Shown: positions 1 to 64,000 of the stretch, piece after piece
Numbering within the stretch: position 1 is the stretch's first letter
How the letters are laid out: every line of letters starts with the position of its first letter
DNA from: Prostheceraeus crozeri
Lineage: Eukaryota > Platyhelminthes > Polycladida > Euryleptidae
Assembly (NCBI GenBank): GCA_907163375.1
Contig: CAJQUW010006829.1
Coordinates: 37,501 to 101,500, forward strand
Direction of reading: 5' to 3'
DNA length: 64,000 nucleotides
The notes under the pieces: model-generated
Seen by the model: only the letters and a program-made list of their open reading frames with translations
Told to the model about the DNA's origin: nothing
Database searches by the model: none
Program-made: the position numbers and the translations under genes

Positions 1-1215
1 TAATTTAATTATCTTATTTATATTATTCTTTTATTTTAATTATATTTTATTATTTTTTATTTTTTTTTAATTTTTTATTTTTATTTATTTTTTTTATTTT
101 TTTTTTTATTTTTTATAATTTTATTTTTTTTTTTTTATCATTTTTTTTATTTATTTTTATTTTTATTTTTTTTTATTTTTTTTTTTTATTTTTTCTTTTT
201 TTCTATTTATTTTTTTTTATTATTTTTATTTTTTTTATTTTTTATAATTTTTTTATTATAATATTTTTATTTATTTTATTTTTTATTTCTTTTTTTAATT
301 ATTTTTTTTATTTAATTTAATATTTTATTTTTTTTTTTAATTTTTTTATTATATTTTTTTATTTTTTTTTTTTATTAATTTTTTTTAGTTTTTATTTTTT
401 TTTATTTTTTATTTTTTTTTTAATTTTTATTTAAAAATTTATCAATAATCTTAATTTTATTTATATTTTTTTAAAATTTTTTATTTTTTTTTTTATATTT
501 AATTTTTTTTTATTTTTTTATTTATTATTTTTATTTTTTTATAATTATTTATAATAATTACTTTATTCAAACATACTCTTATTTATAATATATAATATCC
601 TAACTTTTAATATAATTTATATAAGCCGTTAAAAAATATTCTACCTTTATAAACAACAATATCAAAAATGGAAATATATTTATAATGTTTTATATTACTT
701 TTTTTTCATATTATTTTATTCACTTTTATTATATTTTAATTATACATTTTTCTATTAATATTATTAAAAATTATTTTATTCATATTTTTTTTATTTTTTT
801 TTTTTTAAATATATTTTTTTATGTACATCTTATTTAATATTTTTATTTATTTATGTTTTTTTTTATTGTATTTATTTTCTTTATTAAACATTTGATATTT
901 TTTTTAAGGATCTATATTTTTATTTTGTTATTATTATATTACTCTTTTTATTTTATTTTTTATTATTTATATTTTTATTACTTTATTTAACTATTTTATT
1001 ATTATATTTCATAATAAATTTAAGTTTAATAATTTTTATTATTTAATTAAATATATTTAATAAATTATAATTTTTTATTATTTTTAATTATACTATTTAT
1101 TTTTTTATATTAATTTTATTTTACTATATTATATATTAATTTAATTATTATTATATTATGACAATTATAATGCGATTTAATCTGACCTTTTATTGATTAT
1201 TTTATTTTATTAATT
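1..1215. repeat. T-rich low-complexity tract
   Basis: About 1.2 kb made almost entirely of T and A, with T predominating on the plus strand and long T runs interrupted by single A or C. No open frame, tandem period or transposon end was recognised. It ends abruptly where the reading frame of the capsid-like gene begins (about 1218), so it either truncated that gene in the genome or replaces sequence that was poorly read. Plain low-complexity expansion and sequencing error cannot be told apart here. Confidence 0.8.
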
Positions 1216-1217
1216 TT

Positions 1218-1905
1218 TTTGCGCTGAATGCATTTGCTAAAGTTGACAATTTTAGAATTCATGTGGAAGATATTGCACTTTACATTCGTCGAGTAGTACC
1301 GAATCCAAGTGTCATTAGAGGGCATGCTGAAGGCCTTAACCGCCAAATGCCATTTACCCATTCAGCATACAAAGCTTCTCACCTTTACAATTCCGAAAGA
1401 TCAAAAGAGTTTCATGAAAGATGGCCTCTTTCCATCGGAAGCACCGAAGCTCCTCATGGTGGCAATGGTTGAAAATGATGCATTTAATGGTAATATAAGA
1501 AGAATCCTTTCAATTTTAAACACAATCAGTTAAGTGAAATTGCTTTACGTGTAAATGGTGTGAGTCATCCTGGTCCACCCTACAAACCAGATTTTGCTTC
1601 GGATCAATTTATGCGCAGTTATGTTGATTTTATGGATGTTTTTGGCTTTTACAATACGGATGACACCAACGGACTGACTATGAAAGAGTTTTAAGAGTGG
1701 ATATACTATTTATGCATTTGATTTGACTGCTGACAGCGATATTAGTGCACCCTATCGTCAAGCGAACGTGCCTCATAATATTCGTTTGGATTTGACGTTC
1801 AAAAGAACACTACCTGAGACGATCAATGTATTAATTTATGCAGTCTTCGATTCAAATATTGAAATTACAAAGTATCGTGACGTGATTCTTCAGTATAATC
1901 GTTAA
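1218..1905 (+). pseudogene. capsid-like protein of Polinton-type element (F54H12.2-like), 3' half, broken
   Basis: Remnant of the C-terminal half of the large structural protein typical of invertebrate Polinton-type elements (the family annotated after C. elegans F54H12.2). The call is by family pattern recognition. Recognisable blocks in order are DIALYIRRVVPNPSVI (from 1263), LFPSEAPK and MVENDAFNG (about 1429-1485), FNFKHNQLSEIALRVNG (about 1510), GYTIYAFDLTAD (about 1699) and LPETINVLIYAVFDSNIEI (about 1810). The blocks lie in different frames, which implies frame breaks near 1328, 1500 and 1692. The 5' half is missing because the T-rich tract starts at the upstream border. The TAA stop at 1903-1905 overlaps the ATG of the protease frame (TAATG). 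The product would be a virion shell protein if intact; this copy cannot make it. Medium-high confidence on family, low on exact role. Confidence 0.7.
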
Positions 1906-2364
1906 TGAGTTGGTTGACTGCTGACGATATTAAGACTAAAGTGCAGCGTAATGCAGACGAAGCGACGTTGAAAGCTTTCGATAATGTCTATTCACTCGAT
2001 ACCTTACACCTGCAGTAAATCACTATCCATCTTTATTGTGCTAAACACTCATTCACAGAATTTAGGCGGTGAGCATTGGAAAGCGATCTTTATTGGAGAA
2101 GACCGACGTGGTGAACTATTTGACTCTCTTGCTCAACCTCCAAATATACCAACACAGCAGTGGTTGAGAAAACATACGCGTCAATATCAGCGAAATGAAC
2201 GCATACTACAACATCCACTTTCATCAACGTGTGGTGCTTTTGTACTGTACTTCATCTTAAAACGTTTACATGTATCTCGATTTGCATCTATTATTCAAAA
2301 CTTTTCATGTAATCCATCCTCTAATGAAAAAATGATTTGTAAGTTCTATCATGATTTGAAATAA
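1905..2364 (+). pseudogene. adenain/Ulp1-like cysteine protease, one frameshift
   Basis: A protease of the adenovirus maturation-protease type, which in Polinton-like elements processes capsid proteins. The N-terminal 37 codons read from ATG 1905 (MSWLTADDIKTK...). They end in a stop near 2016, and the main body continues in another frame, open from 1984 to 2364, so there is a single-base break near 2010. In the 126-residue body the expected catalytic residues are visible: His31 (GEHWKAIF), Asp47 (LFDSL), Gln76 (ILQHP) and Cys83 (STCGAFVLYF). Total length of about 145 residues is shorter than adenoviral adenain (about 200) but fits the family core. The start overlaps the stop of the upstream capsid-like gene. 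The TAA stop lies inside an AATAAA signal (2360-2365). Catalytic residues are intact, so the break is probably recent. Confidence 0.75.
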
Positions 2365-2396
2365 AAACATCATGTTGGAAAAAATTGTTTTTTATT
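2360..2396. terminator. paired poly(A) signals of two convergent genes
   Basis: AATAAA at 2360-2365 on the plus strand overlaps the protease stop codon (TAA 2362-2364). TTTATT at 2391-2396, which is AATAAA on the minus strand, overlaps the stop of the TBP-like gene (2392-2394). Only 27 bp separate the two stops. Such packing is seen in compact DNA viruses and is unlike the spacious host gene at the right of the window. Confidence 0.6.
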
Positions 2397-2937
2397 TTAC
2401 AATCCGCTGGGTACGTACATACTCAATGAGATAGTCTAGGATCATATTTGCTTGTTCATGAGATTTTAGTCCAGTAATGATCACTTTACTATTATGAAAG
2501 ATTGCCACATGCACAGGCAACCAACAACTAATGAGAGCTACAGGAAAAAGTTCGGGTTCATAACACAAACTGTAACTGCTGGTACGAATCTTCAAAAATG
2601 ATAGACTGTCACTCAATTGAGTAGAGATCACCATATTGTCCACAGTCAGATTCGACATCACACACCTCTCCCTCTTCCATATCCGACGTAGTAGTCTTTG
2701 TAGCTCTAAGCGCATTGACTGCGCCGATGAATGAGAAAGGGCGCCGAGAATCTGTACAGTCCCATTTGGGAAGAGTTGAAGATTCCGTGAATTGTTCATC
2801 TTCACCACTAACATTTGAGGACGGCCCGGGTAATACTTGCTGTTTGGAAGCTGTTGGCGTAATGTTGTGAGATCGATTTTGGTGTAGAGTCTGAAGCGAC
2901 GGAGAATGTTGACGATGGTGTAGCGATGGCGCTTCAT
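2392..2937 (-). CDS. TATA-box-binding-protein-like (TBP-like) protein
   Basis: A 181-residue protein, the size of the bare TBP core, starting at ATG 2937; the frame is open further upstream, but the core begins here. Two TBP-type repeats are visible. Repeat 1 is about residues 6-86 (IDLTTL at 21-26, YYPGRPQMLVVKM at 35-47, LFPNGTVQILGA at 55-66). Repeat 2 is about 95-178 (YEPELFP at 126-132, AIFHNSKVIITGLKS at 145-159). Family knowledge: TBP bends DNA with four intercalating Phe. Three correspond here (F56, F131, F147); the first position in repeat 1 is changed. The gene lies between the protease and the PC4-like genes of a Polinton-type element and has no introns, no host-type N-terminal extension and no frame break. 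It overlaps the upstream small ORF in another frame. A role as a promoter-selective initiation factor for the element is inferred. A captured and diverged host TBP/TRF is the likely origin. Confidence 0.72.
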   Translation of the reverse strand: MKRHRYTIVNILRRFRLYTKIDLTTLRQQLPNSKYYPGRPQMLVVKMNNSRNLQLFPNGTVQILGALSHSSAQSMRLELQRLLRRIWKRERCVMSNLTVDNMVISTQLSDSLSFLKIRTSSYSLCYEPELFPVALISCWLPVHVAIFHNSKVIITGLKSHEQANMILDYLIEYVRTQRIVK

Positions 2938-3259
2938 GATGAAAGAATGAGTAAATTGAGCGATGTACCTTCCTTTTATACTTTTCCCAACTACCTTGAT
3001 GAAATGTGAAGTTAGTATGAAGTTGGGAATGATAGAGTTGAATTCGCCGATTGTTGACGCGCAGCCAGATGCGATTTCCAATACGTGAATGTCTTTTCAT
3101 ATAGAAGTATTTCAAGTCCTTCATGATATGATGTAGAGATTGAAAATGACGATAAGATAAAGCAAACTCTCTTCTCACATTTCCAGTTGAATCTTTGAAA
3201 TAGACGTTTCGATCATGATCCGTTTCAATACGTTGTAGGGAATCTAATTTCCAACTCAT
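2609..3259 (-). CDS. small element protein with PC4-like N-terminus (copy b)
   Basis: 216-codon frame from ATG 3259. Residues 1-110 are clearly related to the next upstream gene (3282-3637): both share a LDSLQ-I opening, a D-x-NV-FK strand, an RR/RG-x-x-L-W/Y-F helix start, IMKDL/IMRDL, a W-E-KYRR/KYKRK segment and VHRSI/IHRSI. The order (strand with DxxGNVxFK, then basic turn, then xLxxxxFxxLxxIMxDL) resembles the ssDNA-binding fold of transcription coactivator PC4/p15; I regard this as a suggestive, not proven, match. The last ~105 residues (His/Ser/Pro-rich) overlap the TBP-like gene in a different frame and have no counterpart in copy a, so the real protein may end near residue 115. The stop of copy a is 22 bp before this start, which suggests co-transcription. 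Confidence 0.5.
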   Translation of the reverse strand: MSWKLDSLQRIETDHDRNVYFKDSTGNVRREFALSYRHFQSLHHIMKDLKYFYMKRHSRIGNRIWLRVNNRRIQLYHSQLHTNFTFHQGSWEKYKRKVHRSIYSFFHHEAPSLHHRQHSPSLQTLHQNRSHNITPTASKQQVLPGPSSNVSGEDEQFTESSTLPKWDCTDSRRPFSFIGAVNALRATKTTTSDMEEGEVCDVESDCGQYGDLYSIE

Positions 3260-3281
3260 GGTGCGTGGTAATCATATCTGA

Positions 3282-3637
3282 TTAAGATTTGCATAGTAGG
3301 GCGATGAACTCACGACGAATAAATGTCATGATGGAGCGATGTATGTATCTTCTATACTTCTCCCAATTGTATTTGCGAAATGAGAAACAGTTTGCGGAAT
3401 GAGAATGGTAGATTTGAATTTCATTTCTGTAATGTTGAAGCCAAACTTGATCACCCAAGGAGATGAATCTTAATGTTTCAAAATATTCCAAATCCCTCAT
3501 GATATCATTGAGGTTGACAAATTGTCGCCATGTTAATGTAATTCCTCTTGATGTATGACCATGAGAATTTTGAAATGTACGTTTCCATCACGATCAACTC
3601 TGATATATTGTAGAGAGTCCAAAATCCAAGTCTTCAT
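3282..3637 (-). pseudogene. small element protein with PC4-like N-terminus (copy a), frameshifted
   Basis: Tandem paralogue of the gene at 2609-3259. It starts at ATG 3637 (MKTWILDSLQYIRVDRDGN). After codon 23 the frame breaks near 3565-3570 and the matching sequence continues in the frame that is open from 3500 to 3282 (MRDLEYFETLRF ... WEKYRRYIHRSIMTF). Full length would be about 118 residues. It confirms that the N-terminal ~110 residues of the neighbouring copy are the conserved unit. The start codon is 35 bp from the divergent start of the plus-strand structural gene. Confidence 0.5.
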
Positions 3638-3672
3638 GATGTTATGCAAAGTTGCAGATTAGCAATATAAAA
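3638..3672. promoter_or_regulatory. very short divergent promoter
   Basis: Only 35 bp separate the minus-strand ATG at 3637 from the plus-strand ATG at 3673. The gap contains ATATAAAA next to the plus start and TTATGCAAA (octamer-like) next to the minus start. Any transcript starting here would have almost no 5' leader, so the true promoters probably reach into the neighbouring coding sequences. Spacing is seen directly; function is inferred. Confidence 0.35.
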
Positions 3673-5070
3673 ATGTCGTTTTATCATATTTTGCTTAGCA
3701 ATGCGGCTACAAAGAGATTTACTAGTAATCGAGCCGCACTCTTTTCTACTCCCATTGATCATGCACAACAGCTAAATGGGAATTGGGAAGTGGTGTCACT
3801 CAACTTGTTTATAGCAACTGTGTCTATACTTTTGATCATGAGGTGATGACTATTAATATGAGGCGTACAGCTGCTTATCAATGTGAAAAGGGGGTGCCGA
3901 GTATACATTCCACAGTGGTCAAAGAAAGATCTCTTATCATGTAAAAAGTTTATATATGATTTCTTGAATAAAGCGTGTAAACATATTGTCCAATTTACTC
4001 CGCACAATGATGATTATAATTATGTACATCATGTAGTTGAGAAAGATTGGATTGTTGGTTTAAGTCCAAGTTTAAGAAATGATTTAGGCTACCTCGCTAG
4101 CGCCTTAACAAGCTATGATAATTTTAACGTTAATTACCACATAAGTGGTCATAAACAGTTAATATATCGAGAGGAAGCTTATTATGTAGATCTTATTCCA
4201 AGAAATGAGAAGACGTTGGTGAAGAAGATTGTGATTAAGCCAAGAAAGACAAACATGACTCCTGAAACATTATTGAAGAAATTTAATTATCTCCTTCGAG
4301 TTGATGGTAAACAAGTGGCAACATTGACTTATATCAAATCATCTAATCATATTGCAATAAGCAAATTAAATGATGATGATCTAGTATTAGTTTGTTCAAA
4401 AGATTTTCATCAGTTCTTACGACATCGTTCTGCAGCTGTTCATGGAAAATCTGATATGCAACATTTACCATGTGAAAGGCCAAATCAATTTGATACAGAA
4501 TGGGCCGTATCTTTATACAGAAAGTGTGTAGAGCCTTTTGGTGGTTTCTTACATGAAACAAGAGTGTTGATGCCTCGCATTATTACTTCGGTTAAATTGG
4601 TTGTAGATTATTTAAATGAAGTGATTAATGAGCAACATATTTCATTTTCTGAAAAAGAAGGTACTTTGTCTCTCACTATAAATGGAAAAGGTATTGAACT
4701 AATTATGGATAAAACTCTAATGGACATTTTGGGTTTTGATCAAAATATCTTTAAAAGTGGTACTGTAACCAAAGCTAGCGCAGACATGTCGCTATCGCGT
4801 CGTATTAACTATTTTCAGATATATTCCAATATTGGTGAAGATGTACGTGTGGGAGATGTTGAAGCTCCATTGCTAGCAATGATACCATACCAGCCAAAAA
4901 GCTGCAGTATTTTATCTGAGCATACTTTCAAGAAAGTGCATTATACAAAGCTGAAATCAAACTACATCCCACAAATTGATATTGCCATTTATGATGATGC
5001 TGGTGCGTTGATTCCTTTTCATAAAGATGCTGTGACAAGTATTACACTCCATTTCCGAATGAAGAGTTAA
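3673..5070 (+). pseudogene. Polinton-type structural-class protein a, two frameshifts
   Basis: Family found beside the F54H12.2-like gene in invertebrate Polinton-type elements; its hallmark is an N-terminal LPSNA-like segment followed by a GEWEV-like block (here LLSNAATKRF and LNGNWEV). It starts at ATG 3673. The frame shifts near 3808 and again near 3893 (AAAAGGGGG run), after which about 390 codons are open to TAA 5068-5070. The C-terminal part has IYSNIGEDVRVGDVEAPLL and IYDDAGALIPF, ending in a beta-rich SITLHFR tail. Intact length would be about 460 residues. It is clearly paralogous to the next gene, whose start is 9 bp (ATG 5080) or 39 bp (ATG 5110) downstream. A virion role (minor capsid or penton type) is inferred from neighbourhood only; the biochemical function is not known to me. 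Confidence 0.6.
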
Positions 5071-5109
5071 TGCAAAAGTATGCTAATATATTTTTCCAAT
5101 GTGAATAAT

Positions 5110-6629
5110 ATGGAAAGTGAAAATAAGGACTCGTTTCTAATCTACTTGCCCAGTAATGCTTCTATGAATAAATTTCCCAAAAATAAACCATCAGACTATC
5201 GAGTAGAATTAAATCGGCCACTGCATTTAGAAGGTGAATGGGAGGTTGGCGTTTCTAGTATTTGCTATGATAGCAATATTCAGAATGTGAATGATTTGGA
5301 AGAAATGATATTGACTCCTCGCACCCATGATGGAATAACGATGAATAATGCATTCCAGTTTCCATACAATTTAACATCAGATGGAAAATGGAACTATGAA
5401 TGGATTCAGATAAAATCAGATTCTTATGAGCCATTTGGGAATGAGAAAATTATTAAGGCATTCAACAGTGGTAATACTTCCATCATGAAGAATAAAAATC
5501 AGAAAGCTTATGAGTTTACTATCTATCATTGGAGTGGGAGACAGTTCCTCCGCTTTCATTCTTTTACTAAAGGTCTTACGCTGAGGTTGGATAGTGAATT
5601 CTATCCGCATCTTGGTTTTGGTCATGGACTACATCTAACGTCAATTGCTACTGCAAATGTTAGAAAAGTTTATTCAAATCGAATCAACAAATTTCATTAT
5701 AGATTTAAAATATTTGATGAAGATGTTGTAGAATGCGAAGAACGCATCATTTTGAAAAAGCGTGGTGTTCAACCTTTATCACTTATTGAGTTAGTAAAAC
5801 GATGGAATGAGACTGTGGGTAAGAAGTATGGAGAAAAAATTATGGCGGACAAAAATAAGTTGGTTATTCAGAAATATAATGACAAACTTACAGTTTATTT
5901 CTCTCCAACCTTGCGTCATTTTGTAAGACATTATACACCTATTATTGGAAGCGGTGTGGTGTATGCTTCTCATGAATATCACACTAAAGCTGATTCAGTT
6001 AATGATGAATGGTGGGTGGACATCTATGGCGATCGCATCAAGAAAATTTACCAGTCTTATGAAGAATCTAAAGTTGCTATCAATATAATGCCGCGTCTAT
6101 ATCATACAGTTGAAAGCTTCATTCATGTAGTAATCCTTATATACAACAGAAGTTGAAGCATGTGATGAAAAGTAAATATGATGTAAAGACACACCACATT
6201 TCGTTTTCAATTGAAAATCAACGCGTTGTTCTGAAACTGGGTGATGACATTCAATGTCAATTGAGTAAAAATTTGAAAAAACTCTTTGGTTTTTCAATGC
6301 TACAAACAGTGTTTGCTGCTGCGCATACGATTGGTATAGAAACACCAATGACACTTGATAAACATGAACAGCACCTTTACATTCAAAGTGATTTGATTCT
6401 ACCTATTTCTGTTGGTGAGAAAAAAGAATACATTTTACGTGATTTCATTCATGATAAAGACGCTTCATATGGAATAGTCGAGAAGATGTTTGAATCTATT
6501 TTCTATCATCCCGTCGTCAAACAAACTATACCCTCTATTGCTATCAAAATTACCAATGGTTTACAAGAGTGCATCCATGTGAAAGATACTAAATCCCTCA
6601 TAACGTTAGTGTTTCGGAAAACAAAGTGA
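5110..6629 (+). pseudogene. Polinton-type structural-class protein b, one frameshift
   Basis: Paralogue of the preceding gene with the clearest family N-terminus: FLIYLPSNASMNKFPKNK, then LEGEWEVGVSSICY. ATG 5110 gives the family-like start (MESENKDS); an in-frame ATG at 5080 is also possible. The frame is open for about 340 codons to 6156. The homologous sequence then continues one base out of phase to TGA 6627-6629 (ILPISVGEKKEY, SIAIKITNGLQ, ITLVFRKTK), which places a single-base break near 6133. Intact length would be about 505 residues. The shared mid-region (FVRH/FLRH, then EW-V--Y-, then MPRL/MPRI) aligns both copies, so this is an old tandem duplication. Role in the particle is inferred. 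Confidence 0.62.
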
Positions 6630-6644
6630 AGTCATTGTGATATG

Positions 6645-6729
6645 TTTATTGAAATATGTACATGAATGTGAAGCAATAGACTTTATACAACATCCACTGA
6701 AAATATATACATGAGCGCACTTCAATAAA
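6645..6729. terminator. interlaced poly(A) signals
   Basis: AATAAA at 6724-6729 (+) lies 95 bp after the stop of the plus-strand structural gene. TTTATT at 6645-6650 (AATAAA on minus) lies 285 bp beyond the end of the polymerase frame. The two convergent transcripts would overlap by about 80 bases. Confidence 0.4.
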
Positions 6730-6792
6730 CATTGTTATATACAAAAAGTCTTTTTACTTCGTGAAGGGTGGAAATATACAGGGATAGGAAAA

Positions 6793-6930
6793 ATGTCTTT
6801 CAGTGGAAAAGTCATCACATGGGGAATGTACAGATGTGGACACATATTCACAAGGAAAAAACAATCTCATGCGATACATAAAACAACAATGTTTATCTAC
6901 AGAAATCAACATCAAAATACTAAGTTAAGG
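6793..6930 (+). pseudogene. decayed zinc-finger fragment related to polymerase N-terminus
   Basis: Plus-strand translation contains CGHIFTRKK, nearly identical to the first finger of the DNA polymerase gene (CGHIFTRKR at its residues 37-45). After a one-base shift near 6855 it continues into a region matching the rest of that finger, with the helix His replaced by Tyr and the final Cys retained. Another shift just upstream removes the first Cys. The fragment lies between two convergent genes and on the opposite strand to the polymerase. It is most likely the remnant of a separate small finger gene or of a second polymerase 5' end. Confidence 0.45.
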
Positions 6931-6934
6931 ATGA

Positions 6935-9900
6935 TTATGCTAAGACGTCTCCTGAATGTGGTAGTGTGAGTTTAATTCTTTTGGGTGGTGGTATGTTTGT
7001 GTCAGGATGTCCATGTGGAAGAGATATGTTGTGTTCTAACCAGCACCTCTTATCCTCCCATGCTGAAAGCGCCCGTTTCCTAAAAGTATGAGTTTTGATC
7101 TCATGCGACTTAGATTTTAAGATTGTCATATTGACAAACGTTATATTTTTATTTCTATAGGCTTTCCTGAAATTTTATGTTTCATATTTTGCACAATGGA
7201 TTTTGATATGCCTTTAGCGCGCTTAATGCTATCATCACTATCCTTTAATTTCATAGAATACATTTTTGGACGGAGGAGAATCATTTCATCTATTTCCTTC
7301 CCTGCTGTCTCATCCTTAAAGCAGCCAAGTTTTGCCTTATTTTTGATGGAGTAGAGTGGATGATCAGCAGGATAATTTGATGTATCAAAATATCTTTCCA
7401 AAGATTTTCCTACTTCATTGAAATTTAAATCTTTTTGAGTGGTAATACCTAAGAAGAAACTATCTGTATCACCACCCAACAAACGAACCTCTTTTACGAG
7501 AGGACATGGTTTTAGTATTTTATAAAAGAGTTGGTACATTTCAAGCTTAGAATAATCTAGTACAGCTTGACCAATATAGATGGGTTTGCACAACTCAACT
7601 TCAGATTTTATCATTTTAACACCTATAAGGTCCTCATCGATAATGTCTCTATCGATGAATAGAGGTGATGAGGTCAATTTGTGATACTTTTGATCATCAT
7701 TAACTAGTTTGTAGTTTACGCGCTTTCTAACATCCTCCATCGTCTTACCAAATAGACTGTTGTTCTTATATTTATAAAAATCTTTTTCAAAGTTATTTTG
7801 GGCTAGTGCACGTTTCTGGCTGTTGCTATCAATATATGGCTTGAGGAAGGCTTTCTGTCTAAATTTAATAATGCGGTGAACTCTTTTTAAAATCATACCC
7901 ATTTCTAAATAAAATTTTAAGATGCTAAAGTGGACTAGATAGTTTTCTTTATCATACTGGGTGAGTAAAAGTTTGCGACAAGGCTTATAGTCGGGTTGTC
8001 CACATGATTCTAAATCTTTATGAAATTGTTTCATAAAGTCGGAAAACATATCTTTACTCACTTCACCTGATTCGGGTGCGAGTGGAAAATCTACGGTTTT
8101 ATGTTTAATATTATTTGGATAGATTAGATCTATCTCAAAATAATATCCCCAATCACCTTCATCTGGAATTGCTAGTATGTTAGAAGGGTTGGAGAAATGT
8201 TGAATATCACTATCATCTAACCAGCTAAACTCAGAGTGAGGTAGCGGTTTGGATAATGAACTACCATACAAATTATTTTGGTCATAATACTTCAGATGAG
8301 TCTGGTCATTGCCTACTGTTTCAGATTTTAACCTATGTTTATTTACAAATGTGAGACCACCGCGAATTCCTCGCTCAAATAAATTATACATCTCTGGATC
8401 TTGTAAGAGATGAATGGTCTCACCAGTCATTTTAAAAGCAGACTTAAATGACATGGCTGGCAGACTGACAAAGTGGACGGGATCTAACTTATCTTCTTCT
8501 AATGCCACTCGTCGAAACTCCTGAAATACATCAGCCAGCAAAAATACATCTAACTTAAGGTAGGCAATCATATATTCGCCAAATGTATGGCAGTCAATTT
8601 TTATCCATGCATCTTGTGCATGATCATAATCTTCGGTCTTACATTCTGCGCCGGTCAAATCATTTTTAAATTTATCTATGGGCGGAAGAGAAGTCTCGCC
8701 GAGTTTACTAATCGCATCAAAATATGCATATGGAAAGACTCCTTTCCGTGTGATGACTTCATCGGTTAGATTTGGGTATTGTTTCTTAAGATTTTGTGTT
8801 AGTGGAAGAGACTTTAGATTTTGCACGAGAGAGGCCAGTGATGCAGTCATAAATTGGTAGGAATCTAAAAATTTTATATCAAAATAGACCGTCTTATTTT
8901 CTTTAGTTTTATCGACAGGCACTTTTGCTGTCATGGCCATAAACTTCTCTCTCGTTTGCGCTATTACATCAAGCTTCCACTCTTTCATTTGACCTAAACC
9001 TCCTTTTATTATCATATGGCTGTCGTAGCCCTTGAAATTATGGAAAATGACGGGTAATGTACGCCGTTTCATCCTAAGTGAAAAATTGCATTTTGAACAG
9101 AGTGCGTTTCTAAATTTAGCAGTGATGTGATCATGGTCGCGCACTTTCTTAATCTTATCATCGTCAAATGTTTTCCTACATTTGGGGCAAATGTTGCAAC
9201 TATCAAATTTTGCTTGATCATCTGCTGTCATATGCAATGATCTGCGATAGAGTTCACCATCATGTTTTTGTTGAAATTTTACAGCCTGTTCGAGGAATTG
9301 TAGGAATTGGTAAATACAATCCTCACCTTGCCAGACGCGCATTTTATTTTGCCTACTCCTAAAGTGATCATGCCATACTTCATAGCAGGAAATGGCTGCT
9401 GGTCGATGGATGTTATCATCGATATAACATTCGATGTCAGCATAGATGACACGAAGAGGACTTAATTCATCACCATTCTCTCTATATGAAAACTCCTTAT
9501 CTTTGGGCATGCGCTCCATTTGCAGTTTACCTCGCTTACACCATTCGTAATGAGTTTCAAATTTAGTTTTCCTCCTAAAGTGGCGAATACATCTGTCGCA
9601 GTAATATAACTCTCTACTAGAGTTTTCTAAGTGGTGGTATAAGCGAGAGATTTTTGGAATACCGCAGTAGTGCCATTCCTCACTATCATCCTGTTTTACT
9701 AATAACAGGTTTACTGTACGTTCATAACAACTCGAACGCGAGTTGTAGCGCACACCCTTCAATCCTTTTTCCCAAACATGGAGAACTATTTTGATGTTGT
9801 TCAATTTTTCAAATTTTTCTATATCTTTAATTTTCATATCGTCACTATTACAGTCATCGAAGTTTAATTCATTCTCCCACTGTTGATACTTACTCTTGCG

Positions 9901-10764
9901 GTATCGACTATTCTGCACATCATTATAGTGGAGAATGGAGAGGACGGCATACTTAAAACATTGCGATTCGCAATCTACAGAAATGACTGCTGCTTTATTT
10001 CTTAAATTTTTCGGAAGTTTAAAGGAGCCTCGACCACTATGATTTCCTAATAAACTGATTTTAATCATGGCGGTCTCAATACCATCAAAAACGAGTCCAC
10101 TATCACGCTCGTTAAATTTATCTATATTTAATTTTAACCCTTGGATATGAAAATTTATCCAAGACTCACAGTCTACAACTTCGGTTGCAGGAGAGGAGGG
10201 TATGTGAAACTCCAACCTCTCTATTATTTGTCCAGTATGGTGGTCGATTTTTACATATTTTATTTTAAGATAGATGAGCGCCTTCATCCTAAAATTGTCT
10301 AAATTGTTGAAGAGCGCTTCTATCAATGATGAATTTTGATGAAACCATTCCTCAAAGTTAGCAATGGTTTCTGAGGAGTCCATCTGGTAGTTCCTCACTA
10401 AATTATTTATGGACACTTCAGTGAGTCGGATAGAGGAGGTACCGTTGGTGTAGGTATCGTTCGCGTGTGTATGTTGAAGTCTGTGCGAAGATAGTTCAAA
10501 ACGTGTCTCGAAAGACTGAGCGCACAAGTCGCAAGAAAAGGAGACATCGTTAACAGAATCATCCCTACCTTCGGAGATTGATGCCGGCTTAGGTCGACAA
10601 ACACCTCGCTTGATGTGTCGGGTGAGATCACGCTTCCTCGTGAAGATGTGTCCACAGTCAGCACATTGCCGATCGTCGCATTCCCGCGACAATGTTGATA
10701 TGGACTCGCACGAGATGGAACTGGTATCACCTGAAAGAGAAATCATTCTTTCATCTCTGTTCAA
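6935..10764 (-). CDS. protein-primed family B DNA polymerase with N-terminal zinc fingers
   Basis: Replicative pPolB of a Polinton/adintovirus-type element; it starts DNA from a protein primer. The frame from ATG 10764 is open for 1207 codons to 7141. The C-terminus (SAWEDKRCW, then LPHGH, family hallmarks) lies one base out of phase in the frame 7129-6935, so a single break in an A run near 7140-7150 costs only about 70 residues. Domains: C2HC finger (C34, C37, H50, C56) and C2H2 finger (C78, C81, H94, H98); 3'-5' exonuclease motifs YADIEC (~441), NFKGYD (~574) and YLKLD (~734); an endonuclease-VII-like Zn segment CPKC...VRDHDHIT...CSKC (~523-558) inserted in the exonuclease region; polymerase A DQNNLYG (~828), B NNSLFGKT (~998), C GGDTDS (~1096) and KxY (PKMY, ~1166). 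All catalytic acidic residues are present. The tail carries an NLS-like PPPKRIKL. This is the least damaged gene of the element. Confidence 0.9.
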
Positions 10765-11194
10765 GTGTCAGTATATTGTTACAACCTACCTTGACTCAAC
10801 AACTCTAAACTTTCCTCGAGAAGGGAGGGTGTTGGTGATGAAGTTGATGCCTGAAATTGAGGAAGATGCTATTAGCCACACGTTTGAGGGAGATGAGAGA
10901 GGAAATTTTCAACTTACCATTTGAACGAAATTATGTTTAAGCTTGATACTTGAACAAGATAGAGACTTCACTCAAATTTGGAATTCACTAAAGAGCAGTT
11001 CACTTGTACGCCTCAAATACAGAATTCGCTAGACAACAGTTCACTTATGCGTCTCAAAGACAGAGTGAAATGATACGGATGTCACTTTGCTTATATACTT
11101 TCATTCTCTTCATTCATTGGATGTTCATTCTGATTGGTTGCTTGTTGATACTTAAGAATTAGAAAACATTTCAAAGTCATTATTCACAGTCAAC
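10765..11194. promoter_or_regulatory. divergent intergenic region between polymerase and small plus-strand gene
   Basis: 430 bp between the divergent starts. It holds two 41-bp direct repeats (10981-11062) and a TATATA at 11093-11098, 97 bp before the plus-strand ATG at 11195. No clear TATA box was seen on the polymerase side. Likely promoters for both genes; the repeats may be factor-binding sites. Confidence 0.45.
10981..11062. repeat. two 41-bp direct repeats in promoter region
   Basis: Units 10981-11021 and 11022-11062 each contain GAATTC-CTA-A-A-CAGTTCACTT, then CG-CTCAAA, with a handful of differences. They sit mid-way in the divergent region, which fits regulatory sites or a replication-linked element. 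Seen directly; function unknown. Confidence 0.6.
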
Positions 11195-11533
11195 ATGACA
11201 AGCCCTCCGACAACATCAAACACAAAATTCTCTTCTCCATGCTCAACACCAAAGGCGCTCGTTACACCAAACGCTCCAAGAAAGGCGAAGGTGGAGAAGG
11301 TGTACCAACTGGACAATATCAGGAAGTTATCATTACCAGCGGATGAGGAAGAGGAGAGTGTATGTGAGAAGGAGTGTCCCGACTTAACAGGCGTGAGGTG
11401 GAAGTATCTCCAGTACGATACTGACGATGTGATGGAGATCACCAGCACGAAATTCCTCCACCAATTATGGGAGTGGTACACCCCTAACTCCCAGCACGAA
11501 CTATGGCAGAGTGGGAGTATATTGATAAAGTGA
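11195..11533 (+). CDS. small element protein, unknown
   Basis: 112-residue ORF from ATG 11195, downstream of TATATA. The N-terminal 35 residues are Ser/Thr/Pro/Lys-rich (TPKALVTPNAPRKAK), followed by an acidic patch (ADEEEES) and an aromatic C-terminal part (VRWKYLQYD, HQLWEWYTP). I do not recognise the family. A second small ORF overlaps its last 31 bases in another frame and carries on to a poly(A) signal, so the two may be one protein split by a frame break, as in the other element genes. Confidence 0.4.
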   Translation: MTSPPTTSNTKFSSPCSTPKALVTPNAPRKAKVEKVYQLDNIRKLSLPADEEEESVCEKECPDLTGVRWKYLQYDTDDVMEITSTKFLHQLWEWYTPNSQHELWQSGSILIK

Positions 11534-11643
11534 GGCTCGCAGTGGAAGAACGATTAAAGCAACTGAACTGTTTTTGTTATCTATGTGAAGCCAGACTCTG
11601 GGACGATATTGACGATGAAGACCTTTTGAAATACATGCCATAA
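11503..11643 (+). CDS. 46-residue overlapping ORF or frameshifted tail of previous gene
   Basis: ATG 11503 opens a 46-codon frame (MAEWEYIDKVRL ... LLKYMP) with two Cys (FCYLCEA) and a strongly acidic end. The TAA stop (11641-11643) overlaps AATAAA at 11642-11647, as at the protease and TBP-like genes, which supports this being the true 3' end of the transcript. It is either a separate small protein or the C-terminus of the 11195 gene after a single-base break near 11505. Confidence 0.35.
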   Translation: MAEWEYIDKVRLAVEERLKQLNCFCYLCEARLWDDIDDEDLLKYMP

Positions 11644-11700
11644 TAAATTTTTATTTCGTATTATCTTTGCTTTCATACTGACGTACTTGAATGGGGCTTC

Positions 11701-12309
11701 AGTGGATGATTTAACCATGTATACATTTTCATTTGGAAATAGTAGCACGCTTAGTCTAACTTGTAAATCTTAAAACATTTCATATGGACGATGATGATAG
11801 ATGAAATAGTGTCAAATAAAATTAAGATAGCTTACACTTCTGATACAGGGATAGCAATCGACTGCGATCCATGTGTAAAGAGCTTGTTAGACTACGGATG
11901 GGCTTAAGTGGATGATTTAACCATGTATACATTTTCATTTGGAAATAGTAGCACGCTTAGTCTAACTTGTAAATCTTAAAACATTTCATATGGACGATGA
12001 TGATAGATGAAATAGTGTCAAATAAAATTAAGATAGCTTACACTTCTGATACAGGGATAGCAATCGACTGCGATCATGTGTAAAGAGCTTGTTAGACTAC
12101 GGATGGGGTTAAGTGGATGATTTAACCATGTATACATTTTCATTTGGAAATAGTAGCACGCTTAGTCTAACTTGTAAATCTTAAAACATTTCATATGGAC
12201 GATGATGATAGATGAAATAGTATCAAATAAAATTAAGATAGCTTACACTTCTGATACAGGGATAGCAATCGACTGCGATCCATGTGTAAAGAGCTTGTTA
12301 GACTACGGA
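11701..12309. repeat. three tandem copies of a ~206-bp unit
   Basis: Copies at 11701-11907 (207 bp), 11908-12112 (205 bp, lacking CC in the CGATCC site) and 12113-12309 (197 bp before divergence) are almost identical. Each begins GTGGATGATTTAACC and contains the same short plus-strand frame beginning MMIDEIVSNKIK. Near identity means recent duplication, or an active array at the edge of the element. It lies just past the last plus-strand poly(A) signal. Confidence 0.9.
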
Positions 12310-12432
12310 AGAGAGAAGTGTGTTATGTTGCGTGTGGCGCGTGAGTGTCCTCCCATTTCATTCCATTCATTATTTTTCTTCCCCTCTGCATTCCATATCC
12401 GAGGATATGTGGCGGGCTTGGGACCGCTTTAG
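12202..12432 (+). CDS. possible 76-residue ORF partly inside the tandem repeat
   Basis: The third repeat copy carries its short frame (MMIDEIVSNKIKIAYTSDTG) beyond the repeat into unique sequence, giving 76 codons. In copy 1 the same frame stops after 38 codons; in copy 2 a two-base loss stops it earlier. The repeat unit may have been copied from this 5' end. No family recognised and it may not be coding. Confidence 0.2.
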   Translation: MMIDEIVSNKIKIAYTSDTGIAIDCDPCVKSLLDYGREKCVMLRVARECPPISFHSLFFFPSAFHIRGYVAGLGPL

Positions 12433-12570
12433 CTGCATTAGAAGGTTGGCCCTTAAAAGAGCCCATGGGTCGTTCTCCGTCCACCGACACTCCTCTCACT
12501 TCTGCAAAAACTCTGAAAGAAAAAGAATAGAGATTAGATGAGCTTACAAAAATGATCATGTTGAGGAAGC

Positions 12571-13638
12571 TTACTGGGAACTTTCTTCCGAACTTTTCGG
12601 ACGAACGAAGTCTTCAAGCTGGCCGGTAACGTCCATACTCATGTGGAGACATCGAACTCCGTCGCCCTCATAACACGCTGTGTCACGTGGGATCATCCGT
12701 GATGGTTGGGGCGTCGCAGACATTGTTCTCAAAGAGGGAAGATGGACTTCATACACTCTCCTTTTTCGACACTTCAAACGCTCATGCAGTCGCTCCACTT
12801 CACCCGTCAACCTCTTATTAATAACCTTCACCTCCTCCGTCTCCTTCACCACGCTTCGCATCCGCTCTATCTCTTCATCCTTCCTCGACACACTCGCCTG
12901 CAAACTCTCCACCAAACCTGCCTTCCTCATCAACTCGCTCCTTTCCGCCATCCATTCCTTCTCCTTCTTTCTCAAGCTCTCCAACTCTTCCCTTGTTGCC
13001 CTATACCCTCAACCTTCACCTTCAGCTCTTCATTCACCTTCAAAACTTTTCTATTATTACTTTCCAAAGCCATCACACGATCCTTCATTCTCACAAATAC
13101 CTCCGTGTCATACGCCTCTTGCTTCCGTGGCGATGACGCTGCCATCGCTTAGCCACTTCCTCCCACTCCCACTCTTCCTTCAAATCCGCTATGTCCCCAA
13201 ACAAATCTTCCATCACCGCATCCAAATCAACATCATCCTTCTTCTTCATATTCGCTCTCAACTCAACTTCCTCATTCGAACTCCCATCACTCGAACTCCC
13301 CTCACTCGCATTCCTCACCACTTTCTCCCCAATCACGTCTGTATCGTTGCCACCGCCTTTGTCACCTCTTCCCTCTCCAACAACTCTCCCTCAAACCATG
13401 CCTTGAACCCCTTCTCTCCGATGTTCCCACTCTCACACTGCAAATGCGCCTTCATAAATTCCGTCTCATCCCCCATCACACATTTCCGACAAGACACACA
13501 CAACCTCAACATCACTTTCCTCTCATGGCCCATCGTCCCCTCTTTTTCTTTTAAATGTTTCTTGAGTTCGCTACCTCTAGCAATCTTGCCACAACTGCAC
13601 TTGCCCACTAGCATCTTGGCGTTACTCGCTTTCGTCAT
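12571..13638 (-). pseudogene. Cys-motif plus coiled-coil protein, frameshifted
   Basis: Starts at ATG 13638. The first ~100 codons have paired Cys (GKCSCGK, then LCVSCRKC, then LQC), which suggests a small zinc-binding head. The frame then shifts near 13375 into an acidic/Ser-rich linker (SSSDGSSNEEVEL, VMEDLFGDIADLKEEWEWEE). It shifts again near 13130 and near 13008 into a long charged heptad region (EELESLRKKEKEWMAERSEL, RKDEEIERMRSVVKETEE) typical of coiled coil, ending at 12571. Intact length would be about 350 residues. Codon use and frame breaks match the element to the left, and TATAAA lies 41 bp before the ATG, so I assign it to the element's right arm. Function unknown; structural or DNA-binding are both possible. 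Confidence 0.5.
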
Positions 13639-13678
13639 GATAATTCTGTAAAGATAGAGTAAAATTTGATAGCAAGTG

Positions 13679-13684
13679 TTTATA
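13679..13684 (-). promoter_or_regulatory. TATA box of the coiled-coil gene
   Basis: TATAAA on the minus strand 41 bp upstream of the ATG at 13638, flanked by two copies of TTTGATAGCAAGT (about 13666 and 13729). Spacing fits a core promoter with a short leader. Confidence 0.45.
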
Positions 13685-13744
13685 GGATACTACTTGCTGA
13701 TATGCATTGAAAGACTAAGTCACCAAACATTTGATAGCAAGTCA

Positions 13745-14348
13745 GCAACCGTTTGGGTGTTAAGCTCTTGAATCCGTTACAGGCATTACTCAGAGGGGAT
13801 CTTATCCCAGCTCCAAGGCCTCGACCCACAAATCCAACCTCGATCGGACAGAGCGTGCGTCATATCACTGTGTTGGTATCCGGGCCCCAGTTTTGACATG
13901 AAAACCGGTGGAGTTATTTACAAGAGGAAACGACCCAAGTCACAGAGACTCATAAACGACTGCTTTTTATTCAAAAACTTTAATTATTATCATTAAATAT
14001 GAATTTAAATTTTTCAGTATTTTAGTACTACTCATAAAACGTTTATAAGTAGTCTGTCACCTTCAGCATAGCAAACGCTGTCGAATGTTTTTTGAATCAA
14101 GTCTAAAGGACTTGTAGAAGCAAAGTTATAGCCGTTTGAAGATTTCGGCCTACTATCATCAAATGGTCAGTCATGCTATACTGACTAACCTATAAGTCTG
14201 ACACCTTAGCTGATATCAGCAATGTAAAGTCAGAAGTCCGATATCGGACCTCAAGAGAAACGACTTACCTGTAGTCAGTTTCTCAACTTAGTGAAATTCC
14301 TCTCCCGATCCCGTTCTTATATACCCTGTGAATATGCAATCGATAAGA
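13745..14348. other. non-coding gap with short palindromes
   Basis: No gene recognised. It contains perfect short palindromes GCTGATATCAGC (14209-14220) and GTCCGATATCGGAC (14236-14249), plus an inverted GTCAG/CTGAC pair around 14167-14185. It may include the right border of the element; no terminal repeat could be matched to the truncated left side. Confidence 0.4.
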
Positions 14349-14957
14349 GGGGGGGGGACGTCAGTGAAATTTCAAAATTTGATGAAAAATGTTTTGGTGA
14401 CGGTCCCAGGTCGAAATTCCACACTTTGGAAAATTTTCAAATTTTTACCCATACAAAGCCACTCTGACACTTAGGATTTTTTCAGGTGAGCGAGCTCCGA
14501 CCTAAAATCTTGTAACCGCTCTAACTTTTGAACGAAGACAGATAGGAACAAGCCGATTGTTTCACTGAATTTGTCTCACTCTTAGCTTTCAAACGAGCTA
14601 TCGCACGACAAAATCCGTCCACTGGAAGCCAAAATCGAAGCAAGCTGTCCAGAGGGGGGGGGACGTCAGTGAAATTTCAAAATTTGATGAAAAATGTTTT
14701 GGTGACGGTCCCAGGTCGAAATTCCACACTTTGGAAAATTTTCAAATTTTTACCCATACAAAGCCACTCTGACACTTAGGATTTTTTCAGGTGAGCGAGC
14801 TCCGACCTAAAATCTTGTAACCGCTCTAACTTTTGAACGAAGACAGATAGGAACAAGCCGATTCTTTCACTGAATTTGTCTCACTCTTAGCTTTCAAACG
14901 AGCTATCGCACGACAAAATCCGTCCACTGGAAGCCAAAATCGAAGCAAGCTGTCCAG
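14349..14957. repeat. two ~305-bp tandem units with poly-G junctions
   Basis: Units 14349-14652 and 14653-14957 differ at only a few positions. Each starts with a G run and ACGTCAGTGAAATTTC and ends GAAGCAAGCTGTCCAGA followed by the next G run. Conserved minus-strand frames across the units are a by-product of identity and do not resemble a known protein. Confidence 0.85.
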
Positions 14958-15990
14958 AGGGGGGGGCGTCAGTGAAAATTTTTTCTCTCCGATTTCGCTG
15001 GAAACATCCTTCCTAACCCAAAATTTCACGTAGATTCCGAATCTGGCCTCCGTTTTCTCATCCGATGCTTCGTTTGGGCGCTACACACCAAAACGTCCCA
15101 AATTCTAACTCTGTCGTTTTTTCGAAAAATGTTGAAAATTTTTTCTCGCCGATTGCCTTGAAACTCACTATACAGATAAAGAATTTCACGCTGATTCCAA
15201 ATCTGAAATCCGTTTTCCAATCCGATGCTTCGTTTTGAAGCTAGAGCCCAAAACGTCCCAAATTCTAACTCTGTCGTTTTTCACCAATGTCCCAAAATCT
15301 TAAATGGCGTCTCACATCTAAACGAAGACAGATAGGAACAAGCCGATTCTTTCACTGAATTTGTCTCACTCTTAGCTTTCAAACGAGCTATCGCACGACA
15401 AAATCCGTCCACTGGAAGCCAAAATCGAAGCAAGCGGTCCAGAGGGGGGGGGGACGTCAGCCGAAAATTTTTTCTCTCCGATTTCGCTGGAAACATCCTT
15501 CCTAACCCAAAATTTCACGTAGATTCCGAATCTGGCCTCCGTTTTCTCATCCGATGCTTCGTTTGGGCGCTACACACCAAAACGTCCCAAATTCTAACTC
15601 TGTTAAAATTTTGAAGAAAAATTTTTTCTCGCCAATTGCCTTGAAACTCACCCTACCGATGCAGAATTTTACGCTGAATCCGAATCTGGCAGCCATTTCA
15701 CCATCCACGACAACATAGACGGTCGCCCACGTCAACCTAGACGGTCGCCCACGTCAACCTAGGCGGTCGGCCACGTCAACCTAGGCGGTCGGTCACGTCA
15801 ACCCATACGAGACCAACACATCCGAGTCTCACACTCTGTCGTTGCAGAGGGGGGGGAGTCAGCGAACATGTTGTGAACCAACCTGGCCGGCACACCACGA
15901 CAGACTCTGTCGTTCCAGAGGGGGGGCTCAGACCCGAAGCACCACGGCGGCCGACCACGACACTCTGCCGTTCCAGAGGGGGGGGGCGCC
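14957..15990. repeat. nested complex satellite with poly-G junctions
   Basis: Longer units (14957-15443 and 15444-about 15850) share the final ~140 bp or the opening block of the 305-bp units but contain two diverged internal sub-repeats starting GAAAATTTTTTCTC. Every junction carries (T/G)(C)CAGA followed by seven or more G (14651, 14955, 15440, 15846, 15916, 15976). The last units are truncated to 60-100 bp. The pattern suggests unequal exchange or template switching at the G runs. Confidence 0.8.
15717..15804. repeat. 22-bp minisatellite, four copies
   Basis: Units 15717-15738, 15739-15760, 15761-15782 and 15783-15804 follow AG(A/G)CGGTCG(C/G)(C/T)CACGTCAACC. GC-rich, embedded in the last long satellite unit. 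Confidence 0.85.
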
Positions 15991-16179
15991 GGTCGAGTGT
16001 TTGTCACTTGCTTACTACTATCCATCATCAATTAATGAAAAGTGCTTCCTAAAAGCACGCAAATAACTTTATCCCCGTGTGACCACCGTCCTTAAAAATG
16101 GATGGTGCTCAAAATAGTACTTAATATGCTCATGGATCTGTGATATTTGAACTATTAGATACCTAGCGACCTATGTCAC

Positions 16180-16760
16180 ACAATATCATGCCGAAATTTT
16201 GAGATTTTATTACCTTGGGTATTAATGGGTCAAGCGCATTTTCTATACATATACAAAATTTATGAAGATCGGACAGGTACTTTTTGCATTAGAGACGATA
16301 ACGTGAAGTGTAGGGATGTTAACAGCTTGATCTGACTTCGTCTGTTCGACGCATTATTGTTGCTCGTGTGTGCATGTATTGTTCTCTCTCAAACTTCGTC
16401 TTGTCCACTGCTTTTTGAAATCCTTCCACGACCACTACCTTGCACACCGTTTTATGTTGAAAATGTTAGTATAAGAGATGTGGCTAGCTGGTCATCATCA
16501 CGAGTTGTCGGGAAATGGCTTTGTTGACCTCAAGTGCTTTCTGCTCTGACGATGAGGTCAGCCGAAGTTAGATGAAGTTGCTGACATCGCTACACCTCAC
16601 GTTATCGCTTCTAAATCAAAAAGCACTTATCTGAGTTGCATGAATTTTGGCATGTAGGTAGAAAATATCCTCTCTGACGTGTGCATAAAGTTTTGTGATG
16701 ATTGATTCATTTTTACGGATTTTAGACACATTTGACAACTTATCCTGCCGAAATGTAGGA
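16180..16760. repeat. long imperfect inverted repeat (foldback element)
   Basis: The left arm (about 16220-16345) contains ACTTTTTGCATTAGAGACGA and TAACGTGAAGTGTAG. The right arm (about 16562-16700) contains the reverse complement with scattered changes (CTACACCTCACGTTATCGCT, CTAAATCAAAAAGC), and weaker matching continues outward. A ~215-bp unrelated centre separates the arms. Probably a non-autonomous DNA transposon or foldback element. No target duplication was identified. Confidence 0.65.
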
Positions 16761-17425
16761 AGTGGCGTTCTATTGCAGGGTGTCGGGCTATTTTTCTAGC
16801 ACTACGTCAAGCTGGCTCTGTTACAAGTTCTTCGGTAGAATCTGGTCCCTGATTGTTCGTTATAGCCACTCCTTCAAAGACACAGATTTAGAGAGGAACA
16901 GATGAACTATTTACACAACTGCTTGAAGCCGGTAAACACAGGACGAGAGAGACAGACACTGGTTTGCGATAGACGGGCAAGAAACAAGTCGCGATATGAT
17001 TACAGCGATGACTGCTGCAGGATAAACATACTTGAATAGCTTTCATTGTCATGTTGTCAAATGATTTATTTGTCAACAAAGTAAGCAAGCTCAATGAATT
17101 GTGTCACACCTATTAATTAGTAAATAAAGTACCCAAGATATTGAGCCTTTTGGATTGAGTCATTCAGATTCAAGTTTAATTCCCATTCATCGCAGAATCA
17201 AAATTTTTAAAATGAGAATACATCCACACCAAGTTAAAATCAGTGATCAATAATAAATTGCTTTTATCATAATTAATCCCTATTAAAGTGAATTCTGTAT
17301 CAAGAAAAACGTCTTTCCGTAGTGCATTTATGAAATATAGATAATTCAAACTTACCAACGTTTTCCTGTGATAATGTACATGATGATGTGCAGCAAAAAC
17401 AATAGGGGACTTACATTTCTATGTT

Positions 17426-17986
17426 TTATTTACACCTGAAGAGCATCAACTTGGTAGCCTGCTGCCTCGACTGGACATCCGTTGAAAATATGTTTCTTTC
17501 AAAATATATGTTTCCACACTTCAACAATCGAAGTCGAATGAATCGGAAAGCAATTATTCTTACCAGGGTTGTTAGGTGATTGTTTCTTAAGGCATCATTA
17601 TCAAAATAATGGTCTGTCAGCTCTGGGAATACAGTATCAACGTTGATCTTGTTCAGGACAAAATGCTCCACTTTAATGTCCAAATTGCATCCTGTAGGGA
17701 GAGTGGAGGCATTCCATACTCCAGGAAACAATGATCTGAAAGCAACTTCAGCCACTTTAATTATAGTAAATACACCAAAACTAGGTGACATCAGACCATC
17801 AGAATTGTCAAAAACGTGAGATGTTATCGCCTCAACGCGATAACCATCCCATCTGGTCAACACACTTCTTGCCTGTCTATCGCAAATTGTCATCAAAGTA
17901 AACACCGATCGGTGGACTTCAACGCCATCAGGGTGAATTGCGGAAAGCAGTTCAATCTGCTTCAAAAGCAGTAAACCTGTGTTCAA
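17426..17986 (-). CDS. unassigned 186-residue ORF
   Basis: Open frame from 17986 to 17426, longer than expected by chance at this base composition. Features are a hydrophobic N-terminus (TGLLLLKQIELLS), a mid segment with GVFTIIKVAEVAFRSLFPGVW, and a basic C-terminus (LVRIIAFRFIRLRLLKCG, then RQQATKLMLF). The ending faintly resembles the C-terminal part of P-element/THAP-type transposases, but I see no catalytic signature. It may be an exon of a degraded transposase or an unrelated host exon. Confidence 0.3.
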   Translation of the reverse strand: MNTGLLLLKQIELLSAIHPDGVEVHRSVFTLMTICDRQARSVLTRWDGYRVEAITSHVFDNSDGLMSPSFGVFTIIKVAEVAFRSLFPGVWNASTLPTGCNLDIKVEHFVLNKINVDTVFPELTDHYFDNDALRNNHLTTLVRIIAFRFIRLRLLKCGNIYFERNIFSTDVQSRQQATKLMLFRCK

Positions 17987-18118
17987 AGACCGCTGATGTG
18001 TTCAGTTGAACTTCTTCAAGTCCTACGACGTGCGTTTTCGAAGATGTCCTTATCAATCAAATGAGGCATGATGGTGCGTCGTGCTAAGAAATAATTTGAT
18101 TAAAATGACCAAAAACAA

Positions 18119-18201
18119 TGCTAGGAGTGGGATTCGAACCCACGAGGACTCTTGTCCATTGGAACTTAAGTCCAACGCCTTAACCGCTCGGCCATCCTAG
18201 C
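18119..18201 (-). tRNA. tRNA-Leu (anticodon UAA)
   Basis: 83-nt cloverleaf on the minus strand. The acceptor pair GCTAGGA/TCCTAGC is perfect, with discriminator A. The D arm has GGCCGAGCGGTTAAGGC, the anticodon loop CTTAAGT gives UAA, a long class II variable arm is present as expected for Leu, and the T arm is TGGGTTCGAATCCCA. Internal A and B boxes are intact, and an A run on the plus strand at 18111-18115 supplies a T5 terminator. No intron. Confidence 0.96.
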
Positions 18202-18888
18202 AGCCATTAAATGTTAGCTATAATAAAACAATATTATTATGCAAACTACTTAATAAAATTTTAGTAGCGAGATAGATACATCCTTTCATATTGCAGTCAC
18301 AAAAATGCGAGCAACTATCCTGGCGTCTCATATGAACGCCATCTTCATGAACGTGTTTTGAACAATGTTGCAGAAAATGACATGATTGCGCTCAAATAGC
18401 GCGCTAGCGTTGAGATTTCAGTGTTGCTGTTCCTCAAGCCTGATAGTATTTGTGTGGGTAAAAGAATGAGATATTCAACATGACAATCAGCTGAAATGAA
18501 GCATTTTCTGCGCTGAAAACCAGAAATAACACCTGCTCATATAATACGTGTAATTCACACATTCTGCCAAGGGATGCGAGCATTCATGGTTAAGATTGGG
18601 GTGTAATTGAATACTTAGGTGGAAGCTTTGTCATTTTTCGTCACACCTATCTCAGACTAATGATCAATTGTGGATTCACCTGGATACCTTAGCACCTGGA
18701 TGAGACGGTCAAAATCATTTTTGACATATGGTTGAACATGATCATCGGTAGGCCCATACGAAGAAGCATTTTTTTAAATAACAGCTTTGTGATGTGGTTA
18801 AGCCAGCTGAGTGATTGAATGCAGTTGACTGCCATCTTTCATACTAGGGTCTGAGTGATCTGTGATCGAAACAAACCACCTCCAAATT
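18202..18888. other. intergenic, nothing recognised
   Basis: No coding pattern, RNA gene or repeat structure was identified between the tRNA and the A-rich tract. Confidence 0.4.
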
Positions 18889-19274
18889 TAAAAAAAAATT
18901 AAAAAAACAATAATAAAAACAAAAAAAAACAAAAAAAAAAAAAGAAAAAAAAAACAAAAAAAAAAAAAAAAAATACAAAAAAAAAAAAATAAAAAAAAAC
19001 AAAAAAAAAAAAAAAAAAAAAAAAAAATTTAAAATATATAAAAAAAAAAAAAAAAAATAAAAAATAAAAACAAAAAAAAAAAAACAAAAACAAAAAAAAA
19101 AAAACAAAAAAAAAAAAAAAAACAACTAAAAAAAACAAAAAGAAAACATAAAAAAAAAATTAAAACAAAAAAAATTAAAAAGAAAAAAAAAAAAAAAAAA
19201 ACAAAAAAAAAAATAAAAAAAAAAAAAACAAAAAAAAAAAAAAAAAAAAACTTAAAAAAAAAAAAAAAAACAAA

Positions 19275-19305
<31 letters not shown>

Positions 19306-19331
19306 CAAAAACAAAAAAAAAAAAAAAAAAC
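18889..19331. repeat. A-rich low-complexity tract
   Basis: About 440 bp that is mostly A with isolated C or T, without a fixed period. The mirror composition of the 1-1215 tract (A instead of T on the plus strand) is notable. It has abrupt edges into normal sequence on both sides. Confidence 0.85.
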
Positions 19332-20729
19332 TAAACAACGCATTTGACAAGTCGTCAGCCTACATAATCCAGAAAAACAGTTGTCTCCCATCTACGCGGT
19401 AGGCCTACTTCTACTTCCAACAAGAATGTGTCTGTCATCCTATCCATACTCGGAAAGTCAGTCGCTGTGGTATTTCTGATTCTATTGTGTATTTCTTGTT
19501 ATTAGGCCTATCCCGTGGTTCATTCGATTATTAGAAAGTCACCATTTAGGTCGGTTTTCGCAAAAAGCAGAGGAAAATACCTCGTACACCCATTGACGAA
19601 TATTTCTGAGATGAAAAAGAACTTGCTTTGCTGTTCAACTTTGTTTTCTGATGACAAAATCTTGGTTTTAGCATAATACTTCAAAATAATATAAAATAAT
19701 TTAGTATTTACAAGAATAAAAAAACTTCCTTGTTAACAACAACAACAACGCTTCCTAAGTCGGAAAAGGAAGTTACTCGTCATCTTCTAAAGATCTTGAT
19801 TTTTCTATCTTGTATTCTACCTTTATGAAACACATCCGTGCGTGTATCATAACTTGACAGCCGTGAATTTGACAAGATGACATTTAGAATCCACAGCTGA
19901 TTCAATTAGAGCATTATCGATTGACGAACATACAATTATGCTATTTAAGAAAATGATTATTTCCATACGCTTCTGATGATAAAATTGCTGAAAAGATTGA
20001 TTTCCAGGTCAGTGAACATAGTAACCACAATAAAACTTTTGACTAGCATAATAAATGAAAATGATTCTACCAAAGCGAGTTGCGTTTGATTTACCCGTCA
20101 TATGACACTAAATACTAAGCAATAATACTTATTTCTATAAATTCATGAAAATTTATCGTTATCGAAACAAGCTCTCCTTGGTAAAAAAGGAACACTCAAA
20201 CTTCAGGAGCTGACTGATTTCCATAGGAGAATTTACCATCCATTATCAATAACAGAAGCATAGAGAGATAGCAGCAGTTTCTAGCATTTATAATTCTTAG
20301 AAATTGAAGAAAATTTTTGAATATGCTGACAGATGCTTGTGACATTTTCGCACTTATCTAAGCGAATTTTAGGCACACAAATTAGTGAAGCTTTGTTAAA
20401 GATCAGTTGGTTTCATCATTTTAATACAACAATTTCCAAGAGATTATTTTTTACTTTTGTGCGAGCTTAATTTTCTACTTTACAAAGCACAAAATTAATG
20501 CCCCTGACTAGGACTGACATGAGCAGAAGCGATATTAAAAGACGAATAACTTCCTGGTTCGACCGCTCAGCACTTCATGTTGGACGGGACAGCATTGCCT
20601 TGGCAATTAGATTGTCAATTCGATGATTCTATTGTCTGTCCCTTGCTTCTTTATCCCTGTTAGGATGTTGTCGTGGAATGTCCATACCGTTCATTTGAAG
20701 GAATGTTCGGACCATCGCAAAGTCTATGT
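19332..20729. other. 3' flank / probable 3' UTR of the integrin gene
   Basis: Between the A-rich tract and the integrin stop codon. No further exon recognised. ATTAAA-type signals occur on the minus strand around 20421, about 300 bp past the stop, and may end the transcript. The (AAC)n run at 19737-19749 is a short microsatellite. Confidence 0.35.
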
Positions 20730-21077
20730 TCAATCGTATTCCATGTAGTCGTACTTGTGCCGTTCTTCTTCCTCGGCTGCTGCCTGTTGCCTTTGTGCCA
20801 ATCTCTGTTCTTGGACACGGCGATCCCGACTGAAAAAGTTTATTTTCCATAGGAGGAGGATGATACAGCCTAAGATGATAACACCGGCCAATATAGAGAG
20901 AATGGTGAGCATCCACATGTTGTCCGGCCGTCGTGGAGGACGTGGAAGAGTATTGCTGGCAAGAAGTCGCATGATGATGGATGTTGAATTACCGCTGAGT
21001 TGGGCCACTTTGTAGCGAGATGCAGGTCGCCATGTCGCGTTCACTTGAATTGGAACAAAACGCGTCTCGGGGAAGTC
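20730..21077 (-). CDS. integrin alpha exon 13 (membrane helix and tail)
   Basis: Acceptor TTTCAG before 21077; 115 codons and a stop. Residues 1-53 are the extracellular stalk (DFPETRFVPIQVNATW). A 23-residue hydrophobic helix follows (MWMLTILSILAGVIILGCII...), then WKINFFSRDRRVQEQ and a tail rich in Gln/Ala/Glu, ending YDYMEYD. The usual KxGFFKR clasp for the beta subunit appears as KINFFSR: the Gly is Asn and the Lys is Ser. The two Phe and final Arg are kept. Confidence 0.93.
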   Translation of the reverse strand, partial: DFPETRFVPIQVNATWRPASRYKVAQLSGNSTSIIMRLLASNTLPRPPRRPDNMWMLTILSILAGVIILGCIILLLWKINFFSRDRRVQEQRLAQRQQAAAEEEERHKYDYMEYD

Positions 21078-22400
21078 CTGAAATAAGAATAATGAAGGTT
21101 ATTAAGGATTGGTGATTTTCCATAAAGGGTTAAAACAATTACGTAATTGCAAGAGGGGTTCATTGAACGTTGAACTAAAAGTAGTACTGTCAAAGCAATT
21201 AATTAAAATTACGCAGACCCATTTTTTACACACTTGACGTGAAGATAAAGTATAAATATTCAAAGTATATGTCTCATCTGCTGTCAGAAAAACTAACTTA
21301 TTATTTCAACATCAAATCGCTTGTTGACTTGATTTTCTAAATAAATTATTCTGTAAATGTTAATTGATACACTCGCAATACAATACAGTAGTATGGTTAT
21401 CCTTTGTATATTTCCAACAGTAACTGGAAATACATTCAAGATTTGCCAAAATTTTCCAAAGGAAATATGTAATTAATGCGTGAGAAATGTGGTGTATGAA
21501 GAAGTATTACGAATTGGAATTTTGATTACCTTTGTCTCTTTTGAAAAAGCAATAAATACATTCAAAAGCACTCTCATTCTATGTTCCATTAAGCCACAGA
21601 TACAGACTATTTAGCACTTTATAATAAACCATATTTGAGATAGCAATCCTCGCCAATTGACGAGTTTTCAGCTCATACTCGGATTTATTTATTAATAGGA
21701 AAGCAGCCAGAAAGTCAATTTCCGTCAATTATTTGCCTGTTCCTCCAAAGAGAGATAAATTCAACCATGTAAAATATGAATACACACGAATAACACAGCA
21801 AGCTGTAGCACTGACGTACAAAAGAATAACGCCTACTGATGATTTGCGAACCTTTTAAAGGTCAATGATTATTTTACTTACTTTATACACATCAAACTTC
21901 ATTTTTGCTGCTTTCATTGGAATAAAGAGACTGCAAGTTTTCATATTTTAACATAACTCTTAATTTCGGTCGATTTTGATAAATGACAAATAACAATTTT
22001 CGATCGCAACATTCCTTCAAGAAAACTCAGCTATTGGATACATTAGCCATAGAAAAAGCCGTTAGACAATGCAATGAGAGGCAAATACCCAAATCCTAAA
22101 AATGACATTTGCTTTCGTCAATAAGGTGTTACTGACTGCTGATCACTTTCATTTTACTAATCAGTATCTGTACATGTCTGTGTATTAGATATGCATCACG
22201 GTTGAATTTACAATAGATGTGCTTATAATGTGCAGGAAGTAGTGTGAGAACAAAATTACTGCATAAACCATGAAAATGCATAAATCTACGACATTCTCAC
22301 TTAGTTCACGATATTTTCTTGGTCTGCTACGACGCTGACACAAAAATCTGTGACTTGATTGATTTCCAGTACTTCCACTGCTCTGAAGGATTCAACTTAC
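21078..22400. other. integrin intron 12
   Basis: 1.3 kb. Apart from the doubtful 49-bp exon at 21882-21930, nothing recognised. Confidence 0.5.
21882..21930 (-). CDS. candidate extra integrin exon (phase does not fit)
   Basis: 49-bp stretch with acceptor TTGCAG and donor GTAAGT. One frame reads FIPMKAAKMKFDVYK, which resembles the beta strand expected between exons 12 and 13 (other alpha chains have about 15-20 residues there). However, 49 is not a multiple of 3 and both neighbours are phase 0, so inclusion would break the frame unless a base is missing or another splice site is used. Confidence 0.25.
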
Positions 22401-22523
22401 CTCTGTCATAGTATGCACCCACAGACGTGCCTCAATATGGATGCGCATAGACCCAGTCTTGTGTGACAAATGTCCCAGTCGACAACGAATAGGACGACAG
22501 CGCGCCAACCCATCGGAGCACAT
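22401..22523 (-). CDS. integrin alpha exon 12 (calf-2)
   Basis: 41 codons, phase 0 at both ends; acceptor TTGTAG, donor GTAAGT. It encodes CSDGLARCRPIRCRLGHL, the conserved C-x5-C-x3-C pattern, then IEARLWVHT. Confidence 0.9.
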
Positions 22524-23699
22524 CTACAACAAAGGAAAGTTGAAACAGTTCATGATCAACCAAGTTGTATTTACACACAAATGCAAATGCATTGATTGAG
22601 GGAATAAATGCAAATAATATTTAAAACGATCCTGCATTTTTGTTGGGCATATGAGGATTTTCAGGGAACCCTAGATGGCTATGATAAGGAAGTGGCATGG
22701 CCTTTTTCATGTTTACGACAGAAGAAAAGCATTGCAAAAAAATTCTAAATTCTTTCTAATACATTAATTAATTCTTGGACATCTACGGTTCCCTAATCTT
22801 AGAATTGATAATCTATGCAACAGGCATAGACATCCAAAAATTCATACTTTGAAGGCTGATAATGTCGCAATTTCTGTGCATATCTGGCATTTTCCTTTTC
22901 TAGGAACTTTTCAACTGGACGCTGATTTGTATTGAATTATGTAAATCCACGGGAAATTAGAAAAACAGTGTCCAAAATTGCGACGACCGCTAATTGATAA
23001 AGAAATCATTTGCCATAAAGTTTGCTCGATCCCTCTATTTCAGAATTCCTACTGCGAATGCAGATGAAGTCAACTTGATAGATAACTAGCTCTTCTTAAC
23101 TTATTAGTAAATGCATTTAAACATCTACATGAGCTTCCGCAACAATGTTCAAACAAAATCTAAATTTCAAAACATACGCTTATCATCAAATAAATAATTG
23201 TAGACATTTTCCCGGCCAACTGTGATCTCGAATAAGCAATGCACATGTGCATTGTTCATGTATGTTCAAATACTGAAAACCACAATACATTTAGATGATG
23301 AGTGCATTATTCAGACAGCACTTAGGATAAATCAATAGAAATAATGAGGATCATTCTATTAAAAGTGGAATATAAATGAAAACGCTGGCAAAAGTGACCA
23401 CTCTCATAGTCGAGTCCAGAGAGAAGTCATCCGAACTCTGGCTCTATAGTATCACGGAAAAGAAATGAGGAAATTGCTAATAACAGATGACAGGTGATCA
23501 ATTTCAGGTTAATCAATTCCAGAATAGTTAAATATTATCTCTATTAGTAAGATTCTGATATGACTGATTCCTCAAAGTCAAGCAAGTTGTCTACAAAAAC
23601 TGGCAATTTCGTGATTTGTCTCTGCGCTTTGAGGGAAAGCTAATTTTAGACTTATGAATGCAGCTTCATTATGAGCGAATGATGCAGTTTTCTGCTTGC
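22524..23699. other. integrin intron 11
   Basis: 1.2 kb without recognised coding or repeat structure. It begins with a GC donor at its right end (minus-strand 5' side). Confidence 0.5.
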
Positions 23700-23783
23700 C
23701 TCGTATTCTCTTGCTCCATCTGCTGCAGAAGAATATTCTAGAGATGTCTTCCTGCCCGATTTTGTGGATTCACGTGAAAGAAG
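23700..23783 (-). CDS. integrin alpha exon 11 (calf-2 loop), GC donor
   Basis: 28 codons, phase 0 at both ends, after a strong acceptor (TTTTCTTTCAG). Encodes LLSRESTKSGRKTSLEY followed by a Glu/Ala-rich stretch. It fills the gap where other alpha chains have the basic, often furin-cleaved loop before the Cys-rich calf-2 segment. The donor is GCAAGC after GAG, a GC-AG intron. No strict RxxR furin site is present. Inferred from phase and position. Confidence 0.6.
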
Positions 23784-24041
23784 CTGAAAGAAAACAAAAT
23801 CATCTATTATGCTCACATCTAATGCATGAGTGGTCCCATTACTGTAATCGCATTGGAACATTTGCTTTACTTCGTAAGATATCAATTGATTATTTCTATT
23901 CTCATATTAAACGACGTCTTTGCTCCTCTCTGAGAAAGACAAACTAAGTTACTTTATGAACTAAGTTCTTTACTTTAAAAGCCAGTCATGATCTGCCACA
24001 AAATATGCTGCTAAAACGCCAAATTCATGGATTTACATCCG

Positions 24042-24130
24042 TCATCTCGGTGACATATTGGGTAAGTGTTTGACCGAGCGATCTTTTGGTCTAAAGGTCG
24101 AGTCATCAGTAGTAAGTTGTTAATTGCCAA
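24042..24130 (+). repeat. SINE head fragment
   Basis: Diverged partial copy of the tRNA-derived repeat seen at 51070. It retains CTCGGTGACA, GCGATCTTTTGGTCTAAAGGTCGAG and loses the body. Confidence 0.45.
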
Positions 24131-24362
24131 CAAACATGAACGAGTTAAAGATGACAAACTTTCAACGTGGTAATATATGACAAAAACGAAATTCACACCA
24201 ACCGAAGGGAAGACAAGGTTGCGAATAGTGTGCTTCACATCCTCTCATTATCTGAAAATTTTCAGAGATGTTTATTTCGAATCGCGATGTAGTGTATTTG
24301 CTACAATTTAATTACACACATTTCTGCACGATGCGCATCTATTCTCGAATCATTATTTAAAC

Positions 24363-24570
24363 GCCAGTGGTCTCCGTGGCACAGTGCTGGGCCTAGCGAT
24401 CTTGCAGTCCAGAGGTCGAGCTTCGAAGGTGTCATTGGAAGTCGTCGGGATAAAGGATCACAACGCTCCAGATTAAAGTCTGACTATGTCAGCATCATCC
24501 AAGCCTCCAGTAAGGGTGAGTAGTGACGCTAAACTATCATTAACATACATTCACCATTGGAAGTATAATT
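24363..24570 (+). repeat. tRNA-derived SINE copy
   Basis: About 200 bp: GGTCTCCGTGGCACAGTG...GGTCGAGCTT (A-box/B-box-like), then the family body GTGTCATTGGAAGTCGTCGG and CTCCAGATTAAAGTCTGACT. Homologous copies at 51070 (+), 25195 (-), 48968 (+, partial) and 24658 (+, body only). Confidence 0.75.
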
Positions 24571-24657
24571 TTTCTGTGATGCGAGTCTGCACAATTTGAC
24601 CTCACTGTCCCACATTCTAAATGTCTTCACAATTATGAAGTATTATTATGATGATCT

Positions 24658-24750
24658 TTCGAGTCCGGAAAGTGTCATGGAAGGTCGGTAGGGAAGGCAT
24701 TCGGATTGAAAGCATCACATCGCTATGACAATGCCATCACTGACCAAGCT
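24658..24750 (+). repeat. SINE body fragment
   Basis: Matches the body part of the SINE family (AAAGTGTCATGGAAGGTCG...) with further decay; lacks the tRNA-like head. Confidence 0.45.
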
Positions 24751-25194
24751 GCAACATATGTGCCACAGATATTCTACGAATGTTCAAATCCTACCACAAA
24801 CTTTGATTGATACTGAAAAATTGAAAAGCGGTCACCGTGTCTTTTGAATACCCGATAGTGAGAAAGATGGCCTTGATAGGCAATCATCAAAAATATGAAA
24901 CTAAATGCCAGGACCGTATACTCCTCACGGTATAGTATCCTAAATATCCTTGATTATTTGAATTGGTATTAACCGTCAATAGTACGTTGATTTTTATCAT
25001 TCATGATTCCTGTTGATTCACCTCTACTTGTCACTTATTTCCCTGGTTTTGTTACTTCGCATTTGATCGTCTTTATAAATTTTGAGATACGAAATTAGCG
25101 CATTACGTGAATTCGGCGGGTATTCGTTAAATAGCAACAATTTCAACACACTACTGGCATGTAGTCGAAGTCAGTGCATGAAGTTTTATGAAGC

Positions 25195-25385
25195 TTTAAC
25201 GTCACTGCTCCCCATACTTGGAGCTTCGACGGTGCTGACATAGTCAGACTTTTCTGGATCGTTGTGATCTTTTAGTCCGGATGCTCTTCCTGCGACTTCG
25301 AATGACACTTTCAGGGTTCGACCTCTGGACCAAAAGATCGCTAGGCCAATCACTTAACCACTGTGCATCACCGTAGTTGCATAAA
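25195..25385 (-). repeat. tRNA-derived SINE copy
   Basis: Reverse-oriented copy of the family. On the plus strand it reads AACGTCACTGCTCCCCATAC, then GACTTTCTGG-like body, then GGGTTCGACCTCTGGACCAA and CACTGTGCATCACCG head complement. Confidence 0.7.
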
Positions 25386-25794
25386 TGTTGCCTTTTTTCT
25401 ACATAAGCTTTAATTGCTAATATTTGGTGGTCTGCATGCGGAATCTTGTCCTTAGTATCTTATCATCCATGCTATGTCTTATCCCTAACGGTCTGGTGGA
25501 AAAATATATTGAGCTGGCAGTCGAACAGTAAAACATTTTCGTTCACCTAACGATGCGCATAGCTTGTGACTGTCTTTTTACAGCAAACTCGTTGGTTTCA
25601 GATTTTTTGCTTTCAATTTTACGGTCAATAACACGTTATATTATGATTTATGGACAATCAAACAAAATTGCTTTTCTCAAAGTCATAATAGTCTTGCTGA
25701 TTACATTTTTTAGTCAACTGATAGTAGAATCATAGGAAGACCTCATGATAATGCATTATACATTTTCTGATATTATATTCTTCTTCTAAGTGAC

Positions 25795-26560
25795 GTGCCG
25801 GGGGCGTGGGCGATTATGGTCCGGTACCGCTTTCTGTCTCTCGCATCGTGCAGTAGCTACGCTGGTGTCCTTCGCAGCCATCCACTCAAATTGTCCGTCA
25901 GCTTTTCTCTTGTCTGCCTCTGCTCCTCTTGCCAGCAATTTTTCCGGTAGTCGCCAGGTTCTCCAGACTTTCTCGTCTCATGACATGACCGAAGAAAATT
26001 GCTACAATTCTTCTGATATTGTCTGAGAGGGTTCTTTTCTTACCGACTCGTCTCAAGACTTCTTCGTTTGTTATTCTTTCTTTGTATGATATCCTCTGCA
26101 TTTTTCTCAGAAACCACATCTCTGCAACATTTAACGTGGAAATAACTCTTTTGTTCAAGGTCCATACCTCGCTGCCGTATCTTAGGATTGAGATCACATA
26201 GCAATCCAGAACTCGTTTTCTGGTCTTGAAGGATAATTTTGGGTTGGTAAAGATGCTTGAGATGTCCGTGAAACCTTCTTGGCTTGAGCGATTCGTATTT
26301 TGATTTCCGTTAAGGATCTTCCATCACTGGTGTGCAAGCTGGTATGATTGATTTCGATATCGCAATTTAGTGTTTCTTTCTTTTTTGATATGACAATTGT
26401 AACTGTCTTCTTGATATCGAGACTCAGACCCATCTCCTCACTTTCTTTGTTTGCGATGTCAACTAGACTGCAGTTCATTCTTGGTAGTTGCAATGAGCAC
26501 TGTATTGTCCGCATACATATTAATGACATAATATATATCCGATATGATACTAAGAGCATC
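25795..26560 (-). mobile_element. non-LTR retrotransposon (LINE) reverse transcriptase fragment
   Basis: Minus-strand frames contain the RT active-site region (YADNTVL, encoded around 26510), then LSLDIKKT and the 3' part with LRYGSEVWTLNKR, WFLRKMQRI and TNEEVLRRVG, all typical of endonuclease-type LINE ORF2 C-termini. Several frame breaks (near 26194 and 25898) and the second catalytic Asp changed to Asn show a dead copy, inserted in integrin intron 10. Confidence 0.75.
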
Positions 26561-26902
26561 TAACTATTAAAAGTTACAATCAATAACAATTCAATTATTA
26601 TAAAGTATAATTATAATTCTGACAAGGGAATATTCGGACGCCTGAGTCTCTGTCTTCAACGGTTGAATGCAAGAGCACTGTTGTTGCGTGTCGAGTCAGC
26701 CGCAGGCCCCTCAGAACTTTGCTGCTCAGACATTCCTTCAATACTACAAATTTCAAAACTTTTGCACAAGTATTTGTTTGTGCAAGTATTTTTCTTCAAT
26801 ATAATTAAAGTTTTGCTTATATTTGCAATCGAACAATTCTGCTTTTTTTGTAATTAGCTTCGATACCTAACTTCCTCTTCAATTTACCATCCATACACTC
26901 AC

Positions 26903-27109
26903 TCGGACACGGTTAGGGTTGATTATATCCGTCCATGTGTAGTTGTCGCAACGCAAGCCGTTGCTGGTTGCAGCCTGAAGATTTGGCGGGCGGACGATGT
27001 AAAGGAGGTATTTTCCATGATCCTCTGATGCATCCCCGTATACCTCATACGGCCAGTAGATTGTCAAGTGAGATGCTGGGACCACACCAGATTTCATATT
27101 GTTCTCGAG
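26903..27109 (-). CDS. integrin alpha exon 10 (calf-2)
   Basis: 69 codons, phase 0 at both ends; acceptor ATTGCAG, donor GTGAGT. It encodes LENNMKSGVVPASHLTIYWP (family N-GPS-----L-(I/L)-WP), KYLLYIVRPP, and LRCDNYTW near the end. Confidence 0.9.
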
Positions 27110-30100
27110 CTGCAATGCGCATAATATGCATAGATCATTCATCAAGATTGAAAAATACAAAAATATGGACATTTAGAGATGTGAGTTAGAGATGCTGATA
27201 CAGTAGAGAACGACAGAGGTTAAAACGTCGATTTTTTAGAACTTTAAATGTTTAGTTTTATATACAACACAGTCGGATACTTAACCCCATTTCAAACGCG
27301 CTATTTTTAGCTCCGAAAGCCCGGGAGTTCCAGGATCCCCTCTGATTTTCTTGTGGGTGGAGCGCCTCGCGGTTTTCTCCATCTAGAGCCACTAGCGGCG
27401 AAGGAGGAGAAGACTGTGTTAGTAGGGCCATGGGAGGCGGGTCGTTTGACCAAACCATCTTAAGCGCTTTTGTGCCAGCAACCGAAATTGAGTTCTTATC
27501 ACATTCATCACATAGCCCATATGTAACTGGATTAATTGATGGATCATTGTGCTTCAATGTGATTACACTTTCGTTACTTTTACCAATTTACTTTCCGTAA
27601 CACTACATCGCAAAACTTTGACAGATCGCTTGCAGGATGAAGCTAACTAGGCTAGTCAGTGATTCTCGACCACACCTCATGTCTCATCAAATTAGGGTTG
27701 CGATTTTAAATATGCTATAAATATATTTTAAAAGTCTTTATATATTTTTTGTTTTTCTTACATATTTGACGAGAATGGCGGTAGTACTTATCGTGAATTA
27801 AATCAATATCTTCGTAGAAGACTTAAGTGAATTAAAGGAAATCTGAAGATAATACTAATGAGGCAAAAATACTTCTTTAATTCGAGAAAGTCAATCAATT
27901 ATAGAATCTTTGATAATAGTTTTATCACCACTGAAAGTGACATTTATTATTTATTTCGGAATACCTAATTATTTCTTTTTCAATTCATTTCAATACATAG
28001 GTTCAGGATTGAAGAAATAAATAATAAATTTTATAGAGGCAGTGACAGAAAATATAAAGTGACAATTGAAAAATACCGGAATGTCGTAAAAGAAAACAAA
28101 GCTTGACAAAACAACGAAATTGAATGGATAGAAGTAACAGTTCTTGATAATTAAGGATATTCACTCAACACACTAAGCATCTCTGAAAACACTCAACGTC
28201 ACTTTCATCAGCAGAATTAAATAAGAAGCAATTTCCAAAAATATCTTGAAGTCTGCTTCCACACGCAGTCTTCGTGAGTTTAGTAACCTTGCAATGGTGA
28301 TGCTGGTGATGATCAGCCATAGCACTGCAATTTCACATAAGATTCAGCCACGGTAGATTCGATAATCGCTGCCTGCACTTATTGAGTAAACTGTAGTCGC
28401 TCTACTAGTATTATGAAAGTGCATTTGTTAAAAGATTGATTTACTAACATTTCATACGCAATTATAGATACACAGAAGGTATACCATCGTCTTAATTGTG
28501 AATTGTGCATCGGAAAAAGAAAAGATGCCTTTTACCCAAAAAAACAAAACAAAATTAAAAAACATATTACAAATATTTTTTGGCCATTTTCGAAACATAT
28601 TTTCAAAATATAAAATATCGTAACCCAACATCAAATAAATTAATGGATAAGTGAAATAAATTTACGAAGTCACAGTATAAAAGTCAAAAATATCAAGCTT
28701 TTTGAGCTTTCAGGAAGGTTATCTTAAGATAATGTACCAAATCTAGCGTTGAGAGTGCGACTGATCACTTATTGATATTTAACTTTTATATGCATGAAAC
28801 TAAAAAGTTGAGAAACAATGAACAGGTCGCTATATCGGTGAAAATTGAAACCATTTTCCATTTTATCGATATTGGAGTTTGACATATTGTTACAGCCATT
28901 TCTTATTCCGAGTCCCTTAAAATGCATTTATCATCGGCTTCATTCGTTATATTCCTCTAACATTTTGTTTACGTGTCGCATATTCATGTAGTCAATGTGA
29001 TTAATTTTACATTTACTGTCAATCTGTAAATTTGCAGAATAAATTCATCATTATTGTTAGGTGCAAAACAGCGAGTATATGTATACAGAGAATTGCCGTG
29101 CGAATTTTCCCATGTATTTGTGCAACACATGCGTAGTGCACAGATTAAAAGGAAATCATAACAATAAATTCCTTTCGTGAAATTCAATTAATTCCGGAAT
29201 TCGGAAAGAAGATGACAGCATGTGCAGCCCACACCTGTGCACAAGTCGTTGAGATTTTGTAAAATATGCAGCACATTGCGATGAGTCCAATGGGAACAGT
29301 GGCGTTGAGTGGATTAGCGAAGATCCCAATAAATCATTGGAAGAGGCTACGGATAATCAGTTGTTCTGATATCAGAAGAAGCCACAGACTAGTCAATTAT
29401 TCTCGACTGAGATGAAATACCTACAGGTCTCGTCCAATTGAAAAAAATTATATATTGCACTTATGCAGTAGAAAAGTCAGAAGTCTTTTTATATTTGGTG
29501 TGCTTGCAGATAGGTTGTCTTAAGATAATCTATGAAATCTATGAGTCAAGAGTGAGATATGTACGTCTACATTTAAAAAGAAATTATTTACTATTTATTA
29601 CAGTTATAATATTAGTTACTTTATAAGCCAAATATGTATGTAATTGAAAATTGATGGAACAATGAAAATGCTGTCATATCGGTGAAAATTGGAAATTTTC
29701 TGCACTTTGTCAATCTATATTGGAGTTTAACATACTATTTTCAGGTGTTCTTATTAATATTGAAACTATTCGAATTTATGAAAGAAAGTGTTCTCGTGTC
29801 AATGAACAGAAAATGATAATTCCCTGTAGATTCTACCTAGACTTCGGCGTTTTGAATTCAAAATTGTGAAATTTTCGTAATTAGACCGGATTACAAAATG
29901 AAAAAATACTAATATTCATTTGTTGGTATTTCTAATATCAACGTTTTACTTCTTTTATCTTTTTATCATATTTCATGGCAATATTTGCATTCCCTTTCAA
30001 ATTAACTACAGTGGTCAAATGGTTTCTGAGATAGGGCAAGAAATAATATTCACAGTAAAAAGTTATCTTTTTGACCTCCATAATGACCTTGAATATCAAA

Positions 30101-30742
30101 ACAATGATAACATTCTGACTCATGATGAGAACTTTCATTTAGTGTATTTTGTTTTGAATTTGGACCTTTGGTTTCGGAATTAAGCAGAGTGGCAATAGGG
30201 CGCGTTTGTCAAAGCAGCGAGGGTTATAATCTAGTGATGCGCAACCCTCTGATTGCGGTTTGCAGCAAGATATTCTGACTGATTTTCAACTCTTGCATGA
30301 TGTGCGTTGTCACCCAAGCAGTCATACAAGTTGATTTATTGCATGCAAAATTGGTAATGTAGAAGGAGAATTGCAGATGCAGATTCTCACTTACAAACTT
30401 GAGCAACTGAAGCACGGCGGTCGTACACGCTCTGCTTCTTCCTACTAGGACTCTTCAGTTCATCAGCTCGGCTCAGAAGGGCCCTAACTAACTGATGACA
30501 AACAGAAATTGACTGAACAAGCTGATGGGTTGTCCAACAAGTTGTTCTGCATTTGCTTATCTTGTATGTTATCGGATTCACGCCAACTTTTTGCATTTCA
30601 GCGTGAGTGACTTTCTCCTCAACCCTCAGTTATGACAGAAATTGATCTCGATGAAACGATATTACAATCTTGAAGAGTTCACTGGATATCATATATTGGC
30701 GCCAAATGATTTAATCGACGTTTTGATGTTCAAATGACTCAC
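27110..30742. other. integrin intron 9
   Basis: 3.6 kb. Short ORFs occur (a minus frame at 30387-30596 with splice-like ends was tested as an exon and rejected). A GC-richer patch at 27310-27450 is unexplained. No repeat family recognised. Confidence 0.4.
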
Positions 30743-30932
30743 CATAAGAGTAAAAGAGACGCGCGGGCCTATCTTTTTTTCGTGTTTGATACTTGAAGCA
30801 CCAAGCAGTTGATGTCGACCGTAGATAACCATATCAGGTTCTACGATGCTGGTCATCCGAATGTCTGCCAGGATCTGAACGTCCGCAGAAAATGTTAAAT
30901 TCATTGGCCGGCCCCTCAGATTATCACTGACA
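30743..30932 (-). CDS. integrin alpha exon 9 (calf-1/calf-2)
   Basis: Acceptor CTTTCAG, donor GTGAGT; one base plus 63 codons (NLTFSADVQILADIRM, VIYGRHQLL, GPRVSFTLM). The GP-V segment directly precedes the next exon's N-N start as in other alpha chains. Phase 0 end. Confidence 0.87.
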
Positions 30933-31026
30933 CTGAAAGATGAAATTTAAAATTGCTCAAAGCACATAGAGAAAGAAGACTTAAAATTGAAACAATTTTA
31001 AACAAATATCTCACGCAGTTACTTAC

Positions 31027-31175
31027 GTCACCAGGGAAACGACAAAATCAAGACGAGGAGTATCAGGAACAATGTTAGAACCGCTGATGTGGACGGAACA
31101 AGTTTTGGTCATACCCTTTGTGAGTGGATTGGCAATGGGACAACGGAGCTTGGAATCACGCATCTTGCATTGAAA
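31027..31175 (-). CDS. integrin alpha exon 8 (calf-1)
   Basis: Acceptor GTTTCAG, donor GTAAGT; 49 codons plus two bases. It encodes FQCKMRDSKLRCPIANPLTK, the conserved C...V.C.(I/L)(G/A)NP(L/M) motif, then PRLDFVVSLV. A 94-bp intron follows. Confidence 0.88.
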
Positions 31176-34100
31176 CTGAAACAAAAAGATTATCATTCAA
31201 TATTGTGGAACAAAATTAGTTACATCACATAGTCGTATAAATAAATCTTTCGCAGATAATACTTCAGTATCTCAATTTTTTTCATCTAATTTTCTTTAAT
31301 TTAGTCTCCTGTAGGTTAGTGACTGTAGCGCTCAACAACAGCAAAATTGAAGTAAAATTCTTCTTTTAAATGCCAAAATATCCTAAAAATAAAAATGTTA
31401 AGGAAAATGACAGGAAGTCCCAACGCTTCGGTGGTCATGAATTTCATCAAGGGCTACAACATAGTATGTGAAGGGTTGAAAAGTAATAATCAAATGAATG
31501 ACCGCTTATTGTTGCTCGTGTTTTGTGCTCAGTGCTGATTTTAGCAGATCAATGAAATTTGCTTCAGCAATTCTTGTTCTCATAGCATTATTTTGATGGT
31601 CAGGAATCACCACATAGCTCTTTATTGTGCATAGATTGAATATGTTGAGAAGTAACACCTTCCGGATGACTTCTAGACAATTAGTAACGGTTAAAATAAT
31701 CGAGTCAGGTAGGGGACTATAATTAACATTCAGGTTCTGACTAAAGGTGGTAGAGTGAGATTCAGATCATCATTCTTTGACATAATATTACATGTACAAA
31801 ATAATAGAAACAGAGAGCTGCCTTTGTCAAGTGAAAGCTAATGTTTACATTCCCCGGTGAAAAGCGAGTTTTCTGTGAATCTCAAGCAAGTTCATTGGTC
31901 AGATCCAGTGTGAACATTAATAATATCAATCAAATTCACATTTTTAAATTAAAGTAAAATTTATTTCAAAACATATCTAGTATACTGAAATTGTAAACCA
32001 TGCGGCAATGCGGAAATCCACAATTCATGCCATACATGTTGAAAGATTCTCATCTCCACTTGAGACAGAAGCTGTCTTCAAGCCAACAATACAAGCACTG
32101 ACTTTCGATATTGCGTTGCGCATGCTGTCGATTTGTTGTTGTCTGTTACAATGCAACACTAACGTAGACTGTCATCAAATGGGCTTTCAAAGATTCCCAT
32201 ACATCACAGCATTCTTGGGTTACTACCCAGACATTGTATGTTCCTTAGTTAAAAAGCGATCATGTGCGTGTCGGAAAATTGGTGAACGTCAATTATTTTG
32301 TCTTTGTTCCACAGAAATTGAGTTATCTTCAGAGCACAAATATAATCTTGCATTGATCTCCCTCATCGCTACAAATATCCTATAAGAATTTTACGCAATA
32401 TGAAACTAATAAACGGGAACCAGACCATGACTGAAGCTAATGTTTCATTCTTCATTGTTATGTCATCAGTGCTTCTTACAAGATGCTGATTATCGCTATA
32501 CAAAGATCTCCAGCCATCAAGAGTGTGGACAGATCATGTTAAGCTATGGACGTAAATGTGCCTCACGAACGCCATGAGGAGCGTAAATGACCGGATTCTA
32601 TGGAGAAAGATAATTCGTAAAGCCGCCATCGATACAAACTGGCAAACCTCGATGCCCAGGGAAATTAAGTCAAGTAAGTCAAAAAAGGAAGATGACAAAT
32701 ATTCTAAGTTTATCAAATAGTCACTGCTCGCACGCCTTTTAAGCTTATCAAAAGTGTAGTAGTCACAGAAGGGAAAGTGTTCTGGGGAACCAGATTTCAA
32801 AGCGAACAAAATACATAGCTTTTCGAGCGACTCACAGAGCGTGTGCCTTCTAAGCCTACATGATAGCTCTGCGTGTGCTTCTGGGGAGGATCTTAGTTTT
32901 TTCACCCACTCCTCCACTGCAGAGCTGCTTCTACCGAAATACTATCTGTAGAACACACACAATGGAGCAACATCCCGTTTAATGGAGAACGAGTTTTTCA
33001 CTCATGAGATTCTTGACACGTTTCTCAACCCGTTTAAGGAGGTGGGGCGTCCGGCCTACGAATGACAACAACACTCCATCAGAGGCAGGATAGTGGACTT
33101 GTAAAGATGGAAGACAATCTGTTGTGGAAAATGGCTACTGGCACGACAGATGCTGCCGACTTTGAAAAATTGAAATACGCAATCTGTTTTTCAACAGTCA
33201 GAGCTTCAGGTTGACGCCAAGCTTGTAAAATGGCCTGAATTTTCCGGCCAGTCGAGGCACGTTGAAAAGGTCTGCTCAGCATTCATCAAAAGTGTGAGCA
33301 TGAAAAACTGAACAACGGAATATTCTCGCTCGAATATTCATTCAGCAAGCACATGAGTTGAAGCGCTGCGCTGGAAGTGATTTGGAAGGAAATCACGTGA
33401 GCAACGGATGAAAATAGCGCTTCAAGCTAATTGAGAGTTGAAACGCAGACAGAGTATGACTCCTCTGTGTGAAAATGTCGCAATTGCTTCTTCATGCGTG
33501 CTTTCCCATTAAGGCTGCATAAAAGTCGACTTACTCAGAATCTCCGTCGTCAAACTATACTGTACAATAATTATGAATGATTGAATTTTCACATGTCAAA
33601 TATGCATTTGCTTGAACAGGTTGTACATGCACTGCTACATTGAATATAATACACTATTGCCTGAAATATGTTACATAAGAAAGAAATTGCAGCTACTACT
33701 GAATGAGTAAATAAGTAATATCACACAATTTATTAATTAAAAAAGAAACATGTTACTTGCTGAATATTGTGAAAATCATCATGAATCATGTCAATATTAT
33801 TACTCATAGAAAAATCATTGTGATCTATTGAGGATTTCCCCTCATGTGAATTGTTGCAAACTTCGCAGTTACAATCAATTTCACAGATAAGGCGATGAGA
33901 CCGCCGTCAAACTCAGAATTTTTCCAACCACTTTTTGTTAAACGAGCAATAAAGGGGAATTCGTTGACCTTGTAGGTTTTGACAGAAGATTAAGTGAATT
34001 TCAATAAATTGATGTCAATTAAATGATAAGTCAGCAATTCTAATTTCAATCAATCAATGACATAAATTTCGATTGTCAGCTATCTTCACAGCATCAATTT

Positions 34101-37100
34101 CCTTGTCAACTTATTGACTGACTTGAATACAATAAGTTATGTTCACTCAAAGAAATTTCTGTTCGATACGAGTCCGAAATTTTGCTTTAATTAGGAATAC
34201 TTGTGTGTAATTTTTACACCTCTCTAATATCGATTGAAGAACTTATTCCACATAGCGCTCGATCATGCAAATCCTCGCACTGAGACTTCTAATGATTGAA
34301 ATGTTTTTGAATTACATTTTCAATCGTCCACTACTGATACCATTAACACTCAACACTCCGTCCACACACTTCGTGATGCAGGAAAATTACAGCAAATATT
34401 AAGGTCACGAGCAAAGAGGTTTCAAATCTCTGCTCAGCTATCTGCTATTGTTCATTGCAGATGTACATCATCGTTTGCTATCTTAAAGGAAAAAAATCAG
34501 CAGTGATGATCAAAAGTTCATTAAATTGATTGCTCACTTATTTCAATTTCGATTAATTAATTGAAAAGAGCAACTTCATTGCAATCAATTTTTGATAATC
34601 CCTATTAATAAGTTCAAGATTTGTCAAATATTTCTTCGTGTGCTCTCCAACTTTATTTCATAAATCATTCACATAACTGTCCCGTACAAGATCTACAACA
34701 CGTGCAGAGGTGGGCAACGCGTGGCCCCCACCAATTCTCATCCAAAGTGGCCCGCGGACATTATTTGAATCGTAGATTTTAGAATGTGAAATACAGTTCC
34801 TTAAAAGACAACAACTTTGCTGGATCTAATACTGTTGCACACATTTACAAATACACTTATGCCATGTGCTACCAGCAGTCCCTAAACTTGCAATCAAAAG
34901 TGTCCTATACTCAATATATGAATTCTGAACATACTTCTTTCTGCCTTTAAAAATTGGTGGCCCCTCGACCCGTCTAGCGGGCCACTATTTGTGGCCCTCT
35001 ATCCCAACTTGATTGCCCACCAATGTGCTAAGTCAATACTCAAAGGAGAACACTTGACTGTTTTTCTTTTATTAATTGCTTACAAAACTATCAATGAAAA
35101 TCAATTGACTGATTATGCTAATTATCTTGCTTTCTTTCATAACTGATTGACTTAGCGGAATTGTTAGCGACATCCCTGCTAATCTTACTCGTAAATGATG
35201 GAAGTGAATGATCCGATCACTGAGTTTTCAGAATCCGTACGTACGTACCTCGCGAATGTATCAGTCCTGAAGAAATTATCTCTAGAAATCCACTTGCTGG
35301 AGAACTGAGTAATCGTGAGAGAGCGACATCCTAACACGTGCAGACACCTGTTGGGAAATTCTCACCACAATCTGTCAGCTCACGCAACTTCATGCCGCTA
35401 CCCAGCGTCTAAGTTTTCTTCTTCCTCAATTTGTGCGTCGTCCCACCCCTCCACGCCATTCACGTGGTCATTTATTAATTTTTCAATCATCCGTTCGTCC
35501 ATACAGTTCTTCATCAAGCAAAGACAGAATTTCTCCTTTCTCCAAGATTCAGTCACCTCTCTCTCATGTATCTCCTGAATGAATTTTCTTACTCTCCTGT
35601 GTATAAGTCTCCATGCATTTGTCTTTCACTTTATTCACCTTTCAACCAGCATCTGTGCTTCCAGTTCCAGCTCACTCGAATTCTTCATTCCTTCCTCTGC
35701 TTTCTCAGGTGAAAGGTCGAATTACGGACAAAGGAGAAACAATTTCACGCCAGATGTTATTCCGTTCCACCGCATTCCTACTTGCTAGCTAACACTTAAT
35801 CCAGAGCAGAGACTTAGTGACTCACACCTGCGAAGATGTCATACACAGAGGTAGATGCAGTCCAATGCGCAGAATCGAACTTCGCGTGGACAACGGCAAC
35901 GTCCCACTATTCCCTCTGAGCGTCGAGTGGCTTTCCTGGCATGTTATCTGCACGATTCACAACTGACGAGCAACTGTTCCATTCAATGAGCCTTGGCTCA
36001 TCTGGTATTCAAGGCCAAATATAATCACAAAATTGTCACTTCAAATTGCACAAGTTGTAAAAATGATATTGAATGTACAAGAAATAAAGCTTAGGAGGTC
36101 GGATAGCTCAGCTGATTTATGGTTCATGTAAAAGTTCATGCAAACTTAACTGCTATACTCATAGAATAAATGCTCGCCTTTATAACGTTCTGCTCACATA
36201 GGAAGGAAACGTACAGAAAGATAATATCAAAATTGGAAATTATACCGAGAAATCAGAAAAGCAGCGCTGGTATTCAATGCGCTCCTCCCTGTTGCTAGCT
36301 TCAGGCTTCAGAATTTTTATGTATACTATGTCTGCATAAAAATATATATATGCTGACTGTGCGATCCGCCTCATATATGTGCGTATTAAAGAACATTGCT
36401 GGGGAAGGGTTTAGTGCATATAGCTTGCACTCCCCACAGTATCACAATATCCCTTATGACATTTCTTTTGTAGGCGCGGACACGGATACCATCAACTTAT
36501 GCCTTCGAGAAGCTATGTACATAAAAATTCTGAACTCTGGAATCAATAACAGTGAAGAAGGCACTGAATGCCAAGGCCTGTTCTTCTGATTTCTTGACAT
36601 ATATTTAAAGTTTGATATCATCTTTCAGTATTCTCTGTAATCTTCCCTTTTATGGAAAAATTGTCGTAATAGCGGCATAGTAACAATTAAGCTGTTTGGT
36701 TTAACTGAAATTTTACATCATAAATCATACAATTATGCTGCCAAAATTCATTTATGACTCAATGGTTCCATTCTGTTAGCTTTAGAAAGTGCCACTGCTC
36801 TCACTGTAGTTTATTAGCGGTGAGAGTTGTCAGCATAAGAAGGCGGTCCTATCTTTTACTTGCTACAACGGCTGTGTCTTGGGTAAGGTAGGGTTAGTAA
36901 AAAAAACGATTATTAGACAAGATATTTATGGTGCGCTTATTGATTACATGGTTCATCGAGATATCATACAACTAAGAAAATGGACAAACTATGAATGTCG
37001 CATCGCTTGGGGCTTGGATGACTTAACAAGCTTGAAAATCATCAATCAAATTCAATCCAATTCTAAAGACATCTTTTGAAAATTATTGGCAATTATTTTA

Positions 37101-37261
37101 CGTTGATGGTTGATTCCGTTTGCATTTCTCGCAAATCTAGGTTTTGAGTTGTTGAATCTGTCATCAATATTTCTGCCTTTAAAAACGCTGATTTTAAATA
37201 TAATATTAGTAAAAATCACCATTATCGTTCGTGCTGTTCATCATTTCAATGTTTCACTTAC
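31176..37261. other. integrin intron 7
   Basis: 6.1 kb. Contains the hAT-like MITE at 34705-35025. The rest is AT-rich sequence in which I recognise nothing; ORFs at 32008-32385 (+), 32534-32917 (-) and 35315-35578 (+) show no family pattern. Confidence 0.4.
34705..35025. mobile_element. hAT-like MITE, probable
   Basis: Terminal inverted repeats CAGAGGTGGGCAAC (34705-34718) and ATTGCCCACCAATG (35012-35025) match at 11 of 14 positions and follow a hAT-type CAGnGGTGGGCAA pattern. 321 bp, no coding. The flanking 8 bp do not match each other well, so the ends may be off or the duplication decayed. Confidence 0.5.
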
Positions 37262-37409
37262 CGGACAAAGTGTCTTCAGCAGCACCAATCGATTTGTGAA
37301 AGCAATATTAAGAACTGAGTGGTGTGCCGGTTCGCGTGAGTTGGTGATAGTGAAATTCAGCCAAAAATCGTCTTCCCTTCCGAAATAGAATATGTATTTG
37401 CCGGGGGCT
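37262..37409 (-). CDS. integrin alpha exon 7 (calf-1)
   Basis: 148-bp exon between acceptor TTCTTCAG and donor GTAAGT. Its first base completes the split codon of exon 6. It encodes FWLNFTITNSREPAHHSVLN, the calf-1 N-G-E-x-A-Y equivalent, ending KTLCP. Phase 0 end matches exon 8. Found by phase and family pattern; not obvious as an ORF because the frame is short. Confidence 0.82.
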
Positions 37410-38655
37410 CTGAAGAAGAAATGAAGAAAGAAACATCACTTTCCCCACAAATGTAGATTGTTATACAGTTGATGATTTTGTTGTATTCACGGACATTGAA
37501 GAACATATTTTCACGGATATTATATCGCACTGCTTTTTGGACTGAAGGTAAGCTTTTTTCAAAGTTTAAATAAAATTCAATGGAATAAATGTTTGACAAA
37601 ATAGATCGTTCCTTTAAAAACCTTCTACGTTGCATAACATACAATCATCAAAATGGAGCTTTTTCCTTTATTTTTTTCTCAACTAACACAAAAACACAGT
37701 CATTTCGGAGACGCTGGAATGCATTCCTAAATTCCTAACATAAAAAATACATGTCATTTCATGCGGAGCATGTTATTTCGCACACTCGATTCCAAAAATT
37801 CAGAGCGCTAACTTGATATTCAAGGATAGAACTGCAGTGTATTGTGCACATTCTTTCATATGTCGACTCTGCCGAGTATGAAATATTTTATCAGACAAAG
37901 TTTTGATTTTTCTAAATTTACTTCAATGAAAATGCTGAAATTATGGGAATCATTTGAGCAATATGAATTTTGATGTTATGATTACAGTCCGTGCTCATCT
38001 GAAGGGCAATTATTGTTATGTATTGTTATTATCTAGAATTCCATGGCATTCCACATACCGGCATGCTCTAAAGCATAAAAATCGAACTTCCCTTAGCGCT
38101 TTTAATTTAGATGGACGTGACAAGCAAAGATCGTGTAATCAATGTGTCATTCAAGTCGGGCGAGGGTCATTTACTCCTTTGTTTTTCAGTGATTACGAGG
38201 ATGTGAGCGAGAGACATCAATTTCTCTCTAACCCTATCATCGAAATTCTAGAAAAATCTGATGCTCAATATGTCAGCAAATTAGTTCCACAGAAACATGT
38301 CCTTTAATTTTAAGATCGGAAATCGTTTCTGTGTGATGATCCGAAATTTCCTAATAAACACCGAGTTATATATTATCAACTGAGCCAACAAACAATGTTG
38401 CTATAAAAAATTGACAAGATTTTTGGGTCACCCGAAGTGAAGTATTTGGTAAATAAAGTGACCGATAGTTTATGAATGTAATTCGAAATGTGCAATGATG
38501 GAATCCAGTGTTGATATACATGGACTTCGAGCGATTGAAAATTACGCTCATCAGCCACAGCGCAATTGCAGTATTATAGAAATCAGGTAGCATCTTCTGA
38601 TTTCAATACATCTTGAATGTCAGAAAATTGCACGATCACTTAAATTATGACTCAC
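37410..38655. other. integrin intron 6
   Basis: 1.2 kb; nothing recognised. The plus-strand ORF at 37954-38307 (117 codons) has no family pattern. Confidence 0.4.
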
Positions 38656-38732
38656 CTTTGTAATGTTGTAGACATTTTCATATTGAGATCACTAACACAA
38701 ACAGGTTGTCGACAAGTTTTCGTCCACGGTAA
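38656..38732 (-). CDS. integrin alpha exon 6 (thigh/calf-1 linker)
   Basis: 77-bp exon: acceptor ATTTCAG, donor GTGAGT. It encodes TCRQPVCVSDLNMKM, the conserved C-x(n)-C-x-(S/P)-DL segment at the genu. Ends with two bases of a split Arg codon. Confidence 0.85.
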
Positions 38733-38837
38733 CTGAAATACGGGAATGACAGTTCAGTTTAAAGTAATTAGACCATTGCAACATCATTTTTGTAAAATGA
38801 AATGATGCACTACAATAAATAAAACGCTTCTATCGAA

Positions 38838-38945
38838 GTTTTGAGCTCTGGAATAATTTGCCAACTGAGTGTGTTTTTGCACCGTCTGCTAACGGATTTA
38901 AAAAAAGACAAGGGCGTGAATTTCGTCATCTTTTGTGATATTGCA
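38838..38945 (+). mobile_element. LINE C-terminal remnant
   Basis: Plus-strand translation ELWNNLPTECVFAPSANGFK is the characteristic end of many LINE ORF2 proteins (WN-LP-----AP-----FK). About 100 bp, isolated. Confidence 0.5.
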
Positions 38946-39539
38946 AACCGATGCCAGCTTTAATAGCAACGCTCTTCTGAAAGAACCTTTTCGGCCATTA
39001 CCTGTAATAACCTTTCAAATTATTTTACCGATGACTTTTTCCTTAGAATAATGAAATACTAATTATCTTTTATCGAACATAATTCTTACCCCAACTGCAA
39101 CTACATGTTGAGCGAATATAATGTGCAACATTACAGCAGGTAATGGTTGTGAAGGCACTTATAGGCGCTCATTTCTTTTCCAGATAACACCAACTTATCC
39201 CAAAACAAAGGTGTCGAGACTCACATTGTTTTTTTTAAAAATCAGTCAGTCAACGGATGGTGCAAAAATACACTCAATTGGCAATATGTTCCACAGTTAA
39301 TCAATTTCGTGTAAGAAAGCATTTTAGGGCTGCGAGAATGATACACCTACAATGCATGTTTACTTGAAAAGTTATTTGATATAAACTAAGTATACACTAC
39401 ACCATAAGTTGTTGAGTGATTGCACAAGTCAATGATAATTTATACCGACATCAACAATGCCGCGATAAATTTTGAAAAAATATGCAAATTATGAACACGC
39501 CTTCGACAAGGTGCCTCCAAGTTTAGTAGACGTAGGGAT

Positions 39540-40450
39540 GATGCCTATTGTACAATTCAAATAAGCTGTGCTAGAGCTCTTGCGCGTTTCAAACGATGAG
39601 TCGTGACTATCGCGTCGTAAATAGGAATTAAGTATGTAAATTGTTTTCATGAATAAGTCTAACAAAAGATTGTGGCAGTCTTTAAAGTTAATTCGAACTA
39701 TCTCAGTGGATTGTTTTTCTTTCGCGTCATCAAAATATGGAATTCATTAAACGATTCAATAGTGAAAGCTCCAACCTTCATGATGTTCAAGAACAGACTC
39801 AAATCAATAGATCTAAGTGAATTTTGCTCATACTGTGACTGCTAATATGTGATTTCGTATAAAACTATTTGACAAGTGCTTTTTATACCTGATGGTAAAT
39901 TTTATTTAGATACATTCCTACATTCCATATTGAAGATGATTCTCATCATAATGAAGATCAAGAAGAGTCTCAATCTCATTGATCCGAGTGAATTTGTATA
40001 TATTGTGACCATGATCATTAAAGTGTAAATTTTGTATAGATGATTTTGTTGCATTCATTCTTGTATTAGATGTTAAGCATTTACGTTCTTCTGCTCCGTT
40101 GTGAGGACTCCCATCCAATGAACTCTTATCATGTCGTGATCATCACTCTTCAAATTTGCAAATATAGGCCCTATAGATCTCACGTATTTTGTATATGGTA
40201 TATGATGTACATGTATATCATTATGACTCTGAAAATTTGTAAATATGTAGGTCTCATATAATTTGTTTATGATGTGCATGTACATCATGATCACTTGGTG
40301 TATTTGTAAATATATATCTCATGTATTTTTTATTGATGCTAAACTTTGCGTATGCATATGTAACACGTTATCAACGCTTGCTTGTAAGTGCCCTTGCGGC
40401 CATCGCCTTGCGTTTTCTGTATATTTCAGAATAAACATTTATGACTTATG
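39540..40450 (+). mobile_element. LINE 3' end remnants
   Basis: Two related short segments (FKNRLKSIDLSEF at about 39788 and IKKSLNLIDPSEF at about 39957) resemble LINE ORF2 C-termini. They are followed by ~85-bp imperfect repeats (about 40140-40340, TTTGTAAATAT-TA-GTCTCAT...ATGTACATCATG) and a 3' UTR-like stretch ending in AATAAA at 40431. Probably two nested or tandemly duplicated 3' ends. Confidence 0.4.
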
Positions 40451-42819
40451 AAAAGCTTTATAAACCAAAATTAACTTTTGAGTAAGAAAGAACCTCTAGA
40501 AGAAGGTAGGGAGGACTTCCTTATACTATGCGAACTAAGTTCAACCTCCTTCATAGGAAATTTAATGAAAACTATCAATTCTTGTGTATCTGGCTTTCGG
40601 ATTTGCCATCTACCCAAATATCGTGCGGGCTTTGGAAAGTTTGAGGCTAACCTACCTTCCTAATAAGAGCCACAGTTTCAACTTTGTTTTTTACTTGTGG
40701 AAAGGAAGTCTTAAGCCGCTACTTTCCCAATGGGGCTAAAACTGTTGACACCGTCAGACTACTGGAACGGTGTGAGACCATCATTCCGGGAGAAATTCCT
40801 ATCAACTGCCAATGACATGATGGGGAGACTCAACCATAGGATCAATAGATTGCAAGGCCAAGCCTACAGCCAGTGTGCCGTGACTGAAATTAGCGAATTA
40901 TCTTTTGACAGAACCAAACGTCAGTTTGTAACGTGAGAATCAGATCAAATATCGTCCAATTCATGCCTTCAGTTTATTGTGGGGGTCAGGCTAATGGTGA
41001 ATCGAGCTTCCACTGGGTTCTTGTAATTCTGATGTAAACTTGTGAAGTCATCAGTAGAGTCAAAGCGATCACTGAGGAATCTATGGTCTGTCAACGCACG
41101 CAGCTTTACCATTTTATACTACGATAGTCTCCGCGGGGATAGCGTGAGATGCTGCACATTCATGTGCCTGTTGATGAGCAGACAAGATAAGCGACTCACG
41201 ACAGCTGGCTAATGAAGTGCAATTCGCAGTTTCATTATCGAATGCTTTTGTTCTGCGACAATAGTCCACAGCAACACTGTTTATTGCGAATTGCTGCTTA
41301 ATGTCTTGCGATTTATGACCGGCTTCCCATGCGACCAGCGTGTCCATTATAGTGTTTGGTCCACTCCACCGAAAAACTTGTGCATGCATTTGATTCCTCT
41401 CTTCAGGTATCCCTTTTCCAAGCATTTTCTACCTCACTACCTGCATAAAATTCGGTGAAATAAGTCGAGCTGCTGTGGCAATGAGATCACACAGGACTAT
41501 TTTCGTCTCAACTTCTATCTCATGACATATTTACGCACCTCTCCCACGGTTTCTCTAAGACCTAAGCTTACCATCAGTATTTCCGTGTTTTCTGTGTCAG
41601 CAAGTTTTACCCCACAGATTGTTCTTATTATAGCTTTTTCTCCTCCTTTAACAGAATACATTCTTTCTTTCTACATATTAGCTTTACTTCACACTTCAGA
41701 GCGAGACAAGTTCTTAGAAGGCATGTACTCGCATTGTTGTGATTTAAACACCGCTACTCTCAAGAATTTTGTCAAAACAATGAGGGTACATGCATTCAAT
41801 GAATTTTTCCTGGACAGCGGCGTAAACTTAAGCAAACCAGTCTGAAACAAGCAATAAAAATGAATTGCACTTGTACAGTGTACGCATAGAACTACAATAG
41901 ACGCTTATATATAGATGCTGTTCTCTGAATGAATTCATATCGTCGGACAAAGGGAATATACGCGTCCGTTGAAAAATATAATGAAGATGATTTCACAGCA
42001 CGACCACTTTTTACATCACAATATTTCCTGACTAATCAGCACAATTTTCAATGATCCTCGGCGATAAAGCAATCAATTGTTTATTAGACATTTGCGATGT
42101 TTCCATTATGCCACAGATTTTATTCAGCTTCGCAGTGATTGCTCCATATGAGCATACATTCGTTTGCTACATTCAGCTACTAGGACGACTGCTTCAAGTT
42201 TAGTTTAATTTAATTTACAGAGAATATTATGGCGCTTCTGACAGGGAGGTAACCTCTTCACATTCAAATCAATTCGAGTTATGAATTTGTGACTTAGAAA
42301 GGTGTCTTCAGACTCCATAGAAGATGTACAAGGCTTTGATAGGCCAAAACATGCTTATATTATCTAGAATGACTGAATAAGCTGCTCTGACAGATACTAT
42401 GATATCGCTGAGCGGCATATCATAAAAAGATTGCAGAGTGCCAGTTCGCCCGCGCATGTAATGGAAAGTTGGCCACCTGACGTAAACAATACAACTTTTA
42501 ACACTCTTATTGATGTATAGCACACGCACATGCATCGGATAGCCCACCTTTTGAGGGCCATTTTGAAAATAACTTGAGTCCGCTCGACGGAGCAACAATC
42601 AAACGTAGTAGTGCAGTGTGTGGACAGAATTATTAAAACCATAGATACAAAATGCATTTTTTGGAGATAAATTAACTTTTTCAATAACGGTCCTGCAAGG
42701 AAACGAGTGCCGATAGCACGAGTATTGTCTCAAAGTATGGATATGGCAATGTACGATTTTACAGTACTTGGGTTACCCTAATGATAAATGTGGAAAGGAA
42801 ACTATGATTTAAGAAAAAA

Positions 42820-42891
42820 TGTCCAGACAGGGACTCGAACCCTGGCACTCAGATCAGAAATCTGATGCTCTACCACCTGAGCTATCTGGAC
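42820..42891 (-). tRNA. tRNA-Arg (anticodon UCU)
   Basis: 72-nt cloverleaf on the minus strand. The acceptor stem GTCCAGA/TCTGGAC is perfect, discriminator A. D arm GCTCAGGTGGTAGAGC, anticodon stem TCAGA/TCTGA with loop TTTCTGA giving UCU, T arm CAGGGTTCGAGTCCCTG. A T6 terminator follows (A run at 42814-42819 on plus). It lies inside an integrin intron, on the same strand as the host gene. Confidence 0.96.
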
Positions 42892-44438
42892 TTCATGAAC
42901 TAATAAACTATCCATACCCATCACTATTGTTACAATGCAATTGAAGGGTGTTCTCATCAAAGCAGTTCAATTATTTGCTCTTCACTGATGAAATGAGTGA
43001 GATCATTGAAATGTGGTATTCAACTGGTGGCCGTTAATCATCTCAATTATGTTGTGAATAAGTGACATCAATGTTGTCATCAAGTGACACCTACTTAATA
43101 TTCAAGTTAACAGCATCTGATACTTCGTTAATCAATTGTTGTAACTTTGATTCCTTTGAGATGACACCAATTCATCCGGTTATTGGCAAAAGCTCTCCGC
43201 TAGTGAGGTTGACCAGCCTGGTCAAAGAAAGGAAAGTCCCTGGAGGTGGAAGGATGAAAACAAAGTGGTCGGCCTACGAAGAGGTAGTGCGACAATGTGC
43301 GAACCGCTTTCTGGACTCGGGTGTATCGACGTTCTTCAACGAAATGCGTGGGGAACTGTCATCAGACCGGACCGGAGCTTGCCAAAGTCCAACGGATGAA
43401 AAGGAACGTAAAATCGTGGAGTGAGTCACACTCGACACTTCTCACTGAACCGTGTAAGTTGCAAAAGTCATGCACGCTGGCAACTATCATCAAGTTATCA
43501 TGATTACTCTATAGTGAGGTAATCTTCACCAATTATGATGGTGTACTTCTTATGGCCTTCGTCTCCCGGCTGAGTGGTGAAAATTAATTGAGAGTAACAT
43601 GTTTTTCATGAATCGTCTTCATTATTAAATGCTCAAAACCAGGGCTGGGTTTAATCCAGAAAATGGCATAGGAAATTGTTTCTTGAAATGAATGGAAAAA
43701 ATACATTTCCCTGCTTGATTCTCGACGCACATGCAGATATGCAGGATAATCAATATATTGAGCAATACATACGCATCACCAAGTTTCTCATTGCTTGTAT
43801 AACTAATGCGTTAGTATCCATGATACTCGGTGAGTGATGAGGTCAGACTTTTTGATGAAATAACCAACATGTGGAAAATTGCGACATTAGTCATGCAGAA
43901 ATCTCTAATACATCTACTTGAAAATGTCCTGCAATTAATACCTAACCAATAACGGCAAAATTGTCTTTACAGCAAGCGATGGAGTAGGGGGCGAAGACAT
44001 GCGATTCATGACAACTCTGCCTTCGACACGGTGAATATTTTGAGGGTTCCAGGTAAAAATGGTCTTTTCAGAAATGGACCTGAAACCAAGATTTGATTAA
44101 TTGTTCAAAGGAAAGCCACATACTGGAATTTAGGTAGCAGAAACGTTTTCAACAGTATATATAAAATCTAGGTTTTTGCTGAAATTTAGCCAGAAAGTCA
44201 GCAGTCTTAGACACTTCGTGGAGGTAGGCCTCAATAGACCTACTTTGAAACTACCAGAGGCTATTGAGTTATCAGTCAAAACATTAATTGAAACCTCGTC
44301 CTTATTTGCTGCTGGAATCGCCTCTCATATTAAGATTTTATTTCGTGGCTTCCCCTTGGACCATTTTGCACGAAGACCATTATGATTTGCATCATAACTT
44401 TGAATACCTGAGTAGAATCACTGAAATAATGTACTCAC

Positions 44439-44925
44439 AAAGAAAGTCCTGAACGCAATTTTTGAGTTGTATACTGGAAATTGGTTGAGATCAGGTAATC
44501 CCTTTCCACTCGGAGGCTTCAAATCTAATATCCATGAGAGACGGAGAGAAATGGGATTCATCTTGTCAATGAAAGTGTGTGGGTTAATGTAGAGACGCTC
44601 CTGAAAAGTTGGTCTTTTATTCTTCTGCACTACTTTACTGTGTCGCAAAATCACTTTTTTGGTTAATGTCCGCGTTGCTCCTTGTTCAAACACAATTCTG
44701 GTGTCTTCTTTGCCCTTATCGAGTTCCATTGTCACCATTCCTTCAAAGACCGGTTTGTGGGAAAGCTTTGCTTCACTCACAACAGACTTATCGCCCGCGT
44801 GTCGGTATGAGAGGTAAATCCTCGCGGTAATGCAACGTCCGTCTTTGCCACATTGCACGAGCTGAGCGGTCGGATCCAATGACTGCTGAAGTTCGGCAGG
44901 CTCGAAAACAACCGAAGCAATGATG
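44439..44925 (-). CDS. integrin alpha exon 5 (thigh domain)
   Basis: Acceptor TTTTCAG, donor GTGAGT; one base plus 162 codons. It begins IIASVVFEPAELQQS and has a Cys pair (QCGKDGRC), IYLSYRHAG, RTLTKKVILRH and ISLRLSWILDL. Position and Cys pattern fit the thigh Ig-like domain. Confidence 0.9.
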
Positions 44926-47446
44926 CTGAAAAGAAAACATTGAAGAGATATATTGTCAATCAAAGCGTCAGTTTAGTTCCAAGCATCATAATGATGAGGA
45001 AATGCTATCACATCAACATAAGTAAAGTAATGGCAAGATAGCTCACTGATAAAGCAACGAATCATACTGTCCTACTAAGGGTCATCAGCGTCCAGCGCGT
45101 TCTATTGGTCGATTTATCAAGCTCTATGAAGACATGGACTGTTCATTTGTCTATTTCAGTAGTAATATGACGGTATCACATCACAACTATATTGAAAACA
45201 TAAATGATTTCACAAATTCTATGAATACGAAAGGGGGCAGCTTTCCAGCACCCATGGCCACTTCTGACAAAATTCAGTTGCCTTGACTGGAAGAAAAGCT
45301 ACTTCCATCCGGCACCCCTGTATTTCTCGAGTAGAGTTTAATCCCGGTACCGATTCTACCAAAAAATCGGAAGCAACGAAACCCGTTCCCCGAGAATTAT
45401 AGCCGATTTTGATACTGAATCTGAATTACTTTATACCATAACTAGGCTTCAAAAACACGCTCATAATATTAGACATTTCTCCTTTAGAAAACTTATTCAG
45501 ATGAACATGATCACGAAAATGTATCTCTCCGATTGCGACAAACGTTGTCGCCTAGTTCGTGAAAGCAACATTTTATTGCGAAGGTACTGCGAGCATTTTC
45601 GACTGCAATATTCCGTCATACATGCTTATGGGTGGCGTAATGAGAAACAAGGCGAATAGCAGTCAGTTTTCTTCTTGCAATTTTCTCAGAGTACATTGCT
45701 TACTGTTAAACCAACGATAAAATGTGAACGCTGTTCCTCAACAGGCAGCAATTTCTGATGGAAGATCAAGACTGTATATTAGGGCCTGTGAAACGATGAT
45801 TTGTGGGTCCTCTTCTGATGATTTACTAGGTTTCGGTTATGTTCTTCACAAATGAAGTAATTTCATTAAGAAAAAATTCATTTTCAGTTGATGTCATTGA
45901 TATAATAAGGCGATTCGTATACAATTCTTGCATAAAGAGACTTTGCGAAGTTAATAGGTGGGCTATGTGCATGTCAGTCTGCGCCAACCACGAAATCTGA
46001 TTCTCCGTTTAAACTGAGGTTTCCGCAGTCGAGCAATAAATTTCGTTTTCTTGGTGTAGGCACAACTTCAAGCGGCTCAGGAGCAGTCGAGCATCTTAAT
46101 CATCAACCAATGCAATACATCAAAAAATAAGATTCAATATGAAGGAAAAGTGTGAAAAACAATCTAAAAGTTTTATCGAAAAACACATTGCCTCAAGCGC
46201 GTTTAGAAAACTTAGATTGAATACAAGACGAAATTCAGTGCTTCATATCAATCGACAGCTTGTATCAATATCTCTCTGAGTAAGTTTTTAGACGAATTCT
46301 TATTTGCGGGAATCAGTTGCTTTCAAAAAGTCTTGATAGAAAACAGCAGATTGATTGCAGTGAGAAAATGAACCGAAACGTGGCATCATTTTCTGATAAT
46401 TAAATCGAACTCAGACATGACTAATTCAATGAACCTTTTGAACTACCACCATAAGAATCATCGGAAATCTGGAATTTCTCTTTTGGCGTCATTTTTGACA
46501 TTTTTCTATAGCAGGTGCACAGGACCTATGCACTTGCGGCATTTCATGAAGCAGACTACGTTTTTTACGTCTACGATAGCTAAATTTGGCAGTTATTTCA
46601 AAAGAAACTAAAGTGAACCGGAAAAATCTTGTGGAAATTATTATCGGTGAATGATAGCACGAATTCGTTTGACGCTCATCATCATCATACTCTCGCATCA
46701 GAAGTTCTCTACCATACTTTCCTGAACATTAATTGTCTTGCAAATAGCAGTAATGACTCAGAAAAGGAAAACACATCTTAAGCAGAGTGACTGCTTTTTT
46801 TAATGACACTACATCTAAAAATATCTCATAAATTTCGAATTTATTGTTTTGAATAAACAATCTCACCCGCTGTAAACAAATACAAAGCACATGCAGTCTA
46901 ATAGCTTGTATAATGCTTTGCTAAGTTGTCGATCATCCCCACGTAAAATCTTTAAAAGGTAGTGAAATTGTGTGTTGCTCGCAATGGATCTTTCTTACAG
47001 GGCTCTTCTTTGATAGCTATTTCAGAATTTACAGCATAACTGTTGTGATCTTGGTCCGCTGCTCTTATGGGTGCAAAAAGCCGGTGTTTGTCATTTAATA
47101 TCCAACATCATCCTCCGAATTCGGTTATACAAAGGCGAAGATGAAAGAAGAATGAGAGGATATGCAAAATCCATTCTAGTGCAAGAAGCTCAGGACCAGT
47201 CACATGCCTCTATTTGCAGAGAATGCGTGTAGACATTGCATTAGCATCTCCAACAACCCGAACTCCGCTCGATGATCAGTGCGTGGTTCTGCTCCTCGCT
47301 AATATTGGTCAACTGTTCCATTCTTAGTCGACTCTCTGAAGACGAGCGGATCCGATGCCATCATGAAAATGCTTTGCCAGCACAGCGGAACCGTCCAACA
47401 CAGCATCTTCTGGACCACAAGGACGTAAAAAGGGATGAGTAAGTGA

Positions 47447-47562
47447 GCGCAGCAGAGTTAGAACCGGGCCTACTTTTGAGGCACAAGGTCCGTGAGAGTT
47501 TCCCATTTACAGGCCCAGACTCGGCCCAGGCCTGACAGGGCCCGGTTACAACTCTGCAGCGC
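47447..47562. repeat. foldback element with ~25-bp arms
   Basis: Left arm GCGCAGCAGAGTTAGAACCG and right arm (reverse complement) GCGCTGCAGAGTTGTAACCG differ at few positions and continue into CGGGCC. The centre is ~65 bp and itself GC-rich (GGCCCAGACTCGGCCCAGGCC). MITE-like. Confidence 0.65.
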
Positions 47563-48967
47563 AGAGTTGTTTTCTTTCTGCACGTTTGAGGAAAATCAAC
47601 TTTAATCTATTTACATTCTCCCCTATTTTATGAGCGTAATCATTTCCACTTCAAATACTGAGGCACTGCCACTTTGGTCATCGCGATAATATGTATTTCA
47701 TTAAGTCTATCATAATTTCAATTTATCAAAGATTATTAGAATATGCAGATATTATTAGATGGGGACTTTTAAATGAATGCTATAGATTAATAACCAGCTT
47801 CGCATTAGACTATTATCAAACCTTTCTTCGTTTTAAATACGATCAGGCTTTTAATTGCAATGCATTGGAATATAATTGGCACGGCAGCTGATCCAAGCAA
47901 TTAACTTTCCCCAGACTCTGAATGCAATCAAGATACGCTCCAGAGAAGCTGTCTGTGAAAGATCATTGACACCAACACGTAATTAGAGATGAAAGTCGTG
48001 ACCTTCAAACATTGATATTTTGATATTGCATTTTTAATTAGGGTGTAACAGAAAACATGGATTGTGCACAAAAACTGTGAAATGGTTAAGGGGCATTACC
48101 CACCCTGGAAATTTATTGCATATTTTAACGTTGCCCGGGACGGAATCCCATCCCCAATACAGAAGATCTGTGCCAACCACTTTCCCATTGCCAACTGGTC
48201 AGCATCATCTTCTTACAAAATGGTTCAGACGATCGGTTACTGCGAGCATAATACTACAATTCTCTAAACTACCAAATAGACCTGCATGCTCAAAACACGC
48301 GCTGTTTTGTGACAACCCTGGTTCGCAAAACCTCGTCGCGTTGTGATACGCTTAGTGGCGCGCTAGATTTCGCTACAAAAACAATTGTTCCAGTTTATTG
48401 ACACAGAATTCATAGCATTGATTCTGTGGAGTTGGCGGAACTGCAGACATTTCCCAGACATTGACTCATACGGTGTCCTTACTCATTCTCTCCCCATCTG
48501 ACAAAGTGATACCGCAAGCAGAGAAGAGAAACAATAGTTGGCCTGAGGCCACAATGCAGTTAATCTAACAATAAGAATAGGATAACAGCCGTAGAGAAAC
48601 GAAACACGAAGGAAGGGAGAGATGAATTGCCGTTAGGTGAGAACATGAACCCGGAATGAAGAAATTGATAAATATAAGGTGGAAGAAGCAGATTACAATT
48701 TTCAAAGGAACACTTGGTTGGACGACAGGAAATGTCAGAGTTCACTGGTTGAAAAGAGAAACAGCTCTGTGGCAACGGTTCAAAACATCGAAGTGTTTGA
48801 CATGATTAATGTCTTATTGTGTGGTTTCTAGAGTTCTATCCAGGGGTGATTATACACTAGAATGTGATAATGACGAATTTGAGGAGACTACAATTTGATT
48901 CGATGTACAAATCCGGAAGAGTAAAATACTTGAGATGCGTACTATCCATGATGCAGACATTAACCCG

Positions 48968-49080
48968 AGCGGTCTCCGTGGTACAGTAGCAAATGCTGGG
49001 CCTATGAATCTCCTGGTACAGAGATAGAGCTGCGAAAGCGATATTAGAAATCGACAGGCATCCAGAGTAATAGGACCACT
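48968..49080 (+). repeat. SINE partial copy
   Basis: Head GGTCTCCGTGGTACAGTAGC and part of the body (GATATTAGAAATCGACAGGC) match the family at 24363 and 51070, with a short insertion after the A box. Confidence 0.55.
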
Positions 49081-50094
49081 GAAAAAATTTGCTAGCCACG
49101 TGCCACGTGCAAAGTATACAAATTCAATGTAACGAGTTGTTTTCTATGCCATATGTAACTCAAATGTCTCAAAAATGATCAAAATCAGCCACAAAAATCA
49201 GGATTTCCTGATAAATCAGGAAAAATCACATCCCTGCGAGATAAAGAAAAACTGATTATGTCAAATGAACAGAAATTCAATGCATTTTTGATTTCAGTAT
49301 TTCTAAGAAAACAAATGCGTGTTTTTGGTGTCAGAAGTAAGAAGCCAGTACAAAACCATCGCACCAGCGGGATCTTGCTTCAGCTTAGACAACGCCTTTG
49401 GGAGTTTTTGCAGGCGAAGTGGCTTCGTGCCCCGTCCGGGAGACGTGTGTTCAAATCTATGTCGGGTACACTCTGCATTCTTGACGAACACAGCAAGAGT
49501 GAAGAATGAGAAAGAGCAAACACTCTCGTCCAGATAGGATAAATTCCTATCTAGACAGTAGAGGCGGGGGAAGTTTTCTCACTCTGCCCTGATAGTATGA
49601 ATTCGTGAAATTCATTCCCGTCTCACTCGATATCAGTGAAGTATGGCAAATTTGATAGATTCTGAAAAATTGGAGAAATCCCGAGAATATCAACGGAAAA
49701 ACAGAATTTTCCAAAAAATTAGGAATGAGAGGAGAATTAGGATGTCTGCGGGGCCTGTGCTTGTGACTAATTAATGCTCACAGTACTGTTTCAACGTTGT
49801 TCCTAGTACTGTTTCATAAATGTTCGTAGTAATGTTTCATTAATGCTACCCGGTACTTTCATTTGTGGTCTACGATAATGCACCATAATTATTTCTAGAA
49901 TGATCCTACATTATAATTATAATGTGTCATTAGTAGCAAAAAGAATACCATCATCAAGTTTGTATGACACTTTTTATTCCAAAGTACATGTATCTACTTA
50001 TCTAACTCTTTTTAACAATGACCCATTAAGAAAAGATAATGTTCATCCTGTATGAATTGACAGGAATGGTCAAATGAAAAAACACTGAAGTCAA

Positions 50095-50350
50095 CTTAGG
50101 TATGCTTGTTCACGGTTTTTCATCGTTATTCTATCAGGGTCTACTGGGACCGAACATCAGAAGTGGCCATAGGCAGAGATGGTGGCACAATGTCAAGAGG
50201 GATCTTGAGCTCCTGTATCTGAACCCTCAATCGACGCAAGACCGAACAGAGTGGAGAAGACGCAACCATCCCGACAACCGACACAATCCCAGTGTCCAAC
50301 CCTCAAATCTGGGGAAGAGGAGACAATAAACGAGGAGTAAGTAAGAGTAA
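50095..50350 (+). mobile_element. LINE ORF2 3' end with short tandem tail
   Basis: Plus frame 50102-50329 has GPNIRSGHRQRWWHNVKRDL and QDRTEWRR, the conserved C-terminus of endonuclease-type LINE ORF2. It is followed by AATAAA (50324) and a (GAGTAAGTAA)n-type tail, as expected for a 3' end. Only the last ~75 codons are present: a 5'-truncated insertion. Confidence 0.7.
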
Positions 50351-51069
50351 GTAAAGTCTAGGCACGAAAGTTTGAAGCAAGAGTTTGAATGTATGAAATA
50401 CAAGTGACTAGACAATAAGTGATGAGAATCTTGATGAGTCATCTTTTCACTCAGAATCATTGCGAGCGAAATACAAGATATCAACCTCCTGCTGCTATTT
50501 TAAGAAACTGTCCGGTTTATTGTCTGTCATAACGTGTATTTATAGCATGCATGACATGAAGAACAGGCGAACAGTGTTTACTGCAAACACATTATCCGTC
50601 TATAAGAGTGCACAACTGCACATGTTTGACAAAAGCAAGCATGTATGCACATGTAAACAAATTGAGTTAAAATTCTGTTTGTATATGTTACGGAAGTAAT
50701 CAGATCGGAAATAATTGAGCAATAACAGGTCATCCCCCACGCTTTAAAAATTGGTCTGAAATCTGTAGAAATCAATTAATCATCACAAAATTGCAGATGC
50801 ATGTAGCTGAGGTTGTTTTCTACTTACACACGAAATTTCATGCAATTCGAAAAGAAGCCCTTTAAAAAAAGAGGCGCGACATCAGAAGCACGAGGATCAT
50901 CCCAACGCGTCTGTCACATCATCAACTGTGTTTGAAATGATCCCACGATTTCTTAGGAGCAAAGAACACTGCTGTTGAGATTCTTTATGAATCTCATCAC
51001 CTGATTCTAGTATTGAATTCTGCAAAATTGACCGATCAAAAGAGTAGTGACATAAAATCATGTATTTGA

Positions 51070-51275
51070 AGGAGGTCTCTGTAGCACAGTGGTTTAGTGC
51101 TTAGCCTTACGATCCACTGGTCCAGAGGTCGAGCTCCCAAAGTGTCATTGAAAGTCGTCAGGAAGACCATCCTGACTAAAAGATTACAACGCTCCAGATT
51201 AAAGTCTGACTGTGTCAGCACTGTCCGAACACCCAGTATGGGGGAGTAGTGACGTTGGACCATTCAAAGGCCATT
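51070..51275 (+). repeat. tRNA-derived SINE copy (best preserved)
   Basis: Head GGTCTCTGTAGCACAGTGGT (A box) and CCAGAGGTCGAGCTCCC (B box), then body GTGTCATTGAAAGTCGTCAG...CTCCAGATTAAAGTCTGACT...GGGGGAGTAGTGACGTTGG. About 205 bp. Confidence 0.75.
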
Positions 51276-51764
51276 AACGTAACGAAACTCGTACAAAAAA
51301 TGGACATTTTATCCATGCATTTATGTCTCGAAAGACTTGCTTGGACTCCTTGGTTGATCTACAAGCTCTGGAAAACTGTCGATCGAGCGTCTTCTTCACG
51401 CAACGACTCCACATCTTTGACCAAACTTTGTCTCGTGGAAGACTCTACAAGCTATCGAAAAAAACTTCTGATGATATAGTCCATCAAATTTCGGTTCCTG
51501 TATCCAACCAGTCGACGCCTTCCACAGCAAGTGCATGAGTGTGAAATTGAAGCAAAATCGATGTAACAGCATGAATGAATTTTCACAGGTTGCAAATTTT
51601 CAACGGATTCAAAAGAAAAAGTCTTTTCTCAGAATATTTGGCACGCTCAAAGCTTTCAAAAAGCTCAATGATTTATTATCATTTTATTATTATGAAAAAT
51701 CGGACACTTGTTCTGGAACACGCCTCGCAATGAGATCGGATCAATTTATATTTGCAGCTAAAGC

Positions 51765-52305
51765 ATGAAGGAAATGCGAGTGAAGGGAGAAGTCATCTCT
51801 AAGAAATATCGACAGCTTATTGTCCTATTATTAATGACAGAATACTAGCAGCTGTTGAATATCTAAAGAGAATTACAATTATTTGGTCAGTAAAAGACAC
51901 CAGCACCCTTGATTCCCAGACCGCACTCGCCTGACCCAGATATAGAAACGAAGTCCGCGGTGGAGACGAGCTGGTACCTTCTTCACTAGGCCAATCCGTC
52001 TCATACAAAAGGAATGCGAGTAGAGGCAGAAGTTATATCTAAGTGATCTCTAAACGGCCTCGCTAGAATAAATGCTGATAACTTACTGCCAACACTAAAA
52101 GGACATTAAGCTGTCGATATTACTTAGAAATGACTACTGCCTTCACTCGCATTCATTGGACCATCGGCAGTAGTGAAGAAGTTGCGAGCTCGTCTCCGCC
52201 GTGGACTTCAGTTCCGGTTCCTGGTTCAGGCGAGTGCGGTCGGGGAATCAGGGTGTTGGCGTCTTTCTCGACTTAATAATTCTCTTTAGATTTTCGAAAT
52301 CGGAT
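51765..52305. repeat. long hairpin-forming inverted repeat
   Basis: Arms about 51865-52045 and 52107-52300 are reverse complements over ~185 bp with moderate mismatch. Shared blocks include CTAAAGAGAATTA, GACCGCACTCGCCTGA, GAAGTCC(A/G)CGG, GAGACGAGCT, CTTCTTCACTA and GAATGCGAGT. An extra copy of the inner block (AATGCGAGTGAAGGGAGAAG) lies on the left at 51770-51826. A transcript of the integrin pre-mRNA through here would fold into a long hairpin. Likely a foldback DNA transposon. Confidence 0.75.
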
Positions 52306-52469
52306 CAATATGATAAATAGTCCATGTGATGCTGTGTTAACACTGAGAACCGAGAGTTCACATGATCGGCTTCAGAAATGGTTACCCTTCCAACTGTATT
52401 GCGATCATCATGCTACATATGAGGAATGCTTCATGTGATGAGTTTATTCAATTCTAAAAGGGAACTTAC

Positions 52470-52861
52470 TCGATGACTGGTCTAGTTCTCAGGATCACCG
52501 CATGACCGGAGAAAGGAGCTCCAATGACCACATCTGGATACCGGTTGCCATCAAGGTCCATCCCACCGGCCACAGAATTGCCGAATCCTTTCACTTTGGG
52601 GCTGATCTTCTTCCCATCCAATACTTGCATCGGAGTTTTCGTCAAACCAGTGTGAGGATGGCCGTGATAAACGTACACGACATTCTCTCCAGGAGAGCCG
52701 ATTCCGACATCTTGCAGTCCATCCATATTCAGATCTCCTAAGGAGCCGATGGCGGTTCCGAACTGCGCATCTACACATTTCGGACATTCACTCAAAGTCC
52801 TGCCGCGAGGTCGCAGTGTCAACACTTTCCGCAGAGTCCGCTGATTCCGCCGACTTCCTTC
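52470..52861 (-). CDS. integrin alpha exon 4 (propeller end)
   Basis: Acceptor TTTGCAG, donor GTAAGT; 130 codons plus two bases. Two further Ca-binding loops are visible: DLNMDGLQDVGIGSPGE and DLDGNRYPDVVIGAPFSG. The exon ends at RPVI plus a split acidic codon, the propeller-thigh border. Confidence 0.93.
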
Positions 52862-53886
52862 CTGCAAAGACAAATATGTTCAACATATCATTCAAGATTC
52901 ATCATCGATGAAATGGACGTGAGGAAGAACTTCATTCTTGTTGAAGAATCAAACGCAAGTTTTCTTCAACCAAAGATAAATGCATGAGGTCATCATGTAC
53001 CAAGTGTATGGTACAACTTAATTTAGTGTAGATCTATTTCGAAGGTATAAAGAATTTATAAAAGCAAAGTTTGTCCACATAAGTCACATTAGTTTAGTAA
53101 ACCTTGACTTTCTACGCTTAATATGCAAGTGATATAAAAAAGGAAGAGCTTGCCATTGCTGGCAAACCTTTTAGGTTTGCGGCCAGATTTTCTTTTCTTT
53201 AAGTTTAAGTGCCTTTTTTTATGTATAGGGGTTGTTTTATCGGAGTTTCGTAGGACAATGATTTGATAATTTCTAGCTTTTTTAATTCCATTTTTTACTT
53301 TTTTTGACAGCGAATATTTAACTTCTGTTACTTGTACATTACTGTTCATTGTTCTCATGATAAATATAAATATTTATGCTCAAGTGATATATGTATTTGA
53401 CATACTGTCGTCAATACACTTGACGCACTTTATCTGAGCATGATACAATATTTCCGACTATCCTGCCAACTTCCGATAGTCTGTTTGCTATGCCTCATCA
53501 TCAGATTGAATCAGAAGTACGATCGTCATCCGATCTGACTTTAGCTGCCTTCTCAATCTGATCGTGCAAATTAAGACAAATAAAAAAAGTTTGCTGTTTA
53601 ATTTGCTCTGTTAATGCCTTTATTTGGTCAATTCATTCAACCGAAATATGCTCAATTGTTGCGAAGGCAACCTGAAGACAGTCAGCTAAGCAATATTATT
53701 TTTTACTTTTCACTACCCCACCATAGGCACGGACCTATATAAGCAAATAAAGGGGTACACAGATCCATTGCACATTTCATGTATAGCTTCATGAAATGCA
53801 TTTTGTTGATCCACATTTCCGATTTTTCTTACATGAGGAAAATCTAAAAAAACGACGAGAACATCTGAAGAATGTTGCGGTCTCAC
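52862..53886. other. integrin intron 3
   Basis: 1.0 kb; nothing recognised. A Lys/Arg-rich minus ORF (53089-53358) shows no family pattern and is probably chance. Confidence 0.4.
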
Positions 53887-53992
53887 CTCATTGATGTACA
53901 CATTTACAGCACCACTTCCCACAACAGAAGAGGACTTGAAGTCTTCCTTGAAGTCGACATGATCAGGAGCGCCGACGAGCAGATCATCCCAT
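53887..53992 (-). CDS. integrin alpha exon 3 (propeller)
   Basis: Acceptor TTTTCAG, donor GTGAGA; one base plus 35 codons. It encodes WDDLLVGAPDHVDF, completing the Ca loop of exon 2, then GSGAVNVYINE, the start of the next blade. Ends in phase 0. Confidence 0.9.
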
Positions 53993-56892
53993 CTGAAAAC
54001 AGTAATTGAATTAATATTACTATGTAGCAGTCCACCTTCCGATTTCAGGTTAACAATCTTAGGCGCGTAGAGCCCGTAGATTTCGACAGTGAATCAGATA
54101 TTTGATTCCTATTGTTATATCTTTGGCAGTCAAGTATGATCCCAATGGTATTTTATGCAATCAGTCAGTGTCGATTCCTGTCATAGAAGTAGATAATAGC
54201 AGATTTTCTAAGGTATCGTTAATTTCTATGATTCCAAGTTTAATACCTACATAATTTGGTTTTGAATTTCTGTATTTATAATCTCTTCTCTTGGGTATTT
54301 GACATATCTTTGAGAGACGTTAACACCTATGGCTTTGCTCAAGCATGTTACAACATGCTACTCGACATGCTGCCCAGAGATTTTTTTCATTGAAATTTTT
54401 CATTACTTTTGATAGGAAAATATCATAAAGCAATTTTGTATTTTTTGTTGTTGACTGGAAAAGATATAGCACAGGCAGGGCAAATATATAACAATATGTC
54501 GAGTAAACTTTCTAAGTGCCTTTGACTTCCTATATAATGTGAATTCTGAAGCGATTCGGCGCGTGGCTGTAGCGGAATTAGAAAAATAATTGATAATCAT
54601 ATGAACAGATATATTATTTTCCGACCGGGCCGCTTCAGCAGTTCATCATTAACCATATCCGAAATTATGATGATGTTCTCCAAGAAGAAGGACATCTACT
54701 TTGCGTTCGTCGACATGGAGAAAGCATTAGACACAGTACACAGGGAAGTTCTGTGGACAATGAGAAAACTGAATGCTGAGGAGTGTGCCATCAGAGGGGT
54801 ATAAGCGATGTTCGTAGGTCAAGAGTTGGAGCGAGGAATTGAAGGTCGGCCTGCATCAAGGGTCTGTGCTTAGTCCAGTACTCTTCCTATTGGCAATGGA
54901 GACCACATCAGAGAATCTGCGGATCGGTTGCCCTTGGGAGATGATCTATGCACATGACTTAGTCATAATCCTGACTCGCTTGATTCACTCAAGCTGCGCT
55001 TAGATGTCTGGAAGACCAACTTAGAATCAAAACGCTTGAAGGTCAATGTTGAGAAAACGAAAGTTCTCATCAGCAAGTCTGACAACGCGACGCCTCAAGT
55101 TGACAAAGTGAATTGTCCATGTGGAGTATGCAAGATTGGAGATGGTAGGAACTCGATCATTTGTTCGGGCTGGAAGAACTGGATTCATCAACGCTGCACA
55201 AATCTCTCCACGCTGTGCATTGCTCCTAACTTCCGATGCAGAAGATGCGGAGGTCAACTGAACAGCCGAGATGCTCTACCAAAAATTTTCAGCATTGGTG
55301 ATGATAACGTAGAGGTACCTGAGTCGCCTTCCCACCTCAGCGACGTGCTTGACCAATCACGAGGCCGCTTTGGCCACACAACTGCGCGATTCAAGACTTC
55401 TTAAAAGTCTTCCACAAACTTCTCCTTCTACTCACCTACCGCAGCATCTCCCTCCACTGAAGAGGCTACATCTACCGAACATGCCCAAGGAGTAAGCTAC
55501 TATATGTAGAGGTCGGATATCAAGGCTATCTAAGCCCAGAGAGGACATAAGATAACTATGATGGTACCAGTTTGGACTCTGACAGCGGGTCCAATTCAGG
55601 ACCTATCTGTCTTTATCTTGAGATAACTTCTCATGTAAATGTAGTATCATCTAGTATTTTCACGTACAATAAGTTTCGCCCTAGAATTGTCACTTGCCTG
55701 AATATTAATGAAAATGGACCATTAACAAAATCTGTAGACTGCATTAAAGAAAATTATAAAAGTTGATCGTGTGGTCACAGATCTATGATTTTCGCTCCTT
55801 TTTGCATGTTTGATCTTCATAACCCATCGCGAACAATCCTGAGCAGTATGATATTCCAACATGTCTCTAAAAGATTCTACAGGCGATTTTCTGATTTCAA
55901 CTTCACTTGCCAGTCATGTTGTTGCTTTTCAAAAATTCTTAATTTTATTGAACAACTTTTCTTTCTTAAACATAGAAGATATTGGCAAAATATAATTAGT
56001 TTATTAACTTAATAGTCCTTTGAATTGTTGAAATCTTCCTGGTATTCAATCCAATTTGCATTGAATTATAGAAAATATCAAAAATTGCAAAGAAGGACAG
56101 AGACCCCGCTTTCCAGATATTAGTGACTTAATGAACCATCTCAAGACAATATATACTCGTAACTCAAAAACTACTTGTTTTTCAGGCATGCACTAACAAG
56201 TTTTCAGTGTAGCTTTCTAAAATTTACAAATGCACAAACAATTCAAACATCACGTAAGCCAGACTTTCCAAGATAAATCTGACGTTTGGCAAACTGGCAA
56301 ATCTGCATCACATTAGAGTGCACTCTGGCTTAATCATTTGTGTGAAAGCTGGTCAAATGTCATTCTGAAATTTGCCTCAGTCAATATTGTATCGAATATA
56401 AAAATCACACGATTTCAGTTACGGTCTGGTGTGACAGACACATAAACAGATGTATCATTTTGATTCAAACGAAAATACATTTGTAGGCGGATTTCAGTCA
56501 CATGTGTTAGCCGTGTCTCAATAATATACAATTAGCATTTGACTTTATGAAGAGCTTCTTTGATTAGCATTCCCATGAGACGTGACAATTTGACATATTT
56601 CAAGTAATATGACCGTCATGTGAATCTCGGATTAAATCACGAACTGAACAAGACAGAATATTTCTCTCAGCAGTAATAAAAACCTTTTGACCGAAAAAGG
56701 TCGGTATCTATCTACTGTCAAAAACAATGAATTTAGTATGAAAGATTTTCCGCTGTTTCTCAGCCTGTGCTATGCAGAGCTCTGGTCCGACGGTATTAGG
56801 GGGAACCATGGGGGAACTTAAGAAATATACTGTAACCAAAACGCCGTATCACAGGAGCCTAGCTAACACATTGCAATCAGTGTGATGCTTAC
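53993..56892. other. integrin intron 2
   Basis: 2.9 kb; carries the LINE relic at 54627-55563. The remainder shows no recognised feature. Confidence 0.5.
54627..55563 (+). mobile_element. LINE reverse transcriptase relic with zinc motif
   Basis: Plus-strand blocks in order: FAFVDMEKALDTVHREVLW (RT motif A, about 54694), HQGSVLSPVLF (about 54857), MIYAHDLVIIL (motif C with the first catalytic Asp replaced by His, about 54940), VNVEKTKVLIS (about 55042). A Cys/His cluster follows, CPCGVCKIGDGRNSIIC...HQRC...CRRCGG (about 55116-55254), as in several LINE ORF2 C-terminal regions. Multiple stops and shifts; inactive. Confidence 0.8.
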
Positions 56893-57431
56893 CCATCTCC
56901 GTTGATATCCAGCGTAAGAACAGTTTGCCCGAATCGTCCTCCAAACGTTTCGCCATTCAGAACACTTCTTGGGCGACTCACATTTTGCTCTCGAATTGCG
57001 AAGAGGCGAACCTCTCCTTTGCCACTAGTTTCTGTCGTAACTCCCGGACTGCCGCTAACCAATGTAAATTTGACTTCCTTGGACTGGTAGATTTTGCCGA
57101 TTGCTACGGAATATCCTGAATATGCGTATTTGACGCCTGTTGGAGTCTGGTTCCACGAGCCCGAACGCTGAGAGAAATGTACGACACCAGCCCCTTTCAT
57201 TTCGTCTGCAGCGCCAATTGCCAAAACACCAAGATCCGCACGAGAGGCGAACCCAGTACCACGCATGCACATTGTATTTTCAAGAGGAGCAGTTGGACAA
57301 GCCGGTGGCTTTAGACTCTTCAAGGAGTGTAGAGGAGATGAGACCAAAGAATTCGGTATCGCTAGACATTGGCCAGGGACAGTGCTCTTGTACGACATCC
57401 TGTTCTGAGACCTGAATCTGTGCGCGCACGT
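56893..57431 (-). CDS. integrin alpha exon 2 (propeller blades)
   Basis: Acceptor TTCGCAG before 57431 and donor GTAAGC after 56893. It opens with TCAHRF, the conserved CAHR segment that directly continues exon 1. Then follow GQCLAI, ADLGVLAIGAADEMKGAGVV, YSGYSVAIGKI, VSGSPGV, GRFGQTVLTLDINGDG. The last codon is split and completed by the next exon as a DxNxDGxxD Ca-binding loop. 539 bp, largest exon. Confidence 0.92.
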
Positions 57432-58013
57432 CTGCGAAGCAAAGGAATATGATCACTGCATTTAGAAAATCAAATTACGAGATATGTACAATGTACGATA
57501 TATATCTCGTAATATCGGCAGATACGCAGGCCATTGTTGTCTGTATTTTGTTTCTGGGTATTTATGGGTTATCTCCATCCCACGTTTTCAAATTTGTCTA
57601 CATAGAATAGACATTTAATCACATCGATACAATACTGTAATTTCAAGACGAAACATATACACGAGAGGAGTGGAGAAATATAATTGTGTTATAAAGCTAT
57701 ATTTAAAAACATTGAAAAATGGAAAAGTTTAGACATTCAAGCTGTACAGTCACAAAAGTTAGCCTGGACAGGTGCATTGAAATCAATAGGAACCAAGCTC
57801 CGGAGGATTGACTTTTGCCTGGAAAAATCGTACGAGTTACAAGTGCAAAATTGCAGCACATGTAGCACTAGCAAACGTTTTTTATCAATAAAATCCCACA
57901 TGCACGCGTATATCAAGCAAAATCTTAGCTTATTATGAAGAAAGCGTCTCATTAGGAAGCTGAACGATCCGCATGCATGCCGTCATCCCCAAGTTGATCC
58001 AAATTCTTTACAT

Positions 58014-58801
58014 CAGTGTTGGTAAAAAAACCCACCCCTATTTAAAACCTCAAAGACCCATGGTTTTTTTAAAATACATTCACCAATTGATAGACGTACG
58101 ATCGAATTTGAGACAGATGCTGATATAGTAGGTTATGTCCGATGTGATACGGTAAGATCAACGATGTATTCTAATATCAGTATCGAACTACTCAGAACAT
58201 AATATTTCTTCGTTATCTGAAATACATGTCTTCTTCTTTTTACCGAGACAATTCTTTCGGTATGAGACACGAAGACAATTCAGGCTTAACGTCTAAATGG
58301 GTTAATAATTATGTATCCACATGAAATTGTAAGTAACTTTGATATCAGTAGATTATCTAGTTTGGTATTTCTTCCAATGAAAACAGATTTATTGATACAA
58401 CTGAGCGTATGATATCACGTGCATGATTTCGTCATACTAAAATCAATGACCCATAAATGTTCGTAACAAAAAGTGTGGCTATTACAAAAATGTATGGAAA
58501 TCTTACGATCGTGAAAATTAAATGATATAGCAGACTGATTAAAGCACCCAGAAACAGCAATATAGAAAAACTATAAAATTTTACTACGAATGCTCCGCAG
58601 TCGCTCCTTTAGAACTGCAATTAGGCTAGAAGTGTAATTAAAACAATTCATTAAACGGTCGTTCATGTTGAGGTTCCGATCTGATGATATACAACTAACA
58701 TTTAAAAATCCTGGCCTTATTTAGAAGAAACACAATCTACTATTTTAAATAACCCAGTCTCCTATTTATTTAAATGGGTTTTTTTAAATATGCCAACCCT
58801 G
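58014..58801. mobile_element. non-autonomous hAT-like element
   Basis: Ends CAGTGTTGGTAAAAAAACCC (58014) and, reverse complemented, CAGGGTTGGCATATTTAAAA (58801 leftward). The flanking 8-bp sequences CTTTACAT (58006-58013) and ATTTATAT (58802-58809) agree at 6 of 8 positions, as a decayed hAT target duplication would. 788 bp, no transposase. Confidence 0.65.
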
Positions 58802-59511
58802 ATTTATATGGACATAAATTCACGCTTGAATTACGTTCACACTCATTTTGCGTGCAGATAAGTGGAATTCCACATCAACACCCTAAAACCTGCAAAGTCA
58901 AGACACAAAACCGGACAGGAAAGCAGTTACTATGCATGGAGTTTGGTCTTCACATGAGTAACTATCACTTGCGATGGCAAATAATGACTGCTTACAAAAG
59001 GAAGACACATCTAAAATCTGATTAAGGATAATAACAAAAACAGCACCATACGCCATAGACTACATAGCAACCGGCAAATGTCTGTCGTTTTGGATGGTCA
59101 AAAGTTTTCCATAAAGCTTGTCAATACAGAAGACATTTTCTCTCCTGAACATTTACCCCGGTATGCACGGTCATCACTCACACTGAGTGGAAGTTTGCAC
59201 TTAGCTGAGTGCGGCTCAGATTGAGTGGCGACTTTCGTATTCACAGTCGTCATTCAACCTCCACTCAGCTGAGTACGGCTCGGTGTGGCTGCGGTGATAA
59301 TTTTGGCTCCATTCATGCTAGGATCGCGTCATAGCATATTTATAACTTCATTGATAGTCACTGATTTAAAAGCGCAGTTGAAATCAGCCAATCAGCTAAA
59401 AGCGCTGATAGACAGTCCACACCACAGACGAGAAGGACAGGAGCTGCACGCGTGCTGACGTTGTATTCAGTATTGTCTAAAGTTAGTCTGTATGAGTGTA
59501 CTTTCTTTGTA

Positions 59512-59976
59512 ATGGAAGGTGAGTGTGAAAGGAAGAAAATAAGATCGAAGCAGTTCTCTGATTGCGAGAAGGAAGTTCTTGTGGCTCTAGTGCAAGCAAG
59601 CATAGATGTAATTGAGTCAAAGGAATCCAACTCGAAGATGATCGCCAAGAAGGTCACAACTTGGGATCATATTACGGAAGATTTCAACAAGCAAAAGCAA
59701 GTCGTCAGGAGAACCAGCGCTCAACTAAAGAAGTGTTGCGAAAATATGAAATCGCGCGCAAAGATTGATGTTGCCACGGAAAAGCGAGAGCGGCGGAAAA
59801 CTGGTGGTGGCCCTGATGAATGTCTGAATATAACTCATCCCATTTCCTCGCAAATAATAGGTCTACTGCCTTCGCAAATGAATCCGCTAGACAATCCATA
59901 CGACGAAGATGCGTCGTATCACAATATAAATGGTAAGTTTATCTTGTGTGGGTCTGATGTCTGTCAAGAATTATGA
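59512..59976 (+). CDS. Harbinger Myb/SANT-like DNA-binding protein
   Basis: 154 residues from ATG 59512. Residues 10-90 form a trihelical Myb/SANT-like domain of the MSANTD/fibrinogen-silencer-binding type: KQFSDCEKEVLVALVQASID, then TTWDHITEDFNKQ, then RTSAQLKKCCENMKSRAKID. An RRKTGGGP linker, typical after this domain in Harbinger partners, follows. Family role: binds transposon DNA and helps bring the transposase to the nucleus. GGTAAGT at about 59931 is a good splice donor, so the natural C-terminus may be in another exon. Confidence 0.8.
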   Translation: MEGECERKKIRSKQFSDCEKEVLVALVQASIDVIESKESNSKMIAKKVTTWDHITEDFNKQKQVVRRTSAQLKKCCENMKSRAKIDVATEKRERRKTGGGPDECLNITHPISSQIIGLLPSQMNPLDNPYDEDASYHNINGKFILCGSDVCQEL

Positions 59977-60263
59977 TTATGTACATCGCACACTAGCAGG
60001 TAGGCCTATTTGCATGCCTGCATCACAGACGATCGAGTCTGTAATGCAGTTAGGGTTATTTTCTCAGTAGTTTTAATGACGTGTTTCCCGTACGCAATGA
60101 GCTAGAGATTTGCTTTTACATGTATATTCCTAATTACGCGCTCTCCTGTAGGCTCAATAAATTTGAAATGCAATCGGTAGGTCCATTGGCTGCAATTTTT
60201 GAAAGGCATCCTACTAAAAATCACATGTGCTCACTGTAATGGTAGTGCGATCCGATGTGCAGC

Positions 60264-61105
60264 CTATTGGCTTAATAAGTGGTAAGGAAATCGGCGTTTT
60301 AAAACACCGAACATCCACTCTATGGTGTTTCTTGTTGCAATTTGACAGATGTTGTATCGCCGCTCAGCACCAGTTTGAGGATTTATGACTGGAGTCAACA
60401 GATAGCGCTTGTTGGGGTAACCACTATCACCAAGAAGGAGGCCTGACAATTTCCTTGCTTCAAGCTTTGCACACAACGAACTGTTAAGAAAAATTCTGCT
60501 GCCATGCACAGATCCAGGCCACTGAGCAACAAGACTCAAAATTTTCAGCTTTGCATCGCATACCATTTCAATATTCAGTGAAAAATAACCTTTCCGGTTG
60601 CGAAACAGTTCTGCATCAGGACCTCCAGGGCTTTGGATTGGTACGTGAGTGCAATCAATAGCGGCCATCACTCCGGGGAAGGAAGCGATTCTGCAAAAAT
60701 CTCGCTCAATGATTGAACTCTCGGCATCTGTCGGAAGTCTGATTAAATTTGGTCTCACATAGCAATAGCTCTTGTCATTCGTGAAACAATTCTTCTCACA
60801 GTCGATTGACTCACGCAAAAAATATCACCTTGCACAACTTGAAAAGATCCTGTTGCAAAATAACGAAGACAAATAAGCATCGATAGCAGAGGAGGGACAG
60901 GTAGCCCACGTACATTCTCGCCGTTGTCAAACGATGTTAAATCCAGCAGCTCTAGCACCATCTGTTTCGTCAAACGCAATCGCAGTTGAAATTCAGCTTC
61001 ATTCATTATTTCAAGAGGATTCTGCGGATCTCTTAATAGGCGACCAGGTTTTCTATGATGCTCGTGAAGAAGTAGAATTCGTCGAGTGTGTCTTCTCGCA
61101 GTCAT
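60264..61105 (-). pseudogene. Harbinger (HARBI1-type) DDE transposase, one frameshift
   Basis: Starts at ATG 61105. The first 110 codons hold the helix-turn-helix region (LRYFATGSFQVVQGD, VSQSTVRRIVSR). The frame breaks near 60755-60770, and the catalytic half continues in the frame 60818-60264. Catalytic residues are visible: Asp in MAAIDCTHVPI, Asp in LLLGDSGYP, Glu in RNTIEWMFGVLKRRFP. WPGSVHGSRIF is also conserved. Intact length would be about 280 residues, slightly short for HARBI1 (about 350). A single break in an otherwise clean gene points to a recently inactivated copy, or to a small intron that I misread. Confidence 0.85.
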
Positions 61106-61809
61106 GATGTGAGAATAGATCGATTAACAATGATGTCGCTTATTCGATGTTCTTAAGTATGCGACAACGACCACTTTATTTCTCACTAAATTTTTTGGGA
61201 AATCTGTGGGAATTCCTCATTGAGGGACGACTGTGCATACGAAACTGCCAACTGCACTTGATGAGCCGCACTCAAAGAAGAACACTCAATGAGCTACACT
61301 CAATGTTGAAAAGTTCAAGCTGAGGGTCGACTGTGAATGCAAAATCTCACTCAGACCACATTCACACTCAGATTTTCATGTAAGTGATGTCTGTGCATAC
61401 GGGTGTTAGACTCCCGATTTCATAGTGGCTAAAAAGGTGAAGTATGCAGGTGACATAGCATTCTTCAATGCCAGAAAGAGACTAATGAACACCCAAAACG
61501 CCAGCACTTATGTTTTCTATGAAGAATTACGCAGGGTCTCTGAATCCGGCGACAAATAGCTAGTTCGTTTCCATCAATCCTTCAAAAACTAGGCGTATTC
61601 TGCACTCATGGTTTAGGTAGATAATGACCGACACAGTGAAAGATGTCAGAAAAGAGAACAGGATTCCATCTACTTCACTGGATTAACGATCACCAACGAC
61701 TTCTCATTGAAACCTCAAATCCAGTCCATCAGCAAGCAAGTAAGCAAATCAGTGCATTGGTAGCCTCTACCGTTCCAGCAGTTATCTTCTACCCCAATTG
61801 TCTGCTATC

Positions 61810-63083
61810 ACCAAGGGTGAACAATCTGCATCCGCGCGGATAGGAAAATTTGGTATTTTGCGGATGCATATCGAACATTTTCAACTTTGTGGATGAGCAA
61901 ATTGAACAAGACTTCATGGACAAGTTGAACTATCCCCGTTTTGTTTCCACGCACTAAAAGCTCTACAAATTTATCTATTTTGCCAACACGGTGCCGGTAG
62001 GCTTCAGTAAAGCCTCAGCCACACTGAAAGCAACGCAAATACGAGCGTCCCGAGCAAACGTATGTCCGCAAGCTATCAATCGCTCTGGTTTGCTTTGCTC
62101 GCAGTGTGGCAGCCTACAACTGCTGCAATGATGACTTTATATTTGCTGCATAACGCTTTGCTCAAAAGTTAGGTATAGTATGAGTTTTCGGGTACACTCA
62201 ATCACGATTCAGACTTCATTGAAATTTGAATAGGTTATTTATTCTAAGCATTGCTGATTATATCAGGTACTGCTTACGAATCTGACAGCAGCGCTAATCC
62301 AGCGCACTGATCCATAGAATCCTTCATTCCTTAGATTGACAATGCTCTAGTTCTACTCAGCAATGCTCTGCAATCGTCAATCTCAGCATGATTCAGGGCG
62401 AGCGGCAAATCCCTTCTAGGACTTATGACGCATACATACTGTTTACAAGCACTTTGAAAAACTCTACCAAGTACGTAGCCAAGAGTGACTAAATGAGAAT
62501 ATCGATATCAAGTGTGCTGCCCTGCCCGTCGTGATATAGGCCTAAATTCAGTCTGCTCAGACATTACCTTTGGGTGTGAGTGTATACTGCGTGTACAGCA
62601 AGCTTGTTAACATATGAAAGTTCGATTTTAACAGATAAGTCCTGGCCTTTATGCGAGCATCAATGACTCAGATTGCTTAAACAGGCTCGTTTATGGACAG
62701 ATAAAAACAGATCATCCGCTGAAAACCGGTCCACAAAGATAGTGGGTTAGGCTACATTGCTAGTAGGCCCTATACATAGCAGCTATTCTAAGCTTACTAT
62801 TCGTAGTTTTGCATGGGCTGAACCTAGGCAAAATTATCTGTTAGTTTATTGACCGCTACAGCCTAAAGGATAGGCCTATAGATGCAAAATCCACAAAACA
62901 CAATTTTTCCTTTTAAGTTAATCTGACCGAATTACAGAATAATTTCAAAGACTTTTACTATTGCGGATTAGGTGCAGATACAGCGCGGATGCGGATAGAA
63001 AATGTAGAATTGCTGCGGATGCAGATTGCAGATTTCGAACTTTGCGGATGCCAATCCGAAAAATTAAGTTTTGTCCACCTTTG
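61810..63083. mobile_element. non-autonomous hAT-like element with target duplication
   Basis: Ends CAAGGGTGAACAATC (61810) and, reverse complemented, CAAAGGTGGACAAAA (63083 leftward). The flanking 8-bp sequences GCTATCAC (61802-61809) and GTTATCAC (63084-63091) match at 7 of 8. Sub-terminal GCGGATGC motifs occur near both ends (61848-61870; 62965-63055). 1,274 bp, no transposase frame. It carries the smaller foldback at 62018-62110 inside it. Confidence 0.75.
62018..62110. repeat. small foldback nested in hAT-like element
   Basis: Left arm GCCACACTGAAAGCAACGCA (62018) and right arm TTTGCTTTGCTCGCAGTGTG (ending 62110) are near reverse complements with a ~50-bp centre. Likely a nested MITE. 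Confidence 0.55.
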
Positions 63084-63682
63084 GTTATCACTACAAGCCT
63101 GCTGTTCACTCAATGATGTAGATTGTTGCCATCTATGGAACACATTGAAACCTTCTCGAATGGGTTGAGATGTGTGTTAATAATCATATGGGTGATAAAC
63201 TCTAATCAGTATTTTCCACCTTCGAATACATATCTCCGACTGTGTCCCTGTGATATCAATCATGTTCCCGTTTAATCAAAATTACTCTTTGTTCATTAAT
63301 CCACTTTAAAGTTTAATAATACAAGTAAGTATGCAGTCACACCACGTGTATGCCTACGCTATAAGTTTCAGCTAATATACCTAGTTATTACTAAATAAAT
63401 ATATCGAAGATGCCGATCTATATTGGGCCAGATACACGGAAAATGAAATTCAAGTATAAATGCCCGATTCTATTCATAATTTCTAAATTAATGATACATG
63501 TATCAAAAAACCATTGTTGAAAATGCTCGAAATTATAATACGTTATTTTGACTGCGCTTATCGGCGCTTTTCGTCCGACATAATACGCAAATTCGGCTGT
63601 ATCAAGGACGGCTTCGAATGTCTGAAATACTAGACCACAGTAGAAGGAATCAGAAAGCTTGACTACGTCGTTGAAAACTTAC

Positions 63683-63905
63683 ATAGGCCAAACTGCCGCC
63701 CTTGATTGTGTCCGAATACACATTAACACCCATCCACTGATATTTAGGTTGGTTAATTTGAATGAAATTTACAGGTAATTTCAATATCAATAGTGCTCGG
63801 CAATCGTCTATCGATGATGTGATAGGACAACTGTAGACTGCTCCACTTGGCTGTTGAGAATCCACATAGTTTGACATGTTGTCCAATGGGGCTCCCACCA
63901 GCATC
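63683..63905 (-). CDS. integrin alpha exon 1 of window (beta-propeller)
   Basis: Acceptor CTTTCAG before 63905, donor GTAAGT after 63683; one leading base plus 74 codons. It encodes VGAPLDNMSNYVDSQQ, SGAVYSCPITS and QWMGVNVYSD, the blade-1/2 region of the propeller where SGA(V/L)Y and QW(L/M)GV are family hallmarks. Ends in phase 0. Confidence 0.9.
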
Positions 63906-64000
63906 CTGAAAGAGAAGTCAGCAAATGAATTATATTTGAAGAGAACATTAACTATGTCAACTGAGGAAGTTGATGCATGAGCTTCACCTTCTTACATTCA

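Follow-up and report, generated by a model that had tools for sequence, protein, structure and literature searches.

The 64,000-nucleotide stretch of Prostheceraeus crozeri DNA analyzed here (the window) contains a Polinton-type mobile element that encodes a diverged homolog of the TATA-binding protein (TBP). Judged from its sequence, this protein probably directs promoter use, sending host TFIIB and RNA polymerase II (Pol II) to the genes of the element. A sequence-only reading of the locus had given no strand and had noted neither the overlapping gene nor the TATA box (Table 1). The gene coordinates (2392-2937) and the protein length (181 residues) given there stand, and the strand is minus: the plus strand of this interval has many stops, whereas the minus strand holds the 181-residue frame.

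Table 1. Features of the element in the window (positions of the whole stretch)
Feature	Position	Strand	Remarks
Hexon-like gene remnant	1218..1904	+	truncated on the left, frame broken; other copies have 425 codons
Adenovirus/Ulp1-type protease	1905..2364	+	frame broken; 153 codons in other copies
Element-encoded TBP	2392..2937	-	181 codons, frame intact
Candidate dual-coded stretch, TBP first repeat and E tail	2609..2937	-	0/20000 TBP recodings keep E frame open
Protein E	2609..3259	-	216 codons; the final 109 share DNA with TBP, in another frame
TATAAAAGG box	2972..2980	-	43 nt upstream of TBP start codon, inside E
g14, paralog of E front	3282..3638	-	broken here (open 3282-3587); 118 codons open elsewhere
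ATGCAAA box	3288..3294	-	upstream of E
ATGCAAA box	3644..3650	+	upstream of g15
g15, structural candidate	3673..5070	+	frame broken; 465 codons in other copies
ATGCAAA box	5070-5076	+	one of three window sites
g16, related to g15 start	5080..6629	+	frame broken; 516 codons in other copies
PolB-like gene, zinc fingers and endonuclease VII-like part	7141..10764	-	3' end shorter than in other copies
gX ORF	11195..11533	+	112 codons; other copies have a longer ORF
Right terminal inverted repeat	14806..16021	.	matched by inverted left ends of L010 and L011

The TBP gene and its family

The Pfam search that had been proposed as a check of the translated frame gave a significant match to PF00352 (E=1.6e-20; 73.1 bits against a curated cut-off of 22.9), in two stretches that agree with the two TBP repeats read earlier from the letters. 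The other features noted in that reading were also found: the YEPELFP signature is present in the 181-residue protein, the TAA stop codon lies inside AATAAA, and the gene is located between the protease fragment and other element genes. Alignments with 4wzs and with the family confirm that three of the four positions known from yeast and human TBP to kink DNA are phenylalanines (residues 56, 131, and 147); residue 40 is proline.

A single-sequence search yielded 17 homologs (35-81% identity), and a profile search yielded 175 at E<=0.001, the best 120 of which all carry PF00352. Among 121 family sequences (gaps excluded), the first kinking position is occupied by proline in 98/99, and the other three by phenylalanine in 106/106, 120/121, and 121/121. 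The two acids of YEPELFP, whose counterparts in cellular TBP contact TFIIB, are glutamate in 120/121 and 121/121. Thus, the element TBP has three of the four DNA-kinking phenylalanines; since the PF00352 profile and the fold define the TBP family, it is still counted as a TBP homolog, and the missing first phenylalanine separates the element-TBP subfamily from other TBPs.

The 2.05-Gb genome of the same species was searched with the P0001 query, and the best 150 of 11865 candidates were scored, best first, so that broken copies would be missed; all 150 span residues 1-181 at 99-100% identity and have no stops. Chance origin of the frame is excluded, because it has 17 homologs, 175 by profile, and full-length copies without stops in 150 of the 150 scored cases.

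Structure prediction, the second check proposed earlier, gave a TBP saddle fold built from two repeats that matches solved TBPs at about 18-25% identity; the model is weakest at residues 111-140 (pLDDT 52-67), a region that includes the C-terminal stirrup. By sequence and predicted fold, the window gene is a TBP homolog. A PF00352 search of the same genome, in which the best 150 of 10982 candidates were scored, identified the TBP genes of the host itself: a canonical TBP (contig C9306) with two exons ~15 kb apart and phenylalanine at the first position (NPKRFAAV), and a gene with a YEPELHSG motif (contig C3829), which we take to be TLF-like. In an unrooted tree of 25 element-type and 4 cellular TBPs, where the P-numbered rows are known as proteins without genomic context, all element-type sequences fall on one side of a branch with 100/100 support, a topology compatible with one origin.

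Gene content and class of the element

The window copy has lost its left part: similarity to other copies starts at position 1218, after an A/T-rich stretch. The genes lost from it were read from three other copies, as left and right pieces. The integrase, gone from the left-truncated window copy, has 404 codons in L009 and matches rve (PF00665, 1.2e-10) and, at residues 360-398, Chromo (6.5e-7), both above cut-off. The terminal repeat was recognized by pairing two different copies, the left end of one with the right end in the window: L010 1-1104, inverted, is 97.2% identical to window 15906-14806 over 1107 columns, and L011 20-1203, inverted, is 93.1% identical to window 16021-14806. Because of the rve integrase and the inverted terminal repeats, the element is of the Polinton type, and the earlier placement of the TBP gene inside such an element holds. 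Its full length, estimated from pieces, is ~22 kb. Of the adintovirus traits given in a passage of PMC11071296, an integrase with a C-terminal chromodomain is found in L009; the definition also names a PolB with an N-terminal OTU-like domain and a hexon recognizable by BLASTp to adintovirus hexons.

TBP and E have open frames in the window copy. The hexon-like, protease, g14, g15, and g16 genes do not, and the PolB-like frame is shorter there; other copies provide open versions of these genes. The protease part in the window matches PF02902 (7.1e-4) and PF00770 (0.026), both below the curated cut-off, and the L009 protease matches C48 (0.0012; 19.2 bits, cut-off 20.7) and C5 (0.042). A 205-codon ATPase candidate in L010 has matches to Pox_A32 (0.026), AAA_14 (0.017), and a PHROG ATPase (0.005), below cut-offs where these are given. 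The 425-codon hexon-like protein, the candidate double jelly-roll major capsid protein, has no Pfam or PDB sequence match, and g15 has no meaningful Pfam match; both g15 and g16 match one and the same stretch of L018 and L019. The PolB-like protein contains an endonuclease VII domain (PF02945, 2.8e-5) and zinc fingers according to Pfam; neither Pfam nor PDB gives a polymerase match (the PDB matches are zinc fingers only, at E>=0.056), and Pfam gives no OTU match. Putative exonuclease and polymerase motifs were read in it by eye. No RNA polymerase subunit was recognized among the element genes.

Several side observations concern the same region. A 118-codon ORF in L009 (3844-4200) weakly resembles the mu core protein of adenoviruses (PF05829, 0.0024, below cut-off). 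Tandem units of ~206 bp occupy window positions 11664-12309, beside the right part of the element, and are present in other copies too. The right inverted repeat region (14346-15970) consists of direct repeats that contain G runs. Positions 1-1190 and 18884-19338 are very A/T-rich with opposite strand bias, the former replacing the left part of the element copy.

Copies and sister lineages

Copy L002 is 99.2-99.9% identical to six of the other seven first loci over ~3.5 kb, and 99.5% identical to the window copy over 3.2 kb; such near-identical copies point to a recent burst. In a side comparison, L012 (contig C1862) and L013 are near-identical to about base 4500 and then 70-96% identical through the PolB-like gene, where 303 synonymous-only and 237 replacement codons were counted among 1265; this pattern suggests that modules have been exchanged among lineages of the element.

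The gene is also conserved in sister elements, a condition on which the sequence-only reading had let its interpretation depend. In lineage 2, from the same genome, the order of the hexon-like, protease, TBP, and g15 genes is that of the window element; L018, L019, and L021 match the window element at 44-60% in the hexon-like protein (in pieces), 39-43% in the protease, 41-42% in TBP, and 46% in g15. Hexon-like, protease, and TBP matches were also found in L024. Lineage 3 (L031 and L037) has TBP (43%) and E (27-34%) adjoining a PolB-like gene; L031 has a g3 match further out, and the adjoining piece L046 has g1-g3 matches. The 12 kb examined for this lineage (L031, L045, and L046; contig C11285) gave neither a hexon-like nor a protease match. 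The TBP/E pair is thus preserved in two different gene orders. Scans of IMG/VR confirmed no sister element.

A probable second coding frame inside TBP

The front of the TBP gene overlaps the tail of protein E. A protein search with the first 160 residues of E gave four matches: P0122 (216 aa), P0123, and P0124 (222 aa each) keep the tail, whereas P0125 (147 aa, from a 635-base contig) is without it. Among 28 loci, 17 have a placed TBP start, 10 have none, and 1 has no TBP match. In 15 of the 17 placed copies, which represent three lineages and not 17 independent cases, the E frame is open 101-113 codons into TBP; it is open for 47 codons in L021 and for 18 in L041, where the TBP start is probably misplaced.

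That the open E frame is an accident of composition, with the 216-codon ORF untranslated past its front part, is very unlikely. The opening measures 109, 102, and 113 codons in the window lineage, lineage 2, and lineage 3, whereas among 20000 random synonymous TBP recodings, with codon usage pooled from TBP second halves, the frame stays open in 0, 3, and 0 cases, respectively (in at most 1 in 1000 with element-wide codon usage); the third frame is open for 0-15 codons in all 17 placed copies. The tail is conserved like the front in relatives, with 85/109 against 82/107 identical residues in P0123 and 70/109 against 74/107 in P0124. The E tails of lineages 2 and 3 share 36/102 residues (recodings reach at most 31, and 0/2000 are as high), and those of the window lineage and lineage 3 share 27/105 (4 and 8 of 2000 recodings are as high). 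The accident would fit the comparison of the window lineage with lineage 2, where the tails share 18/102 residues, not above recoding (as high in 319 and 258 of 2000), as well as the protein itself, in which no domain was matched and whose structural model is poor (pLDDT 43.2). Two motifs recur in the tails of all three lineages: FSF, in register, and SIE, close to the end. The sister tails P0123 and P0124 fit the window TBP at 102/109 and 95/109 positions, where shuffled tails reach 36 at most; no pair of sister E tail and sister TBP fits fully in this double-encoding comparison. From these comparisons, we consider 2609-2937 to be dual-coding with moderate to high confidence.

Among the best 120 TBP homologs, 15 have 88-90 residues and span 48-49% of TBP, and the six examined match its second half; they are probably gene-caller products of the TBP/E overlap. 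Better conservation of TBP inside the overlap was considered and rejected: it was seen with P0002 and P0003, but an aberrant C-terminal end of P0002 lowers the outside figure, and the cross-lineage comparisons (inside against outside, 44/102 vs 29/71, 50/105 vs 27/72, and 54/102 vs 42/71) show little difference or the opposite. Near-identical copies differ at too few sites for selection to be judged from them. E and g14 are paralogous in their front parts (44% identity), the TBP-overlapping tail being found only in E. A PC4/SUB1 label for E, considered for a resemblance, was discarded: Pfam gave no PC4 match, and hhalign against a human PC4 segment gave a probability of 1.0%.

Candidate promoters

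The TATAAAAGG box is found, exactly conserved, upstream of the TBP start in 13 of the 17 placed copies, covering all three lineages, about 43-46 nt from the start where this is well placed. L018, L030, and L032 carry variants of it, and L044 has none within 60 nt upstream of TBP. Because the box also encodes conserved residues of E, its conservation may be partly protein-driven. The TATA box as a general element promoter was rejected: TATAWA precedes 2/18 starts against a shuffled mean of 2.4 and is not enriched.

A second motif, ATGCAAA, has 9 sites on both strands of L010 and L013, of which 6 precede a same-strand start by at most 60 nt. In the window lineage it thus precedes 6/18 starts (0.29 sites expected in the 60-nt interval, which was picked after a first look at 150 nt), at distances of 10-46 nt. 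In a best-of-all-7-mers control, 6 shared starts were reached in 2/5000 Markov shuffles and 5/5000 random-window draws. The six genes, mostly of packaging and structural units, are g5 (mu-like), g6 (the ATPase candidate), g9 (the head of a tight group with the hexon-like and protease genes), E, g15, and g16; the box is absent before the integrase, PolB-like, and TBP genes. The E and g15 sites are kept in six further window-lineage copies (L025, L026, L027, L029, L033, and L042). A role of ATGCAAA across all lineages with TBP was not supported: no site lies upstream of g15 in L018, L019, and L021 of lineage 2, and the box appears lineage-specific at best. On this evidence, ATGCAAA is a candidate late promoter of the element.

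Possible role of the element TBP

Since TBP has been kept through deep divergence of the elements, its conservation indicates that it does something these elements need. The sequence-only reading had suggested element-encoded promoter recognition, which we also infer. In the reading that we favor, TBP would be transcribed, probably early, from the canonical TATAAAAGG box readable by host TBP. The protein would bind DNA with an altered preference, proline replacing the first kinking phenylalanine, and the retained YEPELFP stirrup, with its phenylalanine and acids, would still recruit host TFIIB and Pol II. This would direct host transcription to genes of the element itself, probably late genes, from promoters of another kind than TATA, and protein E would be made alongside TBP, perhaps as a partner. 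Points in favor of this role are the separation of the element TBP from host TBP and from the TLF-like gene, and its retention with E and the box in three lineages. Quite tentatively, the element might even possess its own core-promoter selectivity factor: an early-made TBP, expressed from a host-type TATA box, would re-aim Pol II to TATA-less promoters (in the window lineage, those with ATGCAAA before packaging and structural groups), together with a dual-coded protein from the partner frame.

An interfering TBP, which would not start element transcription but damp or redirect that of the host through competition for host TFIIB, other factors, or promoters, seems unlikely. Such a protein could bind factors without normal promoter bending, and the element TBP does keep the stirrup thought to contact TFIIB and has lost one kinking phenylalanine; however, it retains three phenylalanines and most of the fold on the DNA side, which is more than a decoy requires. 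We give still less credence to a DNA bender acting in replication, packaging, or genome compaction and not in transcription. The TBP fold bends DNA, and linear element DNA would be replicated with a PolB-like protein, but the conserved YEPELFP stirrup, the factor-binding surface of cellular TBP, would be superfluous for bending alone. Polintons pick up genes, but a captured host TBP pseudogene can be dismissed almost outright, as the gene is intact in every scored copy, has no introns, is far from host TBP in sequence and in the tree, and is conserved in at least three element lineages.

Relation to known systems and implications

The element TBP shares with archaeal and eukaryotic cellular TBP (PF00352) the two-repeat saddle fold, the YEPELFP stirrup, and three of the four kinking phenylalanines; unlike cellular TBP, it has proline at the first of these, lacks introns, is encoded by a mobile element, and overlaps another gene in its N-terminal half. 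It resembles TLF/TBPL1 as a diverged TBP that coexists with TBP; however, the host owns a TLF-like gene, from which the element TBPs are separated in the tree.

Virus-encoded TBPs are likewise present in giant viruses, mirusviruses, and nimaviruses (wsv303), and 33 BFVD entries match at E<=0.001, some of them named TBP, with 6-20% identity among the matches listed. Passages of the respective sources report TBP in 59% of mirusvirus genomes (PMC10132985), name a Megavirus TBP (PMC11464507), and mention TBPs of nimaviruses (PMC10871703). The TBP-bearing large DNA viruses are many times larger than a Polinton-type element, and the giant viruses and mirusviruses among them have genes for RNA polymerase subunits (PMC10132985 and PMC11464507). 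Mobile elements that sporadically carry TBP genes are mentioned for an alga in a passage of PMC10675990 and put down there to mirusvirus relatives.

Polintons/Mavericks and adintoviruses share with the element the rve integrase with a chromodomain and inverted terminal repeats, and the element has candidates for their protease, PolB, and capsid genes; they differ in that TBP is unreported for them in the literature examined, whereas the element carries it. The words 'TATA' and 'TBP' are absent from the main texts of PMC11071296, PMC11071308, PMC10120064, PMC8097293, and PMC4028283, and 'TATA' from those of PMC10675110 and PMC8363768. No report of TBP in a Polinton, Maverick, or adintovirus was found in open-access main texts; since the literature search was limited to these, we claim no priority.

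TBPs have so far been known from cells and large DNA viruses. If the proposed role is true, a TBP in Polinton-sized, Pol II-dependent elements would represent a minimal takeover of promoter choice by a small virus, and it makes the timing of element genes directly testable. The family-wide change from phenylalanine to proline is a natural experiment on DNA bending by TBP, and an overlap this deep and long between two coding frames is already unusual on its own.
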